In this document: positions 1-64,000 of the stretch, piece after piece
Numbering within the stretch: the first letter of the stretch is position 1
How the letters are laid out: every line of letters starts with the position of its first letter
Assembly (NCBI RefSeq): GCF_900116205.1
Contig: NZ_FOZS01000001.1
Span: forward strand, 1,302,001 to 1,366,000
DNA length: 64,000 nucleotides
Source of the DNA: Halostagnicola kamekurae
Lineage (GTDB): Archaea > Halobacteriota > Halobacteria > Halobacteriales > Natrialbaceae
Reading direction: 5' to 3'
Made by a program: the position numbers and the translations under genes
Notes under the pieces: generated by a model
What the model saw: the letters and a program-made list of their open reading frames with translations, nothing else
Told to the model about the DNA's origin: nothing
Database searches by the model: none

Positions 1-122
1 ATCTATCGCGCGAACGGCACTCACAACTCTCGTATCGCCCGCCAAAAGCACTCGAGCAGAAACGAACACAATCAGATAGAAATATGAACGCATCCGCAGT
101 AGTTGGGAGCAGACAGACAGCT

Positions 123-890
123 ATGCTCCCCGCAGTCAGAAAACGCGAGATCGTCGAGTTGGTGTCCGAAGAGGGCGAATGTTCAGTCGGCGATCTCGCC
201 GCGGAGATGGACTGTTCGAAGGCGACGATTCGCCGTGACTTAAGCGACTTAGAAGACCGGAAGTTAATCGAGCGCTCACACGGCGGTGCGGTGCCGGTAA
301 CGACCGTCGGGAACGAACAGACCTACGGGCAAAAGGAAGTCCAGAACCTCGACGGGAAGATGCGAATCGGCGAGCGAGCCGCCGAGGAAATCACCGAGAA
401 TCAGGTCGTGTTCTTCGACGCTGGCTCGACGACGATGCAGGTGGCCAAGAACGCCCCCGAGAACAGGTCGTTCCTCGCGGTCACCAACTCGCCCGTTCTC
501 GCCCTCGAGCTCGGCGAACAGGCCAAGGACGTGAAACTCACCGGCGGATCGCTTCGCCACGAGACGCGAGCGCTCACCGGGCCGAGCGCGGAGCGGTTCA
601 TGGAACGCACGAATTTCGACGTGTTGTTCCTGGGGACGAACGCGATCAAACCACCCGAGGGATTGATGACGCCAAACGAGGACGAAGCCCGGCTCAAGTC
701 GCTCATGATCGAGAACGCGGGACGGGTCGTCCTCGTCTCGGACGGGTCGAAACTCGGCAAACAGAGTTTCGTGAAATTCGCCGAGGTCGAGGATATCGAC
801 GTGTTTATCACCGACGCGAAGCTGACCGACGAACAGCACGAACCGTTCGACGCCGCCGACGTAGAGGTAATCGAGGAGGTCGAGCAGTGA
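123..890 (+). CDS. glpR: DeoR/GlpR-family transcriptional regulator of sugar (fructose) metabolism
   Basis: A 255-residue DNA-binding regulator. An N-terminal DeoR-type helix-turn-helix (residues about 5-60, with recognition-helix text KATIRRDLSDLE) is followed by a DeoR C-terminal sugar-phosphate sensor domain (about 75-235). I chose the ATG at 123 (MLPAVRKREI) because family members begin this way; an in-frame ATG at 84 would add 13 residues without family similarity. The stop overlaps the GTG start of the phosphofructokinase gene (GTGA), so the two are translationally coupled. In Haloferax volcanii the homologue represses glucose and fructose catabolic genes including pfkB; the same role is inferred here from the identical gene order. 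Confidence 0.9.
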   Translation: MLPAVRKREIVELVSEEGECSVGDLAAEMDCSKATIRRDLSDLEDRKLIERSHGGAVPVTTVGNEQTYGQKEVQNLDGKMRIGERAAEEITENQVVFFDAGSTTMQVAKNAPENRSFLAVTNSPVLALELGEQAKDVKLTGGSLRHETRALTGPSAERFMERTNFDVLFLGTNAIKPPEGLMTPNEDEARLKSLMIENAGRVVLVSDGSKLGKQSFVKFAEVEDIDVFITDAKLTDEQHEPFDAADVEVIEEVEQ

Positions 891-1810
891 TTCTGACGGT
901 GACGCTCAACCCGGCGGTCGATCACACGCTGACCGTCGACGACTTCCCCGAGGCCGACCGGGTCGCACGGGCGAACGCCGCTCGCGTCGATCCCGGCGGA
1001 AAGGGGATCAACGTCTCGAAATATCTCGCCGAACTCGAGACCGAGACGGTCGCGACGGGCGTCGTCGGCGACTTCCTCGGTCGGTTCGTTCGCGATCGGT
1101 TGTCTGCGGGGGAAATAGAGGGCGATTTCGTCGAAATCGACGGTCGAACCAGGCTCAATACGACGATCCTGACCGACGACGCGGAGTTCAAGATAAACCA
1201 CGACGGACCGCGGGTTTCGGCGGACGCAATCGACGAACTCCTCGAGACGATCGAGCGAAACGCACCCGACACCGTGGTCGTCGGCGGCAGTCTGCCGCCG
1301 GGTCTCGGCCCCGACGCGATCGATCGAATCGCCCGCGCTAGCGACTGGGAGACCGTCGTCGACGTCGGCGGATCAATACTCGAAGCGCTCGAGGCATCGT
1401 ACGCGCTGTGTAAACCCAATCGCGAGGAACTCGCGACGGCGACCGGCCGCCCGGTGAACTCGCTCGAGGACTGTTACGACGCGGTCGAGACGCTTCGTCG
1501 AATGGGGTACGACCGGGTTATCGCGTCTCTGGGTGCAGACGGCGCGATCATGTCGACCCCGGAAGAGCGCATCCACGCGGGAGCGCTCGAGACCGAGGTC
1601 GTCGACACGGTCGGTGCCGGCGATTCGCTGCTGGCGGGCGTTCTGGCTGCGCTGGATGGTGGAGCGACGGACCGGGAAGCGTTACGAACCGGCGTTGCAG
1701 TCGCTTCGCGGGTCGTTTCGGTTCCCGGAACCGATATTCCGCCGCTCGACGAACTCGCCGGGACGACCGATCGCGTCGCCGTTTCGGCGTCGGCCGACCG
1801 CTCCAGATAG
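887..1810 (+). CDS. pfkB: 1-phosphofructokinase (PfkB family)
   Basis: A 307-residue PfkB/ribokinase-family sugar kinase. It shows the N-terminal substrate motif DPGGKGINVSK (about 36-46) and the C-terminal ATP/anion-hole signature DTVGAGDSLLAG with catalytic base Asp246. It starts with GTG inside the stop codon of glpR. It phosphorylates the fructose 1-phosphate made by the PTS encoded downstream to fructose 1,6-bisphosphate in the cytoplasm. The specificity for fructose 1-phosphate is inferred from the locus; by sequence alone other PfkB sugars cannot be excluded. Confidence 0.92.
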   Translation: MILTVTLNPAVDHTLTVDDFPEADRVARANAARVDPGGKGINVSKYLAELETETVATGVVGDFLGRFVRDRLSAGEIEGDFVEIDGRTRLNTTILTDDAEFKINHDGPRVSADAIDELLETIERNAPDTVVVGGSLPPGLGPDAIDRIARASDWETVVDVGGSILEALEASYALCKPNREELATATGRPVNSLEDCYDAVETLRRMGYDRVIASLGADGAIMSTPEERIHAGALETEVVDTVGAGDSLLAGVLAALDGGATDREALRTGVAVASRVVSVPGTDIPPLDELAGTTDRVAVSASADRSR

Positions 1811-2044
1811 TTCACGATCAGTTATGATCGAATGGACTCCATCGATGTTCGCGTGCTCGACTCTGATCGATCGATGCTCGAGTTCGGACTCCGACTACAT
1901 GCTGAATCTAACACACATTCGAAGCCGATTTTCGGTAGGCAGTTCGATAAACTTCGTGAACGCGCTAGTGTTTTATCCGGATTTTATATCCAGAAACAAT
2001 CGTATTCGAAGATTATATTGATTAATACAGAGGTTATATAGACC
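1811..2044 (+). promoter_or_regulatory. AT-rich promoter region of the fructose PTS operon
   Basis: A 234-base gap between pfkB and the EIIC gene. Its last 100 bases are strikingly AT-rich for this genome, with several TATA-like stretches (about 1974-1988 and 2010-2040). No convincing gene is present. It probably holds the inducible promoter of the downstream PTS genes, separate from the glpR-pfkB transcript; the GlpR binding site could not be pinned down. Confidence 0.6.
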
Positions 2045-3244
2045 ATGCCATCAGCAGACAAAGCAGAAACCGCACTCCGGTCGCACGTCACCACGGTCAA
2101 AGAGGACGTGATGACCGGCGTGTCGTTCATGATTCCGTTCGTCACGATCGGGGGAATATTCACTGCGCTGGCGTACGCCGTCGCCGAGCTTCCCGATAGC
2201 GTTCTCGGCGTTACCTTGCCCGGCGCGGGAGCAACGACGGAGACGGTCTTCCAATCGACGGGAACGCTTCCGTGGTATCTGGGTGAAATCGGCGGACTCG
2301 GTCTGACGATGATGGTCCCCATTCTGGGGGCGTACATCGCCTACGCGATCGCCGATCGGCCAGGACTGGCACCAGGGTTCATCCTGTCGTGGGCGGTCCA
2401 GCAAACAGCGATCATCGGGGCCGCCGGCTCGCTCGTCGGCTTCACCGCGGACGGTGCCTCCGCCGGATTCCTCGGCGCACTGATCGCGGGGCTTCTGGCC
2501 GGGTACGTCGCTCGGTGGATCAAGGGCTGGTCGGTGCCGTCCGTCGTCGAACCCATGATGCCGGTATTGATTATCCCGGTGTTAACGACCGCGCTTCTGG
2601 CACCGCTCGTGGTCGTCGGACTCGGGGTTCCGATCGCGATCGTCGACGACACGTTGACGACGGTCCTCGGCTCTATGACTGGAGCGAACGCGCTCCTGCT
2701 CGGGGCGGTTCTGGGTGCGATGATGGCGGCCGATATGGGCGGCCCCATCAACAAAGTCGCGTACGTGTTCGCCACCGCGCTCGTCGGCGACCAGATTTTC
2801 GGACCGATGGCCGCCGTGATGATCGCCGGCATGACGCCGCCGCTCGGTCTGGCGCTCTCTAACTTCATCGCCCCCCAGAAGTACTCCGCCGAGATGTACG
2901 AGAACGCCAAAGCGGCGGTGCCCCTCGGTCTCGCGTTCATCACCGAGGGTGCGATTCCCTACGCCGCGGCCGATCCGCTCCGCGTCATCCCGAGTTGTAT
3001 GATCGGGAGCGCGACCGCCGGTGCGACCGCGCTCTGGCTCGGCGTGACCATGCCCGCGCCCCACGGCGGCATCTTCGTGTTCCTGCTTTCGAGCAAAGCG
3101 CTCGTCTTCCTCGGGTGTATCGCACTCGGCACGATAGTGACCGCGACCGTCGCAACGGCTATCAAACCGGACTTCGAGAAAACGGTCGCCGACGTCGATG
3201 CCGAAACGGGCCCGACCGCACAGGCGGCCCAGACGAACGACTGA
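2045..3244 (+). CDS. ptfC: PTS fructose-specific EIIC component
   Basis: A 399-residue membrane permease of the fructose PTS, with about nine to ten hydrophobic segments. The conserved sugar-binding motif is seen as FITEGAIPYAAADPLR (about residues 299-314), and MAADMGGPINKVAY is another family hallmark. It stands alone as EIIC, without fused EIIA or EIIB domains, as is usual in haloarchaea. It moves fructose across the membrane while EIIB phosphorylates it at C1. First gene of the ptfC-ptfA-ptsH-ptsI-ptfB run. Confidence 0.95.
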   Translation: MPSADKAETALRSHVTTVKEDVMTGVSFMIPFVTIGGIFTALAYAVAELPDSVLGVTLPGAGATTETVFQSTGTLPWYLGEIGGLGLTMMVPILGAYIAYAIADRPGLAPGFILSWAVQQTAIIGAAGSLVGFTADGASAGFLGALIAGLLAGYVARWIKGWSVPSVVEPMMPVLIIPVLTTALLAPLVVVGLGVPIAIVDDTLTTVLGSMTGANALLLGAVLGAMMAADMGGPINKVAYVFATALVGDQIFGPMAAVMIAGMTPPLGLALSNFIAPQKYSAEMYENAKAAVPLGLAFITEGAIPYAAADPLRVIPSCMIGSATAGATALWLGVTMPAPHGGIFVFLLSSKALVFLGCIALGTIVTATVATAIKPDFEKTVADVDAETGPTAQAAQTND

Positions 3245-3292
3245 TCGCCCTACGTTTAACAACCGCTCACCGCTAGACAACACGCATTCACC

Positions 3293-3769
3293 ATGACTGA
3301 AACACTCTCCGAAGATAGAATCGAGACGCTCGCCCCCACCGAACACATCTCGCTCGAGTCGCCGCCCGCCGACAAACGAGACTGCATCGAATACCTCCTG
3401 GACCTGCTCGTCGAGGCGGACCGGGTCGACGACCGCGAGACGGCCCTCGAGGCGCTACTGGCTCGCGAGGAGGAGACGACGACCGGCGTCGGCATGGGTA
3501 TCGGGATCCCCCACGCCCAGACCGAAGCCGTCAGCGAGCCGTCCGTGGCGTTTACCCGCTCGGAGGAGGGCGTCGACTTCGGCTCGATGGACGGCGAACC
3601 CGCCCGTCTCATCTTCATGATTCTTGTCCCCGAATCCGGCGCGGACGAACACCTCTCGATCCTGAGTACGCTCTCTCGAGCGCTCATGCACGACGAGACG
3701 CGCGATGAGCTGTACGCCGCGGAGACACCCGAAGACGTACAGGCAGTCCTCACGGAGGCGATCGCATGA
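3293..3769 (+). CDS. ptfA: PTS fructose-specific EIIA component
   Basis: A 158-residue cytoplasmic phosphocarrier with a PTS EIIA type-2 domain. The phosphorylated histidine is His74 in GIGIPHAQT. It accepts phosphate from HPr and passes it to EIIB. It lies 48 bases after ptfC, and its stop overlaps the ATG of ptsH (ATGA), showing translational coupling. Confidence 0.94.
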   Translation: MTETLSEDRIETLAPTEHISLESPPADKRDCIEYLLDLLVEADRVDDRETALEALLAREEETTTGVGMGIGIPHAQTEAVSEPSVAFTRSEEGVDFGSMDGEPARLIFMILVPESGADEHLSILSTLSRALMHDETRDELYAAETPEDVQAVLTEAIA

Positions 3770-4056
3770 GCGCAGAACGAACCGTGACAATCGTTCCCGA
3801 GGCCGGATTGCACGCGCGACCGGCCGCGAAATTCGTCGAAACGGTGAACGATCACGAGTCGGACGTGCAGGTCGGCCTCGCCGACGAGGACGACCTCATC
3901 GCCGCCGGAAGCATGATCGCGGTCACCAGCCTCGGTGCCGAAGCTGGCGAAGAAGTCCGACTCGTCGCGGACGGACCGGACGAAGAAACGACGCTCGATG
4001 CCCTCGAGCGCGTTCTGACCACACCAGAGGACGAGATCGCAGATGCAGACAGTTAG
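3766..4056 (+). CDS. ptsH1: Phosphocarrier protein HPr
   Basis: A 96-residue HPr. The active-site histidine is His16 in EAGLHARPA. The regulatory-site region reads AAGSMIAVTSLG; with no HPr kinase gene in this window, regulatory phosphorylation is not supported here. It relays phosphate from EI to EIIA. It overlaps ptfA at its start and is followed 4 bases later by ptsI. Confidence 0.94.
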   Translation: MSAERTVTIVPEAGLHARPAAKFVETVNDHESDVQVGLADEDDLIAAGSMIAVTSLGAEAGEEVRLVADGPDEETTLDALERVLTTPEDEIADADS

Positions 4057-4060
4057 ATCG

Positions 4061-5758
4061 ATGCCGGAACGCACACTCACTGGAACGGGGGCGACGCCAC
4101 GATCCGGCGTCGGGACGGTCGTCTGGTACAGTACATCGACCGACCTTCCGGACCCGGATTCCGTTTCCGTCGATCCGGAGAGCGAGCGCGAACGGTTCGA
4201 AGACGCACGCGAGATGGCTCGAGACGAACTCGAGGCCGAACGGGAACGGACCGAAGAACGCGTCGGCGAGCAGGAAGCCGAGGTCTTCGATGCCCACTTG
4301 CAGTTCCTCGCGGACCCGCAGATCGAAGACGGCGTCGAGCGCGCGACCGACGACGGACTCCCGGCCGAGAACGCGGTAACGCGGGCGTTCGCCGACCCGA
4401 TCGAACAGTTCGAGGGAATGGACGGCCGGATGGCCGAGCGAGCGGACGACCTGCGCGACGTTCGCGATCGGCTCGTCAGGCTGCTCACCGACGGCGATCG
4501 AGTCGATCTCGGCAGCCTTCCCGAGGGGTCGGTCGTGCTCGCCGATCGGCTCACGCCGAGCGACACGGCACAGCTCGATCCAGATCGCGTCGCCGGGTTC
4601 GCCACCGCCACGGGCGGACGGACCTCGCACGCGGCGATCTTCGCCCGGTCGCTGGCGCTTCCGGCCGTCGTCGGCGTCGGTGACGACCTCCGCGACGTCG
4701 AAAGCGACGCGACGGTCGTCGTCGACGGCGACGCCGGCGAACTCGTCGTCGATCCGAGCGACAAGCGCCGGGAGACGGCACGGACCACCCACGAGGAGAC
4801 GATCCACGAAGACCCGGTAACGACCGCCGACGGGACCGCCGTCGAAGTCGCCGCGAACGTCGGCCAGCCCGCCGAACTCGAGGGCGCGAAGGCGCGTGGG
4901 GCCGACGGTATCGGTCTCTACCGCACGGAGTTCCTATTTCTCGACCGCGAGCAGGCACCGGACGAGACAGAGCAGTACGAAGCGTATACGGACGCCCTCG
5001 AGACGTTCCCCGACGGTCGCGTCGTCGTCCGGACGCTCGACATCGGCGGCGACAAGCAGATTCCCTACCTCAACCTGCCCGACGAGGAGAATCCCTTCCT
5101 CGGGGAGCGGGGGATCCGACGCTCGCTCGGTCCCGACGCCGACCTGTTCGAGACGCAGCTTCGAGCGCTGTTTCGAGCAGCTGCGGATGGTGACGGACAG
5201 CTGTCGGTTATGTTCCCAGTCGTCGCGACGCCCGAGGAACTCGACGCCGCACTCGAGACAGTCGAGGCGGTCGCGGAGACGCTCGAGGCGGAGGGAGTCG
5301 ACTATTCGATCCCCGAACTCGGCGTGATGATCGAAACCCCCGGCGCCGTCTTCGCCGCGCCGGAGCTTGCCGAACGGGTCGAGTTCCTCAGCATCGGAAC
5401 GAACGATCTCACCCAGTACGTTATGGCCGCAGCGCGCGAAAACGAACGCGTCGCGGAGCTCCGAGATCCGCGTCGACCGGCCGTCTTGCGGGCCATCGCC
5501 CGAACGATCGAGGCCGCCCACGAAAACGATGCGTGGGTCGGCATGTGCGGGGAGATGGCCGGGGACCCGGATCTGACCGAACTCCTCGTCGGTCTCGGAC
5601 TCGACGAGCTCAGTATGAGCGCGGTCACCGTTCCAGACGTCAAAGCGACCGTCCGATCGATCGAAACCGAGACGGCGACGGAGTACGCCTCTCGGGCGCT
5701 CGAGGCACCGACCAGAGAGCACGTTATCGACCGAATCCAACGCAACACCGACCAATGA
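4061..5758 (+). CDS. ptsI: PTS enzyme I (phosphoenolpyruvate-protein phosphotransferase)
   Basis: A 565-residue enzyme I that takes phosphate from phosphoenolpyruvate and hands it to HPr. The phosphohistidine is His190 in GGRTSHAAIFAR, matching position 189 of bacterial EI. The C-terminal PEP-binding TIM barrel has the EFLSIGTNDLTQY stretch and the GMCGEMAGDP motif with the catalytic cysteine. An in-frame ATG at 4043 would overlap ptsH; I prefer 4061 (MPERTLTGTG), which matches the usual haloarchaeal N terminus and leaves a 4-base gap. Its stop overlaps the start of ptfB. Confidence 0.94.
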   Translation: MPERTLTGTGATPRSGVGTVVWYSTSTDLPDPDSVSVDPESERERFEDAREMARDELEAERERTEERVGEQEAEVFDAHLQFLADPQIEDGVERATDDGLPAENAVTRAFADPIEQFEGMDGRMAERADDLRDVRDRLVRLLTDGDRVDLGSLPEGSVVLADRLTPSDTAQLDPDRVAGFATATGGRTSHAAIFARSLALPAVVGVGDDLRDVESDATVVVDGDAGELVVDPSDKRRETARTTHEETIHEDPVTTADGTAVEVAANVGQPAELEGAKARGADGIGLYRTEFLFLDREQAPDETEQYEAYTDALETFPDGRVVVRTLDIGGDKQIPYLNLPDEENPFLGERGIRRSLGPDADLFETQLRALFRAAADGDGQLSVMFPVVATPEELDAALETVEAVAETLEAEGVDYSIPELGVMIETPGAVFAAPELAERVEFLSIGTNDLTQYVMAAARENERVAELRDPRRPAVLRAIARTIEAAHENDAWVGMCGEMAGDPDLTELLVGLGLDELSMSAVTVPDVKATVRSIETETATEYASRALEAPTREHVIDRIQRNTDQ

Positions 5759-6249
5759 AACTCGTCGCAATTACGTCCTGTCCGACAGGTATCGCACACA
5801 GCCAGATGGCAGCAGAGAACATAGAGACCACCGCCCGCGAGCAAGGCCACGACATCCAAGTCGAGGTCCAGGGCGCGATGGGTGCCGAAAACGAGCTTAC
5901 GGCCGACGATATCGACGACGCCGATGCCGTTATCATCGCCGCGGACACGGCCGTCAATCAGGACCGTTTCGATCACAAGCCCGTCGTCGAGGGAACCGTC
6001 AAGGACGGGGTCAACGACGCCGAGGGACTGATCGAGGACGCAGTGCAACTCGCCGAGGGCGGCGAGACGGGCACCGTCGAAGCGAGCGACCGCGACGCCG
6101 GTTCGGAGACGGGCGATGGCGCTGGGACGGCAGCGGAGAACGAAGAGACGACGTCGGCTCGAGAGACCGATACCGATGCCGACACCAAACAGCTCGGCGG
6201 CGACCCATCGAAAGGGCTCTTCGCCCGGCTCCGGAGGCTATTCTCGTGA
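5755..6249 (+). CDS. ptfB: PTS fructose-specific EIIB component
   Basis: A 164-residue protein. The first ~100 residues are a fructose-type EIIB domain whose phosphorylated cysteine is Cys9 in TSCPTGIAHSQMA. The ATG overlaps the stop of ptsI (ATGA). The last ~60 residues form an acidic, low-complexity linker ending in a short basic-hydrophobic tail, GLFARLRRLFS, which is not part of the EIIB fold and could touch the membrane or EIIC (inference). It completes the phosphorelay EI-HPr-EIIA-EIIB-EIIC. Confidence 0.93.
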   Translation: MKLVAITSCPTGIAHSQMAAENIETTAREQGHDIQVEVQGAMGAENELTADDIDDADAVIIAADTAVNQDRFDHKPVVEGTVKDGVNDAEGLIEDAVQLAEGGETGTVEASDRDAGSETGDGAGTAAENEETTSARETDTDADTKQLGGDPSKGLFARLRRLFS

Positions 6250-6347
6250 GTGGCCAGCTGGCCGCCGAACTCGAGACGAACGCAGCGGGCGTTACGTATC
6301 GACGGAGCGGACCGCGAGCCGACGGAAGCCGCGACGAGCGGGTGTAA
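6246..6347 (+). CDS. Possible 33-residue ORF between ptfB and fbp
   Basis: A short reading frame that starts with GTG inside the stop of ptfB (GTGA overlap) and ends with TAA three bases before the ATG of the phosphatase gene. The peptide (MSGQLAAELE at its start) is not recognised. The fit at both ends suggests it may help translational coupling, but open frames of this size occur by chance in high-GC DNA, so it may not be a gene. Confidence 0.3.
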   Translation: MSGQLAAELETNAAGVTYRRSGPRADGSRDERV

Positions 6348-6350
6348 TCG

Positions 6351-7187
6351 ATGACGGCGGTAGACCCGATCGTCGATGCGCTCGTCTCGAGCGTCCCCGA
6401 CGTCCGTGAGAAATTGCGTACGGCCCGCGGAAAGACGGCGACGGAAAACCCGAGTGGCGACGTTCAGTCGGCCGCCGACCGGGAGATCGACCGGCTCTTT
6501 CGCGAGCGGGTGAGCGCCCTCGAGGCGGTCGGTGCGTACGCGAGCGAAGAACGCGAGGCCGTCGAAGACGTCGGCGACGGGTTTAGCGTCGCCATCGATC
6601 CGCTCGACGGGTCGTCGAATCTCCGATCGAACAACATCGTCGGAACCGTCGTTGGGATTTACGACGGGCCGCTTCCGGCCAGCGGTCGCGATCTCGTCGC
6701 CAGCATGGTGCTCCTCTACGGACCGTACACGACGATAACGGTCGCAGTCGACGGGACGGTCACGCGACACGTCGTCGACGACGGACGTATCGTGGACTCG
6801 AGTCCCGTGGCCATCCCCGACGAGGGCGACATCTGCGGGTTCGCCGGCTCGACGAACGAGTGGCCGGAGGCCGTCCGAGACTGCTGGAGCGAGTTCCATC
6901 GGAAGCACAAACTTCGGTACACGGGAGCGATGGTTGCGGACATCAACCATTTACTCGTCGACGGTGGCGTGGTCGGCTACCCCGAGCGAACCACGAGTCC
7001 GAGCGGGGACCTTCGACTCCAGTACGAAGCGAACCCGATCGCGTACATCGTCGAAGCCGCAGGCGGCCAGTCCTCGACCGGTCAAAAATCGATCCTCGAC
7101 CGCACGCCGGAAACACTCCACGAGCACACTCCCGCCTACTTCGGGAATGCCGAGCGGATCGGTCTCCTCGAGTCGACGCTGTCGTGA
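6351..7187 (+). CDS. fbp: Class I-like fructose-1,6-bisphosphatase
   Basis: A 278-residue phosphatase of the inositol monophosphatase/FBPase superfamily. The metal-binding motif DPLDGSSNL is at residues 83-91, preceded by a YASEE stretch. The C-terminal part has the FBPase-specific texts RYTGAMVADINHLL and LRLQYEANPIAYIVEAAGG, which point to class I FBPase rather than a simple inositol phosphatase. It is shorter than bacterial or eukaryotic class I enzymes (about 330 residues). It would dephosphorylate fructose 1,6-bisphosphate to fructose 6-phosphate, linking the PTS/PfkB product to gluconeogenesis. It is 101 bases after ptfB on the same strand and may share its transcript. Confidence 0.85.
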   Translation: MTAVDPIVDALVSSVPDVREKLRTARGKTATENPSGDVQSAADREIDRLFRERVSALEAVGAYASEEREAVEDVGDGFSVAIDPLDGSSNLRSNNIVGTVVGIYDGPLPASGRDLVASMVLLYGPYTTITVAVDGTVTRHVVDDGRIVDSSPVAIPDEGDICGFAGSTNEWPEAVRDCWSEFHRKHKLRYTGAMVADINHLLVDGGVVGYPERTTSPSGDLRLQYEANPIAYIVEAAGGQSSTGQKSILDRTPETLHEHTPAYFGNAERIGLLESTLS

Positions 7188-7273
7188 CGGTCGCTCCAAC
7201 GCTACCGCGACGGTCGATCGGGTGGGCGTACTCTCACGCGGCCGCGTGACTACCGAACGGTTGCTGACTGGTT

Positions 7274-7648
7274 TCAGAACTGGTACCGGCGCTCGTCGTC
7301 CATCGACGGATAGTTGTCGGCACCGGTCATCTCGTCGAAGGTCATCCCCGAGAGGTACTCGTCGTAGGTGACGTCGAATCCGGAGCGCAGGTGAAAATCG
7401 AGGTTCCCGGATTCGACCGTCGTCTGAAAGAGCATGTGGACCGCGCGTCGGACGAGTTCGTCCGTCGATTCGGGCTCCATGGCGGTCTCGAGCAGCGCAA
7501 GTTCGTTTCTCGTCTCCCGGTCTAGCGCCACCTCGAGTTCGTCGCCCAGACTCGAGTACGATTCCGTAATCTCGTCGTTGAGGTCGTCGAGAGTCACATA
7601 CTGGTGGACTCGAGTCGGTCGTATAGGGCTTTCGTGCTCGTCCGACAT
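7274..7648 (-). CDS. Conserved haloarchaeal protein of unknown function
   Basis: A 124-residue acidic, soluble protein with no domain I recognise. The start at 7648 (MSDEHESP) is preferred over an in-frame codon at 7672. Internal text such as LDDLNDEITESYSSLGDELEVALDRETRNELALLETAM suggests a helical protein; it contains no cysteine pairs or membrane segment. It is divergent from mutY, 55 bases away, so the two share a promoter region. Confidence 0.7.
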   Translation of the reverse strand: MSDEHESPIRPTRVHQYVTLDDLNDEITESYSSLGDELEVALDRETRNELALLETAMEPESTDELVRRAVHMLFQTTVESGNLDFHLRSGFDVTYDEYLSGMTFDEMTGADNYPSMDDERRYQF

Positions 7649-7703
7649 CGCAGCGGTCTCGCGGATCACCACGCCTAAACCGTCGCTTCCCTAACTCCCG
7701 GCG

Positions 7704-8642
7704 ATGACAGACGCGCCAGCCGAGCAGGGTCGCCAGACGGCGTGGACGCTTCCGGAGGACCTCGAGGCCGTCCGAACGGCGCTGATCGAGTGGTACGCGG
7801 ACGACCACCGTTCGTTCCCGTGGCGCGAGACCGACGACGCCTACGAGATCCTCGTCAGCGAGGTGATGAGCCAGCAGACCCAACTCGGTCGCGTCGTTGA
7901 GGCCTGGGAGGCGTTTCTCGAACGCTGGCCGACGACAGCGGATCTGGCCGCAGCGGATCGATCCGCTGTCGTCGGCTTCTGGACGTCTCACAGCCTCGGG
8001 TACAACAACCGGGCGAAGTACCTCCACGAGGCCGCCCAGCAGGTCGAAGCCGAGTACGACGGCGAGTTTCCCGAGACGCCCGACGAACTCGAGGAACTGA
8101 TGGGTGTCGGACCCTACACCGCCAACGCGGTCTCGAGTTTCGCGTTCAACGCCGGCGACGCCGTCGTCGATACCAACGTAAAGCGGGTCGTCTACCGCGC
8201 GTTCGATATCCCAGACGACGACGATGCGTTCGAAACGGCCGCAAACCGACTCATGCCCGACGGCCGCTCGAGGGTCTGGAACAACGCCATCATGGAACTC
8301 GGTGGCGTCGCGTGTGAAAAGACGCCCCGCTGTGACGAGGCCGGGTGTCCGTGGCGCGAGTGGTGTCACGCCTATCAGACCGGCGACTTCACGGCTCCCG
8401 ACGTTCCCACCCAGCCGAGTTTCGAGGGGAGCCGCCGACAGTTCCGAGGACGCGTGATTCGACTCCTCGACGAGCACGACGAGATGGAGCTCGACACGCT
8501 CGGCCATCGAATTCGCGTCGACTACGCGCCCGACGGCGAGCACGGGCGGGAGTGGCTTCGGGGCCTCCTTTCTGATCTTTCTGACGACGGTCTCGTCCAA
8601 GTCGAGAAACGGAGCGATCGAACGATCGTTCGCCTTCGATAG
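7704..8642 (+). CDS. mutY: A/G-specific adenine DNA glycosylase
   Basis: A 312-residue HhH-GPD base-excision-repair glycosylase that removes adenine mispaired with 8-oxoguanine. Visible features are the catalytic glutamate Glu53 in SEVMSQQTQ, the hairpin ELMGVGPYTANAV (131-143), the catalytic aspartate Asp156 in VVDTNVKRV, and four cysteines for a [4Fe-4S] cluster at 204, 210, 215 and 221. The cysteine spacing is C-x5-C-x4-C-x5-C, not the usual C-x6-C-x2-C-x5-C. The C-terminal ~75 residues look like a winged helix and not the NUDIX-like domain of bacterial MutY. Confidence 0.92.
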   Translation: MTDAPAEQGRQTAWTLPEDLEAVRTALIEWYADDHRSFPWRETDDAYEILVSEVMSQQTQLGRVVEAWEAFLERWPTTADLAAADRSAVVGFWTSHSLGYNNRAKYLHEAAQQVEAEYDGEFPETPDELEELMGVGPYTANAVSSFAFNAGDAVVDTNVKRVVYRAFDIPDDDDAFETAANRLMPDGRSRVWNNAIMELGGVACEKTPRCDEAGCPWREWCHAYQTGDFTAPDVPTQPSFEGSRRQFRGRVIRLLDEHDEMELDTLGHRIRVDYAPDGEHGREWLRGLLSDLSDDGLVQVEKRSDRTIVRLR

Positions 8643-8700
8643 GCCGGTTCAGACTGGCTGAACTATTTCACCCCGATCGTTTTCGCGTTGGCTTGTCCGA

Positions 8701-9561
8701 TCACTCGTTCCGATTTGCCGCCTCGAAATCGACGTCCTGTTTTTCGCCGGCCAGCGCGACGTGACCGTAATTTAACAGTCCGACGAACACGGCCCCGCCG
8801 ACGATGTTGCCGATCGTCGTCCAGGTGAGAAAGTGCGCGAACTGGCCGATCGAGACGCCCTGTCCCAGGAGGATCGCCGTGAGAACCTCCGTCGTGCCGA
8901 GAATGCTGTGGTGGAAGGGGCCGAACCCGATCACGGCCGTGACGATGAGCACGAACAGGATCCGGCTGACGGTGTCCCGACTGGCCGCCGACAGCCACGT
9001 GACCAGCCCCATGAGCCAGCCGGCGATCACCGCGCTCGCGAAGATGACCCACCCCGGATAGGGGACCAGTGCGGTCGCTAACGTCCCGAACGCGCTCGCG
9101 TCGAAAATTCCGAGCGCTGGCCCGACGAGCGTGATGAGTCCGGCGAACAACGCGCATCCGACGAGGTTCGAGGCGTACGTGACTCCCCAGACGCGACCGA
9201 GTTCCTGGAACGTCGCTCTCCCGTCGAGCACTGGAAGGATCGCCATCGTCGAGTGGGCGGTGAAAAGCTCCGTTTGCCCGATGACGACGAACAGGAACGC
9301 GATCGAGGACACGCCGCCGAGTGCCGCCTGCTGGACGAGCCGCGACTCGAACCCGCCGGAATAGGTCAGCACCATCGCCATGAGCATCGCGCCGAAACTC
9401 AGGTTGAGCCCCGCGGACAGCCCCGAGAGAAAGACCCCTTTCGGCGGCCGGTTGATCTCCTTGAGCGCGCTTTCCATCTCGCGCTCGAGGATTTTCCGAT
9501 AGGAAAGTGAGGCCCCGGACGGCTCGGTATCCGACGGTTCGGTATCGGACGATTCGGACAT
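8701..9561 (-). CDS. Formate/nitrite transporter family membrane protein
   Basis: A 286-residue membrane protein with six likely transmembrane segments and FNT-family character: the N-terminal SGLSAGLNLSFGAM and the later GQTELFTAHSTMAILPVL and TWTTIGNIVGGAVFVG stretches. It resembles the YfdC branch more than FocA or NirC. Substrate is unknown; small monovalent anions are typical. The cytoplasmic N terminus carries a short tandem repeat (SDTEPSDTEPS). It is transcribed toward the end of mutY. Confidence 0.85.
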   Translation of the reverse strand: MSESSDTEPSDTEPSGASLSYRKILEREMESALKEINRPPKGVFLSGLSAGLNLSFGAMLMAMVLTYSGGFESRLVQQAALGGVSSIAFLFVVIGQTELFTAHSTMAILPVLDGRATFQELGRVWGVTYASNLVGCALFAGLITLVGPALGIFDASAFGTLATALVPYPGWVIFASAVIAGWLMGLVTWLSAASRDTVSRILFVLIVTAVIGFGPFHHSILGTTEVLTAILLGQGVSIGQFAHFLTWTTIGNIVGGAVFVGLLNYGHVALAGEKQDVDFEAANRNE

Positions 9562-9666
9562 TATCTATCTTCACAGACTCCGCGAAGGAACATGAACTGT
9601 CGGACTTCGGGAGTGACGGACGTTTGTCTAGAGTTCGTGCTACGACCGAGACCGGTGACGATGCGG

Positions 9667-10323
9667 TCACGTCTCGAGCGCGGTCCGAAACCGCTGTTGG
9701 TAGGCCAGAAACGTGATGAGTCCGAACAGCGCGAACCCGATCTGGGCGGCCTCGACGTGGAGGACGAACCGGCTCGAGACGAGCGAGATCGGCGGTGAGG
9801 CAATCGACCAGTCGACGAACCAGACCGACGAGAGCAACGCGCTCGCGCCGGCGGCGACGAGCACCGCGGGGACGAACTGACACCAGACGACTGACCTCCC
9901 GCGGTCCGATCGTTTTCCGTCGAAGACTCGCCGCTCGAGTGTGAATCGAGCGAGTACCGCGCCGACGAGAACGATCCCCGCGGCGAGAACGCCGCGAGCC
10001 CCGCCGATCGACTCCGCCACGAGCAACCAGCACACCCAGCCGGCGGTGACGAAGACCGCGGTACAGAGTCGACTCGGCTTGAGGACGTCGCCGCGTTCGC
10101 TCGTCGTCGCGCGAAAAATCGACGCTCGAAGCACCGATCCGCAGAAGAGAATCCCGACGCCGACGAGCGCCGTCGCGGCGGTTCGCGTTTCGAGGACGAC
10201 GAGCAGAAACCACGCGCCGACGGCGAGGGCCTCGATCGCGGTCGAACACGCCGCGGCGGTCATCCAGCGCACCCGCCGTCTCGCCGTGCGGCCGAGGGCC
10301 TCGGGGTGACTGATGACGCTCAT
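9667..10323 (-). CDS. Multi-pass membrane protein of unknown function
   Basis: A 218-residue protein with six or seven hydrophobic segments, joined by short Arg-rich cytoplasmic loops (e.g. GRTARRRVRW near the N terminus, ERRVFDGKRSDRGRS in the middle). I recognise no catalytic motif. It lies 105 bases upstream of the FNT gene on the same strand and could be cotranscribed. Its start faces the thymidine kinase gene. Confidence 0.7.
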   Translation of the reverse strand: MSVISHPEALGRTARRRVRWMTAAACSTAIEALAVGAWFLLVVLETRTAATALVGVGILFCGSVLRASIFRATTSERGDVLKPSRLCTAVFVTAGWVCWLLVAESIGGARGVLAAGIVLVGAVLARFTLERRVFDGKRSDRGRSVVWCQFVPAVLVAAGASALLSSVWFVDWSIASPPISLVSSRFVLHVEAAQIGFALFGLITFLAYQQRFRTALET

Positions 10324-10456
10324 TGCTGTCTTCGGTTTCGGATAGTTGGGGTTTCGTTATGGCATCATTATTACTCGCTGAGCAGTACAAACGACAGCAC
10401 CGTCCGGATGGCGTGAAGAACAACCCATTTAACGACGGCTTACCCCCTTGAAACCG

Positions 10457-11041
10457 ATGCACGCGATCACGAACGGCGGCTGGATCGAGGTAATCACGGG
10501 GAGCATGTTCTCGGGCAAAACCGAGGAACTCCTGCGTCGGTTGCGCCGCGCCGAGATCGCCGGACAGGAGGTCGTCGCCTTCACCCCCGCCATCGACGAC
10601 CGATACGGCGAGACCACGATCGGCTCTCACGACGGCCGCAGCTGGGACGCGACGCCGATCGACCCCGAAACCGATCTCGAGGCCGTGTTCGCGGCGTGCA
10701 ACGGGGAGGAGGTAGTCGCGTTCGACGAGGCGAACTTCTTTTCGAACTCGCTGGTCGACGTCTGCGAGCGACTCGCGGCCGACGGTCGGCGGGTGATCGT
10801 CAGCGGCACCGACCAGACGTTCCGCGGTGAGCCGTTCGACCCGCTTCCGCACATGGTCGCCGTCGCCGAGTACGTCGAGAAGTTCCGCGCGATCTGTGCG
10901 GTCTGTGGCGAGCCCGCGACGCGGAACCAGCGACTCGTCGACGGCGAACCGGCACACGTCGACGATCCGACGATCCTCGTCGGCGCGGCCGAATCCTACG
11001 AGGCGCGCTGTCGTCACTGCCACACACTCCGCGAGGACTGA
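10457..11041 (+). CDS. tdk: Thymidine kinase
   Basis: A 194-residue type II thymidine kinase that phosphorylates thymidine to dTMP in the salvage pathway. Residues 15-22 form the P-loop GSMFSGKT; VVAFDEANFF is the Walker B/catalytic region; two cysteine pairs (CAVC and CRHC) form the structural zinc site of this family. I chose the ATG at 10457 over an in-frame TTG at 10448; a TATA-like CATTTAAC at about 10426-10433 fits leaderless initiation there. Confidence 0.93.
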   Translation: MHAITNGGWIEVITGSMFSGKTEELLRRLRRAEIAGQEVVAFTPAIDDRYGETTIGSHDGRSWDATPIDPETDLEAVFAACNGEEVVAFDEANFFSNSLVDVCERLAADGRRVIVSGTDQTFRGEPFDPLPHMVAVAEYVEKFRAICAVCGEPATRNQRLVDGEPAHVDDPTILVGAAESYEARCRHCHTLRED

Positions 11042-11274
11042 GCGGTCCGGTTCGTACACTCGAGCAGTCGGACACCCGGGTAGATGAACGCTCGACCAGT
11101 TGAAAATTCGAACAGGTAAGTGCCCGAAGCGGCGATATACGCGCGCTTTCTGTGCGAGTAAGAGACGGTTATTCGCGTCGGGACTCGAGTACGGGATCGC
11201 TACCGTTCGTCGCGCTCTGTGACTCGATCGGAACGTTGGACAGAACTATCAACGGCGCTCTCGTCGCCCAGATC

Positions 11275-11835
11275 ATGCCAGAAATGGAACACGGAGACGA
11301 CACGTTGTCGACGCTGCTGGTCAAGGAAGCCGTGAGCAGAGGAATGCAGTCGCCGATGCGAGAGCCGATCCTCGAGGCCGTCGAGGAATCCGAGGGGTCC
11401 GGATCGATGGGCGGACGGGCGCTCCCGCTGGCGGGCGGCCTGCTTGGACTCGGCGTCGCGATCGGCTACCTCCTCGGCAGCGGCGAGTTAGACACCGACG
11501 ACACGCCGCTCGAGGACGTCGAGACACCCGACGCGCTCGAGGAGGCGGTCGAGGATTCGGGCGAGCCGATGGCCGAGATGGAAACCGACGAGACGGGAGG
11601 TTCGAGTCGACTGCTACGGGTCGGACTCCTGATCGTCGGCGTCGTCGGACTCGAGTTGCTGCGTCGTCGCCGGTCGGGCGAGGACGAAGAGTGGGAACCG
11701 ATCGAGGAGTTCGAACCGGCGACGAGCGCGACGTTCGACGACGAAGGAGAAGACGAGCAAGCGGACGAAGACGAGGACGAAACGGCGGCCGATGAAGACG
11801 CCGAGGTGCAGGCGGACGAAGAGATAGAAGAGTAG
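11275..11835 (+). CDS. Haloarchaeal membrane-anchored acidic protein of unknown function
   Basis: About 186 residues starting MPEMEHGDDT. A helical N-terminal segment is followed by a glycine-rich hydrophobic stretch (GGLLGLGVAIGYLLG), an acidic loop, a second hydrophobic stretch (RLLRVGLLIVGVVGLELLRRRR) and a very acidic Glu/Asp tail. The reading frame is open back to a GTG at 11152, but the acidic composition typical of real genes here starts at 11275. No family recognised. Confidence 0.7.
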   Translation: MPEMEHGDDTLSTLLVKEAVSRGMQSPMREPILEAVEESEGSGSMGGRALPLAGGLLGLGVAIGYLLGSGELDTDDTPLEDVETPDALEEAVEDSGEPMAEMETDETGGSSRLLRVGLLIVGVVGLELLRRRRSGEDEEWEPIEEFEPATSATFDDEGEDEQADEDEDETAADEDAEVQADEEIEE

Positions 11836-11893
11836 TTGACTCTCGGTAACAGTCAATGTCCCGACCGAACGGATATGGATTCGGGAGACGCGC

Positions 11894-13528
11894 TCAGTTC
11901 ACGGCTTCGACGTCTGCCTCGTCGATACGGTCGAGGTTCGCACTTTCGTCGGCCGCGAGTTGAAACCGGTCGAGGCGTTCGTAGAGAGTTTCGCTCGTCG
12001 CGCTGAGTCGTTCAGCCATCGACGCAACGTCTTCCATTGCCGCCGACTGCTGTTCGACCCCGGCGGTAATCTGTTGAACCGAAGCGGAAATTTCCTCCCC
12101 GAGTGCGGCAGTATCACCCGTTAGCGCGCTAACGTCGTCGACGTTTTCCGCCTGACTCTCGACGGCGGAGCTAATCTCTTTCGCACCTTGGCTCGTTTCT
12201 TCGATGACGGATTCGATGGTTTCTACCCGATCGACGACGGTTTCCACCGCGTCAGCGCCATTTTTGATCTTTCCGTTTGCGGCGTCGATCGAGTCCGCGA
12301 GCGTGGACGTTTGTGTCTGCGCGTCCGTCACGATCGACTCGATTTCGGCAGCGGAGTCCTGTGATTCCTCGGCGAGCTGTTTGATTTCGTCGGCGACGAC
12401 GGCGAATCCTTCGCCGCTTTCACCTGCGGTTGCCGCTTCGATCGAGGCGTTTACCGCCAGCAGATTCGTCTGGTCGGCGATGTCCGTAATGACATCGAGG
12501 ATTCGTTCGATTTCGCTCATCCGCTTTTCGAGCGTCGAAATCTCGTTGACAATCGCTTCCGATGCATCGACCGCGGACCGAATGTCATCGATAGCCGCAG
12601 TGGCGTCTGTCATCCCGTCGCGAGCCAACTTAGTCGCCTTTTCTGATTGGGTGTCTATTTCGTGTGTCGTCGCGGTGATTTCCTCGATCGACGCCGACAG
12701 ATCGGTGACGGCTCCGTCGACTCGTTCGACTTGTCTCGCGAGATCGCCGGTCCCATCGGTCATTTCTTCGCTTGAGGCGGTGATTTCCTCGACGGAACTC
12801 GAGACCTCCTCGGCGTTCGCACTCAGCGTTTGGCTGTCACCCTCGAGGTCGTTTGCAAGCTCCGTGAGCTGCTCGAGCACTCCCCGGACGTTTTCGACGG
12901 CGGTGTCGAGGTAGGCGTTCAGTTCAGTAAACTCGTCGTACACCTCGCGGATCTCTTCGAAATCGCCATCCGGTTCGGGAACCGACGGGTCGATCGTTAA
13001 ATCGCCCTGCGAAAAGCGTTCGAGGTCGTTGCGGAGATTGCTCATCACTTGGGCTTGGTAGGAGACGAGACAGGACGTTCGCTCGCGTTCTCTCGCGAGT
13101 TCGGTCATGTCGTGGTCGAGTACTATCGCACCGATGATCGTGCCGTCGTCACGTTCGAAGGGCATTCCCGACCGCCTGATGGGAACCCGTTCGTCGCCGA
13201 TCTGCAATTCCGTCTCTCGCTGGCGGACGGCTTGTCCGCTCTCGAGAACCTCCTCGGCCAGCGATTGGGTCGTCTCGTGTAGTTCGTTCATACGTGAGCC
13301 GACGGCCCGCTCGCTGCTCACCCCGAAGAGGTCACACGCGTTGTGGTTGCAGTGCGTGATAACACCGTCCGCGTCGGCGATGATAGCTGACTCGTTTAAG
13401 TTTTCGAGTACCTCCCCGAGCAGTACGCTCGCATCGATCGCTCCCTCGAGAACGGCTTCGTCTCCCGCAGAAGGTATCGCTCCCGTCCCGCCGTCGGGAA
13501 CCGGATTCCGTTTCTGTTCGTCCGCCAT
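11894..13528 (-). CDS. Soluble PAS-domain methyl-accepting chemotaxis transducer
   Basis: A 544-residue transducer that should signal to CheA/CheW. From MADEQKRN it has a PAS domain (about 30-145, with [20 protein letters not shown]), a linker with HAMP-like character ([10 protein letters not shown]) and a long coiled-coil signalling domain whose hairpin tip reads [19 protein letters not shown], with [15 protein letters not shown] following. No transmembrane segment is visible, so it is a cytoplasmic sensor; ligand or cofactor is unknown. An in-frame codon at 13573 would add 15 residues of poor quality. No che gene lies nearby. Confidence 0.92.
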
Positions 13529-13783
13529 GAGTTCTGTTAGAAATCTGCACACTCTGTCAATGAACGCCCGCATATTGTACTATCGCAATTAACCGAGAAT
13601 AATTCTACTGGCCATCCTAACTTTCTGATGCGCCGAAGAATGACTGATCTGTCCCATTAGAGCACGGTATCGACCGGCGAGCGTTCTTGTCTGGTTTCAC
13701 ACAACCGGCAACAATAGATAATCCGTCATTTCGAATGCAGGTTCGGGTCGTGGTTCCGACAGTTGCCAGTGTACCTTAGACTG

Positions 13784-15466
13784 TTAGACTGCGCCGGCGG
13801 CCTGGTACTCGCCGAACTCCTCGCGCATGACGTTACAGATCTCGCCGACGGTGGCGTAGGCCTTGACGGCGTCGATGATGTACGGCATGATGTTCTCGTC
13901 GCCGTTTGCCGCCCCACGAAGTGCCTCGAGCGTCTCCTCGACCGCGGCTTCGTCTCGGTCGGCGCGGGTCGCCTCGAGGCCCTCGACCTTCCGGCGCTCG
14001 TCTTCCTCGGTCACTTCCTCGACGTCCATCGCTGGCTCTTCGTCGACCTCGAACTCGTTGACGCCGACGATGATCCGCTCTTTCTCCTCGATTTCGCGCT
14101 GTCGGTCGAACGCCGTGTCCTGAATCTGGCGCTGGACCCACTGCTGTTCGACCGCCTCGAGCATCCCGCCGCGTTCGTCGACCTCCTCTAGGATGTCGTA
14201 GGCCTCGGATTCGACCTCATCGGTGAGCGATTCGACGTAGTAACTGCCGGCAAGCGGATCGATCGTATCGGCCGCCCCCGACTCGTGGGCGAGAATCTGC
14301 TGGGTTCGCAACGCGGTGCGAACGGACTCTTCGGTCGGCAGCGCAAGCGCCTCGTCTTTCCCGTTCGTGTGGAGGCTCTGGGTGCCGCCCAGAACCGCAG
14401 CGAGCGCCTGGTAGGCGACCCGAACGACGTTGTTCTCGATCTGCTGGGCGGTGAGCATCGAGCCCGCGGTCTGGGTGTGGAACTTGAGCTGTTTGGACTT
14501 CGGATCGTCGGGATCGAACCGCTCGTCCATGATGTCGTGCCACATGCGCCGAGCGGCCCGGAACTTCGCCACCTCCTCGAAGATGTTGTTGTGGCCGTTG
14601 AAGAAAAAGGACAGTTGTGGCGCGAAGTCGTCAACGTCGAGGCCGGCGTCGATGGCCGCCTCGACGTACTCGAGGCCGTCGCCGAGCGTGAACGCGAGTT
14701 CTTGGGCGGCGGTCGCACCCGCTTCGCGGATGTGATACCCCGAGATGGAGATGGTGTTGAACTTCGGCGTCTCGGCGGCGCAGAACTCGAAGATGTCAGT
14801 GATGATCCGCATCGACGGCTCCGGCGGGTAGATGTAGGTGTTTCGGGCGATGTACTCCTTGAGCAGGTCGTTCTGGATCGTCCCCCGGAGTTCCGAGCGA
14901 TCGACGCCCTGCTGGTCGCCGACCGCGATGTACATCGCCAGCAGGACGGACGCGGGCGCGTTGATCGTCATCGAGGTGCTCACTTCGTCGAGCGGAATCC
15001 CGTCGAAGACGGTGAGCATATCGTCGAGCGAATCGATCGCGACGCCGGCTTTGCCGACCTCTCCCGCGGCCATGGCGGCGTCCGAGTCGTAGCCCATCTG
15101 CGTCGGCAGGTCGAAGGCCATCGACAGGCCGGTCTGTCCCTGATCGAGCAGGTAGTGATAGCGCTCGTTGGTGTCTTCCGGGGTCGAGAAGCCCGCGTAC
15201 TGTCGCATCGTCCAGAGGCGTCCCCGGTGGCCAGTCGAGTAGACGCCGCGCGTGTACGGCGGCTCGCCCGGATAGCCGAGGTCCTCCTGATAATCGAGGT
15301 CGGCGACGTCCGCGGGCGTGTAGAGTCGATCGACCTCCTGCCCGCCCGTGTCGGTCGTGAACGTCTCCTTTCGTTCCCCGAATCGCTCGACCACGGGCTC
15401 GACGGTCGACTCCTCCCACGCGTCGCGCTCCTCGCGGATCGTCTCGAGATCGTCAGGATCGAACAT
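13784..15466 (-). CDS. mcmA1: Methylmalonyl-CoA mutase, large (catalytic) subunit
   Basis: A 560-residue TIM-barrel subunit of the B12-dependent mutase that interconverts methylmalonyl-CoA and succinyl-CoA. Clear motifs are [52 protein letters not shown] and [20 protein letters not shown]. The cobalamin-binding domain (DxHxxG) is absent, so a separate small subunit is needed, as in other archaea; none is in this window. The gene is alone, with 255 bases separating it from the chemoreceptor gene downstream. Confidence 0.95.
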
Positions 15467-15580
15467 TATGAATATCGACGCCCGGGTGGGGCTTGAAAGT
15501 TGATAAATGTGCGTCTATTGCCGGCCCCGATTCGATCCGGACTAATCGCCCGGATGCGACGGGGGATCCGCCGTCGAGTG

Positions 15581-16183
15581 TCATCGTCCTGTGTCATACT
15601 TGTAGGTGGCCGACTCCGAATCGATACCGAAATCCTCTGGCGACTCGGTACTTGACTCCGTCGATCCGTCGTGTTCGCTCGCTCGCTTGAACGCCTCCCT
15701 GAGCCGGTCCGGAAGGTCGAACGATTCGACGGCGAGCGCGAGCGGGACCGCGTCCGGATCGATGCCATCGCGCTTCTGTGCGAGTCTGTCGACCAGCGGT
15801 TCCGGAAGCGCGCTCTCGTCGATCCGCTCGAAGCCGAACTGCCGCAGGTAGTCCGATTCGCTCGTCAGCGCGTAGACCGTTTCGAATCCGTCGTCGCCCG
15901 CGTACTCGACTAGCCGTTCGATGATGTGCGCGCCGACGCCCTGGCCGCGCCAGTTCTCGAGTACGCCGATACTCGTGAGTTCACAGCACTCAGTCCGCCC
16001 GTCGTCGGCGCTCTCGTCGATTTTGTGCACGCGGATCCGGGCGAACCCCGCTTTCGATCCCGACTCCTCGTCGACCGCGACGACGTAGTCTCGAGAGCGA
16101 AACGATGTTTCGTCGAGCCCCATCGACTCGATCTGATCGAGAAGCCAGACCTCTTCCCTGTTTTTCGCGTCTCGGACGTACAT
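15581..16183 (-). CDS. GNAT-family N-acetyltransferase
   Basis: A 200-residue protein whose first ~150 residues are a GNAT fold. The acetyl-CoA pyrophosphate loop is seen as ENWRGQGVGAHIIERLVEYA, followed by YALTSESDYLRQFGFERI. The remaining C-terminal ~50 residues are Ser/Glu-rich and probably disordered. Substrate unknown. It lies 114 bases upstream of mcmA1 on the same strand. Confidence 0.85.
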   Translation of the reverse strand: MYVRDAKNREEVWLLDQIESMGLDETSFRSRDYVVAVDEESGSKAGFARIRVHKIDESADDGRTECCELTSIGVLENWRGQGVGAHIIERLVEYAGDDGFETVYALTSESDYLRQFGFERIDESALPEPLVDRLAQKRDGIDPDAVPLALAVESFDLPDRLREAFKRASEHDGSTESSTESPEDFGIDSESATYKYDTGR

Positions 16184-16458
16184 GAATCCACGTACGCGAT
16201 GGGGTCCCTAAAGCATTTGTGGGGTGTCACGAATCCCATACGAATCGAAGGTTTCCGACGGGCCGTCCCGGTCACCGCTGGGAGGAGTGTGGCGGTTCCA
16301 TTGTCGGACCTATCAGCTGCCGCTTGGATGGCCCGACCGCTCGAGGCCGACTGTCGGCACTCGGCCTCGTTACGATGCAGTTGCGAGCTGTTCCGCGGAG
16401 AATCATCCCCGTGCCCGTCGTTCGAGGCGGGCGAGTCGGACTCAGACGGCGGCGGCCG

Positions 16459-17037
16459 TCACTCGTCCTCTTCGACGACCTCGGGGTCGCTCATCGCGCT
16501 CTGTAAGCTGTCCAGCCCGTTGATCCACTCGGTGACGAGGCCGTACTCGAGCTCTTCGGCCATCGTCATGTCGAGTTCCTCACCGTCGATGATCAGCGTC
16601 CCGGCCTGCGCCGCGTAGCCCAGCGCCGCGTCGAGGTCCTCCTCGGATTCGGCGTCGGCCGCAGCGCCGACGTAATCGTCGACGGTGCCGTCCTCGGCCG
16701 GGCCGTCCGCGATGTACTCCTCGGCGGCGAAGAAGACGCAGACGAGACTCGTCTGGACGCCGTCGACGAGGATCAGTTTCTCCTCGTCCGCCAGGTCGAC
16801 CTCCGAGAGGACGATGTCGCGGACGTCCTGAATCTCCTCGAGTGCGGTCTCCTGATCGATCTCCCCGTCGTCGTAGGCCGCGACGATTTTCGCGACGGCG
16901 ATCGCCGTGTCGTCTTGCAGATTCAACAGCAGGCGCGCCGAATCCTCGTCTTCCGGATCGATCTCCTCGTCCTGAATGCGACCGATCCAGTTTTGCCATC
17001 GTTCCGCTGAATAGAACTCCGTCGGGGGATTGCTCAT
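16459..17037 (-). CDS. DUF2150 family protein
   Basis: A 192-residue, very acidic archaeal protein starting MSNPPTEFYSAERWQNWIGR, the typical opening of DUF2150. Helical text DDTAIAVAKIVAAYDDGEIDQETALEEIQDVRD follows. Function unknown for the family. I prefer the ATG at 17037 over the in-frame GTG at 17043. It ends about 275 bases before the GNAT gene start. Confidence 0.8.
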   Translation of the reverse strand: MSNPPTEFYSAERWQNWIGRIQDEEIDPEDEDSARLLLNLQDDTAIAVAKIVAAYDDGEIDQETALEEIQDVRDIVLSEVDLADEEKLILVDGVQTSLVCVFFAAEEYIADGPAEDGTVDDYVGAAADAESEEDLDAALGYAAQAGTLIIDGEELDMTMAEELEYGLVTEWINGLDSLQSAMSDPEVVEEDE

Positions 17038-17153
17038 ACTCACACCTACACCGGCCGCTTGAAATGCCTTTCTCTACATGGGTCAGTGCGCGGAACCGTT
17101 TCGATGCCGATTTCGGACGGCTCGAGGCGTTAGGCGTCCCCGGGGGTCGAAAC

Positions 17154-18005
17154 CTACGCGTCCGAGAGCGTCGCAACCGTATCGATGTCGTAGACGCGCT
17201 CGGGCGTCTCGACGTGGGCGATCCGAACCGCCTCCTCGTGTCCCTCCTCTCGGAGCCAGCGGACGCGTCGGGGGACGGTCTTGGGACCCAGCACCGCGCC
17301 CGGTCGGTCGGGATCGTCGACGAAATCCGTCTCCATCAGGAACGGTTCGCCGCGTTCGGCCGCGGTCTCGAGCCGGTCTTTCTCGCTCATCACGCTCGGT
17401 GTCGGCCCCTCGAGTCGGCCCGCGGCGTAGTGTTTGACGACGCGGTGGGCCGGCAGTCCGGCGTCTTCAGCCCACGCGGCGACGTCCGGCATCGACTCGC
17501 TCGCCTCGGTGTGTAGCTGGACCGCACACTCGAGGGAGGCGCCGTGATCGAAGGCGTGTCGCATGACCTCGTTCGAGGCCGCCCAGACGGCGTCGTCGAC
17601 CTCGTAGTGCGGACGACCGGATTTCAGCGCCAGGGCATCGCCCGACGCGACGTACTCGGCCGCGACGTCGAGTCCGCCCTGCATGACGTCGCGGGCGTCC
17701 TCGGTCGCGTACCCGCGTTCGTCGACGAGCCGCGAGACGAGGCCCGGATGAACGCCGAGGACCGGCCACGCCCGCCCGTCGAGCACGTCCGAGGCGGCTT
17801 CGACGACCTCGAGCGTGCGCTCGAAGACCGAGCGGAAGTCCTCGCCGTTCTCCGCTTCGACGCCGAGATGCCACGAGGGTTTGTTGACGACGAGGAGGTG
17901 CGTCCCGCCGAGTCGGGCGAAGTCCTCGACGGCGTCGATGCCCCGTCCGTGATCCGGGTCCAGGTGCATGTGATTGTCCAGAACCGGCGTGTTCGCGTCG
18001 ATCAT
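17154..18005 (-). CDS. TatD-related metal-dependent hydrolase
   Basis: A 283-residue amidohydrolase-fold protein. The metal-binding start motif is DNHMHLDPDHG, followed by VLGVHPGL (about 90-97), an AVQLHTEASES strand and METDFVDDPDRPGAVLGPKTVP, all in the order seen in TatD-type nucleases/hydrolases. The start at 18005 (MIDANTPVLDN) is set by the first beta strand; the longer open frame upstream has no similarity. Substrate unknown. Confidence 0.85.
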   Translation of the reverse strand: MIDANTPVLDNHMHLDPDHGRGIDAVEDFARLGGTHLLVVNKPSWHLGVEAENGEDFRSVFERTLEVVEAASDVLDGRAWPVLGVHPGLVSRLVDERGYATEDARDVMQGGLDVAAEYVASGDALALKSGRPHYEVDDAVWAASNEVMRHAFDHGASLECAVQLHTEASESMPDVAAWAEDAGLPAHRVVKHYAAGRLEGPTPSVMSEKDRLETAAERGEPFLMETDFVDDPDRPGAVLGPKTVPRRVRWLREEGHEEAVRIAHVETPERVYDIDTVATLSDA

Positions 18006-18155
18006 ACGCGACACTGGGGCCTCCGCGAGGGAAAACGCACCGACTCGGAGCGGGCCCACTCGATCGGTGGGTGACTCGACGCGTGTGGCACGATCCGTTT
18101 GGCCAGTGCGTTCAACCAGTAGACATACACCAGAGGCGCTCATCCAACCGAACCA

Positions 18156-18401
18156 ATGAGCGTTCGATCCGCGATCGGGCTGGCCGCGGGCGAGGCCGTG
18201 CGCCTTCGGTCCCTGACCAGACATCGGCCGAAATTCATGTTGCCCGCCGCGACGAAACCGATCCTCGAGCACGTCTTCGCCGAACGCACCGCCGTCCTCG
18301 CGAACGTCCAGTTGCAGCTCGTCGCACACAGGTCGGCCCACGAAATGGGGCGGTCGATCGACGAACAGCGGACCCTCGCAAAGAGCGTGACCGTCGAATG
18401 A
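18156..18401 (+). CDS. Small conserved-looking protein upstream of uppP
   Basis: An 81-residue ORF starting MSVRSAIGLAAGEAVRLR. Its stop codon overlaps the ATG of the phosphatase gene (ATGA), which argues for real translation coupled to uppP. It is less acidic than most proteins here and I recognise no family. Helical, without a membrane segment. Confidence 0.5.
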   Translation: MSVRSAIGLAAGEAVRLRSLTRHRPKFMLPAATKPILEHVFAERTAVLANVQLQLVAHRSAHEMGRSIDEQRTLAKSVTVE

Positions 18402-19231
18402 CCGGTTACTGGGACCTCCTGATCGCTATTCTCGCCGGGATCGTCCAGGGAGTCGTCGAGTGGCTGCCGATCTCCTCGCAGGGCAACCTCTCGCTGTTTC
18501 TCACGCTGTTCGACGTCGCGCCGGATCACGCCCTGCAACTCGCGCTGTTCCTGCAGTTCGGAACGACGCTCTCGGCCGCGGTTTACTACCGCGGAGAGAT
18601 CGGCGAAAGCCTCGAGGCCGTGCCCCGGTGGCGACCGCGAACGGCGTTTACCGGTCAGAACGCGGTGACGACGTTCGTCATCGTCGCGACCCTCGCGACG
18701 GGGGCGATCGGCCTGCCGATTTACTTCCTCGCGATCGACGTCGCGAGCGAACTCAGCGGCGGTCTGTTCATCGCCGCTATCGGCGTTCTCCTCGTAGCCA
18801 CCGGCGCGTTGGAACTGGCCTCGAAATCGGTGGAATTCGCCGATCGAACGGAACCCACGCTCCGGGACGCCGTGATCGTCGGCGGGATACAGGGGTTCTC
18901 GATCCTCCCCGGCGTCTCGCGGTCGGGCGTCACGACGAGTACGCTTCTCTTTCGCTCCTATCGGGCACCCTCGGCGTTCCGACTCTCCTTCCTGCTTTCG
19001 ATCCCCGCGGGGATCGCCGCGGGCGTATTAACCTACGTCACCGAAGGCGGGATTCCGGGCATCGGCCTCGAGATGGCGGCCGTCGCCGTCCTCACGAGCG
19101 CGGTGGTCGGCTACGCGACGATCGGGCTCCTACTGCGGGTCGTCGAGCGCGTGCCGTTCTGGATCGTCTGTTTCGGTCTCGGCGGCCTGGCCATCGTCGG
19201 CGGCGGGGGCGTGGCGCTGCTCACCGCGTGA
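18398..19231 (+). CDS. uppP: Undecaprenyl-diphosphatase (UppP/BacA) family phosphatase
   Basis: A 277-residue membrane phosphatase with about eight transmembrane helices. Both family motifs are present: QGVVEWLPISSQGNLSLF near the N terminus and ILPGVSRSGVTTSTLLFR in the second half. It would recycle polyprenyl diphosphate carriers used for glycan assembly. The N-terminal active-site motif is an archaeal variant: Gln17 and Glu21 are in the (E/Q)xxxE positions, but the histidine of bacterial enzymes (position 30) is asparagine. It overlaps the upstream small gene. Confidence 0.88.
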   Translation: MTGYWDLLIAILAGIVQGVVEWLPISSQGNLSLFLTLFDVAPDHALQLALFLQFGTTLSAAVYYRGEIGESLEAVPRWRPRTAFTGQNAVTTFVIVATLATGAIGLPIYFLAIDVASELSGGLFIAAIGVLLVATGALELASKSVEFADRTEPTLRDAVIVGGIQGFSILPGVSRSGVTTSTLLFRSYRAPSAFRLSFLLSIPAGIAAGVLTYVTEGGIPGIGLEMAAVAVLTSAVVGYATIGLLLRVVERVPFWIVCFGLGGLAIVGGGGVALLTA

Positions 19232-19347
19232 GGCCCCTCGACGTAATCGGACGAAGTTCTTCGTGTTTGGCCACCCCTCCGACGCGACACCTGCGACTGC
19301 CGCCCGTAAACGCAACTTCCAAGTTTTCGCCGCTGCTGAGCCTGCGT

Positions 19348-20052
19348 ATGTACGAGGGCGCCCACGCGCGACCCGACGGCCCGAGCACCGTCGCTCGAGT
19401 GGCACAGACCGCGAGAGCGTACGGGTTCGAGGGCGTGGTCGTCCGAAATCACGACGACTCGAGCGCGGAGTACGACGCCGACCGCATCGAGGCCGAGTAC
19501 GGTATCGACGTGGTCGACGGCATCGAGATCAGAGCCGACTCGCCGGATCAGGCGAGCGGCTCGGTCGGCCACTATCGGCCCTCGAAAACCCTCCTCGCGA
19601 TCCACGGCGGCACGAACGAGATGAATCGGTTCGCCGTCGAAAACGAGAAGGTCGACGTGCTCGCTCACCCGGTCGCCGGAGGCGGCGACGTCAATCACGT
19701 GCTCGTCAAGGCCGCCGTCGAGAACGGCGTCAGACTCGAGTTCAATCTCGGTGCCGTCCTCCGAAAGAGCGGCGGTCGACGCGTCCGAACCATCCAGTCG
19801 CTTCGGAAGCTACGCGAACTCGTCGACTACTACGACGCGCCCTACGTCGTCAGCGCCGACCCCGCGTCGCACCTCGAGTTCCGCGCGCCGCGAGAGCTGC
19901 GTGCGCTGGGCGAGCAACTCGGCGTCTCCGGGGCGTGGATCGAGGCGGGTCTCGAGGAGTGGCGGGCGCTCGCCGAGCGCAACCGAACGATCCAGTCCGA
20001 TTCGTTCATTGAGCCGGGGGTCGAACGTGGACACTATGAAGAAGAGTCTTGA
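19348..20052 (+). CDS. rnp3: Ribonuclease P protein component 3 (Rpp30)
   Basis: A 234-residue TIM-barrel-like protein subunit of archaeal RNase P, which matures tRNA 5' ends. Recognised from MYEGAHARPDGPSTV, GFEGVVVRNH, VDVLAHPVAGGGDVNHVLVKAA and LEFNLGAVLRKSGGRRVRTI. The start at 19348 is the ATG that opens the conserved region; the frame is open far upstream but there it is antisense-like noise. It overlaps the next gene and forms a block with rnp2. Confidence 0.92.
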   Translation: MYEGAHARPDGPSTVARVAQTARAYGFEGVVVRNHDDSSAEYDADRIEAEYGIDVVDGIEIRADSPDQASGSVGHYRPSKTLLAIHGGTNEMNRFAVENEKVDVLAHPVAGGGDVNHVLVKAAVENGVRLEFNLGAVLRKSGGRRVRTIQSLRKLRELVDYYDAPYVVSADPASHLEFRAPRELRALGEQLGVSGAWIEAGLEEWRALAERNRTIQSDSFIEPGVERGHYEEES

Positions 20053-20671
20053 CGAACACGCCGCGCGCTTCGACGAGATCGCGAGCGAGTACGACGACGA
20101 CAAATCGCCAGAGTACAAGGCCTGTGCGGAGCTCGTCGTCGAGCACGCCGCTCCGGATTCCGACGACGTCGTCCTCGATCTCGCGACCGGGACGGGCGCG
20201 ATCGCACTCGCGCTCGCACCCGACGCCGAGCGGGTCGTGGGCCGGGATATTAGCGAGGGAATGCTCGAGCAGGCGCACGCGAACGCCGACGAGCGGGGCG
20301 TCGAGAACGTCTCGTTCGCGAGCGGCTCCTTTCGAGAGCCGGAGTACGACGGGCCGGTCGATATCGTCGCGTCGAACTTCGCGATGCACCACCTCGGGGA
20401 CGCGGAAAAGCGGGAGGCGATCGAGGTTATCGCTTCCCTCGAGCCTCGTCGGTTCGTCCTCGGCGACGTGATGGTCTTCGACGAGCGCGACCCCGACGAA
20501 CCGTTCTACTCGCCCGAGGTCGACGATCCGGCGACCGTCGGTACCCTCGCCGACGCGCTGACCGACGCCGGATTCTCCCTGACCGCGGTCGAGCGAGTCC
20601 ACGGACAGGTCGGCGTCCTCGTCGCCGAGCGCCCGGAATCGGCGCGAACGGCACCTGCGAACGACAGATGA
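20036..20671 (+). CDS. Class I SAM-dependent methyltransferase
   Basis: A 211-residue methyltransferase with the SAM-binding motif VLDLATGTGAIALALAP and the motif II/IV text DIVASNFAMHHLGD. It is placed between the two RNase P protein genes, overlapping rnp3 at its start and rnp2 at its end (ATGA), so it is part of that operon. Substrate unknown; a role in tRNA or RNase P biology is only suggested by position. Confidence 0.85.
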   Translation: MKKSLDEHAARFDEIASEYDDDKSPEYKACAELVVEHAAPDSDDVVLDLATGTGAIALALAPDAERVVGRDISEGMLEQAHANADERGVENVSFASGSFREPEYDGPVDIVASNFAMHHLGDAEKREAIEVIASLEPRRFVLGDVMVFDERDPDEPFYSPEVDDPATVGTLADALTDAGFSLTAVERVHGQVGVLVAERPESARTAPANDR

Positions 20672-21147
20672 AACACCTGCCGAAACACCTCAGGCCACGG
20701 TGGCGCTATCTCGCGGTCGAACTCGAGACCTGGCCCGACGCGACGATCGATCGACGGGCGTTCCAGCGCGACCTCTGGTATGCGGGGCAGAATCTCCTCG
20801 GCGATCCGGGGAGCGCGGACGCCGAACTCTCCGTCGTCAGGTTCGAGTTCGGCGACGGGATCGGCGAATCGGTCGTCAAAGTTCGCCGCGGGGAGACGGA
20901 GCCGGCGAGAGCGGCGCTCGCCTGTATCGACCGCATCGACGGGTTTCCCGTCGGTATTCGCGTCACTGGGATCAGTGGCACGATCCGTGCCGCTGAAGAA
21001 AAGTTTTTAGGTAAACGCGGGCAAGTCCCGGCAGAGAGAAACGTCGTGTTTGAGAACGCTGAGCGAGTCGCAGTCGGACGAAACGCTGCCGCGGACATCC
21101 GGCTCGACGACGCGTTCGTCGGCGCGACAGACCTCGATTTAGTGTGA
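20668..21147 (+). CDS. rnp2: Ribonuclease P protein component 2 (Pop5)
   Basis: A 159-residue Pop5/Rpp14-family subunit of RNase P. It opens MKHLPKHLRPRWRYLAVELE, typical of the family, and has the RVTGISGTIRAAEEKFLG segment in the C-terminal half. In archaea it pairs with Rpp30, whose gene lies two genes upstream. The last ~25 residues extend beyond the core fold. It ends 4 bases before psmA. Confidence 0.9.
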   Translation: MKHLPKHLRPRWRYLAVELETWPDATIDRRAFQRDLWYAGQNLLGDPGSADAELSVVRFEFGDGIGESVVKVRRGETEPARAALACIDRIDGFPVGIRVTGISGTIRAAEEKFLGKRGQVPAERNVVFENAERVAVGRNAAADIRLDDAFVGATDLDLV

Positions 21148-21151
21148 TACT

Positions 21152-21913
21152 ATGCAGGGACAAGCCCAACAGCAGGCGTACGACCGAGGCATCACGATCT
21201 TCTCGCCCGACGGCCGACTCTACCAGGTCGAGTACGCCCGCGAGGCGGTCAAACGCGGAACGGCGAGTATCGGCATTCGAACGGAAAACGGCGTCGTGCT
21301 CGCGGTCGACAAGCGGATCCCGTCCCCGCTTCTCGAGGACTCGAGCGTCGAAAAGATCCACAAGGCGGACGATCATATCGGCATCGCGAGCGCGGGCCAC
21401 GTCGCCGACGCGCGACAGCTGATCGACTTCGCCCGTCGCCAGGCCCAGGTCAACCACCTGCGCTACGGCGAGCCCGTGGGCGTCGAAACGCTGACCAAGA
21501 ACGTCACCGATCACATCCAGCAGTACACCCAGGTCGGCGGTGCGCGGCCGTTCGGCGTTGCGCTCATCGTCGGCGGTATCGAGAACGGCGAACCGCGCCT
21601 GTTCGAGACGGACCCATCCGGGACGCCCTACGAGTGGAAGGCGCTCGCGGTCGGTGCAGACCGTGGCGAACTCCAGAACTACCTCGAGGAGAACTACGAC
21701 CCCGAAGCGGATCTCGACGGCGGCATCTCGCTCGCGCTCGACGCGCTCGCGTCGGTCAACGACGGGAGCCTCCTGCCGTCCGAAGTCGGCCTCGCGACCG
21801 TCGACGCCGAATCAGAGTCCTTCGAGCAGTTTGGTCTCGACCAGATCGAGACCCACCTCGAGGAGAACGACCTCCTCGGCGAGGAAGACGCCGACGAAGC
21901 AGACGACGAGTAA
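21152..21913 (+). CDS. psmA: Proteasome subunit alpha
   Basis: A 253-residue alpha subunit of the 20S proteasome. The N-terminal gate region and H0 helix are seen as YDRGITIFSPDGRLYQVEYAREAVKRG. The GVALIVGG and KALAVGADR stretches follow. It forms the outer rings of the archaeal proteasome and does not itself cleave. The acidic C terminus (DEADDE) is halophilic in style. It is 4 bases after rnp2, in the conserved archaeal RNA-processing/proteasome superoperon. Confidence 0.96.
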   Translation: MQGQAQQQAYDRGITIFSPDGRLYQVEYAREAVKRGTASIGIRTENGVVLAVDKRIPSPLLEDSSVEKIHKADDHIGIASAGHVADARQLIDFARRQAQVNHLRYGEPVGVETLTKNVTDHIQQYTQVGGARPFGVALIVGGIENGEPRLFETDPSGTPYEWKALAVGADRGELQNYLEENYDPEADLDGGISLALDALASVNDGSLLPSEVGLATVDAESESFEQFGLDQIETHLEENDLLGEEDADEADDE

Positions 21914-21921
21914 CGTAGCCG

Positions 21922-21942
21922 CTCGATTTTCGTTTTCGTGCG
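21922..21942 (+). terminator. Possible T-rich transcription terminator after psmA
   Basis: Right after the psmA stop comes GATTTTCGTTTTCG, two T4 runs in an otherwise GC-rich gap. Archaeal RNA polymerase terminates at such T-runs. No hairpin is needed or seen. Only indicative, since SBDS follows on the same strand. Confidence 0.35.
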
Positions 21943-22140
21943 ACACCGCCCATCAGTTAACGAGAAAGGATAGTGTTGACATCGCCTCGAGCGGAGGTTG
22001 TACCGGACCTCGAGTCATCGAACCGATCGCGTGGCGTCGTGGCTCGTCCGAACCCTGAGAGCCACACCGTCGAAATCGACGGACAGGAAACCGTCGCCGA
22101 CGACAAAAGCTCTTTTACTCGGCCGGAGGTAAGCACTGGT

Positions 22141-22866
22141 ATGATATCACTCGACGAGGCGGTGACGGCGCGACTCGAGTCACACGGGGCGCGGTTCGAA
22201 GTGCTTGTCGACCCCGATGCGGCACTCGAGATCAAACGCGGCGAGTTCGACGACGACCTGGAAGACCACATCGCCGCCGAAGACGTGTTCGAAGACGCCT
22301 CGAGCGGCGACCGGCCCGCCGAAAACGATCTCGAAAAAGTGTTCGACACGACGGATCCGCTCGAGATCATTCCGGAAGTGATCGAGAGAGGGGAGATCCA
22401 GATCACGGCCGAGCAGCGCCGCGAGATGCAAGAACAGAAACGGAAACAACTCATCACGACGATCGCGCGAAACGCCATCAACCCGCAGATGGACGACGCG
22501 CCGCACCCGCCCGAGCGCATCGAGAGCGCGCTCGAGGAAGCCGGGTTCACCGTCGATCCGATGGAACCGGTGAGCGAACAGGTCGACGACGCGCTCGACG
22601 CGCTGCGGCCGGTGATTCCGATCCGGTTCGAGGAGGTTTCGATCGCCGTCCAGATCCCGGCAGAGTACGCGGGCAGCGCGCAGGCGAAGATTCGCCAGTA
22701 CGGCGACCTCGAGAGCGAAGAGTGGCAACCCGACGGGTCGTGGATCGGCGTCGTGACGTTCCCCGCGGGCCTGCAAAACGACTTCTACGACGTCGTCAAC
22801 GAGAACACGAGCGGCGAAGCGGAAACGCAGGTCGTCAAGGACAAAGACGATCTCCGCACGCGATAA
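22141..22866 (+). CDS. sdo1: Ribosome maturation protein SBDS
   Basis: A 241-residue SBDS/Sdo1 protein, needed in eukaryotes to release the anti-association factor from 60S subunits; the archaeal protein binds the large subunit. It shows the family's N-terminal [17 protein letters not shown], the central [28 protein letters not shown] helix region and the C-terminal ferredoxin-like domain ([20 protein letters not shown]). The start at 22141 ([12 protein letters not shown]) fits the family; upstream in-frame sequence to 21973 does not. It follows psmA in the usual archaeal order. Confidence 0.94.
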
Positions 22867-22912
22867 CGGCTCGAGGACACGAGTACGGCAGACTTCCTTC
22901 TAGTACGGCCGA

Positions 22913-23224
22913 CTACGCACGGTAGTAGCCCAGCAGAAAGCCGCTCGCGAACCCGACGCCCACGGTGGTCGTCGAGACGATCGATTCGATCCAGTCGGCC
23001 CCTTCTTGTGCTCGTTCCTGTGTCTCGAGTAGGCCGGCGCTGAGTCGGTCCCAGTCGACGGTCACGACGCCGTTGGACTCGAGGTATCGAAAGATGACGA
23101 GTTCGACGCCGACGATAACCGCGACGAGTTTCGCGACGGTCTTGACCGCGAAGCCGATCAGCCCGCCGAGAACGGCGCTCGCGGCGAACTCGAACCCCAT
23201 CGACGTCGGATCGATTTCCACCAT
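22913..23224 (-). CDS. FUN14 family membrane protein
   Basis: A 103-residue small membrane protein with two or three hydrophobic segments (GFEFAASAVLGGLIGFAVKTVAKLVAVIVG at the N terminus, TTVGVGFASGFLLGYYRA at the C terminus), the pattern of FUN14 proteins. Function in archaea unknown. Convergent with the SBDS gene, 46 bases apart. Confidence 0.78.
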   Translation of the reverse strand: MVEIDPTSMGFEFAASAVLGGLIGFAVKTVAKLVAVIVGVELVIFRYLESNGVVTVDWDRLSAGLLETQERAQEGADWIESIVSTTTVGVGFASGFLLGYYRA

Positions 23225-23607
23225 CGATCGATCCGAAGGGGCCGGTGATCAAAGCAGTTGTGGTACGTGACATTCGAGATGCGACGACTGTCCGCGTGTT
23301 CGCGTCTCGAGTATCAGCACGCTGTGAGTGGTTGACAGTTGATAAATACGCTGACGGAACCGACCGACTGATGGAGGCAGTGGCTCGCACGCCCGAAGAG
23401 AGAGCGCTCGGTGCCTCGGGAGACGCCACGGGATTCAAGGCGGTTGGACCCGTAGGGAAGCGTATGACTCCCACAGCGTCAATCGGGGTGACCGGCGGGC
23501 ATCTCTAGTCGTCCCGAGCGCCAGTCGCGGTTCTGGACCACCGCTCGAGCGCGACGAGCGCCCGCGATATCGACCCACGACCGCTCGGAGGGGACACACC
23601 TACTCGC
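23225..23607 (+). other. 383-base intergenic stretch with a possible leaderless small gene
   Basis: Between FUN14 and hflX. Most of it shows no recognisable gene. A TATA-like TTGATAAATA at 23339-23348 sits 27 bases before an ATG at 23371 that opens a 45-codon frame (listed separately). The last 100 bases, up to the hflX ATG, contain no further signal I can support. Confidence 0.5.
23371..23508 (+). CDS. Possible 45-residue leaderless small ORF
   Basis: Starts MEAVARTPEERALGASGD and ends VTGGHL. The ATG lies 27 bases after the centre of a TATA-like box (23339-23348), the spacing expected for a leaderless haloarchaeal gene. The frame continues upstream to a GTG at 23245, but that part is not convincing. 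No family recognised; it could also be a leader transcript for hflX. Confidence 0.35.
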   Translation: MEAVARTPEERALGASGDATGFKAVGPVGKRMTPTASIGVTGGHL

Positions 23608-24900
23608 ATGAAGGCACTTATCGCAAAGCGGATCGATTCGGGAACGCCGGACACGACGGAGATACGAGACCTCGCGCGGGCCGCGGGGTACGACGTCGTC
23701 GGGGAGATAACGCAGTCTCGAACGGCCGACGCCGCGTTACAACTCGGCGAGGGGAAAGCCCACGAACTCGCGGCGGAGGCCGAAGCGACCGACGCGAAGA
23801 CGGTCATCTTCGACAATCGGCTCGGTCCGTATCAGATGTACAATCTGGGGAAGTTGCTCCCCGAAGGGGTCGAGATCCTCGATCGATTCACGCTGATCCT
23901 CGAGATCTTCGGCCAGCGAGCGCAGACCCGGAAGGCCCAACTGCAGGTCGAACTCGCCGAGCTTCGATACGAACTCCCGCGTGCGGAGGCCAAGACGAGT
24001 CTGGCAAAGCGGGACGAACACCCCGGGTTCATGGGGCTTGGCGAGTACGACGAGAGCCGCGAACAGGACATCAAAGCCCAGATCAGTCGGATCAGGGACG
24101 AACTCGAGCAGATCGAGCAGACCGAACAGCACCGACGCGAGCGCCGTCGGGCCTCCGGCTTCGACCTCGTCGCACTCGCTGGCTATACGAACGCGGGGAA
24201 ATCGACGTTGCTCCGCCAACTCGCGGACGACCTGGACGTCGACGAGAACGAGGAACTCCACCCGGATCTCGATTCGACGGCCGAGTCTCAGGATCGGCTC
24301 TTTACGACGCTCGGAACGACGACACGACGGGCGGCCCTCGAGCCACGAGACGTCCTCGTGACGGATACGGTCGGTTTCATCAGCGACCTCCCTCACTGGC
24401 TGGTCGAGTCGTTCAAGTCGACGCTCGATTCGGTCTACCGGGCCGATCTCGTCTTGCTCGTCGTCGACGTCAGCGAACCGATCGACGAGATACACGAGAA
24501 ACTCGTCACCTGCCACGACACGCTCTACGAACGTAACGAGGCGCCGATCGTCACCGTTCTCAACAAGATCGACGCCGTGAGCGAGGCGGAACTCGAGGAG
24601 AAGGCCGCCGCCCTCTCGGCGCTCGCGCCGAACCCGGTCACCGTCAGCGCCCGCGAGGGAACGAACGTGGACGAACTGCTCGAGCGGATCGATCGGGAAC
24701 TCCCCGACTGGGAGCGCGAGCGGCTCGTGTTGCCGATGACCGACGACACGATGAGCCTGGTCTCGTGGATCCACGACAACGCGAACGTCGAGGACGTCAC
24801 CTACGGCGACGAGGACGTTCTCCTCTCGTTCGAAGCGCGACCGATGGTGATCTCGCAGGCGCGCTCGCGGGCGAGCGAACTCGAGGCGGCCTCGGCCTGA
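23608..24900 (+). CDS. hflX: GTPase HflX
   Basis: A 430-residue HflX-family GTPase that binds the large ribosomal subunit and can split stalled ribosomes in bacteria. Residues 1-165 are the HflX N-terminal and coiled-coil domain (RLGPYQMYNLGKLLPEGVEILDR, then QTRKAQLQVELAELRYELPR). The G domain has G1 GYTNAGKST, G3 DTVGFISDLP and G4 NKID. The C-terminal ~60 residues form the small extra domain. A heterogenous loop rich in Asp/Glu follows the G1 motif. Confidence 0.93.
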   Translation: MKALIAKRIDSGTPDTTEIRDLARAAGYDVVGEITQSRTADAALQLGEGKAHELAAEAEATDAKTVIFDNRLGPYQMYNLGKLLPEGVEILDRFTLILEIFGQRAQTRKAQLQVELAELRYELPRAEAKTSLAKRDEHPGFMGLGEYDESREQDIKAQISRIRDELEQIEQTEQHRRERRRASGFDLVALAGYTNAGKSTLLRQLADDLDVDENEELHPDLDSTAESQDRLFTTLGTTTRRAALEPRDVLVTDTVGFISDLPHWLVESFKSTLDSVYRADLVLLVVDVSEPIDEIHEKLVTCHDTLYERNEAPIVTVLNKIDAVSEAELEEKAAALSALAPNPVTVSAREGTNVDELLERIDRELPDWERERLVLPMTDDTMSLVSWIHDNANVEDVTYGDEDVLLSFEARPMVISQARSRASELEAASA

Positions 24901-24981
24901 CCAGCCTTCGAACGCGATCTCCTTCTCGCGGATCGACCCACAACCCAACGATATAAACCGACTTCCCGTGATTGTCACGGT

Positions 24982-26136
24982 ATGGAACGAGTTGCAATCA
25001 TCGGGGCCTCGATGACCCAGTTCGGCCAGCGGGACGAGTGGATCCGCGAGCTGCTCGCCGAGGCCGGCAGTGCGTGTCTCGAGGACGCGGCGGTCGACCC
25101 CACGGACGTCGATCACCTGTACGTCTCGAACATGGCAAGCGGCGAGTTCGAAGGGCAGACGGGCGTCGTCAACGCCCTCGTCCACGACCTGGGCGCGGTG
25201 CCGGCCTACACCGAACGAGTCGATCAGACGAGCTCGAGCGGCGGCGCGGGGATCTACGCGGCGTGGCGCTCTGTCGCAAGCGGCGCGAGCGACATGACGC
25301 TGCTCGTCGGCGGGGAGAAAATGACACACCGCACCACCGCCGAGGCGACGGACGTCATCGCGTCGCTCACGCATCCCTGTGAGTACAAACACGGGGTCAC
25401 GCTCCCCTCTTTCGCCGGGCTCACCGCGCGACACTACCTCGAGCGCTTCGACGCGCCCCGAGAGAGTCTCGGCAAAGTCGCGGCGAAAAACCACAAGAAC
25501 GGCGTCGACAATCCGAACGCCCAGTTCCAGAAGGAAGTCGACCTCGAGACGATCCTCGAGTCGCCGATCGTCGCCGACCCGCTTCGGCTCTACGACTTCT
25601 GCCCGATCACCGACGGCAGCGCCGCGCTGATGCTCTGTCCGGAGTCGGTGGCGGCGGAGTACACGGACGACTACGTCGTGATCTCGGGGATCGACGGCGC
25701 GACTGACACCCACGTCGTCCACGAACGGCCGGATCCGACGATAATGGGCGGCGTCGTCGAGAGCGGCGACGGTGCATTCGAAATGGCCGACCGCGAGCCG
25801 GACGACGTCGACGTCGCGGAGTTACACGACATGTTCACGATCCTCGAGTTCCTCCAGATGGAGGGACTCGGCTTCGCAGAGCAGGGCGAGGCCTGGAAGT
25901 TAGTCGAGGAGGGGTACACGGATCGGGACGGCGAGTTGCCGATCAACACCTCCGGCGGGTTGAAATCGAAAGGCCATCCGCTGGGAGCCAGCGGCGTCGC
26001 ACAGGGCGTCGAAATCTACGAACAGCTCATGGGCGAGGCGGGACCGCGACAGGTCGACGCGGACGTGGGCCTGTGCTGTAACGTCGGCGGGTTCGGAAAC
26101 TGCGTCATCACGACCATCATGGAGGCTGCAGCATGA
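24982..26136 (+). CDS. Thiolase-family acyl-CoA protein (acetyl-CoA C-acetyltransferase-like)
   Basis: A 384-residue thiolase of the archaeal/SCP-x type. The C-terminal motifs are intact: LHDMFTILEFLQ, SGGLKSKGHPLGASGVAQ and GLCCNVGGFGNCVITTI. However, where archaeal thiolases have the nucleophile in a CASGG motif, this protein has SSSGG (Ser84-Gly88), so the catalytic cysteine appears to be serine. Its stop overlaps the start of an OB-fold (DUF35-type) gene, the usual partner that forms thiolase complexes in archaea. Function may be Claisen condensation or cleavage, or a non-catalytic or altered role. Confidence 0.85.
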   Translation: MERVAIIGASMTQFGQRDEWIRELLAEAGSACLEDAAVDPTDVDHLYVSNMASGEFEGQTGVVNALVHDLGAVPAYTERVDQTSSSGGAGIYAAWRSVASGASDMTLLVGGEKMTHRTTAEATDVIASLTHPCEYKHGVTLPSFAGLTARHYLERFDAPRESLGKVAAKNHKNGVDNPNAQFQKEVDLETILESPIVADPLRLYDFCPITDGSAALMLCPESVAAEYTDDYVVISGIDGATDTHVVHERPDPTIMGGVVESGDGAFEMADREPDDVDVAELHDMFTILEFLQMEGLGFAEQGEAWKLVEEGYTDRDGELPINTSGGLKSKGHPLGASGVAQGVEIYEQLMGEAGPRQVDADVGLCCNVGGFGNCVITTIMEAAA

Positions 26137-26492
26137 CCATGGAAGCCTATCGCTACGAAGACGGATCGATCAGCTACCCCGGCCACCCGGTCGGCCCGGA
26201 CGGCAGCGAGCCGGTCGAGACGATCGACCTGAGCGAGTACACCGCCGAGGTGATCACGTGGACGACGAGCACGGCGACGCCGCCCGGCGTCCGCGAACCG
26301 AACACGCTCGCCATCGTCGAGTTCGACGTCGACGGCGAGCCGGTCCGAGCGATCGGGCAGGCCACCAGCGACGACCTCGAGACGGGCGACGAAGTCGAGC
26401 CTGTCTACGTCGACGAACTCCGAGAACCCGGTGCGGGGATCAGAGAGCCCGAGAGCCAGGCGTGGGACGGGTACCGGTTCGAGCCGGTGTAA
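26133..26492 (+). CDS. OB-fold (DUF35/ACAC-type) thiolase partner protein
   Basis: A 119-residue OB-fold protein coupled to the thiolase (ATGA overlap). It has the DUF35 C-terminal pattern (NTLAIVEFDVDGEPVRAIGQA, then ETGDEVEPVYVDEL). The N-terminal zinc ribbon with two CxxC motifs found in many DUF35 proteins is missing, and there is no cysteine at all. In archaea such proteins bridge thiolase and HMG-CoA synthase; here it probably stabilises the thiolase. Confidence 0.8.
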   Translation: MTMEAYRYEDGSISYPGHPVGPDGSEPVETIDLSEYTAEVITWTTSTATPPGVREPNTLAIVEFDVDGEPVRAIGQATSDDLETGDEVEPVYVDELREPGAGIREPESQAWDGYRFEPV

Positions 26493-26558
26493 AGCCGTAA
26501 GCTTCGCTTCTCCCCCGCCGATAGGCGTCACTTTCACTACTCGCGTCGCAAACTTTCC

Positions 26559-27248
26559 TTAGCCGTCTGCGTCGTCAGCGTCCCCATCGTCGGTCGGCGG
26601 TTCGTCGCCGTCGTTCTCGGCCGACTGGTCGTCATCGTCGTCGCCGAACTGGTCTTTGAGCGTCTCGAGTTCGGCGTCCACGTCGACGTTCGACTCGTCG
26701 ACGGCGTCGACGTCGACCTCACCAGCGGCGTCCGACTCACCGTCTTCGCCGTCGATCTCGATCGAGTGCGCTTCGTTCGCCTCGGTTCGTTCGGCGACCT
26801 CCTGCAGTCGACGGTCCACGTCGTCGCGGAGGGTCCGAGCTTCCTCGAGCAGGTCGGCGACGCGTTCGTCGGCCGGAACCGAGCCCTCGGAGACGCCGCG
26901 TTGCAGCTCAGAAAGAACCGTATCGAGTTGCGAGACGGTCGTCTCCCGGAGTTTCTTCGCGCGTCTTTCGGTCGACTTCGCGGCCGTCTTGGTCCGCTCT
27001 CGTGCTTCCCGTTCCGTTCGAACGAGCTCGATCCCGCGCTGGAAGGCCTCGAGCGCGCGGACGTTCGCCTTCAACACGGCCAGGGCCGCCGGGATCGCGA
27101 TGTCGTCTGCGACGCGGAGCAACTCGCGCGGCGTCGGCGGACGCAACGGCGGGCGACGACGCCGCGGCTCGAGCTCGGCGCGGAGCTCGTCGATGGTCTC
27201 GGCGAGTTCGCGGACGGCGTCCGCGAGGTCCTCGTCACGGTCGGTCAT
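26559..27248 (-). CDS. Haloarchaeal coiled-coil protein of unknown function
   Basis: A 229-residue protein. A short helical N terminus (VRELAETIDELRAELEPRR) and a proline/arginine hinge are followed by a long predicted helix (about 45-160, rich in Arg/Glu/Lys) and an extremely acidic tail (about 165-229). No catalytic motif. It is convergent with the OB-fold gene. Function unknown. Confidence 0.7.
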   Translation of the reverse strand: MTDRDEDLADAVRELAETIDELRAELEPRRRRPPLRPPTPRELLRVADDIAIPAALAVLKANVRALEAFQRGIELVRTEREARERTKTAAKSTERRAKKLRETTVSQLDTVLSELQRGVSEGSVPADERVADLLEEARTLRDDVDRRLQEVAERTEANEAHSIEIDGEDGESDAAGEVDVDAVDESNVDVDAELETLKDQFGDDDDDQSAENDGDEPPTDDGDADDADG

Positions 27249-27396
27249 ACGGCCCCTTGGACCTCCTTGATCAAAAACGGGCCGATCAATTGGGTCGGTC
27301 GCCCGTGTAGACGTGGCTAATGGCCGCGCGAACCCGAGAAGCTGTAGAGTCGATGCTGATCGTCGAAAATATCCGGCAATCGACGCGGGAACGGTA

Positions 27397-28215
27397 CTAG
27401 TTGAGGATCGACTGGGTGACGGTCGCGATCTGGCCGTTGTCCGCCTCTCGGAGCCGGTCGTCGCCGATCTTCAGACGGAGGCGCGGTCGACCGACGTCGA
27501 TCGGGACCTTTTCGGTGTCGATGAGGCCCATATCCTCGAGTTTCGTCTTGGTGCGCGAGAACGTCGCCTTCGATGCGATGCCCACGTCCTCGCCCCACTT
27601 GCTGATGTCGTACAGCAGCGCCTCGTTTTTGGCGGCGACGACGAGTGAAATCGTCACCTCGTCGAGCCCGTCGCCGTCGCCGCGAGCCGTCTCGAGGGAG
27701 TTCAAAATCGCGGTGAAGTCCGCTTCGGCTTCGGGGCTGATCTCCTCGGAGAGCGTTTCGCGAACGTCGGTGATCGGCGGCGTCCGGAGCTTGAACTGGT
27801 CGGCGTTCTCCCAGCGGGTTTCGTAGGCCGAGAACGTTTCCTCGACGAATTCCTCGTCGTCGGTGACAAGCCCCCCGACGCGGTCGCCGGCGTGGACGAC
27901 GGCGATGACGCGGTCTCCCGTGAGACAGAGGGAATTTTCCGGGGTCTCGCCGAGCGTCCGGAGCGCGAGGGCACCGTCGCTGATGAGGTCGGCGGCGTTC
28001 GACGCGATGATGAAGTCGCCCATGACCTCCTTGAGCGTCTGTTCGTTGGCGAGCATCTTGACCGATGGCACCGAACCGTCGAAGTCGGTCGCGACCGAGA
28101 CGAACTCTTCGATCGCGTCCCGCGATGGGTTCACCATATAAACGTCTCCACTCGCATCCTCGAGAACGCTTCTGAGGATATCGTCAATCTGATGATTGAG
28201 TAAATTCGAGGCCAT
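27397..28215 (-). CDS. tbsP: Transcriptional regulator TbsP
   Basis: A 272-residue haloarchaeal regulator (formerly DUF5821), starting MASNLLNHQIDDILRSVLED. The N-terminal ~190 residues form a sensor-like domain (DVYMVNPSRDAIEEFVSVA), and the C-terminal ~60 hold a winged helix (ASKATFSRTKTKLEDMGLIDTEKVPID). In Haloferax volcanii TbsP acts with TrmB on gapII and influences the choice between glycolysis and gluconeogenesis. I chose the ATG at 28215 because a TATA-like box (28238-28251 on the opposite strand) sits about 30 bases upstream, giving a leaderless transcript; 26 extra codons are open upstream. Confidence 0.88.
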   Translation of the reverse strand: MASNLLNHQIDDILRSVLEDASGDVYMVNPSRDAIEEFVSVATDFDGSVPSVKMLANEQTLKEVMGDFIIASNAADLISDGALALRTLGETPENSLCLTGDRVIAVVHAGDRVGGLVTDDEEFVEETFSAYETRWENADQFKLRTPPITDVRETLSEEISPEAEADFTAILNSLETARGDGDGLDEVTISLVVAAKNEALLYDISKWGEDVGIASKATFSRTKTKLEDMGLIDTEKVPIDVGRPRLRLKIGDDRLREADNGQIATVTQSILN

Positions 28216-28235
28216 CTGTGTACCGAAGTAAAAGG

Positions 28236-28252
28236 ATGCGCCATACTTAATT
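28236..28252 (-). promoter_or_regulatory. TATA-like promoter element of tbsP
   Basis: Read on the minus strand, AAAATTAAGTATGG lies about 26-37 bases before the ATG at 28215, the normal distance for a leaderless haloarchaeal promoter. A short palindrome ACCAA-ATA-TTGGT lies further upstream at 28289-28301 and could be an operator. Confidence 0.5.
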
Positions 28253-28535
28253 TTGTTGGCCGTTCGCACAGGATAAGTTACACTCTCAACCAAATATTGG
28301 TAATTTTTATCGGTCAGTGCTTCGTTCTACCCGAAATAGTCTTAAATGAGAGAGAAACCTGAAGACCAGTCCTCGTCGACAACGGAATGATAAGGTACAA
28401 ACACATATCGGTCCTAGCTTGGCACCCCCCACCCATACGGCGACTGAAACTCCTGGCCGGTCACCAGCTATACTGATTGGAGGTAAAGATAGTAATGGTA
28501 ATTACTATATACAAGGAACGGATACTGCTAGCTGT

Positions 28536-28661
28536 ATGGGTGTTATACATGATCTGCGTCGCATCGGTCGTGGTAGAAAAACGGACGTAACCGACGGTAT
28601 GTTTCCGGACACGCTATCGACGCTGCAGGCAAAGCGAGTGAGTACCTACGGCGGACCGTAA
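28536..28661 (+). CDS. Possible 41-residue leaderless small ORF
   Basis: MGVIHDLRRIGRGRKTDV at its start, ending STYGGP one base before the CHAT gene's stop codon on the other strand. A TATA-like TACTATATAC at 28503-28512 is about 28 bases upstream of the ATG. The frame can be extended to 28419, giving 80 residues. The peptide is basic, unlike most haloarchaeal proteins, and has no recognised relatives. Confidence 0.3.
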   Translation: MGVIHDLRRIGRGRKTDVTDGMFPDTLSTLQAKRVSTYGGP

Positions 28662-30734
28662 TCACGTTTCATCCAGATTTTCTGATAGTTGTTCGGACCA
28701 GTAGACGTCCCCGTCGTAGATCACCGACGCGTTCGCTTCCGAGAGAAAGGCAGGGAGTTCGTCCGCCGAGAGCAGGAGCCTCGACGGGGATCCACAGAGG
28801 TAGGCGTTGTCGTTTCCGTCCGCGTGCGGAAAGTAGTACGAACCGGTGTCCCCGGTCGAATAACACTCGATAGAGAGGAGGTACTGCTCGTCGTCGACCA
28901 GCTCCATCGTGATGGTCGTCGGGTACTGCTGTTCTCCCTGCGAGAGCGAGTGGGTGCCGTCGCCGACGACCGCGTAGTCTTTCCCCATCATGATACGGCG
29001 TCGCGCGAGGTCCATGGCGCGTTCGATGCTGAACCCGTGTACGAGCAACGTCGCGAACATCGAGCCGACTTTGACGGCGTGGTCGTTCAACACCTTCTGA
29101 AGCGTCACCGCGCCGGCGACGCTACCGTTCTCGACGAGTTCGAGCCCCTCGTAAAACGAGCCACACGCGTTCAGGAAAAACGTCTGCGCGTTACAGGTCT
29201 CGATCGTACTCGTCGAAAACGTGCCGTCCGGACAGCACAGGCCGTCCGTTTCGCAGTGGCCGATGAAGTGGACGAAATCGTGTTCGGCCTCGAAGACGCG
29301 AGCGAGCTCGCCGGTCGTGAGCGACTCCTCGACGGAGAGTTCGATGGGGAGTGCGTCCGCACGCTCCCGGTAGATCTTCGCCACCGATTCGTGTTCGCCG
29401 GCCATCTCGGGATCGTTCAACACGACGGCGATCGACGATGCGTCGCTCCAGCGCTCGAGGTACTGAAGGCGGTTTTGGTAGGCCTCTGGCATCGACTTGA
29501 AGACATCGATCGGGACGCCGTCGGCGATCCAGCCGTGGACGCATCCGCTCTGTAGTTCCGGCTTGACGATGTCGATGGACGGAATCTGTCCACCGGATCG
29601 AGTATCGGCAGTTCCGCTCCGGTAGAAATCGTCGAGCGATCGCTCGACGAGTTCCTGTTCGCACAGTTCGGACCACTTGGGCATCGAGATCAGACTCATC
29701 CGATCGAGCAGGAACGGCAGCGTCTCGACGGTGTCCGGCCCGGCCTCGACGTACGTCGAGAGGTGCCAGTCGGGGAGCCGGTGTTCGATCGTTTCGTAGG
29801 GGATCTCGAGATAGCTCGCGAGTCGCTCTCGAATCGTCCCCGCGTACAGGCGGTCGCTGTCGATCTCGAGGGCCTCGAGCACGTCCAACTCGGAGAGGGA
29901 CGTGCTGAACGGACCGGCGTTTCGAACCAGACAATCGAGGAAGAACACTTTGCGGAGCAACTGCTCGACCTCGCCCTCGAGAGCGGGCATCGACGGCAAC
30001 GGCACTGACACGTCGTGGCCCTCAAGGGAGAGTCGCGCGGGTTCGTGCGCACTCGTCTCGACGGATGCCTGGAGATAGTACGCCAGCGGAGCGACGACGA
30101 ACAGGTCCTCGTACCGCGGCGGCACGGTGATGGTGATCCCGGATTCGGTCGCTCTGCTCGTGACCGTCGACGGGATCTCGAGCGTCTGGCCCGTCTCGAT
30201 TCGAGGCGGATGGCCGCGAAGGGACGGGTAGGATCGATCGGGGCTGGTGGTCTTCTGAGAGACGTGGAGGTGGCTTATCGCGCTCGCGAGGCCGCTCGGT
30301 GAGTCCGGTATCGTGATCGTGTCGGCCGGGATTTCGTGTCGGCTCCGAAATCCGAGGACGAGTCGCGACCGCTCCGGGAACGAAACGACGACCGTTTCGA
30401 TGTCGTCGGTCCGGTGAATCGTGGCCGCACCCGAGAACCGAAGATACGTCTTAATTCGCGTGTCGATATCGACGATGTATTCGCCCGGCGCGAGCGAGAG
30501 TGGTTCGCCGTGCGGATCGAGTTCGTGTTGGGTCCCGGAACTGAGATTCGAGGCGTAGACGACGGCGTGTGGTAGTCGGAGCTGCTCGGCCGTGACGACC
30601 ACCGTTTCGTCGACGGGTCTGTTGATTCCGGGACTCGAGTCCGCGATTTCGAGGGCCTCTCCTTCGACGACGATCGTCGCGTTGTCGGCGTCTGTCACTC
30701 GAAGCCCGTCGTCGACGGCGTCCCACCGCAGCAT
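28662..30734 (-). CDS. CHAT-domain (caspase-like) protein
   Basis: A 690-residue protein with no signal peptide. The C-terminal third is a CHAT-type peptidase: the His motif is HDFVHFIGHCETDG with candidate catalytic His493, and the Cys motif is FFLNACGSFYEG with Cys524, in the order and context of the CHAT family; GSVAGAVTLQKVLNDHAVKVG and the following helix fit the rest of the fold. The N-terminal ~480 residues are beta-rich (1-240) then helical, unrecognised, and probably regulatory. No TPR repeats and no obvious partner or target gene lies beside it; glyA is divergent. The ATG at 30734 is preferred to a TTG at 30737. Proteolytic activity is inferred, not shown. Confidence 0.75.
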   Translation of the reverse strand: MLRWDAVDDGLRVTDADNATIVVEGEALEIADSSPGINRPVDETVVVTAEQLRLPHAVVYASNLSSGTQHELDPHGEPLSLAPGEYIVDIDTRIKTYLRFSGAATIHRTDDIETVVVSFPERSRLVLGFRSRHEIPADTITIPDSPSGLASAISHLHVSQKTTSPDRSYPSLRGHPPRIETGQTLEIPSTVTSRATESGITITVPPRYEDLFVVAPLAYYLQASVETSAHEPARLSLEGHDVSVPLPSMPALEGEVEQLLRKVFFLDCLVRNAGPFSTSLSELDVLEALEIDSDRLYAGTIRERLASYLEIPYETIEHRLPDWHLSTYVEAGPDTVETLPFLLDRMSLISMPKWSELCEQELVERSLDDFYRSGTADTRSGGQIPSIDIVKPELQSGCVHGWIADGVPIDVFKSMPEAYQNRLQYLERWSDASSIAVVLNDPEMAGEHESVAKIYRERADALPIELSVEESLTTGELARVFEAEHDFVHFIGHCETDGLCCPDGTFSTSTIETCNAQTFFLNACGSFYEGLELVENGSVAGAVTLQKVLNDHAVKVGSMFATLLVHGFSIERAMDLARRRIMMGKDYAVVGDGTHSLSQGEQQYPTTITMELVDDEQYLLSIECYSTGDTGSYYFPHADGNDNAYLCGSPSRLLLSADELPAFLSEANASVIYDGDVYWSEQLSENLDET

Positions 30735-30755
30735 CAATTCGTTGAATGTTATTCG

Positions 30756-30770
30756 GTTAATTTAGTTGTA
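30756..30770 (-). promoter_or_regulatory. TATA-like promoter element of the CHAT gene
   Basis: On the minus strand CTAAATTAACCGAAT lies about 22-36 bases before the ATG at 30734, suitable for a leaderless transcript. The glyA promoter lies about 90 bases to the right on the other strand. Confidence 0.45.
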
Positions 30771-30847
30771 TCGAGTTAACAGAATACGTTCATTTGTCAG
30801 CACCTACCGTGGTACCGGGAACCCGGCAGCGACCTCACTTGCCGAGG

Positions 30848-30862
30848 AAAGGTACACTTATG
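30848..30862 (+). promoter_or_regulatory. Promoter element of glyA that decides its start
   Basis: AAAGGTACACTTATGG, a BRE/TATA-like run about 26-38 bases before the ATG at 30887. It overlaps an in-frame ATG at 30860, so that codon would lie upstream of the transcript; this supports the start at 30887. Confidence 0.5.
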
Positions 30863-30886
30863 GAGCATCCAATCACGGGATTTACT

Positions 30887-32140
30887 ATGGAACACGACCA
30901 CGTCCGGGCAGTCGATCCCGCCGTGGCCGACGCCCTCGAGAACGAGGTCGATCGGCAGCGGTCGTCGCTTCAAATGATCGCGAGCGAGAACCACGTCAGC
31001 AAGGCGGTCCTCGACGCGCAGGGCAGCGCCCTGACGAACAAGTACGCCGAGGGATACCCCGGCGAACGCTACTATGGCGGCTGCGAGTACGCCGACGAGG
31101 TAGAACAGCACGCAATCGACCGCGCGACGGAACTCTTCGGCGCCGAGCACGTCAACGTCCAGCCCCACTCGGGCACGCAGGCCAACCAGGCCGTCTACTT
31201 CGCAATGCTCGAGCCCGGTGATAAGATCCTCTCGCTCGATCTGACCCACGGCGGCCACCTCAGTCACGGCCACCCGGCGAACTTCGTGGGCCAACTCTAC
31301 GACGTCGAGCAGTACGAGGTCGACCCCGACACCGGCTATCTCGACTACGAGGGACTGGCCGAGCAGGCCGAGGAATTCGAACCCGACATCATCGTCTCGG
31401 GTTACTCCGCGTACCCCCGCGAGATCGAGTGGGAGCGCATTCAGGAGGCTGCCGACGCGGTCGACGCCTACCACCTCGCGGACATCGCTCACATCACGGG
31501 CCTCGTCGCCGCCGGCGTCCACGACTCGCCGGTCGGCATCGCTGATTTCGTCACCGGATCGACCCACAAGACGATCCGCTCCGGTCGCGGCGGCATCGTC
31601 ATGACGCGCGAGGAGTACGCGGACGGCATCGACTCGGCGGTGTTCCCCGGCGGACAGGGCGGCCCCCTCATGCACAACATCGCCGGCAAGGCCGTCGGCT
31701 TCAAGGAAGCCCTCGAGCCCGAGTTCGAAGACTACGCAGAGCAAACGGTCGCCAACGCGAAGGCGCTGGGCGAGAGCCTCGCCGACAACGGCTTCTCGCT
31801 CGTCTCCGGCGGCACCGACAACCACCTCGTGCTCGTCGACCTCCGTGAGAGCCACCCCGACACCTCGGGTGGCACCGCCGAAGAGGCCCTCGAGGCCGCG
31901 GGCATCGTCCTCAACGGGAACACGGTACCCGGCGAGACGCGCTCGGCGTTCGACCCCTCGGGCATCCGCGCCGGCACGCCCGCGCTGACCACCCGCGGCT
32001 TCGACGAGGACGACTGCCGAACCGTCGGCGATCTGATCGCCCGCGTCGTCGAGAGTCCGGACGACCAGAACGTTCTCGAGGAGGTCCGCGAGGAAGTCGA
32101 AACGCTGTGTGCGGAGAACCCGCTGTACGAAGACGAGTAA
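30887..32140 (+). CDS. glyA: Serine hydroxymethyltransferase
   Basis: A 417-residue PLP enzyme that converts serine and a tetrahydrofolate to glycine and methylene-tetrahydrofolate. Key texts are LQMIASENHVS, NKYAEGYPGERYYGGCEYAD, and the PLP lysine in TGSTHKTIRSGRGG. Start MEHDHVRAVDPAVADAL matches haloarchaeal GlyA; earlier ATGs at 30860 and 30794 lie in or before the promoter. folD, the next enzyme of the one-carbon pathway, lies 2 kb downstream on the same strand. Confidence 0.95.
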   Translation: MEHDHVRAVDPAVADALENEVDRQRSSLQMIASENHVSKAVLDAQGSALTNKYAEGYPGERYYGGCEYADEVEQHAIDRATELFGAEHVNVQPHSGTQANQAVYFAMLEPGDKILSLDLTHGGHLSHGHPANFVGQLYDVEQYEVDPDTGYLDYEGLAEQAEEFEPDIIVSGYSAYPREIEWERIQEAADAVDAYHLADIAHITGLVAAGVHDSPVGIADFVTGSTHKTIRSGRGGIVMTREEYADGIDSAVFPGGQGGPLMHNIAGKAVGFKEALEPEFEDYAEQTVANAKALGESLADNGFSLVSGGTDNHLVLVDLRESHPDTSGGTAEEALEAAGIVLNGNTVPGETRSAFDPSGIRAGTPALTTRGFDEDDCRTVGDLIARVVESPDDQNVLEEVREEVETLCAENPLYEDE

Positions 32141-32183
32141 GAGATCCCACTCTACACGAGCTTGTTCGGTCGCTCGTAGTCGC

Positions 32184-33158
32184 CTACTGTTTCCCGGTTA
32201 TCGCTTCTAGCGTCGTGAGGATATCGTTACCGTACTCAGCCACTGCCTCGGCTGAATGCTGGTATCGAACCGATACGACCGTCGACGTTCGATCGACTGT
32301 CAGGTCGTTGCGGATCCCCCGCGGAAGAACGGGATCGATCGCGTCCGCTGCAGTCTCGAGGCCGAGGTCCGTGCGTAGGGCATCGGCGAGCGACTCGGCG
32401 GCGTCGGTCGAGTCGACCTGATATGCGATGTCGACGGTCGCGTCGCCATCTTCGCTGGTGATCGAAACCGACGTGTTCGTAACCGGGTCGTATGCCGGCC
32501 TCCGTGGCGGTGTCGAGCTATCGTGGAACGCGAGCCCGGTCGTCGCGAACCGGATCGGCGAATCTCGAGCGGTGCGTTCGAACGGTCCCAACACGGCGTC
32601 CGAAACGGGGTCGCCATCGCCGTGCCAAACGTCGACGACAGAGCGAACGAGATCGTCCGTCCCGATTGCGAAGACGTGCTCGCCGAGGACCACCGCGCTC
32701 TGGCCACCGGCCTCGTAAATGGTCCGTCCGTCTGCCGTCTCGGCTTCGGTCGCGTCTTGGCCGGATTGCTCGAGGAGCGCCAGGAGCTCGTCTTCCGCCC
32801 ACTCGGCCCAGACGACGCCAGCGCTTCCGGACTCTGTGTTTGATCCCAGCACGGCTACTTTTCCGACCGCGGAAGCGACCTCCGATGGTTGTCCAGCGAC
32901 GAGACCGGCGAATCCGGAGGGCAGTTCCGCAAACGACGGCGTCTCGAGGAGCTCCACCGCGAGTGCTGTCGGAGCGGAGTCAGGTTGCATTTCGTCGGGA
33001 AGGACCAGCAAGAGTGGGTCGCTTTCAGCGGGAACTGTTCCCGCGGTGAACCCGTCAGCGCCGGGCAGGTTGGAGTTTCCGATAGACGTCGGGAGGGAGC
33101 TACAGCCGCTGATCCCGACCAACAAGCAGCCTGAAACAATTGCGCCCCGTCGCGTCAT
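32184..33158 (-). CDS. Predicted lipoprotein of unknown function
   Basis: A 324-residue secreted protein. MTRRGAIVSGCLLVGISGC has a twin-arginine start, hydrophobic core and lipobox ending in Cys19, so it is probably exported by Tat and lipid-anchored. The mature part has repeated LLLVLPDEMQPDS, ALRTDLGL-type segments but no domain I recognise. Earlier in-frame starts at 33182 and 33239 would spoil the signal peptide. Convergent with glyA and divergent from the next gene. Confidence 0.7.
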   Translation of the reverse strand: MTRRGAIVSGCLLVGISGCSSLPTSIGNSNLPGADGFTAGTVPAESDPLLLVLPDEMQPDSAPTALAVELLETPSFAELPSGFAGLVAGQPSEVASAVGKVAVLGSNTESGSAGVVWAEWAEDELLALLEQSGQDATEAETADGRTIYEAGGQSAVVLGEHVFAIGTDDLVRSVVDVWHGDGDPVSDAVLGPFERTARDSPIRFATTGLAFHDSSTPPRRPAYDPVTNTSVSITSEDGDATVDIAYQVDSTDAAESLADALRTDLGLETAADAIDPVLPRGIRNDLTVDRTSTVVSVRYQHSAEAVAEYGNDILTTLEAITGKQ

Positions 33159-33283
33159 CTCGGGGCCGCCCTCGGAAAGCATGTTCTCACATTGACTCGT
33201 CTGGTGATATGATTTTTGGTGCGCTATCACGCCTGTCACTCGCCGGCACGCGGCTTTTCAGCCGGCTCGACGTACCGCCGTTT

Positions 33284-34210
33284 ATGTCCACGCGCCCGAC
33301 CGGAACCATCCTCGACGACGATCGATTGCTCGAGCTTCGACGCGCCGAGGAGTCGACCGACTCGACGCTGGCGCTCGAGATGACGCCGGTCGCAGAGCAC
33401 ATGGGGGCCTCGAGCGGTGACCGGATCGACTGGGACGTCGACGAGTACGAGGACGAGCCGATGCTGGTGTGTACCGCGATCGTCGACGCACAGGCCGATG
33501 ACGCGCCGTATCCTCGTCGACTCCGTGACCGCGACGGGGACGTCTCGGCGCCGGTTCCCGATCCGCTAGTGGGAGCCGACCCACCCGAGGGACTGGGTCT
33601 CGACCTCGAGAGCTACGACGCCGATCGGCCGCTGCTGTTCGATGCGATCTCCATCGCCGAAACGATCGGCTTCGTCCCGTTTCGGTTCGACGACGGCGAA
33701 CCCTATCGCGCCGAACCGCTGCAGGGCGTTGCCGACGAGAGCGACCCCGTGGCCGAGGAAACCATCGCGAACGAGCGAGACGACGACCCGTCCCCGCGGC
33801 CGGAGACCGTCGACGCGCCGATCGACGCCGAGGTACTCGAGGCGGTCGTCGACGAGACGAACGCCACTTTCGACGCCCTCTCGAGCGTGCTCGAGGAACT
33901 CAGCCGGCAACGCCTCGTCGGCGAAGCCGATGCGGTCGGCGAATACCCACCAGTTGCGGTAGACGACCGCGGCATCTGTATCGTGCCCGACGACGAGTGG
34001 GCTGCACGACTCGAGCCACAGCTTTCGACCGACGACGCGTCGGTCCTCGAAGCCGCGCGACTGACTCACAACCGACAGGCAAAGCGCCTCCTCGCCGCGC
34101 TCGAGGATCCCGATACCAGATACGACGAGTACGACCGGACCTACGATGCTATCGTCACCGACGAGCGAGAGACCGCAGAGTGGGAGGTCTCCGAAGCCGG
34201 CTCGACGTAG
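33284..34210 (+). CDS. Acidic haloarchaeal protein of unknown function
   Basis: A 308-residue soluble protein, starting MSTRPTGTILDDDRLLELRR, rich in Asp/Glu with alternating charged helices. It contains VDAPIDAEVLEAVVDETNATFDALSSVLEEL and a C-terminal helical region. No cysteine motif, membrane segment or known domain. The long frame upstream to 33140 is the promoter region and was left out. Confidence 0.65.
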   Translation: MSTRPTGTILDDDRLLELRRAEESTDSTLALEMTPVAEHMGASSGDRIDWDVDEYEDEPMLVCTAIVDAQADDAPYPRRLRDRDGDVSAPVPDPLVGADPPEGLGLDLESYDADRPLLFDAISIAETIGFVPFRFDDGEPYRAEPLQGVADESDPVAEETIANERDDDPSPRPETVDAPIDAEVLEAVVDETNATFDALSSVLEELSRQRLVGEADAVGEYPPVAVDDRGICIVPDDEWAARLEPQLSTDDASVLEAARLTHNRQAKRLLAALEDPDTRYDEYDRTYDAIVTDERETAEWEVSEAGST

Positions 34211-34324
34211 GGAAAGCGTCGGTTCGCCGATAGTGACCACGAACGTGCATATACCCGGTCGTTCGGGCGGGAAAATAGGCACAAACCCGAGCGTTGATTA
34301 CGCTCGCTCACGGCATCTCGAGTG

Positions 34325-35218
34325 ATGACCGAGATCATCGATGGAAACGCCGTTGCGAGCGAGATCCGCGATGGACTGACCGACGCGATCGAAACGCTCG
34401 CCGACGCCGGGACGCGGCCGGGGCTCGCGACCGTCCTGATGGGCGACGACCCCGCGAGTCAGACGTACGTGAACATGAAACAGCGCGACTGCGAGGAGGT
34501 CGGCATCGACGGCACCCACGTCGAGATCGACGGGGACGCGCCCGCGAGCGAACTCTACGACGCGATCGAGGATCTCAACGACGATCCGTCCGTCCACGGC
34601 TACATCGTCCAGGAGCCGGTCCCGGATCACATCGACTACAGGGAAGTGCTTCGCCGGATCGATCCGGCCAAGGACGCCGACGCCTTCCATCCCGAAAACG
34701 TCGGTCGGCTCGTCGCCGGCCAGCCCCGATTCAAACCGTGTACCCCCCACGGGATCCAGAAGCTGCTCGAGGCCTACGACGTCGAGACGGAGGGCGCGGA
34801 CGTGACCATCATCGGCCGGTCGAACATCGTCGGCAAACCGATGGCGAACCTGCTCATGCAGAAAGCCGACGGCGGCAACGCGACGGTGACGGTCTGTCAC
34901 TCCCGAACGGAAGACCTCGAGGCGAAGACGCGAACGGCGGACATCGTGATCGCCGCATCCGGCGTCACCGAACTCGTCGACGCGTCGATGCTCGCCGACG
35001 GCGCGGTCGTGATCGACGTCGGCATCTCTCGCGTCGACGCCGACAACGAGAAGGGCTACGAGCTCGTCGGCGACGTCGACTTCGAGAGCGCGAAATCGAA
35101 GGCCAGCGCCATCACCCCGGTCCCGGGCGGGGTCGGCCCGATGACGCGCGCGATGCTTCTGCACAACACCGTCAACGCCGCGAGCGCCCAGCAGGGAATC
35201 GACGTCGATCTCCCCTAA
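34325..35218 (+). CDS. folD: Methylene-tetrahydrofolate dehydrogenase/cyclohydrolase FolD
   Basis: A 297-residue bifunctional one-carbon enzyme. The catalytic Tyr/Lys pair is in SQTYVNMKQRDCEEVG; DAFHPENVGRL and the Rossmann stretch TIIGRSNIVGKPMANLLM follow, with TPVPGGVGPMTRAML at the C terminus. It uses NAD(P) to oxidise the methylene-THF made by GlyA. ATG at 34325 preferred to GTG at 34322. Confidence 0.95.
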   Translation: MTEIIDGNAVASEIRDGLTDAIETLADAGTRPGLATVLMGDDPASQTYVNMKQRDCEEVGIDGTHVEIDGDAPASELYDAIEDLNDDPSVHGYIVQEPVPDHIDYREVLRRIDPAKDADAFHPENVGRLVAGQPRFKPCTPHGIQKLLEAYDVETEGADVTIIGRSNIVGKPMANLLMQKADGGNATVTVCHSRTEDLEAKTRTADIVIAASGVTELVDASMLADGAVVIDVGISRVDADNEKGYELVGDVDFESAKSKASAITPVPGGVGPMTRAMLLHNTVNAASAQQGIDVDLP

Positions 35219-35260
35219 AATCGCGGTCACACTGGGAGTGTCGGAACTCGAACGGTCGAT

Positions 35261-35977
35261 TTACTCGAACTCGAGCGCCTCGAGCTGTTGGGTCGCGCGC
35301 TCGATCGCTTCCGTTTCGCCCTGCAGAGCCGCCGCGAGTTCGCGAGTCGCACGAACGAGGGTCTCGGCGGTTTCCGGTCGAATATCTCCCTCGAGCATGC
35401 GGATTCGCGTGACGTGGTCCCCGAGCGTCTCGAGGGCGCGTTGTTGGTTGGTCGTGAGCGTCCGTTCCTCGCTCCATGTTCGGATATCGCGTCGGTAGTC
35501 TCGAACGGCGTTGGCGACGGCAATTCCGCGAGCCGAGCGAAGCGAGTTCGGAACCTCCGATGCGGGCGGGCGTCGCCCCTGATCTGCGACTTCGAGTAGC
35601 GTGAGAAAGTAGAGTTCGTCGCGCTCTGCGAGCTGCCGTTCGCGCGCGACGACGTCGGCGACGTGCACTAGTTCGGCGGCCGCGAGATACGTATCGTCGA
35701 GTTCGCGCAGGTCGCCCCCGTTGATGAATCCGCGTTGGCGGACGTACTCCCGGGAGCGCTCCCGACACCGCTTTGCGAGGTCGTCGGTCGCGCTGTCCTC
35801 GACGGCGTTTCGAACCGGCGTCAGATCGAACTCGATCTGCAGGTCCGTGTGTTCGGTTCGTTCGTCGAGGCCGACGCTCCGGAGCGTCCCACAGTGTGGA
35901 CAGCTCACGTTCCCCGTTTCGTAGTACGACCAGCGGGTCCCACACTCGGTGCATTCGCGCTCGCCCCGAATCTTCAT
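35261..35977 (-). CDS. Zinc-ribbon haloarchaeal protein (DUF7117-like)
   Basis: A 238-residue protein with an N-terminal zinc ribbon (ECTECGTRW near residues 8-16 and VSCPHCGTLR at about 24-33) followed by a ~200-residue helical domain. Such proteins are conserved in haloarchaea with unknown function; the ribbon suggests nucleic-acid or protein binding. Convergent with folD, 42 bases apart. Confidence 0.75.
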   Translation of the reverse strand: MKIRGERECTECGTRWSYYETGNVSCPHCGTLRSVGLDERTEHTDLQIEFDLTPVRNAVEDSATDDLAKRCRERSREYVRQRGFINGGDLRELDDTYLAAAELVHVADVVARERQLAERDELYFLTLLEVADQGRRPPASEVPNSLRSARGIAVANAVRDYRRDIRTWSEERTLTTNQQRALETLGDHVTRIRMLEGDIRPETAETLVRATRELAAALQGETEAIERATQQLEALEFE

Positions 35978-36144
35978 AGTCTCGAGTTCGGTCGGGACGT
36001 CAAAAGGTCCACCGACTCGTCGAGTCGACCAGCGTGATCCAACCGACGGAATCCGCTACTGGATCCGACTGGCTTCGAAAAGGACGTGTGCGAGTGTCGC
36101 TTCTTGTACCGGTCTTTTTGCGTCTTCACCGGGAACGACCCCGT

Positions 36145-36291
36145 ATGCGAGACGAACAAGAGATCCGCGAGCAGTACGAGTTCCTCGAGGAGCAACTCGA
36201 GAGCGACGAGATGAACCACGACGGCGTCGAGCGGATGTTCACGTACTACAAGCGCGCGCTCGGGTGGGTCCTCGAAGAAGAACACATCTGA
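36145..36291 (+). CDS. Small acidic haloarchaeal protein
   Basis: A 48-residue helical protein beginning MRDEQEIREQYEFLEEQLES and ending LGWVLEEEHI, with high Asp/Glu content and a short aromatic patch (MFTYYKRALGWV). The acidic composition, compact helix pattern and start after a T-rich promoter-like stretch (36113-36119) support a real gene. Function unknown. Confidence 0.65.
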   Translation: MRDEQEIREQYEFLEEQLESDEMNHDGVERMFTYYKRALGWVLEEEHI

Positions 36292-36424
36292 ATCCATCGG
36301 AAATTGCGCTTGACATATTGAGATTCGATCCATTGTCGGTACCTTTAAGTTCTCCCGGGCAATTTTTCCAGTTGACGCTTCGCTTGGAGGGCCGAAGCGT
36401 CAGCGGGGACCAATTCAGGGCGGC

Positions 36425-36463
36425 AAGCAACCGCGTGACATTTTTCCGTCACGCGGTCTGCTT
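36425..36463. repeat. Long imperfect hairpin (10-bp perfect stem plus 5-bp extension)
   Basis: ACCGCGTGAC at 36430-36439 pairs perfectly with GTCACGCGGT at 36448-36457 around the 8-base loop ATTTTTCC, and AAGCA at 36425-36429 pairs with TGCTT at 36459-36463 after a one-base bulge. Fifteen base pairs in all. It could be an RNA structure, a rho-independent-like terminator of the 48-residue gene, or a relic of a mobile element; its T5 loop is not typical of an archaeal terminator. Confidence 0.6.
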
Positions 36464-36712
36464 TCCTGTTTACGCGGCGACACTCAGTTTCGATAGTTAC
36501 TTCAGCGCCGATCGAACGGCCGATATCGCGACCGTCGAGTCGAATCCGTACCGGGAGAATTGTGCTCTTCGAAAGCACCTGAAAGCTAAACATGAACCAC
36601 GCGTTATGTGTGTTCGCTCGGGAAACCCCTCATCAGCACAATACGTACGGATTTCCTCGTTTACTGTAGCTCACACGAAAACTGGGCGAATTTGATCGAA
36701 ACAACCCGACAT

Positions 36713-36722
36713 GTTTATTAAA
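36713..36722 (+). promoter_or_regulatory. TATA-like box of the padR gene
   Basis: GTTTATTAAA about 33-42 bases before the ATG at 36755, which gives a transcription start near 36744, inside the palindrome. Confidence 0.5.
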
Positions 36723-36730
36723 TTTCGACA

Positions 36731-36751
36731 GTAAGTACGACCGGTACTTAC
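36731..36751. promoter_or_regulatory. Perfect palindrome at the padR start (likely autoregulatory operator)
   Basis: GTAAGTAC (36731-36738), a 5-base spacer, then GTACTTAC (36744-36751). The right arm ends three bases before the padR ATG and overlaps the expected transcription start, so binding here would block transcription. PadR proteins bind palindromes and commonly repress their own gene; assignment of this site to this protein is inference. Confidence 0.6.
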
Positions 36752-36754
36752 CCA

Positions 36755-37030
36755 ATGTACGACCTGACAGGATTTCAGCGTGACCTGCTCTACGTCATCG
36801 CTGGCGAGGAGGAACCGCACGGACTGGCCATCAAGGAGGAACTCGAGCAGTACTACGAAAAGGAGATTCACCACGGGCGACTGTACCCGAACCTCGATAC
36901 CCTCGTCGACAAGGGACTCGTCGAAAAGGGACGCCGCGATCGGCGAACCAACTTCTACACGCTCACTCGCCGCGGGCAGCGCGAACTCGAGGCGCGCCGG
37001 GAGTGGGAAGGACAGTACGTCGAACTCTAG
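36755..37030 (+). CDS. PadR-family transcriptional regulator
   Basis: A 91-residue winged-helix protein of the PadR family. FQRDLLYVIAGEEEPHGLAIKEELEQYY is followed by the PadR hallmark HHGRLYPNLDTLVDKGLVEKG and the wing RRTNFYTLTRRGQREL. It lacks the long C-terminal helical domain of large PadR proteins, like other short haloarchaeal forms, so it probably dimerises by short helices. A perfect palindrome lies immediately upstream. Targets unknown. Confidence 0.85.
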   Translation: MYDLTGFQRDLLYVIAGEEEPHGLAIKEELEQYYEKEIHHGRLYPNLDTLVDKGLVEKGRRDRRTNFYTLTRRGQRELEARREWEGQYVEL

Positions 37031-37170
37031 GACGGGGTCGGTCCGCCTGTTTTGACGTCCGGTGGCGCGTCGACCCTGGCTTCGCGTCGACGCCGACTCG
37101 TCAGGGTGGAGAGAACGCTCGTCGCCCGAAGATTTCCTCACGGCGGTCGCCTGCGACAATTGGGATGAGC

Positions 37171-37184
37171 AATTTGTTTATTTA
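37171..37184 (+). promoter_or_regulatory. TATA-like box supporting a leaderless GTG start
   Basis: AATTTGTTTATTTA, an AT-rich run centred 29 bases before the GTG at 37207 of the MgtC/DUF4010 gene. Confidence 0.5.
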
Positions 37185-37206
37185 CTTCTACGGACAATAG
37201 CGGCAG

Positions 37207-38502
37207 GTGAACGGAGCGACGCTACAGGTCGTCGAGGCACCGCTCGAGGAGACGGTCGTTCGGATCGCCCTCGCCGGCGCGCTCGGGCTCTTTCTCGGTC
37301 TCGAGCGCGAGTGGTCGAAACGGCCGGCCGGAATCAGGACATTCTCGCTGATCAGTCTCCTCGCAGCGGTCTTTACGATCCTCGTGTTGGAGACCGAAAT
37401 CGGCGATGGGGTGATCGTCCTCGGCGGACTGCTGGTCATCGTTCAGGGGATCATGCTCGCCGTCAAGGGCCTCCTCGACGAGGACGAAGACGCCGGCCTC
37501 TCACTGACCACGTCGGTCTCGATGCTCGTCGCCTACGGCGTCGGATCGGTCGTCGCAGCCGGTTTCGTTCTCGAGGGCGTCACCGTCGCCGTCCTCTCGA
37601 CCCTGTTGTTGGTGCTCAAGCGAGAGCTCCATGAGTTCGCGTGGGGACTCTCCCGCGAGGAGATGCGATCGACGACGGAGTTCGCGATCCTCGCGTTCGT
37701 CATCTATCCACTCTTGCCCGCCGAAGAGACGCTCACTATCGGTTCGATCGCCATCCCGATCGAACCGAAGGTGATCTGGCTGATGGTCGTCGCCGTCGCG
37801 GGAATCGGGATCGTCAACTACGCGATCGTCTCGACGTACGGCGGGCGCGGCATCGCGGTCACCGGCTTTTTCGGCGGGCTGGCGGCCTCGACCGCCGTCG
37901 TCGGCACGATGCTCGACCACGTCAACCAGCGGCCCGAGGCGGCCTCCTACGCGGTTGCGGCGATCATCCTTGCGGACGCGGCCATGGCCGTCCGGAACCT
38001 CGCGATCGCCCTCGCGTTTACGCTGGGCGGCGGCGTCGACGTCCTCGTGGAGGCCCTCGTTCCGCTCGGCGCGGTCATCGCAGTCGCGGTGGCCGTCGCC
38101 GCCGTCTCGGCGGACTGGTCCGAATCGCCCGAGATAGACCTCGTCAGTCCGTTTTCGATGAAGAACGCGCTCGCATTCGGCGCGGTCTTTCTCGCGGTGC
38201 TCGTGCTCGGGTCGCTGGCCGAAGTCTGGCTCGGGACCGTCGGCTTCTACGTCACCGCCGTCGCCAGCGGGCTCGTCTCGAGCGCCGGCGCGACGACCTC
38301 TGCCGTCGTGTTGTACCGCGGCGGCCAACTCGGCACGACGGAGGCCTCGATCGCGATTCTGTTGGCGACGGTCTCGAGTATCGTCGTGAAGGCGCTGCTG
38401 GTGAGAACGGCTTCGAACCGGCGCTTCAAAAACCGCGTCGCGGCCGCCAGCGGCGTTCTTCTGGTAGGCGGTGCACTGGCGTCCGTCGTTCTGGTCATCT
38501 GA
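37207..38502 (+). CDS. MgtC/SapB plus DUF4010 family membrane protein
   Basis: A 431-residue membrane protein with about twelve hydrophobic segments. The first ~140 residues resemble MgtC/SapB (ALAGALGLFLGLEREWSKRPAGIRTF), and the rest is a DUF4010 domain (AVTGFFGGLAASTAVVGTML, GLVSSAGATTSAVVLYRGG). The start is GTG, 23 bases after a TATA-like run. Function unknown; MgtC proteins affect membrane ATPase or Mg homeostasis in bacteria. Confidence 0.82.
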   Translation: MNGATLQVVEAPLEETVVRIALAGALGLFLGLEREWSKRPAGIRTFSLISLLAAVFTILVLETEIGDGVIVLGGLLVIVQGIMLAVKGLLDEDEDAGLSLTTSVSMLVAYGVGSVVAAGFVLEGVTVAVLSTLLLVLKRELHEFAWGLSREEMRSTTEFAILAFVIYPLLPAEETLTIGSIAIPIEPKVIWLMVVAVAGIGIVNYAIVSTYGGRGIAVTGFFGGLAASTAVVGTMLDHVNQRPEAASYAVAAIILADAAMAVRNLAIALAFTLGGGVDVLVEALVPLGAVIAVAVAVAAVSADWSESPEIDLVSPFSMKNALAFGAVFLAVLVLGSLAEVWLGTVGFYVTAVASGLVSSAGATTSAVVLYRGGQLGTTEASIAILLATVSSIVVKALLVRTASNRRFKNRVAAASGVLLVGGALASVVLVI

Positions 38503-38583
38503 TCGGCCGGACGGGGTCCCGAATCGGACAGCACCTTCCGCGTGACAGGCGCGCGCCAAGCGCGCTCGCGAGTCGGGACAGCT

Positions 38584-39024
38584 ATGGACGTCGATACCGG
38601 AGTGTCGCTCGTGTCACATCCGGTTCGCGCGTGTCGGCGCCGCGTCCAACGAGAGCACGAGTCGATCGTCGACGGGATCGATTACTGTGCGGACGCGGTG
38701 TCGGAATCGTGGGACGACGACTCTGTGGCGGACCGTCGTCACGTCGTAGAGCCGATGCAATCGGCGCTCGAGTCGGCGGGGATACTCGAGCGGCTTCCGG
38801 TCGTACTGTCCGACGCGGTCGAAGCGGCGGGCTACGAGCTTCCGGCGACGCCGGTCGCCAGCCCACCGTACGTCGTCCTCACGAGTCGCGGCCCGCTCTG
38901 TCGAGCGACAGTCGAGCCGGGGCGAATCCTGATCCGGTTCGACGCGTTTTCGGTTTCTCGAACTCCAGAGCCCGTCTACCGGCGACGTGACGGCGTTCAG
39001 GTGTCCGTATCGCTGGAGTCGTAA
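38584..39024 (+). CDS. Haloarchaeal protein of unknown function
   Basis: A 146-residue soluble protein starting MDVDTGVSLVSHPVRACRRR. The C-terminal half is beta-rich (ASPPYVVLTSRGPLCRATVEPGRILIRFDAF). No known domain. An upstream in-frame codon at 38542 adds Arg-rich residues that look noncoding. Confidence 0.6.
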   Translation: MDVDTGVSLVSHPVRACRRRVQREHESIVDGIDYCADAVSESWDDDSVADRRHVVEPMQSALESAGILERLPVVLSDAVEAAGYELPATPVASPPYVVLTSRGPLCRATVEPGRILIRFDAFSVSRTPEPVYRRRDGVQVSVSLES

Positions 39025-39197
39025 CGCTTTTGCGGTGCAGTTCGCGACGGCCGTCGGTTTCCGCGAGTCGACCGATGGAAATGAACGGCCCACAGACGAG
39101 CAACGGCGGTGTGACGAGGATGCGTGTGTGGCGGAGGAGTCGACGAGCAGTCGCCAGCCGTCGATTGTTACTAACTAACCTCCATTAAGTGCTACGA

Positions 39198-39227
39198 GTT
39201 ATTAACATCTATCTTGGATATAATAAC
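39198..39227. promoter_or_regulatory. Inverted repeat in the znuA promoter
   Basis: GTTATTA (39198-39204) and TAATAAC (39221-39227) form a perfect 7-base inverted repeat around 16 bases. It directly abuts the TATA-like run TTTTTATT at 39229-39236, about 26 bases before the znuA ATG. A metal-responsive regulator site is plausible but not demonstrated. Confidence 0.45.
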
Positions 39228-39257
39228 CTTTTTATTCGTCTGCTCGAAGGTACTCGT

Positions 39258-40640
39258 ATGAATCTTTCACGCCGCTCTGCGCTGCGAGTGGGGATGGGAT
39301 CGCTCGCACTCGCCACCGGTGCGGGCTGTCTCAGCGAACCAGAACAGAGCAACGCATCGGGCGGATACGCCGCGTTCTTTCCGCTCTGGGACTGGGCGCG
39401 CCACGTCTCGGGCGACGCCATGGAGTTCGAGAACGCCGTCGACACGGGTCAGATGGGCCACGGATGGGAGCCGCCAAGCGACCTCCAGCGGGACATCGCG
39501 AGCTCTCGAGTCTTCGTCTACCTCGATACCGAGCAGTTCCCGTGGGCGAGCGAGTTCGCCGCGGAGTTCGAGCGGAACTACGACACCATCACGCTGATTG
39601 ACTGCATGGACGGTCTCGAGAATCACCTGTTGCCGATCGAGACCGAAACAGACGCGGACGCCGACCCGGCTTCCCACGACTTCGACGCGGCGGCCGTCGA
39701 CATCGCGAGGATGACGCTCTTCGAGTATCGAACGGGCGAGGAAGTCGGCTCCTGGCACGAGGGTCACTGGCACGGCGGCGTTCCGAACGTTCCAGTCGGC
39801 GACGAGGTCGCGATTACTGCGGTCTTCGAAGACGACGAGGGCCGCGTTCTCCCGCTCGGCACCGACGAGCAGTTCCAGATCGCGGCCGATTTCGCCGGCG
39901 AAGCGAGCGACGCCCTCGAGATCGATTCGTACGGGGACCACGTGGTACTCGCCGGAAGTGAAACGGCGCAAGCCCGGGTCGCGTTCGAACTCGTCGCCGA
40001 CGGCGAGACGGTCTGGGAAACGAGCGAGGAGCCGCCGACCGTTTCGGTCGTCGAGGAACTCGAGGAGACGACGGCCCCGGAGAACGCGGATCCGCACGTC
40101 TGGCTCGACCCGGTCATCGCACAGGACATCGTCGAAACGATCGCCGAGGGGCTCGCAGACGCCGACCCCGACAACGCCGACACCTACGACGCGAACGCGG
40201 CGGCCTACCGCGAGGAACTCGCGGCGGTCGACGAGAAACTGCACGAGCTTACCGACGCAGCGGACCGGACCGTCGCCGTCTTCGCGGGCCACGACTCCTA
40301 CCGGTATCTCGAACGCCGATACGGGTTCGAGCTTCGGACTCCGGCCGGGATCTCGCCCGACGAGGTTCAAAGCAGCGACGACATTTCCGAACTGATCGAA
40401 GTCGTCGAAGAACACGACATCGAGACGATCCTGTACGACCCCTTCGAGACGCAGGACCCGGGCGAGGACGTCCCCACCATGGTCGACGTACTGCTCGAGG
40501 AAACCGACGCGACCGACTCCGCGCCCCTGACACCGCTCGAGGGGAACACCGAAGAGTGGGACGAGGCAGGCTACGGGTGGGTCGAACAGATGGAGTCGGT
40601 GAACATTCCCTCGCTGAAACGAGCGCTGGGAGCGGAGTGA
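39258..40640 (+). CDS. znuA: Zinc/manganese ABC transporter substrate-binding lipoprotein
   Basis: A 460-residue ZnuA/TroA-family metal-binding protein. The N terminus (MNLSRRSALRVGMGSLALAT) is a Tat signal ending in lipobox Cys24. Metal-ligand histidines sit in MGHGWEPP, DPHVWLDP and GHDSYRYLERRYG. Relative to ZnuA (about 300 residues) it contains an extra segment of about 130 residues (roughly 140-270) with WHEGHWHGG (His167, 170, 172), probably a beta-sandwich insert that may bind metal. First gene of znuACB; the operon promoter has a palindrome. Confidence 0.9.
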   Translation: MNLSRRSALRVGMGSLALATGAGCLSEPEQSNASGGYAAFFPLWDWARHVSGDAMEFENAVDTGQMGHGWEPPSDLQRDIASSRVFVYLDTEQFPWASEFAAEFERNYDTITLIDCMDGLENHLLPIETETDADADPASHDFDAAAVDIARMTLFEYRTGEEVGSWHEGHWHGGVPNVPVGDEVAITAVFEDDEGRVLPLGTDEQFQIAADFAGEASDALEIDSYGDHVVLAGSETAQARVAFELVADGETVWETSEEPPTVSVVEELEETTAPENADPHVWLDPVIAQDIVETIAEGLADADPDNADTYDANAAAYREELAAVDEKLHELTDAADRTVAVFAGHDSYRYLERRYGFELRTPAGISPDEVQSSDDISELIEVVEEHDIETILYDPFETQDPGEDVPTMVDVLLEETDATDSAPLTPLEGNTEEWDEAGYGWVEQMESVNIPSLKRALGAE

Positions 40641-40651
40641 GTCGACGGAAT

Positions 40652-40702
40652 ATGGAAGACATAAACGCCTTCGCGTCCGAGTACGGGGTGAACTATCCGT
40701 GA
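40652..40702 (+). CDS. Possible 16-residue coupling ORF between znuA and znuC
   Basis: MEDINAFASEYGVNYP, ending in TGA that overlaps the GTG start of znuC. Too short to judge as a protein; it may simply help ribosomes reach znuC. Confidence 0.2.
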   Translation: MEDINAFASEYGVNYP

Positions 40703-41439
40703 GTCCGGTCGTCGATATCGAGAACGTTTCGTTCGCCTACGGCGACACCGTCGCGATCAGAGACGTCTCCCTGACGATTTCGAAGGGTGACTTCCTCGGG
40801 CTCATCGGACCCAACGGATCCGGGAAGACGACGCTGTTGCACCTCATGCTCGGGTTGCACGCGCCCGACGAGGGAACCATCGAACTGTTCGGCGAACCCG
40901 TCTCGGAGTTCGCCGACGGCGAGCGGATCGGCTACGTCTCCCAGCAGGCGACCAGTCGCGGCGGCACGATGCCGGTGACCGTCCGCGAGGCCGTGACCAT
41001 GGGTCGATTTCCCCACGCCGGTCACGCGCCGCTGAGCGACGCCGATCACGACGCCGTCGACGACGCGCTGGAGACGGTCGATATTTCAGAACTCGCAGAC
41101 AAACAGGTCAATCAGCTCTCGGGCGGACAGCGCCAGCGGGCCTTTATCGCTCGCGCGCTCGCCTCCGAGGCCGATCTGCTCGCGCTCGACGAACCCACCG
41201 TCGGCGTCGACGCCGAGTCTCGAGACGAGTTCTACCGACTCCTCGAGTCCCTGAACGAATCGGGGATCACGATCGTGTTGATCGAACACGACATCGGCGT
41301 CGTCACGGACCGCGCGGATCACATCGCCTGTATCAATCAGGAGCTCTACCACCACGGAGACACCGAATCGTTCGTCGAGAGCGACGCTCTGACCGAGGCG
41401 TACGGGACGTCGGGACAGGTCGTACACCACCACCACTAA
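40699..41439 (+). CDS. znuC: Zinc/manganese ABC transporter ATP-binding protein
   Basis: A 246-residue ATPase with Walker A GPNGSGKTT, the signature LSGGQRQRAFIARAL and Walker B LLALDEP. It powers import of the metal captured by the upstream binding protein. The C terminus ends in a His run (HHHH), which may bind metal. GTG start; its stop overlaps znuB (TAATG). Confidence 0.93.
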   Translation: MSPVVDIENVSFAYGDTVAIRDVSLTISKGDFLGLIGPNGSGKTTLLHLMLGLHAPDEGTIELFGEPVSEFADGERIGYVSQQATSRGGTMPVTVREAVTMGRFPHAGHAPLSDADHDAVDDALETVDISELADKQVNQLSGGQRQRAFIARALASEADLLALDEPTVGVDAESRDEFYRLLESLNESGITIVLIEHDIGVVTDRADHIACINQELYHHGDTESFVESDALTEAYGTSGQVVHHHH

Positions 41440-42446
41440 TGAATCTCAGACGCGCTACCGAACTCGTCGGAATCGGAGCGACCGCGCTCCTCGCGGTTGC
41501 CATGCTCGTGTTCGTTGGCCTCGAGTGGCTTCGGGGCTACGCCGCCACGGGCTGGTTGTACGAGCAGTTCATCATCGCCGGGATGTGGATGGACTTCTAT
41601 CTGGGAACGAACGTATTCAGCTACTCGTTCATGTGGCGATCGATCGCGACGGCCGTCTTCGTGGGGATCGTCGCGCCGCTGGTCGGCACGTATCTGGTCC
41701 ACCGGGAGATGGCGCTGATCGGCGAGACGCTCGCGCACACGGCCTTCGCCGGCGTCGCTTTCGGCCTGCTGTTCAGCGCGACGACCGGCTGGGACGGCTC
41801 GTTGCTCGTCGTCGCGCTCGTCGTCGGCATCCTCGGGGCGCTCGGGGTCCAGTGGCTGACCGAGCGGACGAACGCGTACGGCGACGTCCCCATCGCGATC
41901 ATGCTCACCGGGAGTTTCGCCGTCGGCACCCTCCTCATCAGTTACGGTCGCGGGCTGTCGGGCGTGAGCATCGAGGAGTACCTGTTCGGAAGCGCGTCCT
42001 ACGTGACGGTCGGCGGCTCGCGGTTGATGGCCGCGCTCAGTCTGCTCGTGGTCGGCGTCGTCGCCGTCACGTACAAGCAGCTGCTGTTTATCACGTTCGA
42101 CGAACAGGCCGCTCGCGTCGCTCGACTCAACGTCACCTGGTACAACACGCTCTTGATCGTGCTCACGGCGGTCGTCGTCGTCGGTGCCATGCAGATCCTC
42201 GGGGTCATCCTCGTCGCCGCGATGTTGGTCATACCGGTCGCCGGAGCCTCCCAGATCGCACACAGTTTCAAAGAGACGCTGTTCCTCTCGGTTCTTTTCG
42301 GCCAGCTTTCGGTGCTCGGGGGCTACGCGATCGCGATCAACCAGGGCCTCCCGCCAGGCGGATCGATCGTCATCACGGCGATCGCCGTCTACCTCGTCGC
42401 GGTATTCGGCTCGAGCGGCTCCGCCTCGGCGATTTCGACGCACTGA
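41439..42446 (+). CDS. znuB: Zinc/manganese ABC transporter permease
   Basis: A 335-residue permease of the ZnuB/MntB family with about eight to nine transmembrane segments. Typical texts are LVGTYLVHREMALIGETLAHTAFAGVA and GVILVAAMLVIPVAGA. The unusually long N terminus carries an extra helix (residues 1-30). It starts on the last base of the znuC stop. Confidence 0.92.
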   Translation: MNLRRATELVGIGATALLAVAMLVFVGLEWLRGYAATGWLYEQFIIAGMWMDFYLGTNVFSYSFMWRSIATAVFVGIVAPLVGTYLVHREMALIGETLAHTAFAGVAFGLLFSATTGWDGSLLVVALVVGILGALGVQWLTERTNAYGDVPIAIMLTGSFAVGTLLISYGRGLSGVSIEEYLFGSASYVTVGGSRLMAALSLLVVGVVAVTYKQLLFITFDEQAARVARLNVTWYNTLLIVLTAVVVVGAMQILGVILVAAMLVIPVAGASQIAHSFKETLFLSVLFGQLSVLGGYAIAINQGLPPGGSIVITAIAVYLVAVFGSSGSASAISTH

Positions 42447-42511
42447 CGGCACTTCTCCCGTCCGGGAACTGCCACCCACGTTTAACTCGCTCGTCGTGAA
42501 ACGGTGTCGTG

Positions 42512-44608
42512 ATGGGAAGGCTATCCGAACTGTTCGAACCCGATTCCGTCGCCGTCGTCGGCGCGACCGATCGGGAGGGCGCGGTCGGCCGGGCGATCCT
42601 CGAGAACCTCTCGACGGGGTTTGCGGGCGAGGTCGTTCCGGTGAATCCGAACCGGGAGACCGTCCTCGGACACGAGTGCTATCCGGACCTCGAGCGCGCC
42701 CCCGCCGTCGACCTGGCGGTCGTCGTCGTTCCGCCGCCGGTCGTCCTCGAGACGCTGCGAGAGATCGGCGAGACGGGAATCGAAAACGTCGTCGTCATCA
42801 CGGCGGGGTTCTCCGAGACCGGGTCGGAGGGCGCGCGACGCGAGCGGGAACTTCGCGAGATCGCCGAGGAGTACGACCTCAACGTGGTCGGCCCGAACAG
42901 TCTTGGCATCATGTCGACGGCCGTCGGAATGAACGCGACGTTCGGACCGGAACGAGCGATCGAGGGCGGCATCTCCTTTATGAGTCAGTCGGGCGCGTTC
43001 ATCACCGCGGTGCTCGACTGGGCGAACGATCAGGAGATCGGCTTCCGCGACGTCGTTTCGCTCGGCAACAAGTCGGTGCTCGCGGAAACCGACTTCGTCC
43101 GGCAGTGGGGCGAAGACCCCGAAACGGAGGTCATCATCGGCTACCTCGAGGATATCGACGAGGGGGCCGAATTTATCCGCGCCTCTCGAGACGTCACCGA
43201 CGACACGCCGATCGTGCTCGTCAAGTCAGGTCGAACCGACGCGGGGGCACACGCCGCGTCGTCGCACACCGGCGCGATCGCCGGGAGCGAGCGCGCCTAC
43301 GAGACCGGGCTCGAGCAAGCCGGCGTGGTTCGCGCGCGATCGGTACAGGAACTGTTCGACTACGCTCGGGCGCTCTCGGGGCTGCCGGTCCCCGAATCCG
43401 AGTCCGTCGCCGTCGTGACGAACGCCGGCGGCCCCGGCGTCCTGACGACCGACGCGGTGGGCGATTCGACGCTCGAGATGGCCTCGTTCACCGAGGAGAC
43501 CCTCGAGGGGTTGTCCGAATCCCTTCCCGAGGAGGCGAACGTCTACAACCCCGTCGACATCATCGGTGATGCGGACGCCGACCGCTTCGCCGAGGCCCTC
43601 GACACCGCTCTGGCCGATCCGAACGTCGGGAGCGCCGTCGTCGTCAGCGCGCCGACTGCGGTGCTTGCCTACGAAGACCTCGCGGAGGTAGTCGTCGAAA
43701 CGCGCGACCGACACGAAAAGCCCGTCGTCACCGCGATGATGGGCGGGCAGCGAGCGCGAGCGCCGGAAGCAACGCTTCGCGAGTCCGGGATCCCGAACTA
43801 CTTCGACCCCGCGCGGGCGGTCTCGGGACTCGACGCGCTCGCTCGCTATCGCGACGTCCGCCGGCGCTCTCGAGACGACCCGGCGACGTTCGACGTCGAT
43901 CGCGAGCGAGCGCGGCGGATTCTCGAGCGCACGAAATCGCGATCGGGGAATCAACTCGGCATCGAATCGATGGACCTGCTCGAGGCCTACGGCATCCCGA
44001 CGCCGGAGGGCGCGGTCGTCGACGATCCGGAGAGCGCGCGAGAACTCGCCGAGTCGATCGACGGCGACGTCGTCATGAAGATCGCGAGCCCAGACATCGC
44101 CCACAAATCGGACATCGGCGGCGTCAAGGTCGACGTTCCGGACGCCGAGGTGGCCGACGCCTACGAGGACCTGATCGCGCGAGCGCGAAACTACCAGCCC
44201 GACGCGCAGATTCTCGGCGTTCAGGTGCAAGAGTCGCTCGACCTGGACGGGTCGACCGAGACCATTCTCGGCATGAACCGCGACCCGCAGTTCGGACCGC
44301 TACTGCTTTTCGGGCTCGGCGGCATCTTCGTCGAGATCCTCGAAGACACGTCGGTCCGCGTCGCACCGATCGGCGAAACCGAGGCGCGAGACATGATCGA
44401 CGACGTGAAGGCGTCGCCGCTTTTGGCCGGCGCGCGCGGTCGCGAACCCGCGAACACCGACGCGGTGGTCGAAGCGATACAGCGTCTGTCCCAACTGGTA
44501 ACTGACTTTCCGGCGATCCTCGAGGTGGATATCAACCCGCTCGTCGCGGGCCCGGACGACGCGCGGGCGATCGACCTCGTCGTCACCGTGGACACGGAGG
44601 AACTATGA
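42512..44608 (+). CDS. acd: Acetate-CoA ligase (ADP-forming), alpha-beta fusion
   Basis: A 698-residue ADP-forming acetyl-CoA synthetase that makes ATP and acetate from acetyl-CoA, ADP and phosphate. The CoA-binding Rossmann part (about 10-130) is followed by succinyl-CoA-ligase-like domains with the phosphohistidine His252 in SHTGAIAGSERAYETG, and a C-terminal ATP-grasp domain (about 480-698; VVMKIASPDIAHKSDIGGV). One polypeptide, as is usual in haloarchaea. Its stop overlaps the following gene. ATG at 42512 preferred to GTG at 42509. Confidence 0.93.
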   Translation: MGRLSELFEPDSVAVVGATDREGAVGRAILENLSTGFAGEVVPVNPNRETVLGHECYPDLERAPAVDLAVVVVPPPVVLETLREIGETGIENVVVITAGFSETGSEGARRERELREIAEEYDLNVVGPNSLGIMSTAVGMNATFGPERAIEGGISFMSQSGAFITAVLDWANDQEIGFRDVVSLGNKSVLAETDFVRQWGEDPETEVIIGYLEDIDEGAEFIRASRDVTDDTPIVLVKSGRTDAGAHAASSHTGAIAGSERAYETGLEQAGVVRARSVQELFDYARALSGLPVPESESVAVVTNAGGPGVLTTDAVGDSTLEMASFTEETLEGLSESLPEEANVYNPVDIIGDADADRFAEALDTALADPNVGSAVVVSAPTAVLAYEDLAEVVVETRDRHEKPVVTAMMGGQRARAPEATLRESGIPNYFDPARAVSGLDALARYRDVRRRSRDDPATFDVDRERARRILERTKSRSGNQLGIESMDLLEAYGIPTPEGAVVDDPESARELAESIDGDVVMKIASPDIAHKSDIGGVKVDVPDAEVADAYEDLIARARNYQPDAQILGVQVQESLDLDGSTETILGMNRDPQFGPLLLFGLGGIFVEILEDTSVRVAPIGETEARDMIDDVKASPLLAGARGREPANTDAVVEAIQRLSQLVTDFPAILEVDINPLVAGPDDARAIDLVVTVDTEEL

Positions 44609-45732
44609 CTGACACAGACACCAGCGACGCGACGGAGCCGACCGACCGAACCGACACCGAGACGCTGCTCGTGAGTTCACTCGAGGGCAGCGTCGGAAAG
44701 ACCGCGATCGCCCTCGCGCTCGCCCGACTCGCGAGCGACGGCGATTCGGCCCCCGCGGCGGGCTACATGAAACCTCGCGGGACCCGCCTCGAGAGCAACG
44801 TCGGAAAGACCCTCGACGAGGACCCGTTTCTCGCTCGAGAGATCCTCGAGTTCGAGGCTGAGATACACGACATGGAACCGATCGTGTACTCGCCGACGTT
44901 CATCGAACAGGTGATTCGCGGCCGCGAGGACCCGGATGACCTGCGAACCAGAGTCAGAGAGGCCGCGGACACGCTCGCCTCGAACTGCGATCGACTGTTC
45001 GTCGAAGGCGCCGGCACGCTCGATACTGGTGGGATCATCGATCTCACGGATGCCGATGTCGCGGAACTCCTCGACGCGCGCGTGCTACTCGTCGCCACCT
45101 ACGAGTCGGCCGACGACGTCGATCCCATCGTGACCGCGGCGAAAACCTTCGGCGATCGACTCGCGGGCGTCGTGTTCAACGACGTTTCCGAGCAGGCGTA
45201 CGACGAACTCGAGACGGACGTCGTGCCGTTTCTCGACGGCCGCGGGATCACGACGTACGGAACGATCCCGAGCGAGCGCACGCTCGCGGGTGTCACCGTC
45301 GAGGAGCTCGCGGACGAACTCGGTGCGACGACGCTCGTCGAGGACGATGAAGACACCTACGTGGAGCGATTCACCGTCGGCGCGATGGGCGCGGACAGCG
45401 CGCTTCGTCACTTCCGCAGGACGAAAAACGCCGCCGTCATCACGGGCGGGGATCGATCGGAGATCCACACCGCGGCCCTCGAAGCGCCGGGCGTTCGGTG
45501 TCTCGTGCTGACCGGCGGGCACCGTCCGTCGGGGGCTGTGATTGGTCAAGCGACCGAGCGGGGGGTACCCGTGCTCTCGGTCCAGACGGATACGCTCACC
45601 ACCATCGAACGCGCCGAGGACGTCGTTCAGAGCGGCCGTACGCGGACCCGGCGGACCGTCGAACAGATGGAGTCCCTTCTCACCGAATACGCGGACGTCG
45701 ATCTGATTTTCGAGACAGCATTCGAGAAGTGA
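44605..45732 (+). CDS. DRTGG-domain phosphotransacetylase-family protein
   Basis: A 375-residue protein. The N-terminal ~220 residues are a dethiobiotin-synthase-like P-loop domain (SLEGSVGKTAIALALARLA), and the C-terminal ~150 hold a DRTGG domain (GAMGADSALRHFRRTKNAAVITGGDRSEI). This is the domain pair found N-terminal in some bacterial phosphotransacetylases; the acetyltransferase domain itself is missing. It overlaps acd (ATGA), so a regulatory role in acetyl-CoA/acetate exchange is likely by context. Confidence 0.85.
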   Translation: MTDTDTSDATEPTDRTDTETLLVSSLEGSVGKTAIALALARLASDGDSAPAAGYMKPRGTRLESNVGKTLDEDPFLAREILEFEAEIHDMEPIVYSPTFIEQVIRGREDPDDLRTRVREAADTLASNCDRLFVEGAGTLDTGGIIDLTDADVAELLDARVLLVATYESADDVDPIVTAAKTFGDRLAGVVFNDVSEQAYDELETDVVPFLDGRGITTYGTIPSERTLAGVTVEELADELGATTLVEDDEDTYVERFTVGAMGADSALRHFRRTKNAAVITGGDRSEIHTAALEAPGVRCLVLTGGHRPSGAVIGQATERGVPVLSVQTDTLTTIERAEDVVQSGRTRTRRTVEQMESLLTEYADVDLIFETAFEK

Positions 45733-46066
45733 CTCGCGGGTCGTACGTTCCTCGCCAGGAAAACCGTGATCGGTCGGTCCGGGCAAACCGACCTCCTCCG
45801 GGTGGCCGAATGTCAGAGGCACCCCGGCACGCTACAGTACTGGCTGTACCCTCATACCCTCACCTGATGCGGACTCGCTCACTCGATCGTCTCCGGTATT
45901 TATTACTTGTGGCTATTTATAAGTAGGCGGGGCGCGACGCGATCGATGCAGACCGTCGCCTTCGATCGGTCGAGACCGTTTCGACGAAACGTTGCTCTCC
46001 TAACACCTGATCGGTCGCCTCGCCCGTCTGACTAACAATTAAGAGTGTGCCAGCCAAGAATGGATT
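45733..46066. other. 334-base intergenic region
   Basis: Contains no convincing gene. A small palindrome TACAG-TACTGG-CTGTA lies at 45833-45848. An AT-rich run at 45898-45927 (GGCTATTTATAAGTAGG) resembles a promoter without an obvious gene, and ACAATTAAGAGT at 46035-46046 is the likely TATA region of the PRC-barrel gene. Confidence 0.5.
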
Positions 46067-46360
46067 ATGGACGACACTCAGCAGGAAATAACTTCCCTCG
46101 TGGGTCGTGAAGTCTACTCGAACAACGGGGTCTTCGTCGGCGAAGTCGAGGACCTTCGATTGAACGTCGACGGACAGACCGTGACGGGACTCGCACTCGG
46201 CAGCCTCAACACGGAACTGTTCGAAGCGGAGGCGAAAAGCGCGAGCGGCGTCATCGTCCCCTACCGGTGGGTGCGGGCAGCGGGCGATATCATCCTCATC
46301 AACGATGTCGTCGAACGCGTTCGCAGCGCCGACGAGGACGAAGAAGAACTGATCGCGTAG
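46067..46360 (+). CDS. PRC-barrel protein, probably the CdpB-type cell-division factor
   Basis: A 97-residue protein consisting of one PRC-barrel (ITSLVGREVYSNNGVFVGEVEDLRL, then VIVPYRWVRAAGDIILINDVVERV) and a short acidic tail. In Haloferax, small stand-alone PRC-barrel proteins CdpB1/CdpB2 connect SepF with CdpA in the FtsZ division machinery; the length and a neighbouring DHH-type gene make this a candidate for CdpB1. That identity is from memory of the family, not verified. Convergent with the DHH gene, 18 bases apart. Confidence 0.8.
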   Translation: MDDTQQEITSLVGREVYSNNGVFVGEVEDLRLNVDGQTVTGLALGSLNTELFEAEAKSASGVIVPYRWVRAAGDIILINDVVERVRSADEDEEELIA

Positions 46361-46378
46361 GCGTCTCGTTCGATCCCG

Positions 46379-47827
46379 TTAGTTTCCGTTCGATCCCTCT
46401 CCGCCTTCGACCCCCATCGCGTCGAACAGCGTCCGTTTGACCGCCTCTTCGGTCAACTCGAGGAACGTGTCTCTGGTTTCGGCCGAAATTTCGATGCCGG
46501 TAAAGATGCCCAGCGGGATTTCCGCGCTGGCCTGCGTCGAGTGGCCCGCCGTCTCGCCGATTTCGCCGTAGGCGTCGTCGAGGATCTTGCCGATGTTGAT
46601 CCGGATGTCTTTCGACCGGGCGGACAGGAAAATCGTCTCCTCGGCGATGCCGAAGACGGCGGTGGTCGTGACGCCCTCGAGGTTGAGCAGGTGGCTGGCG
46701 GCCTGCGTGAGCGCCTCGCGGTCCCGGACGATCCCGGCGTTCGAGACGAGGTGACTCCCCTGAACGTCCCGGTTCGCGATCGCCTCCGCGAGCACGTCGA
46801 GCGTCTCGGGTGACATCGACGGCGACTCGACCTGTTCTAACGTGTCGTGGTCTGCAAACGGATAGAGGTACGCGGCGGCGGTGAGGTCCGCGGGGGTGGT
46901 GTCGCGTTTGAAATCGAGCGTTTCGGCCCGGATACCGTACAGCAACGCGGTCGCGACCTCCTCGGAGACGTTGACGTCGAACTCCTGGATGTACTTCGTC
47001 ATGATCGTCGACGTCGAGGACATGTTCGGTCGGATGTCGACGAATTCGGGCTCGTACTCCGCCTCTGGCTCGTGGTGGTCGATCACGATATCGACGTCGA
47101 GGTCGATTTCGGTCGAGGTCGAGTGATCGACCAGTGCGACCGTATCGTGGCCCGAGAGATCCTCGAGTTCGTCCCACTGCACCAGATCGATCCCGAGGAG
47201 GTTCACGAACGCCCTGTTTTCCTGGTGGCCCATATCGCCGAGATAGACGATATCCGACTCGACCCCAAGGTGGGACGCGATCGCTTGCAACGCTGCAGCG
47301 CTCGCGATCGAGTCCGGGTCCGGACTCTCCTGTGTGACGATCGCCAGTCGCTCGGTCGTCTCCTCTAACAGTTGGGCGAGTTTCCCCGCGTTGTACTCGA
47401 GTTCCCCCGACTCGAGGGCTCGAAGCGCCGAGTCCGCGATGACCGCCGAGGGGTTGATGACGATGTCGGCACCGAGCTCCGAGAGTTCGTCGCCGGAAAC
47501 GGGGTCGCTCGCTCGAGCGACGACGAACTGAGTGCTATCGGAGTTTCGAATGTGCTCGACGGCTCGCTTGTTCGCCTCGACGTTCGAGGCGAGGATCAAG
47601 ACGACATCGCGTTCGGCGACGAGTTCCGCGGCCTCGGGCTCGCGGATATCTGCCGTTCGTGCATCGAGGTCCTGATCTCGGAGCGACTCGACGCGGCTCT
47701 CGTCGCGGTCGATGATGAGGACGTCCTTGCCTTGCTCGACGAGTTCCTCCGCGACGGCGTAGCCGACGCTCCCACAGCCGAGAATCGCGTAGTCAGAAAT
47801 CGACGAGATCGTGACCCCCATGCTCAT
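46379..47827 (-). CDS. RCK_N (TrkA-N)/DHH-DHHA1 phosphoesterase
   Basis: A 482-residue fusion. The N-terminal ~125 residues are an NAD-binding TrkA-N/RCK domain (ILGCGSVGYAVAEELVEQG). A DHH phosphoesterase follows with SPDPDSIASAAAL (about 165-177), LVDHSTSTEID and the DHH motif in VIDHHEPEAE, and then a DHHA1 domain (GIAEETIFLSARSKDIRINIG). DHH enzymes of this type degrade cyclic dinucleotides or short RNAs; a c-di-AMP or nanoRNA phosphodiesterase role is inferred. A second ATG at 47821 is possible. Confidence 0.85.
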   Translation of the reverse strand: MSMGVTISSISDYAILGCGSVGYAVAEELVEQGKDVLIIDRDESRVESLRDQDLDARTADIREPEAAELVAERDVVLILASNVEANKRAVEHIRNSDSTQFVVARASDPVSGDELSELGADIVINPSAVIADSALRALESGELEYNAGKLAQLLEETTERLAIVTQESPDPDSIASAAALQAIASHLGVESDIVYLGDMGHQENRAFVNLLGIDLVQWDELEDLSGHDTVALVDHSTSTEIDLDVDIVIDHHEPEAEYEPEFVDIRPNMSSTSTIMTKYIQEFDVNVSEEVATALLYGIRAETLDFKRDTTPADLTAAAYLYPFADHDTLEQVESPSMSPETLDVLAEAIANRDVQGSHLVSNAGIVRDREALTQAASHLLNLEGVTTTAVFGIAEETIFLSARSKDIRINIGKILDDAYGEIGETAGHSTQASAEIPLGIFTGIEISAETRDTFLELTEEAVKRTLFDAMGVEGGEGSNGN

Positions 47828-47884
47828 GTGGACGTGATGTAGGTCTCACAGCACTTAACGCTCCCGAAGAATGGTACGTTCCGC

Positions 47885-47941
47885 GAACGGTGATTGCGTT
47901 CGGGAACGGCCATTGTGTCCGAGAACGGCGAGGCCGTGCAC
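47885..47941. repeat. Short tandem repeat, 19-base period, upstream of tRNA-Lys
   Basis: Three imperfect copies beginning GAACGG at 47885, 47904 and 47923 (last one partial). Noncoding; no function inferred. Confidence 0.5.
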
Positions 47942-48005
47942 ATCTGTCCCACGACGGTCCCCAAGGGAAACGTATTTCAACACGTATCCGAAAATCTCGG
48001 GTACA

Positions 48006-48079
48006 GGGCCGGTAGCTCAGTTAGGCAGAGCGTCTGACTCTTAATCAGACGGTCGCGTGTTCAAATCGCGCCCGGCCCG
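48006..48079 (+). tRNA. tRNA-Lys (anticodon CTT)
   Basis: A 74-base cloverleaf. The acceptor stem GGGCCGG (48006-48012) pairs with CCGGCCC (48072-48078), followed by discriminator G48079; CCA is not encoded. The anticodon arm CTGACTCTTAATCAG gives loop ACTCTTAAT with anticodon CTT. The T arm is GCGTG-TTCAAAT-CGCGC. No intron. The AT-rich TATTTCA stretch about 25-30 bases upstream is the probable promoter. Confidence 0.95.
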
Positions 48080-48209
48080 CTTCTGCTCCGAGCAATTACG
48101 CGAGGAGCGAAGCGGCTATCGGGATTTGAACGCAGAGAGAGCGCAGTCTCGCGAACGGAGTGAGCGAGGAAGCGATCGACCGTGTGTTCAAATCGCGCCC
48201 GGCCCGCTT
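48057..48209. repeat. Direct repeat of the tRNA-Lys 3' end
   Basis: The 26-base sequence GTGTTCAAATCGCGCCCGGC plus CCGCTT occurs exactly at 48057-48082 (inside and just after tRNA-Lys) and again at 48184-48209, 127 bases downstream. Similarity continues weakly past both copies. It is either the footprint of an element that integrated at the tRNA 3' end (att sites) or a decayed tandem duplication. Confidence 0.7.
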
Positions 48210-48315
48210 TTGCGAGGAACGATTCGTGACGAGCAGAGCGGCGAAGAACTCGAGAGTCATCGGTTTTCCAGAGTGGCGGACCACCCGCAACCACGTTCCA
48301 ATCGCCAAATTTCAG

Positions 48316-48543
48316 CTACACCTGCTCGCATGGCCGCCAGTACACTTTCCCGCTTGCGATTTGCTTCGACTCGAGATCACCCATAAAAGTCAAATCTTCG
48401 AGTTTGTTCCGAGCCGTATTCCGGTGACAACTCAGCAAATCCGAAATTTCGGGAGCACCAAACGGTTCACACCGGTCGTCGACATCGAGAAAGATTTGGA
48501 GAACATCGTCGGTCGTAATTCTCGGTTTTCGTCCGCCAGACAT
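48316..48543 (-). CDS. Small winged-helix DNA-binding protein
   Basis: A 75-residue protein with a helix-turn-helix: ILQIFLDVDDRCEPFGAPEISDLLSCHRNTARNKLEDL, then a wing ending KVYWRPCEQV. It lies 2 bases after the HAD gene on the same strand, so the two form an operon. Targets unknown. Confidence 0.65.
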   Translation of the reverse strand: MSGGRKPRITTDDVLQIFLDVDDRCEPFGAPEISDLLSCHRNTARNKLEDLTFMGDLESKQIASGKVYWRPCEQV

Positions 48544-48545
48544 CG

Positions 48546-49223
48546 TTATCGCCCCGTATCTGGATGATCAACGATGTTCGGCAACTCGAGCAAATCCGAA
48601 ACCTCGTATGTCGGTGTGACAGAGAGGTCGAGAGAACGACAGTGGTCGCGGCGGACGAAAACCGAGTCCATTCCCGCCCGATGTGCCGCAATCACGTCGC
48701 TTTCGCTGTCACCGACGTAGAGGGCCGAGTCGGCCTCGAGATCGGCCAGCGCGCTGTCGAGATAATGCGTATTCGGCTTTTTCAGCCGCAGACTTTCGAG
48801 CGTCTTTTCGCGGCCGTAGTAGGTCTCGAACAGCGAGTGGAGGTCGAAGTGGTCAAGGACGAACTCGATCGTGCTGTGGTGGTTGTTGCTGACGACGCCA
48901 CACCGCTGTCGGAGGTCAGAAATCGCAGTAACGTCGTCGTATCGGGTTCTGGATCTGTCCCGAAATTTCTCGAACTGCGACTTTTCGTCGAGTCGTTCCC
49001 GAACCTCCCAGAACCGTTCTGGTTCGAGGTCGTATATCGAACAGATGTCGTACAGATCCTCGAGCGAGACACCCGCGACGATCGCGTCGACGTGATGGGG
49101 TTCGACAGTGGTTGTACCGACCGACCGGAACGCATCGCGAGTCGCACCGGCCTGAGTCTCGCGTGCAGGCGGTTCAACGAGGACGCCATCGCTGTCGAAG
49201 AGGACCGTATCGTACGTTGTCAC
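48546..49223 (-). CDS. HAD-superfamily phosphatase
   Basis: A 225-residue haloacid-dehalogenase-type hydrolase. Motif I is LFDSDGVL with nucleophile Asp10, motif II VVSNN, and motif IV YVGDSESDVIAAHRAGMDSVFVRRD. Beta-phosphoglucomutase/phosphatase-like cap. Substrate unknown. GTG start at 49223. Followed by the small HTH gene. Confidence 0.85.
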   Translation of the reverse strand: MTTYDTVLFDSDGVLVEPPARETQAGATRDAFRSVGTTTVEPHHVDAIVAGVSLEDLYDICSIYDLEPERFWEVRERLDEKSQFEKFRDRSRTRYDDVTAISDLRQRCGVVSNNHHSTIEFVLDHFDLHSLFETYYGREKTLESLRLKKPNTHYLDSALADLEADSALYVGDSESDVIAAHRAGMDSVFVRRDHCRSLDLSVTPTYEVSDLLELPNIVDHPDTGR

Positions 49224-49392
49224 GTTTGGCTGTACTCGGAAAGTCTAATTGATTATTTCGATTAGCGAACTCTCGGACCCGTACTGGACGATCACGGTGT
49301 CGTCGAGACTACCGCACAGCACGCTGGAATACGGTTCTTGGATGCGTAGAGACGAATGTTCAAAAATCAGTGACTGGCGTCGTTCGAGACCG

Positions 49393-50442
49393 TTACGTCG
49401 ACTCGTTGTTCATCTCCGGAATGTCTTCAGCGCCGCCCACCGGAATCTGCGATTGGCCGCCCGTCGACGGTTGTCCCGCAGGCGTCTGGTTGCCTGCACC
49501 CGGGAGGCTCGCCTCGTTGACCGAGCCCGTCACGAGGAAGTCGGCGACGTTTCCGACGAGGACGTTGTTGTCCGCCCGGTGTGCGTTCTCGGGTTCGAGG
49601 AAGCTCGAGTCGCCGATCACCGCGACGTCTCCGTCGACCGCGGCAACGCCGTAGGACCCGTCTTCACGCGTCGTCGACATCGTTGCCTCCGCCTCGAGGA
49701 CGGTATCGCCGTCACTCGAGCCGACCGAGGAACTACTCCGGAAGACGACTTCCTCGACGCCGTCGGTCAGGGCCGAACTACCGGTCGGCTCGGCGAAGAT
49801 GCTGAGGTAGTTGTTGTCGTTTTCGGTGAGGTTGTAGAGGTAGCCCGCTTCGGTGTACAGCCCGTTCGAAGCGCCGAGTTCGGCGACTGTAGCCGAGCTA
49901 CCGGGATTCGCGGTCATCACGAACCGACCGCCGGCATCGGTGAAGGTCGAGATGGTCTCGCGATCCTGTTCGGTGAACGAGACGGAACCCGGCGCGACGA
50001 ACGCGTCGGCGTCACTGAGCGCCTGCGAGAGCTGTCCGTCGGTCGCCGCTCCGGCGTAGAACTCGACCTTGTGGCCGTTCTCGATGAGGGTCGTGACGAG
50101 CGGGGTAACGCCCCGTTCGGTACCGCCGAGCGATCCGGTCGAGAGTTCGGGACCGTCTGCGCTGTCCTGAATCGGCAACTGTCCGAGCGAGGTCTGTCCG
50201 CCGGCCGCCCCGCCGGTGTGGATCACGACCGTATTCGACTGCTCTTGACTGTCCATTGTGATCTCGCCACCGTCCGACGTTTCTGCGGGGAGCGCTTCGT
50301 CCGGTTGGAAATGGTCCTGTTCGGTATCGGGCAGGTCTGGCGTGCCGTCCTCGACGACGACCGTTCCGGCGGCGACGAGACCGATCGTCACCACGAATCC
50401 GAGGACGAATGTGGCAAGGAGCGTCCGAGCGCTCGCGCTCAT
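49393..50442 (-). CDS. DUF4350-domain membrane-anchored protein
   Basis: A 349-residue protein with an N-terminal membrane anchor (TLLATFVLGFVVTIGLVAAGTVVV) and an extracytoplasmic part. The region SFTEQDRETISTFTDAGGRFVMTANP and the earlier LVTTLIENGHKVEFYAG resemble the DUF4350/GATase-like fold. The ATG overlaps the stop of the SppA-like gene, so both are made together. C-terminal ~40 residues are Gln/Gly/Pro-rich. Function unknown. Confidence 0.75.
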   Translation of the reverse strand: MSASARTLLATFVLGFVVTIGLVAAGTVVVEDGTPDLPDTEQDHFQPDEALPAETSDGGEITMDSQEQSNTVVIHTGGAAGGQTSLGQLPIQDSADGPELSTGSLGGTERGVTPLVTTLIENGHKVEFYAGAATDGQLSQALSDADAFVAPGSVSFTEQDRETISTFTDAGGRFVMTANPGSSATVAELGASNGLYTEAGYLYNLTENDNNYLSIFAEPTGSSALTDGVEEVVFRSSSSVGSSDGDTVLEAEATMSTTREDGSYGVAAVDGDVAVIGDSSFLEPENAHRADNNVLVGNVADFLVTGSVNEASLPGAGNQTPAGQPSTGGQSQIPVGGAEDIPEMNNEST

Positions 50443-51362
50443 GGCTGCTCACCTCCGGACTCCACAGCAACGGCGGAATCCGGCAGTTGCGGTGCAACCT
50501 CGTGGTGCCAGACATCCGGTGCGATCAGTTGCGGTTGGTAGGGGTTAATGCTCGAGTCGTCCGACGTCTCGATCGTCGCGTCGCCCTCCGCCGTCGTCTC
50601 GAGTCCCAGAATGCCGACGTCGCTCGACTCGCTTCGGTTGAACTCGAGGTTATAGGAGTCGAGGCCTGCCGAGTCGGCCGCGTGGTGGATCGCGTCGTCG
50701 AGCGTGCCGATCCGGTCGGCGTATCCGTTGTCGACCGCTTCGACGCCGTAGTAGGTTCGGGCGTGTGCGACTTCTTCGCGATCCAGCGAGATTTTGTCAC
50801 CGCGTTGCTCCATGACGCTGTCGATGAACGTCTCCTGAATCAGTTCGGTGCCGGCGCGGTCGTCTTCGGGGTGGAGCGATCCTTTGTCGGGACCGCTCTG
50901 TCCCGCGCTCGGGCCGGTCGGGGTCGGTGCCGGTCCGGTCACGCCGACGCTACCCACAGAGGAGGACGGGGAAACGTAGATCCTGTCGGCGGGTGCCATC
51001 GCGTAGTAGGCGCCCGAAGCACCCATCGAGTCGACGTACGCGGTTACCGGCATCTCCTCGGTCGTCCGCTCGACTGCGGTGTACATCCGTTCGCTCGAGG
51101 CGGGTTGGCCCCCGCCGCTGTCTACCTCGAGAACGACCGCCTCGACGGAGTCGTTGTGGCGTGCCTCGCGGAGTTCGTCTTCGAACTGCTGGGACGTGTC
51201 CGAGTCGATAATGCCGCTTACTTCGACAACCTTGACCGTCCCCTCCCCGCCGCTTCCGAAGGCGTACACCTGCGGGGCTACGAGCGCAGCGGCGATTGCG
51301 AGCAACGCGACCACAGCAACTTGCTGTCCTCGTGAAAGCCTGTTAAATGGCCATAAAGTCAT
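50439..51362 (-). CDS. sppA: S49-family signal peptide peptidase-like protease (SppA-like)
   Basis: A 307-residue membrane-anchored serine protease of the SppA family, with one N-terminal transmembrane segment (QQVAVVALLAIAAALVAPQV). The catalytic serine is Ser116 in SMGASGAYYAM, and Lys160 in SGPDKGS fits the partner base. VVLEVDSGGGQPASSERMY and SVGSVGVTG are other family marks. It would cleave membrane or secreted peptides outside the cytoplasm. First gene of a pair with the DUF4350 gene. Confidence 0.85.
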   Translation of the reverse strand: MTLWPFNRLSRGQQVAVVALLAIAAALVAPQVYAFGSGGEGTVKVVEVSGIIDSDTSQQFEDELREARHNDSVEAVVLEVDSGGGQPASSERMYTAVERTTEEMPVTAYVDSMGASGAYYAMAPADRIYVSPSSSVGSVGVTGPAPTPTGPSAGQSGPDKGSLHPEDDRAGTELIQETFIDSVMEQRGDKISLDREEVAHARTYYGVEAVDNGYADRIGTLDDAIHHAADSAGLDSYNLEFNRSESSDVGILGLETTAEGDATIETSDDSSINPYQPQLIAPDVWHHEVAPQLPDSAVAVESGGEQP

Positions 51363-51568
51363 GTAGACTGGTATTCACACATACGGCACATAACTCGCGG
51401 CGGGGAATTTCTGACTCAGAAAACGCGAGCGAAAGGCGAATGGACCGACGGATCGAACCCGCGCCGTCGGTGACCCACCGTCGATCAGTCTATCAGGGTG
51501 AATTTTCGGACGAACGGTGCTAATATGTTTGGAAGTGGGGTTATTGCGCGTTCAGCGCTACCTGAGGT

Positions 51569-52237
51569 ATGGCTTCAATAGCGGATATCGAACTGGCTGC
51601 GTCCGAAACGAGCCTCGGGGATGTCTTCGACGCACTCCCCGCACTCTTCTGTGAGATGGAGCAGGCGATCGCCTCGAGCAATCGAACGCTGTGGTTGTCG
51701 GGAGCGACGGCCGCAGAAATCGAGTCGGCGCTCGAGGAAGCGAGTTCGATCCGAACGTGTACGCAGATCGGCGGCGGAGACGACCGATGGCTGTTCGATA
51801 TCGGGTTTGATCCCCAAAGTATCGACATCTTCGATATAGTCGATGCGGAGGGCGGGACTGTCCTCTCAGCGAGCGCTGCTAAAGGAATGTGGCGGTTCAG
51901 CGTTCGATTCCGCGAGCGCGAGGCTATCGCAACGTTCTACGAGCACCTTCGTTCGGTCGGTCTCGAGCCGACGATCGTTCGACTGTTCGACCCGACGACC
52001 GAGATGCACACGCGGTACGGATTGACGACACAGCAGTACCACACCCTTCTCGCGGCGGTCGAGCGAGGCTACTTCGAGATCCCACGCAAAATCACGATGC
52101 AAGAGTTATCGGACGAGCTGGGCGTGTCACACCAGGCGTTATCCGAACAGCTTCGACGCGCGTACCGCGCGCTCGTGACCGCCGAGTTCGAGACGTCCGC
52201 TGGTCGTGGAGACGCGGGGTTCACGTCGCCAGTCTGA
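51569..52237 (+). CDS. Bat-type HTH-10 transcriptional regulator
   Basis: A 222-residue regulator related to bacterio-opsin activator proteins. The N-terminal ~150 residues resemble the GAF/HTR-associated part of this family; the C-terminal helix-turn-helix (HTH-10) has RYGLTTQQYHTLLAAVERGYFEIPRKITMQELSDELGVSHQALSEQLRRA. Targets unknown. It lies 206 bases after the divergent SppA-like gene. Confidence 0.82.
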   Translation: MASIADIELAASETSLGDVFDALPALFCEMEQAIASSNRTLWLSGATAAEIESALEEASSIRTCTQIGGGDDRWLFDIGFDPQSIDIFDIVDAEGGTVLSASAAKGMWRFSVRFREREAIATFYEHLRSVGLEPTIVRLFDPTTEMHTRYGLTTQQYHTLLAAVERGYFEIPRKITMQELSDELGVSHQALSEQLRRAYRALVTAEFETSAGRGDAGFTSPV

Positions 52238-52329
52238 TCGAAGCGGTCGGGAGCGACGAGCGGTCGCCGCGTCGCCTGTCACTTGCAAGCATTACCGGCA
52301 TACCGATCTCTCCCGTGGTAGACAGTGCA

Positions 52330-52797
52330 ATGTGCGCACAATTCACCGACGACGACGTGGGAAAGAGCGTCGTCAACGAGAACGGCGACGAGGTCGGGAT
52401 CGTTGCTGACGTCGAACACGGGACCGCACACGTCAAACCTGATGCGGGTATCACCGACACGATAAAGGCGAAACTGGGGTGGCAAGACACCGACGAGGAG
52501 ACGTTCCCGCTTCAGGAGCAGGCCGTCGCTCGCGTCTCCGACGACGAAGTACGACTCGAGGGCGACCTCGGGGACACGGGCGGCGCCAGCACCGGCACCA
52601 CCGCGGGCGCAGGCTCCACGGCAGGAGACGACTCGAGGCGGACTGACGACGACGGCATCCTCGACGACGATGATGATAGGGGCTTGATGGGCGATGACGA
52701 CGACGATGGCGGCTTGATGGACGACGACTCGCGAGACGATAGAACACGGACGGACGACGACAGAAGCCGTACTGACGACGATGACGACCGCCTCTAG
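52330..52797 (+). CDS. PRC-barrel-like haloarchaeal protein with acidic repeat tail
   Basis: A 155-residue protein. The first ~80 residues (DDVGKSVVNENGDEVGIVADV) look like a small PRC-barrel/DUF2171-type beta barrel. The last ~75 residues are almost only Asp, Gly, Thr, Ser and Arg, with repeated GLMxDDD units, and are probably disordered. Start MCAQFTDDDVGK at 52330; the ORF is open further upstream. Function unknown. Confidence 0.7.
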   Translation: MCAQFTDDDVGKSVVNENGDEVGIVADVEHGTAHVKPDAGITDTIKAKLGWQDTDEETFPLQEQAVARVSDDEVRLEGDLGDTGGASTGTTAGAGSTAGDDSRRTDDDGILDDDDDRGLMGDDDDDGGLMDDDSRDDRTRTDDDRSRTDDDDDRL

Positions 52798-52806
52798 ACG
52801 GCCCGA

Positions 52807-53640
52807 CTAACCGTTCGGTTCCCCGTGGGAGACGCCCGTCCGCTGGTCCGCTCGCATCCGTCGCAGCGTCGCCCGACCGTTGCTCGCCTCGTACCCGAAG
52901 AGCACCGACTCGGCGTAGGCGTCGGCGACGTTCGTGGCGTCGATGAGATCGTCGATCTCGATATTGATGGCGTACAACTCGATACTGAAGGGGGTCTCGA
53001 GCGCGCTTTCGAACCCCTTCGCGATCGTCTCGAGCCAGTAGGTCGTCGAGTACGCCATGTCGTACAGCGGAACGACGAACTCGTCGACGAAGGGTTCGAT
53101 CGCTTCGAGGTCGATCCCCGCGCGCTCGTAGAGATGCCCGGGGTAGGGGTCGGGATACAGCGTCATGTAGACGCGTCCAGGGATTCGATCCGCAGCCTCG
53201 GCGACGAACTCCGTGATAACGCTCGCGCGCCACTCGAGGCGGTCGTCGTACTCGCTCTCCGCGAACCGTGTCGTACAGGTATCACAGTGACAGTACTCGG
53301 CCCGCGGGAAGCCGATGTCGTCGAGTCGAACGTCCTCGTTGGCGGCGACACAGTCGTCGATGATGTCGAACAGGCCCTCGCGGTACTCCTCTCGGGTCGG
53401 GCAGATGTACGCCCAGTCGAAGTAGGGCCGGTCTCGAGTGGCGGCGTTTCCCTCGTCGTCGACCGGGACCAGCGACGGCTCGGCGTCGGCCGCCGCGTTG
53501 TCGCCGAAACACGAGACCATGTTCACCGCATTCTCGACGGGCGCTTCGGACCTGCCGGTCACGTCTTTAACTTCGTAGAAGGCGCGATCGAACTCCGGCC
53601 AGTCAAGTTCGTCTTCGTTGCGCGTGACGACGCCGTACAT
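52807..53640 (-). CDS. TIM-barrel-like haloarchaeal protein, possible glycoside-hydrolase relative
   Basis: A 277-residue protein. DWAYICPTREEYREGLFDIIDDC, VRLDDIGFPRAEYCHCDTC (with an HCDTC cysteine pair) and YPDPYPGHLYERAGID suggest a beta/alpha barrel like those of glycoside-hydrolase-like proteins, but no catalytic acid pair is secure. No signal peptide. Family unknown to me. Convergent with the preceding gene. Confidence 0.6.
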   Translation of the reverse strand: MYGVVTRNEDELDWPEFDRAFYEVKDVTGRSEAPVENAVNMVSCFGDNAAADAEPSLVPVDDEGNAATRDRPYFDWAYICPTREEYREGLFDIIDDCVAANEDVRLDDIGFPRAEYCHCDTCTTRFAESEYDDRLEWRASVITEFVAEAADRIPGRVYMTLYPDPYPGHLYERAGIDLEAIEPFVDEFVVPLYDMAYSTTYWLETIAKGFESALETPFSIELYAINIEIDDLIDATNVADAYAESVLFGYEASNGRATLRRMRADQRTGVSHGEPNG

Positions 53641-53763
53641 AGTCGTTCGTACGACGCCGCACGGGTAAGCGGTTCGGGTTTCCAGTCTGCTGGCGGCGGA
53701 CCGTTCGACCGGTGTCCGAACTACCCACCAGTCTCGTCCAATTCGATCGAGTTGGTTGGCGTG

Positions 53764-53898
53764 TTATTCCGTCTGCTCGGCCTGCTCAGCCGGTTCGAAA
53801 TCGTATTCGACCTCCGAAGAAGACCCGCTTCCGGAGACGACCTTCCAGAGGACGGCGATTGCGAACAGGGCGACCAAGATTTTGAGTGTGCGCGACAT
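53764..53898 (-). CDS. 44-residue single-pass membrane protein
   Basis: Starts MSRTLKILVALFAIAVLWKV, which is a clear transmembrane helix after a basic N terminus, followed by SGSGSSSEVEYD and an acidic tail ending EQTE. It is too short for most gene finders, but helix, charge pattern and acidic tail are like real haloarchaeal proteins. The T- and A-rich stretch at 53926-53938 is a possible promoter. Function unknown. Confidence 0.6.
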   Translation of the reverse strand: MSRTLKILVALFAIAVLWKVVSGSGSSSEVEYDFEPAEQAEQTE

Positions 53899-54077
53899 AC
53901 TCAGTTCATACTACGGCCACAACGTATTTATTATTTCTGTTAGTTCACGGGTCCTGATCCATCGCCGAACCGATTTTACGGCTCGATCCAGGCGACGACC
54001 TCGAGATTCGACGCCGAACCGAACCTCACGCTCACTCGAGAACGAGGGCGGATCGTCACAGAGTGGTAGCCGACCGA

Positions 54078-54617
54078 TCAGGTGTCGATCAACGCCGGAA
54101 TGTCCTCTCGGAAAATCGTCTCGCAGTACGCACAGCGAACGGCGTCCTCGAGCACGTCGAACTTCGAGGTGACCGGTTCGTCGCCGGTCGTGATACACCC
54201 CGAGTTCGAACACGAGAGCACGCCCTCGACGACGTCGGGCCGATCGACGCGGGACTTTTCGACGACTTCGTACTCGCGAACGATGTTGATCGTCGCGTCG
54301 GGCGCGATGAGCGTGAGCACGTCCACCTCGTCCTGACTCAGCTCTCGATCCTCGACCTTGATTATGTCCTTCCTGGCGAATCGGTCTGACGGGACGTTCA
54401 TCCCGATGGATATCTCCTCGCCCTCGCTCCCGTCGATACCGAGCACGGCGAGAACGTTCAGCGCCTGTCCGCTCCGAACGTGGTCGATCACCGTCCCGTT
54501 CTGGATTTTGCTGACTCGAAGTTCGTGGTCGTGTGCGTGACCGGTTCCGCGAGTGTCGGTCTCGCCGGAGTCGGTGGGTTCGCCGCGTGCGTCGTTTTCG
54601 CGTTCGTCGTTACTCAT
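54078..54617 (-). CDS. pyrI: Aspartate carbamoyltransferase regulatory subunit
   Basis: A 179-residue regulatory chain. After an acidic N-terminal extension of about 25 residues it has the ATP/CTP-binding domain ([16 protein letters not shown]) and a C-terminal zinc domain with cysteines in LSCSNSGC and RCAYC. It makes the pyrB enzyme allosteric. Its ATG overlaps the last bases of pyrB, so translation is coupled. Confidence 0.93.
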
Positions 54618-55527
54618 CTGAATCACCTAGGAGGAGATCGAGCAACGCCATTCGAACGGGGACGCCGTTGTGGGCTTGCTCGAAGTAGGCCGCGTACTCG
54701 GTGTCGTCGACTTCGGGTGCGATTTCGTCGACCCGGGGCAGCGGATGCATGATCGTCAGGTCGTCCGATGCGCTCGAGAGCGAGTCGGGACCGATCTGGT
54801 ACTCGCCGGCGACTTTCTGGTACTCGTTTTCGTCCGGGAACCGTTCGCGCTGAATCCGCGTCACGTAGAGGACGTCGAGCGAGGGCAGGACCTCCTCGAG
54901 GGCGTCGTGTTCTCGGATCGACGCCCCCTCCTGGTGGAGGTCGTAGACGACCTCCCGCGGGAGCGCGAGGCTGTCGGGACTGATGAAGTGTTGCTGTGCG
55001 TCGAATTTCGTGAGCGCATGTGCCAGCGAGTGGACGGTTCGGCCGTATTTCAGGTCGCCCATGATGCCGATCGTCAGGTCGTCGAGCCCCGCGTTCTCCC
55101 TGATTGTGTACAGATCGAGCATCGTCTGGGTCGGGTGATGACCCGCTCCGTCCCCGGCGTTTACCAGCGGCACGTCGACGAACTCGCTCGCCATCGTCGC
55201 CGCACCCTGTTTCGGGTGGCGAAGAACGAGCGCGTCGGCGTAGCCTTCGATAACGCGGATCGTGTCCGCGAGGCTCTCGCCTTTGGTCACGCTCGAGGAG
55301 TCGACCGAACCCATGTCGATGACGTCCCCGCCGAGACGTTTCATGGCGGTCTCGAAGCTGAGTTTCGTCCGCGTGCTCGGTTCGAAAAAGAGCAAGCCGA
55401 GGAGCCGATCGGCGTATTTGTCGGCGACGGCCGACCTGTCGGCGTCGATCTCGGCTGCGTGATCGAGGACGGTCTCGATATCCGCCCGCGACAGTTGTTT
55501 GCTCGTGATGAGGTGATCGTGTCGCAT
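54610..55527 (-). CDS. pyrB: Aspartate carbamoyltransferase catalytic subunit
   Basis: A 305-residue catalytic chain, second step of pyrimidine synthesis. The carbamoyl-phosphate loop is [20 protein letters not shown], with HPLPRVDEI in the C-terminal aspartate domain. The start [18 protein letters not shown] at 55527 matches the family; the longer open frame is upstream of the promoter. Divergent from the MinD-like gene, 95 bases away. Confidence 0.95.
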
Positions 55528-55622
55528 CCGTTCGTGTACGCAGTTGCGTCCACCTTGAATCCCTCCATTCTCTGGTCGCCCCCGGCGAGGGTTCAAGTAC
55601 GAAACCGAGGCCAATCTCCCCT

Positions 55623-56903
55623 ATGATCGCAATCGCCGGATCGAAAGGTGGCTGTGGCAAGACGACGACGGCGCTCGGGCTCGCGAAGGCGCTCGAGCGC
55701 GCCGGAAACCGTACGATCGCCGTCGATACGGATCGGCAGTTACCGAACCTCCACACCGTCGCTCGCGTCGACCGAGAGCCGACCGTCGATCGATCGCCGC
55801 AGAGCGAATCCCTCGTCGACGTCGCTCAGCCCGTTGCCGAGCACTCGAACGCGCGCGTCCTCCCGGCACCGATCGAGTCCGGCTCCGCGACGATGCGAGC
55901 ACAACTCCGGGAACTGAGCACCGAAGCGGCCGATATCGTCCTCGATTGTCCGTCGGGTGCGGGACCCGACCTCGCGGATCCGCTCGCTGCTGCCCACGTC
56001 GCCGTCGTCGTAACTACCGCCACTGACGAGAGCCTGACAGCCGCGGCCAAGACGATCGCCATCGCGCGTCGACTCGAGACGCCCGTCGCCGGGACGGTGC
56101 TTTCGGGAGCCAAGACGGTGCCGGATCGGTACGACGAGCGGATCGACGCGCCGGTCCTCGCGACCGTCCCGCCGGTGGACGATCCCCTCGATTCGAGTTC
56201 CGCTCGCGACGCCTACGACGCGCTGGCCGACGCGCTGGTATCGGAGGGGTATCTCTCACAGGAGTCCTCGGAACGGGACCGACCGACCGGTCGGCTCGCG
56301 ACCGGCATCGAGAGCCTCGACAGAACGCTCGAGGGCGGAATCGCTCCCGGCTCGCTCGTCGCCCTCAGCGCCGCCGCGGCGAGCCAGTCCGAACTGCTGT
56401 TGTACGAACTCACGTCGGCCCGGCCAACGGTGTATCTCACGACCGAACGATCCGTCGACGCCGTCGCTCGCGCGCTCGAGTCGACGTGCGCGACAGTCGG
56501 CGATCCATCCCTGAAATCGATCGGCGACGAGACGCCGCTCGAAGACGTCGGTCGCTTCCTGGCGGACCTTCCGGACGGATCGAATCTGATCGTCGATACG
56601 ATGGACGTCCTCGAGCGCGCGGAGACGACGGCCTACGTCGAGTTTCTCGGCGAACTCGCCGACCGACTGGAATCGACCGGAAGCGTCGGCTACCTGCACT
56701 GTCTGAAGGGAATCGCAGAGCCCGAAAACCGCACGCGGACCGAACACGCCGCCGACGTCGTTCTCGACCTCGCAACCGATCGTTCGAGTCCCGACCACAC
56801 GCTGGCGGTTCCGAAGCGTCGGCGCGGGCCGCAACCGGCGACGGCGATCAGCCTCGAGCTTACAGACGGGGTCGAGGTCGATACCAGCCGGGACATCGCC
56901 TAG
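55623..56903 (+). CDS. MinD/ParA-type ATPase fused to a degenerate KaiC/RecA-like domain
   Basis: A 426-residue protein. The N-terminal ~215 residues are a deviant-Walker ATPase (residues 7-15, SKGGCGKTT; VLDCPSGAG later). The C-terminal ~205 residues resemble haloarchaeal RecA-superfamily/KaiC-like domains (RLATGIESLDRTLEGGIAPGSL), but at the position of Walker A the text is SAAAASQSE, with no GxxxxGKT, so that domain is likely not an ATPase. Start is at the first ATG. Function unknown; perhaps positioning or regulation. Divergent from pyrB. Confidence 0.8.
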   Translation: MIAIAGSKGGCGKTTTALGLAKALERAGNRTIAVDTDRQLPNLHTVARVDREPTVDRSPQSESLVDVAQPVAEHSNARVLPAPIESGSATMRAQLRELSTEAADIVLDCPSGAGPDLADPLAAAHVAVVVTTATDESLTAAAKTIAIARRLETPVAGTVLSGAKTVPDRYDERIDAPVLATVPPVDDPLDSSSARDAYDALADALVSEGYLSQESSERDRPTGRLATGIESLDRTLEGGIAPGSLVALSAAAASQSELLLYELTSARPTVYLTTERSVDAVARALESTCATVGDPSLKSIGDETPLEDVGRFLADLPDGSNLIVDTMDVLERAETTAYVEFLGELADRLESTGSVGYLHCLKGIAEPENRTRTEHAADVVLDLATDRSSPDHTLAVPKRRRGPQPATAISLELTDGVEVDTSRDIA

Positions 56904-56973
56904 GAGCACCAACCACTGGCTCGGAGGAGAAGTGCCGAAAAATCAGTCTCGAGTCCGTTGGTCGAGTTCGTCG

Positions 56974-57942
56974 CTACTCTTCGTCGACTGCGCCTTCGAG
57001 TTCGTCGACGATCTCGTCAGCGTCCACGTCGGCGTCCTCGAGCGCGTCCTCGATGTCGCCGCCGCCCATACCGCCCATGCCGCCGCCCATCATGCCAGGC
57101 ATGCCCATGCCGCCCATGCCGTCGATGGTCTCTTGGACGATGACGCGGTCGACGCCGATCTTGTCGATGACGTCCTGTGCGATCTGCTGTTTCGAGAACA
57201 TCCACTGCTGGTTCATCGACAGCTGTGGCGTCGCTTCGATGTAGAGCGTCTCTTTCTCGACCGTCTCGGTCTCGAACTCCGGTTCGGCGTCCTCGTCTTC
57301 GTCTTCGTCGGGTTCGACGGGGACTTCCTCTTCGACCTCGTCCGTCTCGATCCAGAGCTCGAGCTTTTCGTCGAGGTACATCTCGATGAGACCCTGGGCC
57401 TGCTGTTCACGGTCGTCGACCTCTTCGAGGATTTCGTACTCGTACTCGACGTCCTCGCCGGCCAGCGGGTGGTTGAAGTCGACGCGAGCGCGGCCGCCGA
57501 TGATCGTGCTGATGTAGCCGTGTTCGCCGTCGATGTGGACGTGCGCGCCAGGGTAGCGGTCGTCCTCGTCGATCTTGTCGGCGCTTACTGTCTGGACGTC
57601 GTCGGGATCGTACTCGCCGAAGGCCTCTTCGGCGGAAATCGTCACGGACCCCTCGTCACCGGCTTCGCCGCCGGTGATCGCTTCTTCGACGCCTTCGAAG
57701 ATGTGGCCCTCACCGAGGACGATCGTTCGCGGCTCGAACTCCTGGTCCTGGTCGTCGACGCCTTCTTCTTCGGCGACTTCCGGGTCGGTCGTATCGACGA
57801 GCTGTCCCTCTTCGACGGTGCGTGCGGTGTAGGCGATTTCGACGAAGTCTCCGTTCTGGAGTCCCTCGGCGGTCTCTTCTTCGCTTTCTTCGTCGACGTC
57901 ATCGGCCTGCTCATCGAGCTCGGCCTCTTGATCCTCGGTCAT
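56974..57942 (-). CDS. FKBP-type peptidyl-prolyl isomerase (SlyD-like) with long C-terminal extension
   Basis: A 322-residue protein. An acidic N terminus is followed by an FKBP/SlyD domain with an inserted flap (YTARTVEEGQLVDTTDPEVA, GEGHIFEGVEEAITGG, VDFNHPLAGEDVEYEYEI). The C-terminal ~150 residues form an extra, partly trigger-factor-like region that contains a Gly/Met-rich stretch (residues 275-295) much like the GGM tails of chaperonins. It should help protein folding in high salt. Confidence 0.88.
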   Translation of the reverse strand: MTEDQEAELDEQADDVDEESEEETAEGLQNGDFVEIAYTARTVEEGQLVDTTDPEVAEEEGVDDQDQEFEPRTIVLGEGHIFEGVEEAITGGEAGDEGSVTISAEEAFGEYDPDDVQTVSADKIDEDDRYPGAHVHIDGEHGYISTIIGGRARVDFNHPLAGEDVEYEYEILEEVDDREQQAQGLIEMYLDEKLELWIETDEVEEEVPVEPDEDEDEDAEPEFETETVEKETLYIEATPQLSMNQQWMFSKQQIAQDVIDKIGVDRVIVQETIDGMGGMGMPGMMGGGMGGMGGGDIEDALEDADVDADEIVDELEGAVDEE

Positions 57943-58080
57943 ACGTTGTACGTCCCCCTGTCTACATTTAAGGACGACGTTTTCGCGCCGGCGCGTCGCC
58001 GGCAGCGCTGGCTCGGGAGAGTGGACCGACGCGTGGATCGAAACGACCGATACTTACCGCCGCTCCGCCTCGAGCCGAGC

Positions 58081-58632
58081 ATGTACGAGGTCGAAGTGAA
58101 AGTCCCCGCCGATCTCGAGCGGGTTCGTGATCGATTGACCGAACTCGAGGCGACTTCGCTCGGGGCCGTCGTCCAGACGGACACGTACTACGACGCGCCA
58201 CACCGGTCGTTCCCCGAAACCGACGAGGCGCTCCGGATTCGTCGGGAGCGCCCCGTCGACGAACAGGATCCCGAAGCCGTCGTGACGTACAAAGGCCCGC
58301 TCGTGGACGACGAGTCCAAGACCCGCGAGGAGATAGAAACGGGCCTCGAGGACGGACAAGCGTTCGACGCGGTGCTTCGAAACCTCGGGTTCGATCCCGC
58401 CGCGACCGTTCGCAAGCGACGCGAGCGCTTCGAACTCGGCGACTTCGAGGGCTACACGATCACCTGCGACGCCGTCGACGGCGTCGGCGAATACGTCGAA
58501 GTCGAGACCGACGCCACCGACGACGATCTCGAATCCGCACGCGAGGGGGCGTTCGAGGTGCTCGAGCGGCTCGGCCTCGAGGCGGAGGAAACGGTTCGCA
58601 CGTCGTATCTGGGGCTGCTCCTCGAGGACTGA
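58081..58632 (+). CDS. CYTH-domain protein (class IV adenylate cyclase/CyaB-like)
   Basis: A 183-residue CYTH protein. The defining ExExK is in MYEVEVKVPADLERV, followed by TDTYYDAPHRSFPETDEALRIRRE, AVVTYKGP and YVEVETDATDDDLE. Such proteins hydrolyse or bind triphosphate compounds (thiamine triphosphate, or ATP to cAMP in AC2). Exact reaction unknown. The start at 58081 is fixed by the motif; the frame is open over 1.1 kb upstream, but that is antisense to the FKBP gene. Confidence 0.88.
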   Translation: MYEVEVKVPADLERVRDRLTELEATSLGAVVQTDTYYDAPHRSFPETDEALRIRRERPVDEQDPEAVVTYKGPLVDDESKTREEIETGLEDGQAFDAVLRNLGFDPAATVRKRRERFELGDFEGYTITCDAVDGVGEYVEVETDATDDDLESAREGAFEVLERLGLEAEETVRTSYLGLLLED

Positions 58633-58716
58633 CGGATTCCGGGGCTCGAGGAGAGTTCTCGAAGGAGTTATCCGCGGGGGATTACCGCGGAGCATATTAT
58701 CGGGTAGAACTGTTTC

Positions 58717-58729
58717 CGCAAGTTATAGA
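58717..58729 (+). promoter_or_regulatory. TATA-like promoter element of the methionine adenosyltransferase gene
   Basis: CGCAAGTTATAGAA region; TATAG at 58723-58727 lies about 29 bases before the ATG at 58754. Confidence 0.5.
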
Positions 58730-58753
58730 ACCACGCTCGGACAAGACCATCCA

Positions 58754-59959
58754 ATGAGCGAGCGGAACATCAGGGTCGAACCGATCGACCGTCGAGCAGT
58801 CGAGGATCAGGAAGTCGAAATCGTCGAGCGAAAGGGGATCGGTCACCCCGATTCGATCTGCGACGGCATCGCCGAGCACGTCGCCGGCGCGCTGGCGCGC
58901 GAATACCTCGAGCGCGTGGGAACGGTCTTGCACTTTAACACCGACGAGACCCAACTCGTGGCCGGCGAGGCCGAGCCGGCGTTCGGCGGCGGCGAAGTCG
59001 TCGATCCGATCTACGTCCTCATCGTCGGTCGAGCGACCAAACGCTACGAGGGCCAGACGATTCCGACCGAGACGATCGCGCTCAAAGCCGCACGGGAGTA
59101 CATAGAGTCCGAAATTCCACAGCTCACCTACGGCGAGGACATCGTCGTCGACGTGAAACTGGGCGAGGGAAGCGGCGATCTACAGGAGGTCTTCGGCGAG
59201 GACGAAGTTACCGTTCCGATGGCAAACGACACCAGCTTCGGCGTCGGCCACGCGCCGCTCTCGGAGACCGAACAGATCGTCTACAATGCGGAGCGTCGGC
59301 TCAACGGGGAGTTCGCCGACGACAACCCGTATCTGGGCCCCGACGTGAAGATCATGGGCAAACGCGAGGGCGATCAGATCGACGTGACCGTCGCCGCGGC
59401 GATGATCGACGAGTACCTCCCGAACATGGACGCCTACGTCGACGCCGTCGACTCGGTCCGCGAGTTCGTCGCGGAGATCGCGACGGAGTACACGGACCGC
59501 GACGTGAACGTCTACGTCAACACCGCCGACGACTACGACGAGGGCGCGATCTACCTGACCGTGACGGGGACCTCCGCCGAACAGGGCGACGATGGCTCCG
59601 TCGGCCGGGGTAACCGCGCCAACGGTCTCATCTCGCCGAACCGCTCGATGTCGATGGAGGCGACCAGCGGAAAGAACCCGGTCAATCACATCGGCAAGAT
59701 CTACAACCTGCTGTCGACCGACATCGCAGAGCGGGTCGTCGAGGACGTCGACGGGATCCGCGACCTGCGCGTGCGACTGCTCAGTCAGATCGGTCGACCG
59801 ATCGATCAACCGCACGTCGCGGACGTTCACGTCGTCACCGACGACGGCGTCGTCCTCTCGGACGTCGAAGACGAGATCGAAGCGATCGTCGACGATCGAC
59901 TCGCCAACGTCACCGAAATCACCCGCAGCGTCATCGACGGCGAGCTATCGACGTTTTGA
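58754..59959 (+). CDS. mat: Methionine adenosyltransferase (archaeal type)
   Basis: A 401-residue S-adenosylmethionine synthetase of the archaeal class. Key texts are [45 protein letters not shown] and [20 protein letters not shown]. It makes SAM from methionine and ATP. Single gene, 121 bases after the CYTH gene. Confidence 0.96.
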
Positions 59960-60085
59960 ACGCTCGAGTTGTCCCGTTTAACTCGCTTTTGAGCCGCGGT
60001 ATCGCGGAGACGTCGCGGTCGGAATAATCATTATTCCGCCCGCCGAATCCGGTGTTACGAACCGAAATACCGTGGTGGCCCGGTA

Positions 60086-61360
60086 GTGTCCGATTCGACT
60101 CCGAACCCTCGAGCGGTCGTGCTCGCCGTCGTCGCGAGCACCTTCTTCGTCGGGTTCGGGGGCGGCGTGATCTTCCCCATCCTGCCGAATCTCGGCGAAG
60201 TGCTGGGCATCTCGGCGGTGATGGTCGGCGTTATTCTCTCGGCGAATCGGTGGACGCGGTTGGTCGCGAACGCGCCGGCGGGCATCCTCGTCGACCGAAT
60301 CGGGACGCGAACGCCCTTTATCGCCGGACTGGCGGTCGAGGGCGTCGCCACGTTCGGATACGTCGTCGCTATCCTCGCCCCGGAGCTTCCGTTCGTGCCC
60401 GACGTTCCCGAGTTCTGGTTCGTTCTCGCGCGGGTCCTGTGGGGAATCGGGAGCGCGCTCGTGTTCGCGACGGCGTATACGATTACGGCGGACGTCAGCG
60501 AAACCGCTTCGCGCGGCACCAGCATGGGTATCGTCCGAGCCGGCATCACCTTCGGATTCCCGGCGGGGATGGTACTGGGCGGGCTCGTCAGCGAACTGTA
60601 CAGCAACGCGGCGGCGTTCGTGATGGCCGCGGCGTTCGCGGGACTGGCGAGCGTCATCGCCTACTTCATCGTCCCGGAAACGCACGTCGAATCCTACGAT
60701 AGATCGGTTTCGCCGTTAGACCTCGAGTTGACGCTCCCGGCTGTCACCGTCGGGCTGGTCAACTTCGGGCTCTACTTCGCGTACGTGGGCGTGCTCTTCT
60801 CGACCCTCGTCATCTACCTCGAGGCCGAGTCATTGACTCTCTCGGTCGAACTGTTCGGGTCAGCCATCGACTACGAGGAGCAGGGTACCTCCGGACTACT
60901 GATGGCCGTCTCGGTCCTCTCCGGATCGGTGTTCACGATTTCCGGCGGTGCCATCAGCGACAGCGTCGGCGCCCGCGTTCCCGTTCTCGTCTGCTTTCTG
61001 CTGACGAACTGTCTCGGTTTCGTCGTCCTGACGATGGCGCCCTCGTTCTGGTACGTCGTCGCGGCCTGTGGCCTCATCGGCGCGGGTCAAGGCGGGGTCG
61101 GTGGCCCGCTGACGGCGCTGCTGGCCGATCTCACGCCCGAAGACAGGATGGGGCGCGCGATGGCCACGAACAACGTCCTCGGCGACGTCGGCGGCGGACT
61201 CGGTCCGCTTATCGCGGTCCCGATCGCACAATCCGTCGGGTTCGACTTCCTGTACGCGCTCAGCGTTTTCATCCCGCTCTGTGGCGCGGTCGTTCTCGTC
61301 GCGGGGATCTACACGCACACGGGAAGCCTCAGTCCGACGGTCGACGAGTCGGTCGTCTGA
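60086..61360 (+). CDS. Major facilitator superfamily transporter
   Basis: A 424-residue protein with about twelve transmembrane segments. The MFS signature region between helices 2 and 3 reads GILVDRIGTRTPF, with the related GGAISDSVGARVPV in the second half. It resembles drug/multisolute efflux proteins of haloarchaea; substrate unknown. GTG start. Confidence 0.87.
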   Translation: MSDSTPNPRAVVLAVVASTFFVGFGGGVIFPILPNLGEVLGISAVMVGVILSANRWTRLVANAPAGILVDRIGTRTPFIAGLAVEGVATFGYVVAILAPELPFVPDVPEFWFVLARVLWGIGSALVFATAYTITADVSETASRGTSMGIVRAGITFGFPAGMVLGGLVSELYSNAAAFVMAAAFAGLASVIAYFIVPETHVESYDRSVSPLDLELTLPAVTVGLVNFGLYFAYVGVLFSTLVIYLEAESLTLSVELFGSAIDYEEQGTSGLLMAVSVLSGSVFTISGGAISDSVGARVPVLVCFLLTNCLGFVVLTMAPSFWYVVAACGLIGAGQGGVGGPLTALLADLTPEDRMGRAMATNNVLGDVGGGLGPLIAVPIAQSVGFDFLYALSVFIPLCGAVVLVAGIYTHTGSLSPTVDESVV

Positions 61361-61469
61361 GTCGCCGAATCGGATTTCGGTCGCGCCCGTGCGAGGCGTC
61401 GTCCGAACGAATCACGGTGACTCCCTCGCCTCGTAACCCCCTTATAGCGGGGCGCGTCTATCGAACGCT

Positions 61470-62648
61470 ATGCACCCGCCAGGAGCCGACACCGTCCTCG
61501 TTCGCCACGGGGACGTAAACACCAAAAGCACGACCGTCAAGCGGTACATGCTTCGGATTCTCGTCGAGAACCTCGAGGCCGCGCTCGAGGATCGATCGGT
61601 CTCCGGCGCGGTCGATCGGCGCTGGCACCGGCCGTTGATCGCAACCGACGAGGGGGACGTCGAAGCCGCCGTCGAAGCCGCCGCGTCGACGTTCGGCGTG
61701 GTCTCCGCCAGCGCCGCCGTCACCCTCGAGCCGGATCGTGAGGCGATCTACGACGTGCTGGACGAAACGGCGCGTCGCCACTACACCGGCGGCTCGTTCG
61801 CTCTCGAAGTCAACCGCGCGGACAAACAGCTTCCCTACACCAGCGAGGACGTCGCTCGAGAGGGCGGCACGGTCGTCTGGGAGGCCGTCGAAGACGAGTT
61901 CGAACCGGAAGTCGACCTCGAGGATCCGGACCTCACGTTCGGCGTCGAAATCCGCGAGGAGGAGGCGTTCGTCTACCTCGATTCGGTCTCCGGGCCGGGC
62001 GGACTGCCACTCGGCTCCCAAGAACCGATGGTCGCGCTGGTAAGCGGCGGCATCGACTCGCCCGTCGCCGCCTACGAGATGATGAAACGGGGATCGCCGA
62101 TCGTCCCGGTCTACGTCGATCTGGGCGAGTACGGCGGGATCGACCACGAGGCGCGAGCGATGGAAACCGTTCGCGTGCTCTCTCAGTACGCGCCGAACTT
62201 CGACCTGCGCGTCTATCGCGTCCCCGGCGGCGAGGCGGTGGCGACGCTCGTCGAGGAGATGGAGACGGGACGGATGCTATCCCTACGGCGGTTTTTCTAT
62301 CGGGCCGCCGAACGAATCGCAGAGCAGACCGGCGCGAGCGGGATCGTGACCGGCGAAGCGATCGGACAGAAGTCGAGCCAGACTGCACAGAACCTCGGCG
62401 TCACCAGTCGCGTCACCGACCTGCCGATCCACCGTCCGCTTCTCACGCGGGACAAACAGGAGATCGTCGCGCTGGCCCGCGAGATCGGCACCTACTCGGA
62501 TTCGACCATCGACGCGGGCTGTAACCGAGTCGCGCCCGATCGAGCCGAAACCAACGCGCAACTCGAGCGCCTTCTGGCGGTCGAACCTGATGGCCTGCTC
62601 GAGCGAGCGACGGCGGCGGCCGACGACGCGGATCTGGTCGAACCGTGA
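61470..62648 (+). CDS. thiI: tRNA 4-thiouridine synthase ThiI
   Basis: A 392-residue enzyme. The N-terminal ~165 residues hold the ferredoxin-like and THUMP parts, then the PP-loop ATPase domain with SGGIDSPVAAYEMMKRG and the GEAIGQKSSQTAQNL stretch. There is no C-terminal rhodanese domain, as usual in archaea. It thiolates tRNA uridine-8 and may serve thiamine synthesis. Start MHPPGADTVLVRHGDVN. Confidence 0.92.
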   Translation: MHPPGADTVLVRHGDVNTKSTTVKRYMLRILVENLEAALEDRSVSGAVDRRWHRPLIATDEGDVEAAVEAAASTFGVVSASAAVTLEPDREAIYDVLDETARRHYTGGSFALEVNRADKQLPYTSEDVAREGGTVVWEAVEDEFEPEVDLEDPDLTFGVEIREEEAFVYLDSVSGPGGLPLGSQEPMVALVSGGIDSPVAAYEMMKRGSPIVPVYVDLGEYGGIDHEARAMETVRVLSQYAPNFDLRVYRVPGGEAVATLVEEMETGRMLSLRRFFYRAAERIAEQTGASGIVTGEAIGQKSSQTAQNLGVTSRVTDLPIHRPLLTRDKQEIVALAREIGTYSDSTIDAGCNRVAPDRAETNAQLERLLAVEPDGLLERATAAADDADLVEP

Positions 62649-62940
62649 TCGAACCGCGGTTGAACCGCGACCGAACACGTAATCTATCTGTGGGAAATCC
62701 CATCCTTGCAGTATCATAGTTCGGTCGCCGTCTTCGACTGTCGCGTCTCCGAGGCTATCGACCCGCTTTCGGCTACGATCGTATGCGACGGCTAGCCGGA
62801 TGTATGTAACAGTTACTCGATCGTTTCGGGGAGGCTACGCACATATAGCGGCCCGCTAATGTATGTATTTTTGATAGGAACAGGTACCGTCAGTTGTACC
62901 ATTCTAATTACAAAGGGTCGATAGCGGCAACGGGGAGGCG
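62649..62940. other. 292-base intergenic region before the DUF354 gene
   Basis: No gene recognised. GC falls toward the right, with TATGTATTTTTGATAGG at 62860-62877 and ATTCTAATTACAAAG at 62902-62916; the latter is about 30 bases before the ATG at 62941 and is the likely promoter. Confidence 0.45.
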
Positions 62941-64000
62941 ATGCGGGTTCTCGTCTTCACGAATACGCCGGCACACGTCCACACGTACAGAAACGCTATC
63001 GATCGGCTCGTCGACCGAGGGCACGACGTGCTCGTATTGGCCCGCGAGTATGGATGCACAACCGACCTTCTGGATTTTTTTGGTATCACGTACGGAGTGT
63101 ACGGCAGTCACGAAGCAACCGCATACTCCCGACTCGAGTTCGCGCGCGAACTCACCGGTCAACTTGCAGACATTGCACTCGAGGCCCGACGGTTCGAGCC
63201 CGACGTCCTCTTCGGTCGCGGACCCTACGCCGCGTTTTCGGGGCTCGTCACTTCGACTCCTACCGTCCTGTTGCTCGACGACGAACCGGGCGACTTCAAC
63301 CACACCGTCTCCCGGCCGTTCGCCGACGCGATCATCACCCCCCACGCGACGCGACGAGATCTCGGACCGGCTCACTACACCTTCGACGGGTTCAAAGAGT
63401 GTGCGTACCTGCATCCGGCGGTCTACGAGCCGATACCGGACATTCGCGACCGCCTGGGCGTCGACGACGACGAGCGGTACGCGATCGTCCGGTTCAACGC
63501 CTTCGACGCGCTTCACGACGTCGGCGCGGCGGGCTTTTCGCTGACACAGCGCCGGGATCTCCTCGAGGCGCTCTCGGAGGAGGCGACCGTCTTCGTCTCC
63601 GACGAAGCCGGGACGATGGACTTTCGAAACCTCCCGGCGCGCGAGTACGACCTCCATCCGGCGCTGCTCCACGACGCGATCCGCGAGGCACACCTGCTGG
63701 TCGCGGACACGGGAACGATCGTCACCGAGGCGGGATTGCTCGGAACGCCGGCGATCCGCTACGGCGGCACCGAAGACCGCGAGTTCGGCGAGTTCGCCGC
63801 GCTCGCGGACGTCGGCCTGCTCGAGGAGTGCGATCGCTACGAGCGAGTCAGAGGCCGCGCACTCGAGGTGCTCCGGGACGGGAACGCGCGCGCCCGACAT
63901 CGCGAGCGACGCGACGCCTACGTGAGCGGGCTCGTCGATCTCACGGAACTGATCGTCGACGTTGCGGAGGCCCGCGGCGACGTCGAGCACGTCCTCGCGA
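62941..64000 (+). CDS. DUF354-family protein (glycosyltransferase-like), partial
   Basis: Over 353 residues are present and the frame runs off the window without a stop, so the gene is incomplete. It starts MRVLVFTNTPAHVHTYRNAI, with VLVLAREYGCTTDLL and a C-terminal LVADTGTIVTEAGLLGTPAIRYGG region. These are the two Rossmann-like halves of DUF354, related to UDP-GlcNAc 2-epimerase/GT-B glycosyltransferases. Likely in surface-glycan synthesis (inference). Confidence 0.88.
   Translation, partial: MRVLVFTNTPAHVHTYRNAIDRLVDRGHDVLVLAREYGCTTDLLDFFGITYGVYGSHEATAYSRLEFARELTGQLADIALEARRFEPDVLFGRGPYAAFSGLVTSTPTVLLLDDEPGDFNHTVSRPFADAIITPHATRRDLGPAHYTFDGFKECAYLHPAVYEPIPDIRDRLGVDDDERYAIVRFNAFDALHDVGAAGFSLTQRRDLLEALSEEATVFVSDEAGTMDFRNLPAREYDLHPALLHDAIREAHLLVADTGTIVTEAGLLGTPAIRYGGTEDREFGEFAALADVGLLEECDRYERVRGRALEVLRDGNARARHRERRDAYVSGLVDLTELIVDVAEARGDVEHVLA

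Follow-up and report, generated by a model that had tools for sequence, protein, structure and literature searches.

A predicted CHAT-type protease family of haloarchaea, often encoded beside regulator genes

The gene at positions 28662–30734 (minus strand) of the window, i.e., the whole stretch of 64,000 nucleotides of Halostagnicola kamekurae DNA analyzed here, encodes a protein that is CHAT-like by fold and motif and lies outside the curated CHAT model, with an N-terminal module and partner genes of its own. The fold, the intact catalytic dyad, the spread of the family, its synteny, its pairing with partners and the link between partner and dyad were all computed. In the reading that we favor, to which we give a probability of about 45%, the protein would be a catalytically competent clan CD CHAT endopeptidase of an unmodelled haloarchaeal family, regulated in a two-gene module together with a signaling or transcription protein.

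The open reading frame starts with the ATG at 30734 and encodes 690 amino acids. As the first-pass annotation had claimed, a His motif (FVHFIGHC, His493, codon at 29256–29258) precedes a Cys motif (FFLNACGS, Cys524, codon at 29163–29165) at a distance of about 30 residues, the exact value being 31. The closest named relative, from Halostagnicola sp. A56, is 96% identical. Searches of Pfam, NCBIfam, PADLOC and the PDB sequences returned no match for the protein, including its N-terminal half, which had likewise gone unrecognized at first reading; the PDB sequences were searched with both the single protein and a profile, and nothing meaningful was matched. The Pfam CHAT model (PF12770) did not reach its cut-off with the window protein and found no match when scanned against the window's whole genome. 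Weak matches to this model were obtained for 24 of 71 relatives (best E 5.7e-4), while Peptidase_C14 is absent from the families listed for the 71 members at E values up to 10.

The AlphaFold model built with the 71 relatives has a mean pLDDT of 89.4 and a pTM of 0.89. The top five matches of this model in a Foldseek search of the PDB are all to the SAVED-CHAT filament (E 1e-9 to 2e-8, the best being 8tl0 at 1.4e-9); separase (5fby, 1.8e-6), gingipain, Csx29 (8eey, 6.6e-4) and caspase-4 (1.3e-3) are also matched. In the predicted model, His493 stands directly past strand 487–491 and Cys524 directly past strand 518–522, as clan CD requires. Since TM-scores against CHAT structures over the whole chain are low (0.2 to 0.3) and the output table gives no aligned residues, the evidence for the fold consists of the E-values and the position of the dyad. 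The original call had been made dependent on a caspase-like fold in the prediction and on conservation of the His and Cys residues: the fold was found, and within the orthologue group both residues are invariant (71/71 members of alignment A1). Taken together, this conservation and the caspase-like fold of the model indicate that the His/Cys motif is not a chance occurrence.

Three parts can be distinguished along the chain, all encoded on the minus strand. The CHAT caspase-like domain, delimited by the Foldseek matches and by the weak Pfam CHAT matches in relatives, extends over about aa 387–600 (28935–29576) and is followed by a C-terminal domain (aa about 600–690; 28665–28937), which is ordered in the model and contains the nearly invariant W679. 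The N-terminal module (aa 1–380; 29595–30734), which reaches a pLDDT of 89.8 when predicted alone, consists of a beta-rich section (1–130), a mixed alpha/beta section (131–250) and a helical section (251–375); residues R173, P205, L260, R271, P321, and W323 are invariant in alignment A2. A fold search of the PDB with these 380 residues gave weak matches, mostly to sugar-cleaving enzymes through the beta-rich part. As for a TPR or SAVED sensor domain, the N-terminal half contains no Pfam domain, and its weak fold matches are mostly to beta-sandwiches.

Among the high-quality genomes sampled from the class Halobacteria, 179 of 194 (92%) contain the family, and relatives occur in 89/100 related genomes. 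The fold and the dyad bear out the original proposal of a CHAT-type caspase-like protease of haloarchaea, which proves to be widespread among them. There are between 1 and about 13 copies per genome, some of the counted matches being fragments of a single copy. Sampling of the phylum showed the family in Halobacteria and, beyond this class, only in four genomes belonging to one further taxonomic family (L222–L225, f25); these four loci show the N-terminal plus CHAT layout, and one of them is without the dyad. Besides the window gene, its genome encodes a second member of the family, which is linked to a gene for a Cdc6-like ATPase (L031:7943-11230; G000:C2). No Pfam, NCBIfam or PADLOC model names the family. 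Plasmid copies exist, mostly annotated as "hypothetical protein", once as "caspase family protein" and once as "CHAT domain-containing protein", which indicates that automatic annotation had already glimpsed parts of the family.

The window gene belongs to a conserved block. Downstream and on the same strand lies tbsP (27397–28218; NF047393 equivalog, 1.1e-122), which encodes a transcriptional regulator, our proposed partner, and adjoins the CHAT gene class-wide; on the other side, the divergent plus-strand neighbor conserved in synteny is glyA (30863–32140; serine hydroxymethyltransferase, PF00464, 1.6e-152), separated from the CHAT gene by a region common to both (30735–30862), as read from the sequence. 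The order and orientation of glyA, CHAT gene and tbsP are kept among the window's orthologues across the class with few exceptions. These neighbors and the AT-rich spacer had been correctly recognized at the outset, the spacer (28219–28661) measuring 443 bp and having a lower G+C content. The CHAT-tbsP gap is usually 350–550 bp, and an alignment of 21 species reveals short conserved non-coding blocks just past the CHAT stop codon and just upstream of tbsP; these blocks could be a promoter, a terminator or a small RNA, and Rfam gave no match with the spacer. The long gap and the conserved upstream block that tbsP has to itself argue against a tight operon of the two genes.

Scanning the neighbors of the paralogues revealed three types of partner. 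TbsP, with its TbsP_N and HTH_TbsP_C domains (Pfam), is encoded downstream and codirectionally in 109/199 distinct copies; DUF7504 (PF24336) is found directly upstream in 32/199, and a Cdc6-like AAA+ ATPase, with AAA_16 and Cdc6_lid domains and weak winged-helix matches (Pfam), directly upstream in 6/199. Measured between the edges of matched domains, the distance from an upstream DUF7504 to CHAT is 12–154 bp in 31 of 33 cases, and that from the upstream Cdc6-like gene 79–91 bp in 6; in one scanned case DUF7504 is fused to HalOD1. In two TbsP-rich genomes, TbsP is encoded less than 1 kb from 4/11 and 5/9 CHAT genes (P 5e-6 and 5e-8 under random placement). For DUF7504 in copy-rich genomes, the corresponding counts are 7/8 and 4/6 CHAT genes (P 2e-13 and 1e-7). 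These are values that would be inflated if the pair were duplicated as a unit; such joint duplication is itself a sign that CHAT gene and partner move together. TbsP has been duplicated along with CHAT paralogues, as pairs. On a tree of 143 copies, the partner type changes 18 times, as compared to 61.6 times when labels are shuffled; dividing the tree at its midpoint leaves every TbsP-linked copy in the same half. Two genomes of one genus (G181 and G219, g79) have 16 and 23 TbsP_N genes, several of them adjoining CHAT paralogues, against one or two in six other genomes tested.

The first-pass annotation had described the gene as an orphan and had suggested a stand-alone protease or a single-protein system. 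The comparison of homologous neighborhoods which it proposed gave the opposite picture: this is a large family whose members mostly have a regulator gene linked to them, the paralogues being associated with TbsP, DUF7504 or the Cdc6-like ATPase, so that "orphan" is wrong, and neither the class-wide glyA-CHAT-tbsP block nor these links support a protein acting by itself. The conserved block and the paralogue links, which for TbsP and DUF7504 are far above chance, make tbsP a credible partner rather than an incidental neighbor. On the other hand, glyA is linked as well, and part of the block may therefore be plain synteny.

In the flanking sequence covered, 42 of 118 copies sampled without selection for the motif have no recognized partner, which counts against the two-gene reading. 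Four unlinked paralogues (L042, L062, L164, and L168) have in common a small gene about 250–430 bp downstream, which is perhaps a fourth partner type, and three of the four also share another gene upstream. In this set of 118 copies, which was not selected by motif although divergent copies were deliberately sought, the dyad is kept in all 76 partner-linked copies vs. 29/42 unlinked ones (Fisher P 4e-7, kinship being ignored); a first count of 199/199 copies with the dyad predates the sampling of divergent copies, some of which are without it. The 13 remaining unlinked copies retain the N-terminal module but no longer have one or both residues of the dyad, so that some family members may have roles other than catalysis. 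That the window protein is itself such a catalytically dead scaffold, its dyad being a relic, is nevertheless extremely unlikely, since all partner-linked copies, including those of its own group, keep both residues. In one locus (L202:4622-11540; G014:C1, about 875600–882540), three tandem family members have both catalytic residues replaced, the His site reading VGE and the Cys site VPD, APN or APT, and still match the N-terminal module well, forming a pseudo-protease array. Cys501 is present even in copies devoid of the dyad and is probably structural.

As to how such a protein might work, we infer proteolysis, gating by the N-terminal region, and a role of TbsP as substrate or regulator. 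The N-terminal module (aa 1–380) would bind a partner, a ligand or a substrate and would gate the CHAT active site; upon a trigger, the protease would cut a target, the simplest candidate being the linked regulator or a factor under its control, with consequences for gene expression or metabolism. In the window's lineage, the part of the partner would fall to TbsP, and in the paralogues to DUF7504/HalOD1 or the Cdc6-like ATPase. A precedent is offered by Csx29 (TPR-CHAT), which cuts the sigma-factor inhibitor Csx30 and thereby relieves the sigma factor (PMC10028731). By analogy, a regulated protease controlled by its signaling partner, or cutting it, is most likely. TbsP and TrmB are reported to co-regulate gapII and to influence motility and biofilm formation in Haloferax (PMC13286277), and tbsP mutations to suppress the loss of trmB (PMC11834397), so that a protease that targets TbsP or works together with it would be part of the control of central metabolism.

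The same gene arrangement could reflect control of transcription only, in that the partner would regulate the CHAT gene locally or read a shared signal, the protease being a stress or housekeeping enzyme with unrelated targets. TbsP is a DNA-binding regulator adjoining the CHAT gene, regulators often control the genes next to them, and the long intergenic region with its conserved non-coding blocks would suit this explanation. However, the position of the partner relative to CHAT differs among the module types, being upstream in two and downstream in the third, and DUF7504 alone has no recognized DNA-binding domain in the proteins scanned; we therefore consider this explanation possible but, on balance, unlikely. 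An operator common to the TbsP-linked loci was also considered and rejected, the DNA dyads near the CHAT gene being partly glyA coding sequence and partly a result of shared ancestry.

The DUF7504-linked form of the proposed module can be followed in Haloferax, to which we assigned genomes by inference: the H. volcanii pitA and glpK primers (PMC12366361), with up to two mismatches allowed, match 15 and 12 genomes of one genus. Exactly one family member occurs in each of the 15 genomes, with DUF7504 directly upstream in 15/15, and the Haloferax copies are among those with His493 and Cys524. In the two Haloferax genomes tested, TbsP is encoded by a single gene on a contig other than that of the CHAT gene; TbsP is thus kept without an adjoining CHAT gene and needs no linked protease. 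At three Haloferax loci examined in full, a TrmB-family regulator and a HalX response regulator are encoded near the CHAT gene (L226:10513-12369 and L228:6462-8312). This TrmB-like neighbor is not TrmB itself, as it fails the equivalog cut-off (148.5 vs. 500 bits). The hypermotility gene HVO_2248, whose product has no known domains, was weighed as a possible Haloferax copy and rejected because its published neighbors differ from those of the CHAT locus.

Extracts of H. volcanii have a high basal caspase-like activity (LEVDase, VEIDase, and IETDase, inhibited by zVAD-fmk) to which no gene has been assigned, archaeal genomes being said to have no clear caspase homologues (PMC3615174). With an intact caspase-like site, a presence in 92% of the class genomes and a single copy per Haloferax genome, the family is a candidate for part of this gene-less activity. 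We hold it quite unlikely that the CHAT protease is a main source of it, as a constitutive Asp-directed enzyme: the caspase-like fold, the intact dyad and the single copy in 15/15 genomes would fit, but P1 specificity is unreadable from sequence, a preference for Asp is not a given among CHAT and separase enzymes, and the authors themselves raised the caspase-like sites of the proteasome as an alternative source (PMC3615174). Moreover, caspase-like activity is also cited for Sulfolobus, Pyrococcus, and Methanosarcina (PMC3615174), whereas the search of the sampled phylum showed the family in no genomes beyond Halobacteria and four others. A bolder version, still less probable, would place the missing haloarchaeal caspase in this family, i.e., a near-universal CHAT protease, with one copy in Haloferax, giving most of the LEVD/VEID cleavage, held in interchangeable two-gene modules whose partner times the cuts in normal physiology.

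Returning to the regulated two-gene module, the repeated pairing with regulators suggests that protease-based signaling may be wider in archaea than recognized, and DUF7504 gains a candidate role. Comparison with known systems raises the question of a role in antiviral defense or cell suicide, like that of SAVED-CHAT or TPR-CHAT effectors, since the closest solved relatives are CRISPR-linked CHAT effectors, some paralogues are on plasmids and several are paired with possible sensors. We judge this very unlikely for the window gene, which stands in vertical, class-wide synteny with housekeeping genes: its immediate neighbors across the class are tbsP and glyA and not CRISPR or defense genes, PADLOC run on the window protein itself gave no match, and a search for virus and phage copies found none.

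The window protein resembles the CHAT peptidases of PF12770 in the motif order (H-x3-H ... L-x-A-C), in the fold and in having the His after one strand and the Cys after the next, but differs in the missing PF12770 match, the N-terminal module and the partners. Like the SAVED-CHAT filament protease (8tl0), its best Foldseek match, it would combine a sensor region and CHAT in a single chain; unlike it, it has no recognized SAVED domain and no CRISPR neighbor, and its beta-rich and helical N-terminus has no confident solved relative. Separase (5fby, C50) is also matched in the fold search, whereas the window gene has no cohesin context. Caspases and metacaspases (C14) share the clan CD fold, but the window protein matches no C14 profile used; in an earlier survey, putative metacaspases were found in 5/114 archaeal genomes (PMC3501461). 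In Csx29 with Csx30 (8eey; PMC10028731), a CHAT protease likewise has a partner gene whose product acts in the control of transcription, although the window protein has neither recognized TPR repeats nor Cas7-11, and where Csx30 is a sigma-factor inhibitor, TbsP is a DNA-binding regulator, proposed as target by analogy.

Follow-up and report, generated by a model that had tools for sequence, protein, structure and literature searches.

The only tRNA gene in the window, by which we mean the whole 64,000-nt stretch analyzed (positions 1302001 to 1366000 of contig C1 in a 4.1-Mb genome, G000), encodes tRNA-Lys(CTT), and the locus raises the question of how the 3' end of this gene came to be repeated a short distance downstream. 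The initial annotation described a 26-base exact duplication lying 127 bases downstream and ending at position 48209, and both the spacing and the end point were correct (48057-48082 is identical to 48184-48209). What it missed was an inverted copy of the T-loop between the two direct copies, where an inverted-repeat match spans 48123-48131, and two hairpins. The features of the locus are as follows.

48006 to 48079 (ARAGORN end, 48080), plus strand: tRNA-Lys(CTT), the anchor of the array (ARAGORN; Rfam RF00005, 67.9 bits)
48059 to 48079, plus strand: original core, from T-loop position G53 to discriminator N73 of tRNA-Lys (boundaries from the identity profile of the copied stretch)
48080 to 48112, plus strand: H1 hairpin, with a stem, a tandem G.A, 2 bp and the 6-nt loop AATTAC (folds; included in H1 alignment A1, which shows covariation)
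48123 to 48134, minus strand: inverted T-loop forming the 5' arm of H2, GATTTGAACGCA (inverted-repeat match; 12-bp helix with 48183-48194 in the fold)
48123 to 48194, plus strand: H2 hairpin, running from the inverted to the direct T-loop (folds)
48153 to 48163, plus strand: terminal mini-hairpin GA-AC-GGA-GT-GA, a GNA triloop with tandem G.A (pattern and sequence reading)
48186 to 48206, plus strand: direct core copy, 21/21 identical to the tRNA (sequence comparison; shuffle test)
48207 to 48234, plus strand: second H1, decayed, 3' of the core copy (read from the sequence; other arrays are laid out alike)

The 21-nt core occurs twice in the window, compared with 0.00 occurrences in 100 shuffles when up to 3 mismatches were allowed. 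The 106-nt gap between the two cores (48080-48185) is occupied by hairpins and contains no integrase-bearing element. The similarity that had been noticed past the repeat corresponds to the decayed second H1, and other arrays also tend to finish with an H1. A cmscan search of the window found no Rfam family other than tRNA, and nothing else credible was found in five arrays. There is no integrase gene beside the presumptive attachment site. The neighboring genes are a TrkA_N plus DHH/DHHA1 fusion protein on the opposite strand to the left (46379-47827) and, to the right, a HAD hydrolase and a 75-amino-acid open reading frame without a Pfam match.

One reading offered initially was a decayed tandem duplication. 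We found that the unit is not private to this tRNA but a conserved, structured repeat standing behind many different tRNAs. A search of the same genome found tRNA-Ser(TGA) with a layout like that of tRNA-Lys(CTT), and with a cutoff of 15 of 22 matches there were 26 units, each 102 to 162 nt long, behind 17 of the 42 tRNAs, with tandem units at Ile, Asp, Met, Leu, Ser and Val tRNAs. The arrays are laid out as tRNA - H1 - [H2 - core - H1]n, such that the orientation of the T-loop alternates: the T-loop of the tRNA, H1, an inverted T-loop, H2, a T-loop with the tRNA 3' end, and H1 again. The core is an exact or near-exact copy of 21 nt of the host tRNA, from G53 in the T-loop to the discriminator N73. 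H2 begins at the inverted T-loop; tandem G.A pairs occur in both hairpins, and GNA triloop tips are common in H2. Palindromes nested in H1 or H2, for example CACCGCGTAGCGCGTG, were seen in the same genome in the arrays of Ser(GGA) (L024), Ser(CGA) (L034) and Asp(GTC) (L027), and give the impression that a hairpin was inserted within another hairpin's loop.

The arrays extend across the class Halobacteria. Under a stricter rule, which required a copy of the tRNA tail with at least 17 of 21 matches 55 to 230 nt downstream of the tRNA, about a third of the tRNA genes in each haloarchaeon surveyed had copies: 13 of 42 in the source genome, 11 of 38 in a congener (G002) and 11 of 32 in a member of another family (G023; 47 tRNA matches, of which 30 loci were retrieved). 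No such copy was found at 29 tRNAs of a control genome from the same phylum and another class (G398; 30 loci from 53 matches, with 6 genes near locus ends omitted and one complete downstream tRNA uncounted). Of 292 Halobacteria genomes, 257 contain the pattern GATTTGAA-N30-60-GTTCAAATC, covering 73 of 77 genera, and a control pattern had no match; elsewhere in the phylum, 5 of 203 genomes contain it. One of the five outside matches (G404) resembles part of a tRNA gene; the other four were in G309, G342, G445 and G456. A related pattern searched across 84,980 species yielded 62 stretches, whose titles were in every case haloarchaeal or archaeal without further specification. Haloferax sulfurifontis and Haloarcula argentinensis are examples of species with arrays, at Ala(CGC) and Lys(CTT).

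The units are anchored to tRNA genes. The 70 loci fetched by pattern alone contained 83 unit places, of which 81 had a same-strand tRNA less than 700 nt upstream, and the first units started 32 to 83 nt past the tRNA end. At one of the two unanchored places (L077), a tail resembling that of tRNA-Val precedes the unit, with an integrase gene immediately upstream of the tail; at the other (L085), the unit lies inside a 401-amino-acid open reading frame. In named genomes, 58 of 64 unit places were anchored, and 3 of the 6 misses were at locus edges. At three loci in these genomes (L418, L423 and L440), unit-like palindromes were seen with no same-strand tRNA detected upstream. The H1 motif was present in 23 of 31 genomes of the family, and by eye it stood directly after a tRNA 3' end or tail in 28 of 30 loci, the exceptions being L290, where it is decayed, and L293.

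The copied core is specific to its host. For the 78 of 81 units that were usable (the tRNAs of the other 3 yielded no T-loop motif), the 12 nt past the T-loop matched the host tRNA at 11.54 of 12 positions, compared with 5.79 for shuffled hosts and a maximum of 6.64 in 2,000 shuffles. In the named genomes, the core was identical to the host tRNA at all 21 positions in 37 of 58 cases. Restricting a boundary profile to copies at least 90% identical, over rows taken largely from loci chosen for having units (as were those for the fold and G.A counts and for the tRNA-stem, Ser(TGA) and first-versus-last-copy comparisons below), we found identity of 0.93 to 1.0 across G53 to N73, 0.12 to 0.48 to the left (0.73 at position -1) and 0.39 to 0.60 to the right. 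Beyond the T-loop, the inverted arm was only weakly host specific (4.2 versus 3.5 of 12), although its first outer pair was Watson-Crick in 66 of 81 units; the notion of a mirror image of the entire tRNA end was therefore dropped. Retro-copying from the tRNA 3' end was, by reasoning, likewise unsupported, since the copy extends past A58 and lacks CCA.

To examine the hairpins, we aligned 51 distinct H1 sequences, each the first after its tRNA and selected by GA-RC-N6-GY-GA, a selection that fixes the GA columns and the loop-adjacent C-G pair and leaves the outer seven pairs free. In this alignment, 86.9% of cells were paired, compared with 70.6% after shuffling, and covariation was 0.523 compared with 0.228; controls in which the alignment was slid were far lower. 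Of 106 units, 54 had hairpins of the form GA-RC-NNN-GY-GA, compared with an expectation of 0.7 after shuffling, and 51 of 63 loops were GNA. On the tRNA-sense strand, there were 374 tandem GA/GA loops, compared with 68 after shuffling (5.5-fold), whereas the complement, TC/TC, occurred 27 times compared with 25. Because the G.A loop is symmetric, a K-turn was dropped as an explanation of H1. The sequence CGARCGNAGYGAG occurs 54 times in the source genome, compared with 18 times for a backwards control; by position, about a third of the occurrences lie in tRNA arrays, and thus the mini-hairpin may exist independently elsewhere.

The content of the arrays differs between close relatives. At Lys(CTT), one congener has one similar unit (G002), another has two of other subtypes (G001), a third has one that is shorter (G004) and a fourth has none (G003); the same two copies with the same spacing in all relatives, the pattern that had been named as the mark of an old duplication, is thus absent. 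Comparison of the source genome with G002 revealed a clean 104-bp, one-unit difference at Leu(TAG), with its junctions in the inverted T-loop, a difference of two units at Leu(TAA) and, at Ile, an H1 that had been swapped while H2 was retained. Across four congeners, the H1 and H2 tokens found at Ser(TGA), clustered at a loose score threshold, combined in many different pairings. Orientation was nearly constant (55 units forward and 2 inverted, by the 5'-arm motif). Of 148 interiors, 75 had a close neighbor in another genome, and 41 of those 75 had it at a different isoacceptor, which would be consistent with movement of units between tRNAs.

These differences might also arise through neutral turnover of tandem repeats, in which an old array, ancestral to the halobacteria, stayed similar to the tRNA through gene conversion and unequal crossing-over, and template switching at this heavily transcribed locus generated its palindromes. 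An almost exact tandem duplication of a whole unit in Halovivax asiaticus (L396) implies that ordinary tandem duplication occurs too, and junctions fall at short repeats; at Leu(TAG), the junction coincides with an 8-nt repeat within the inverted T-loop and could therefore reflect a slippage deletion. Moreover, in the 50 arrays that have at least two copies, the one closer in sequence to the tRNA was the first in 23 and the last in 7, with 20 ties (P = 0.005), as conversion would produce; no enzyme was found. The same polarity also counts in favor of mobile cassettes. However, interiors are common to different isoacceptors and genomes, and the inverted T-loop offers only about 8 to 12 nt of shared sequence. 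Correction of palindromes should also remove the tandem G.A pairs, yet these are enriched, and on one strand only. We therefore regard neutral turnover as a serious alternative that is nonetheless somewhat unlikely.

A different possibility is that the unit is transcribed as a 3' trailer of the tRNA and folds as RNA, serving in termination or 3' processing or as a small RNA comparable to rtT RNA. Units do lie downstream of the tRNA in the sense direction, many cores have a T-rich stretch 3' of them, and for 141 of 191 units the RNA fold of the sense strand was the stronger one (in the window unit, z was -4.10 for the sense strand and -1.94 for the other). When DNA parameters were used and G.T pairs disallowed, the advantage of the sense strand was modest: it was better in 62 of 96 cases (every second unit). 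What speaks against an RNA is the nature of the mismatches. G.T and A.C mismatches were about equally frequent in H1 (20:16 without the outermost pair and 23:20 with it) and at the GNA closing pair (3:3), whereas host tRNA stems gave 46:0 (17:0 in acceptor stems and 29:0 in T stems), a control that is flattered because ARAGORN selects well-paired tRNAs. Mismatch counts over all possible helices were dominated by noise and revealed no enrichment of G.U or A.C. In addition, array content varies between congeners, and tRNA is the sole credible Rfam family. A functional trailer RNA accordingly seems decidedly unlikely. Taken together, the G.A mismatches on the sense strand and the lack of a G.T preference over A.C suggest, from the sequences, that the sense strand would act as DNA rather than as RNA; mini-hairpins with GNA loops, such as GCGAAGC, are described as extraordinarily stable as DNA in the part of the literature consulted (PMC4686876).

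Genuine integrase elements do use these tRNAs, and two elements of about 2 kb were found in the source genome.

G000, C1, 875500 to 879500 (L317): element at Val(CAC), with a truncated integrase-like open reading frame that has only SAM-like domains
G000, C2, 661300 to 665300 (L318): element at Ala(GGC), with an integrase-like open reading frame whose catalytic domain is just below the Pfam cutoff and whose SAM-like domain is above it

Each of these lies between its tRNA and an H1-H2 unit, and relatives of the L318 integrase occur in 56 of 61 genomes of the family. Among 30 relative loci scanned for tails, L324 and L336 have tRNA tails of 13 to 14 nt with H1-H2 units directly after them. L318 bears a weak inverted half T-loop. 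None of L317, L318, L077, L324 and L336 carries H1 or H2 arms; their arms are of other kinds, and these elements insert in front of the arrays, so that the H1 and H2 arms are not supplied by them, and derivation of the hairpins from their att arms was rejected. Nor did we find, among the integrase elements examined, an autonomous element with H1 or H2 at its ends. A viral or plasmid source was also rejected, as no unit was present in the viral contigs read, in phages or in plasmids. A T-loop pattern found at least 120 stretches in viral contigs, of which the 80 read look like chance matches, mostly in low-GC contigs; a stricter pattern found none there; 35 stretches matched the H1 motif, none of them after a tRNA end by eye; and blastn against phages and plasmids returned nothing relevant.

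That the downstream copy is the attR of a tRNA-integrating element with a deleted interior, as first proposed, is thus very improbable: the 21/21 direct repeat of the tRNA 3' end and its sharp T-loop-to-tRNA-end boundaries are indeed integration-like and resemble the att sites described in the consulted portion of PMC8371274, but units alike in length and structure stand behind many tRNAs class-wide, and the integrase elements have other arms, two of them with 13- to 14-nt copies, and precede intact arrays. With no element between the copies of the window, a conserved unit elsewhere and integrase elements on the tRNA side of the arrays, neither the footprint nor the private duplication is an adequate account.

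The reading that we tentatively favor, at somewhat less than an even chance, is that the window holds a one-unit array of tRNA-anchored hairpin cassettes, small nonautonomous mobile DNAs that would recombine at T-loops with single-stranded sense DNA as the substrate. As with tRNA-integrating elements, recombination at T-loop sequences would leave the 3' end of the tRNA restored. The substrate might be single-stranded DNA folded from the tRNA-sense strand, for instance when that strand is displaced during transcription of the tRNA gene, and the first candidate for the enzyme would be a tyrosine recombinase of the kind that integrates at tRNAs and abounds in haloarchaea. A more specific version, which we consider unlikely, is a gene-less, integron-like system in which cassettes would be inserted beside tRNAs newest first, by a recombinase acting on folded single-stranded sense DNA, with crossover in T-loops of either orientation and each insertion renewing the tRNA 3' end. 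If so, the arrays would be a record of insertions and would perhaps protect against viruses that integrate at tRNAs by offering spare or decoy 3' ends.

We found no account of such hairpin arrays in the open-licence literature on haloarchaeal tRNA-linked repeats, fragments, palindromes, tyrT and GNA mini-hairpins. In Escherichia coli, the tyrT repeats, from which rtT RNA arises, are tandem units after one tRNA locus, each with the tRNA 3' end; like them, the hairpin arrays are tandem units downstream of a tRNA with its 3' end, but the bacterial unit is longer, the hairpin arrays stand at many tRNAs and include an inverted T-loop, and in the window and five arrays nothing credible other than tRNA matched a described RNA family. 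Integron attC cassettes are also small arrayed units with polarity, and their folded single strand may have a counterpart here, hinted at indirectly by the sense-strand G.A loops and by covariation without a G.U preference, whereas the units described here come without IntI and without gene cassettes, and their copies are tRNA specific.

The closest printed relatives that we found are the SMR-A repeats and the partial tRNAs of Haloferax. The SMR-A short mobile repeats of Haloquadratum walsbyi, as far as the consulted part of their description goes (PMC3119063), are about 110 bp long, gene-less and palindrome-associated, with terminal inverted repeats, many copies and a mobilization called "enigmatic." The array units, at 102 to 162 nt with inverted T-loops, no gene and many copies, are similar, but SMR-A repeats target PATEs and IS605-type elements and leave no target duplication, whereas array units stand behind tRNAs and each carry a 21-nt copy of the host tRNA, a possible target duplication. 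In Haloferax gibbonsii LR2-5, partial tRNAs adjoin full tRNAs; the portion of that report consulted (PMC7921747) gives no repeat unit, hairpins, array or distribution for them, unlike what we describe for the hairpin arrays. Archaeal elements with tRNA-targeting tyrosine recombinases duplicate the 3' part of the tRNA and restore the gene, according to the sections consulted (PMC8371274), but they are kilobases long and carry an integrase, whereas the array units are about 100 to 160 bp and gene-less. In M. kandleri, the palindrome CGTTA-N9-TAACG, reported as species specific, lies downstream of about half of the tRNA genes; in the available part of its description (PMC5217627), it is a single short motif with no tRNA copy, unlike the hairpin arrays. 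The consulted part of a paper on tRNA fragments (PMC9897764) contains no description of the arrays.

If the units are mobile, they would constitute a class-wide family of elements for which the tRNA T-loop is the recombination site and by which the tRNA end is renewed, with a bearing on how tRNA genes survive under constant attack by integrases. The arrays are relevant, too, to how partial tRNAs and spurious small open reading frames are annotated. In the window, open frames of 109 and 135 amino acids (48057-48386 and 48160-48567) traverse the unit and could be annotated as spurious proteins; they contain the stretches FKSRPARFC or VQIAPGPL, which are encoded by the two cores.
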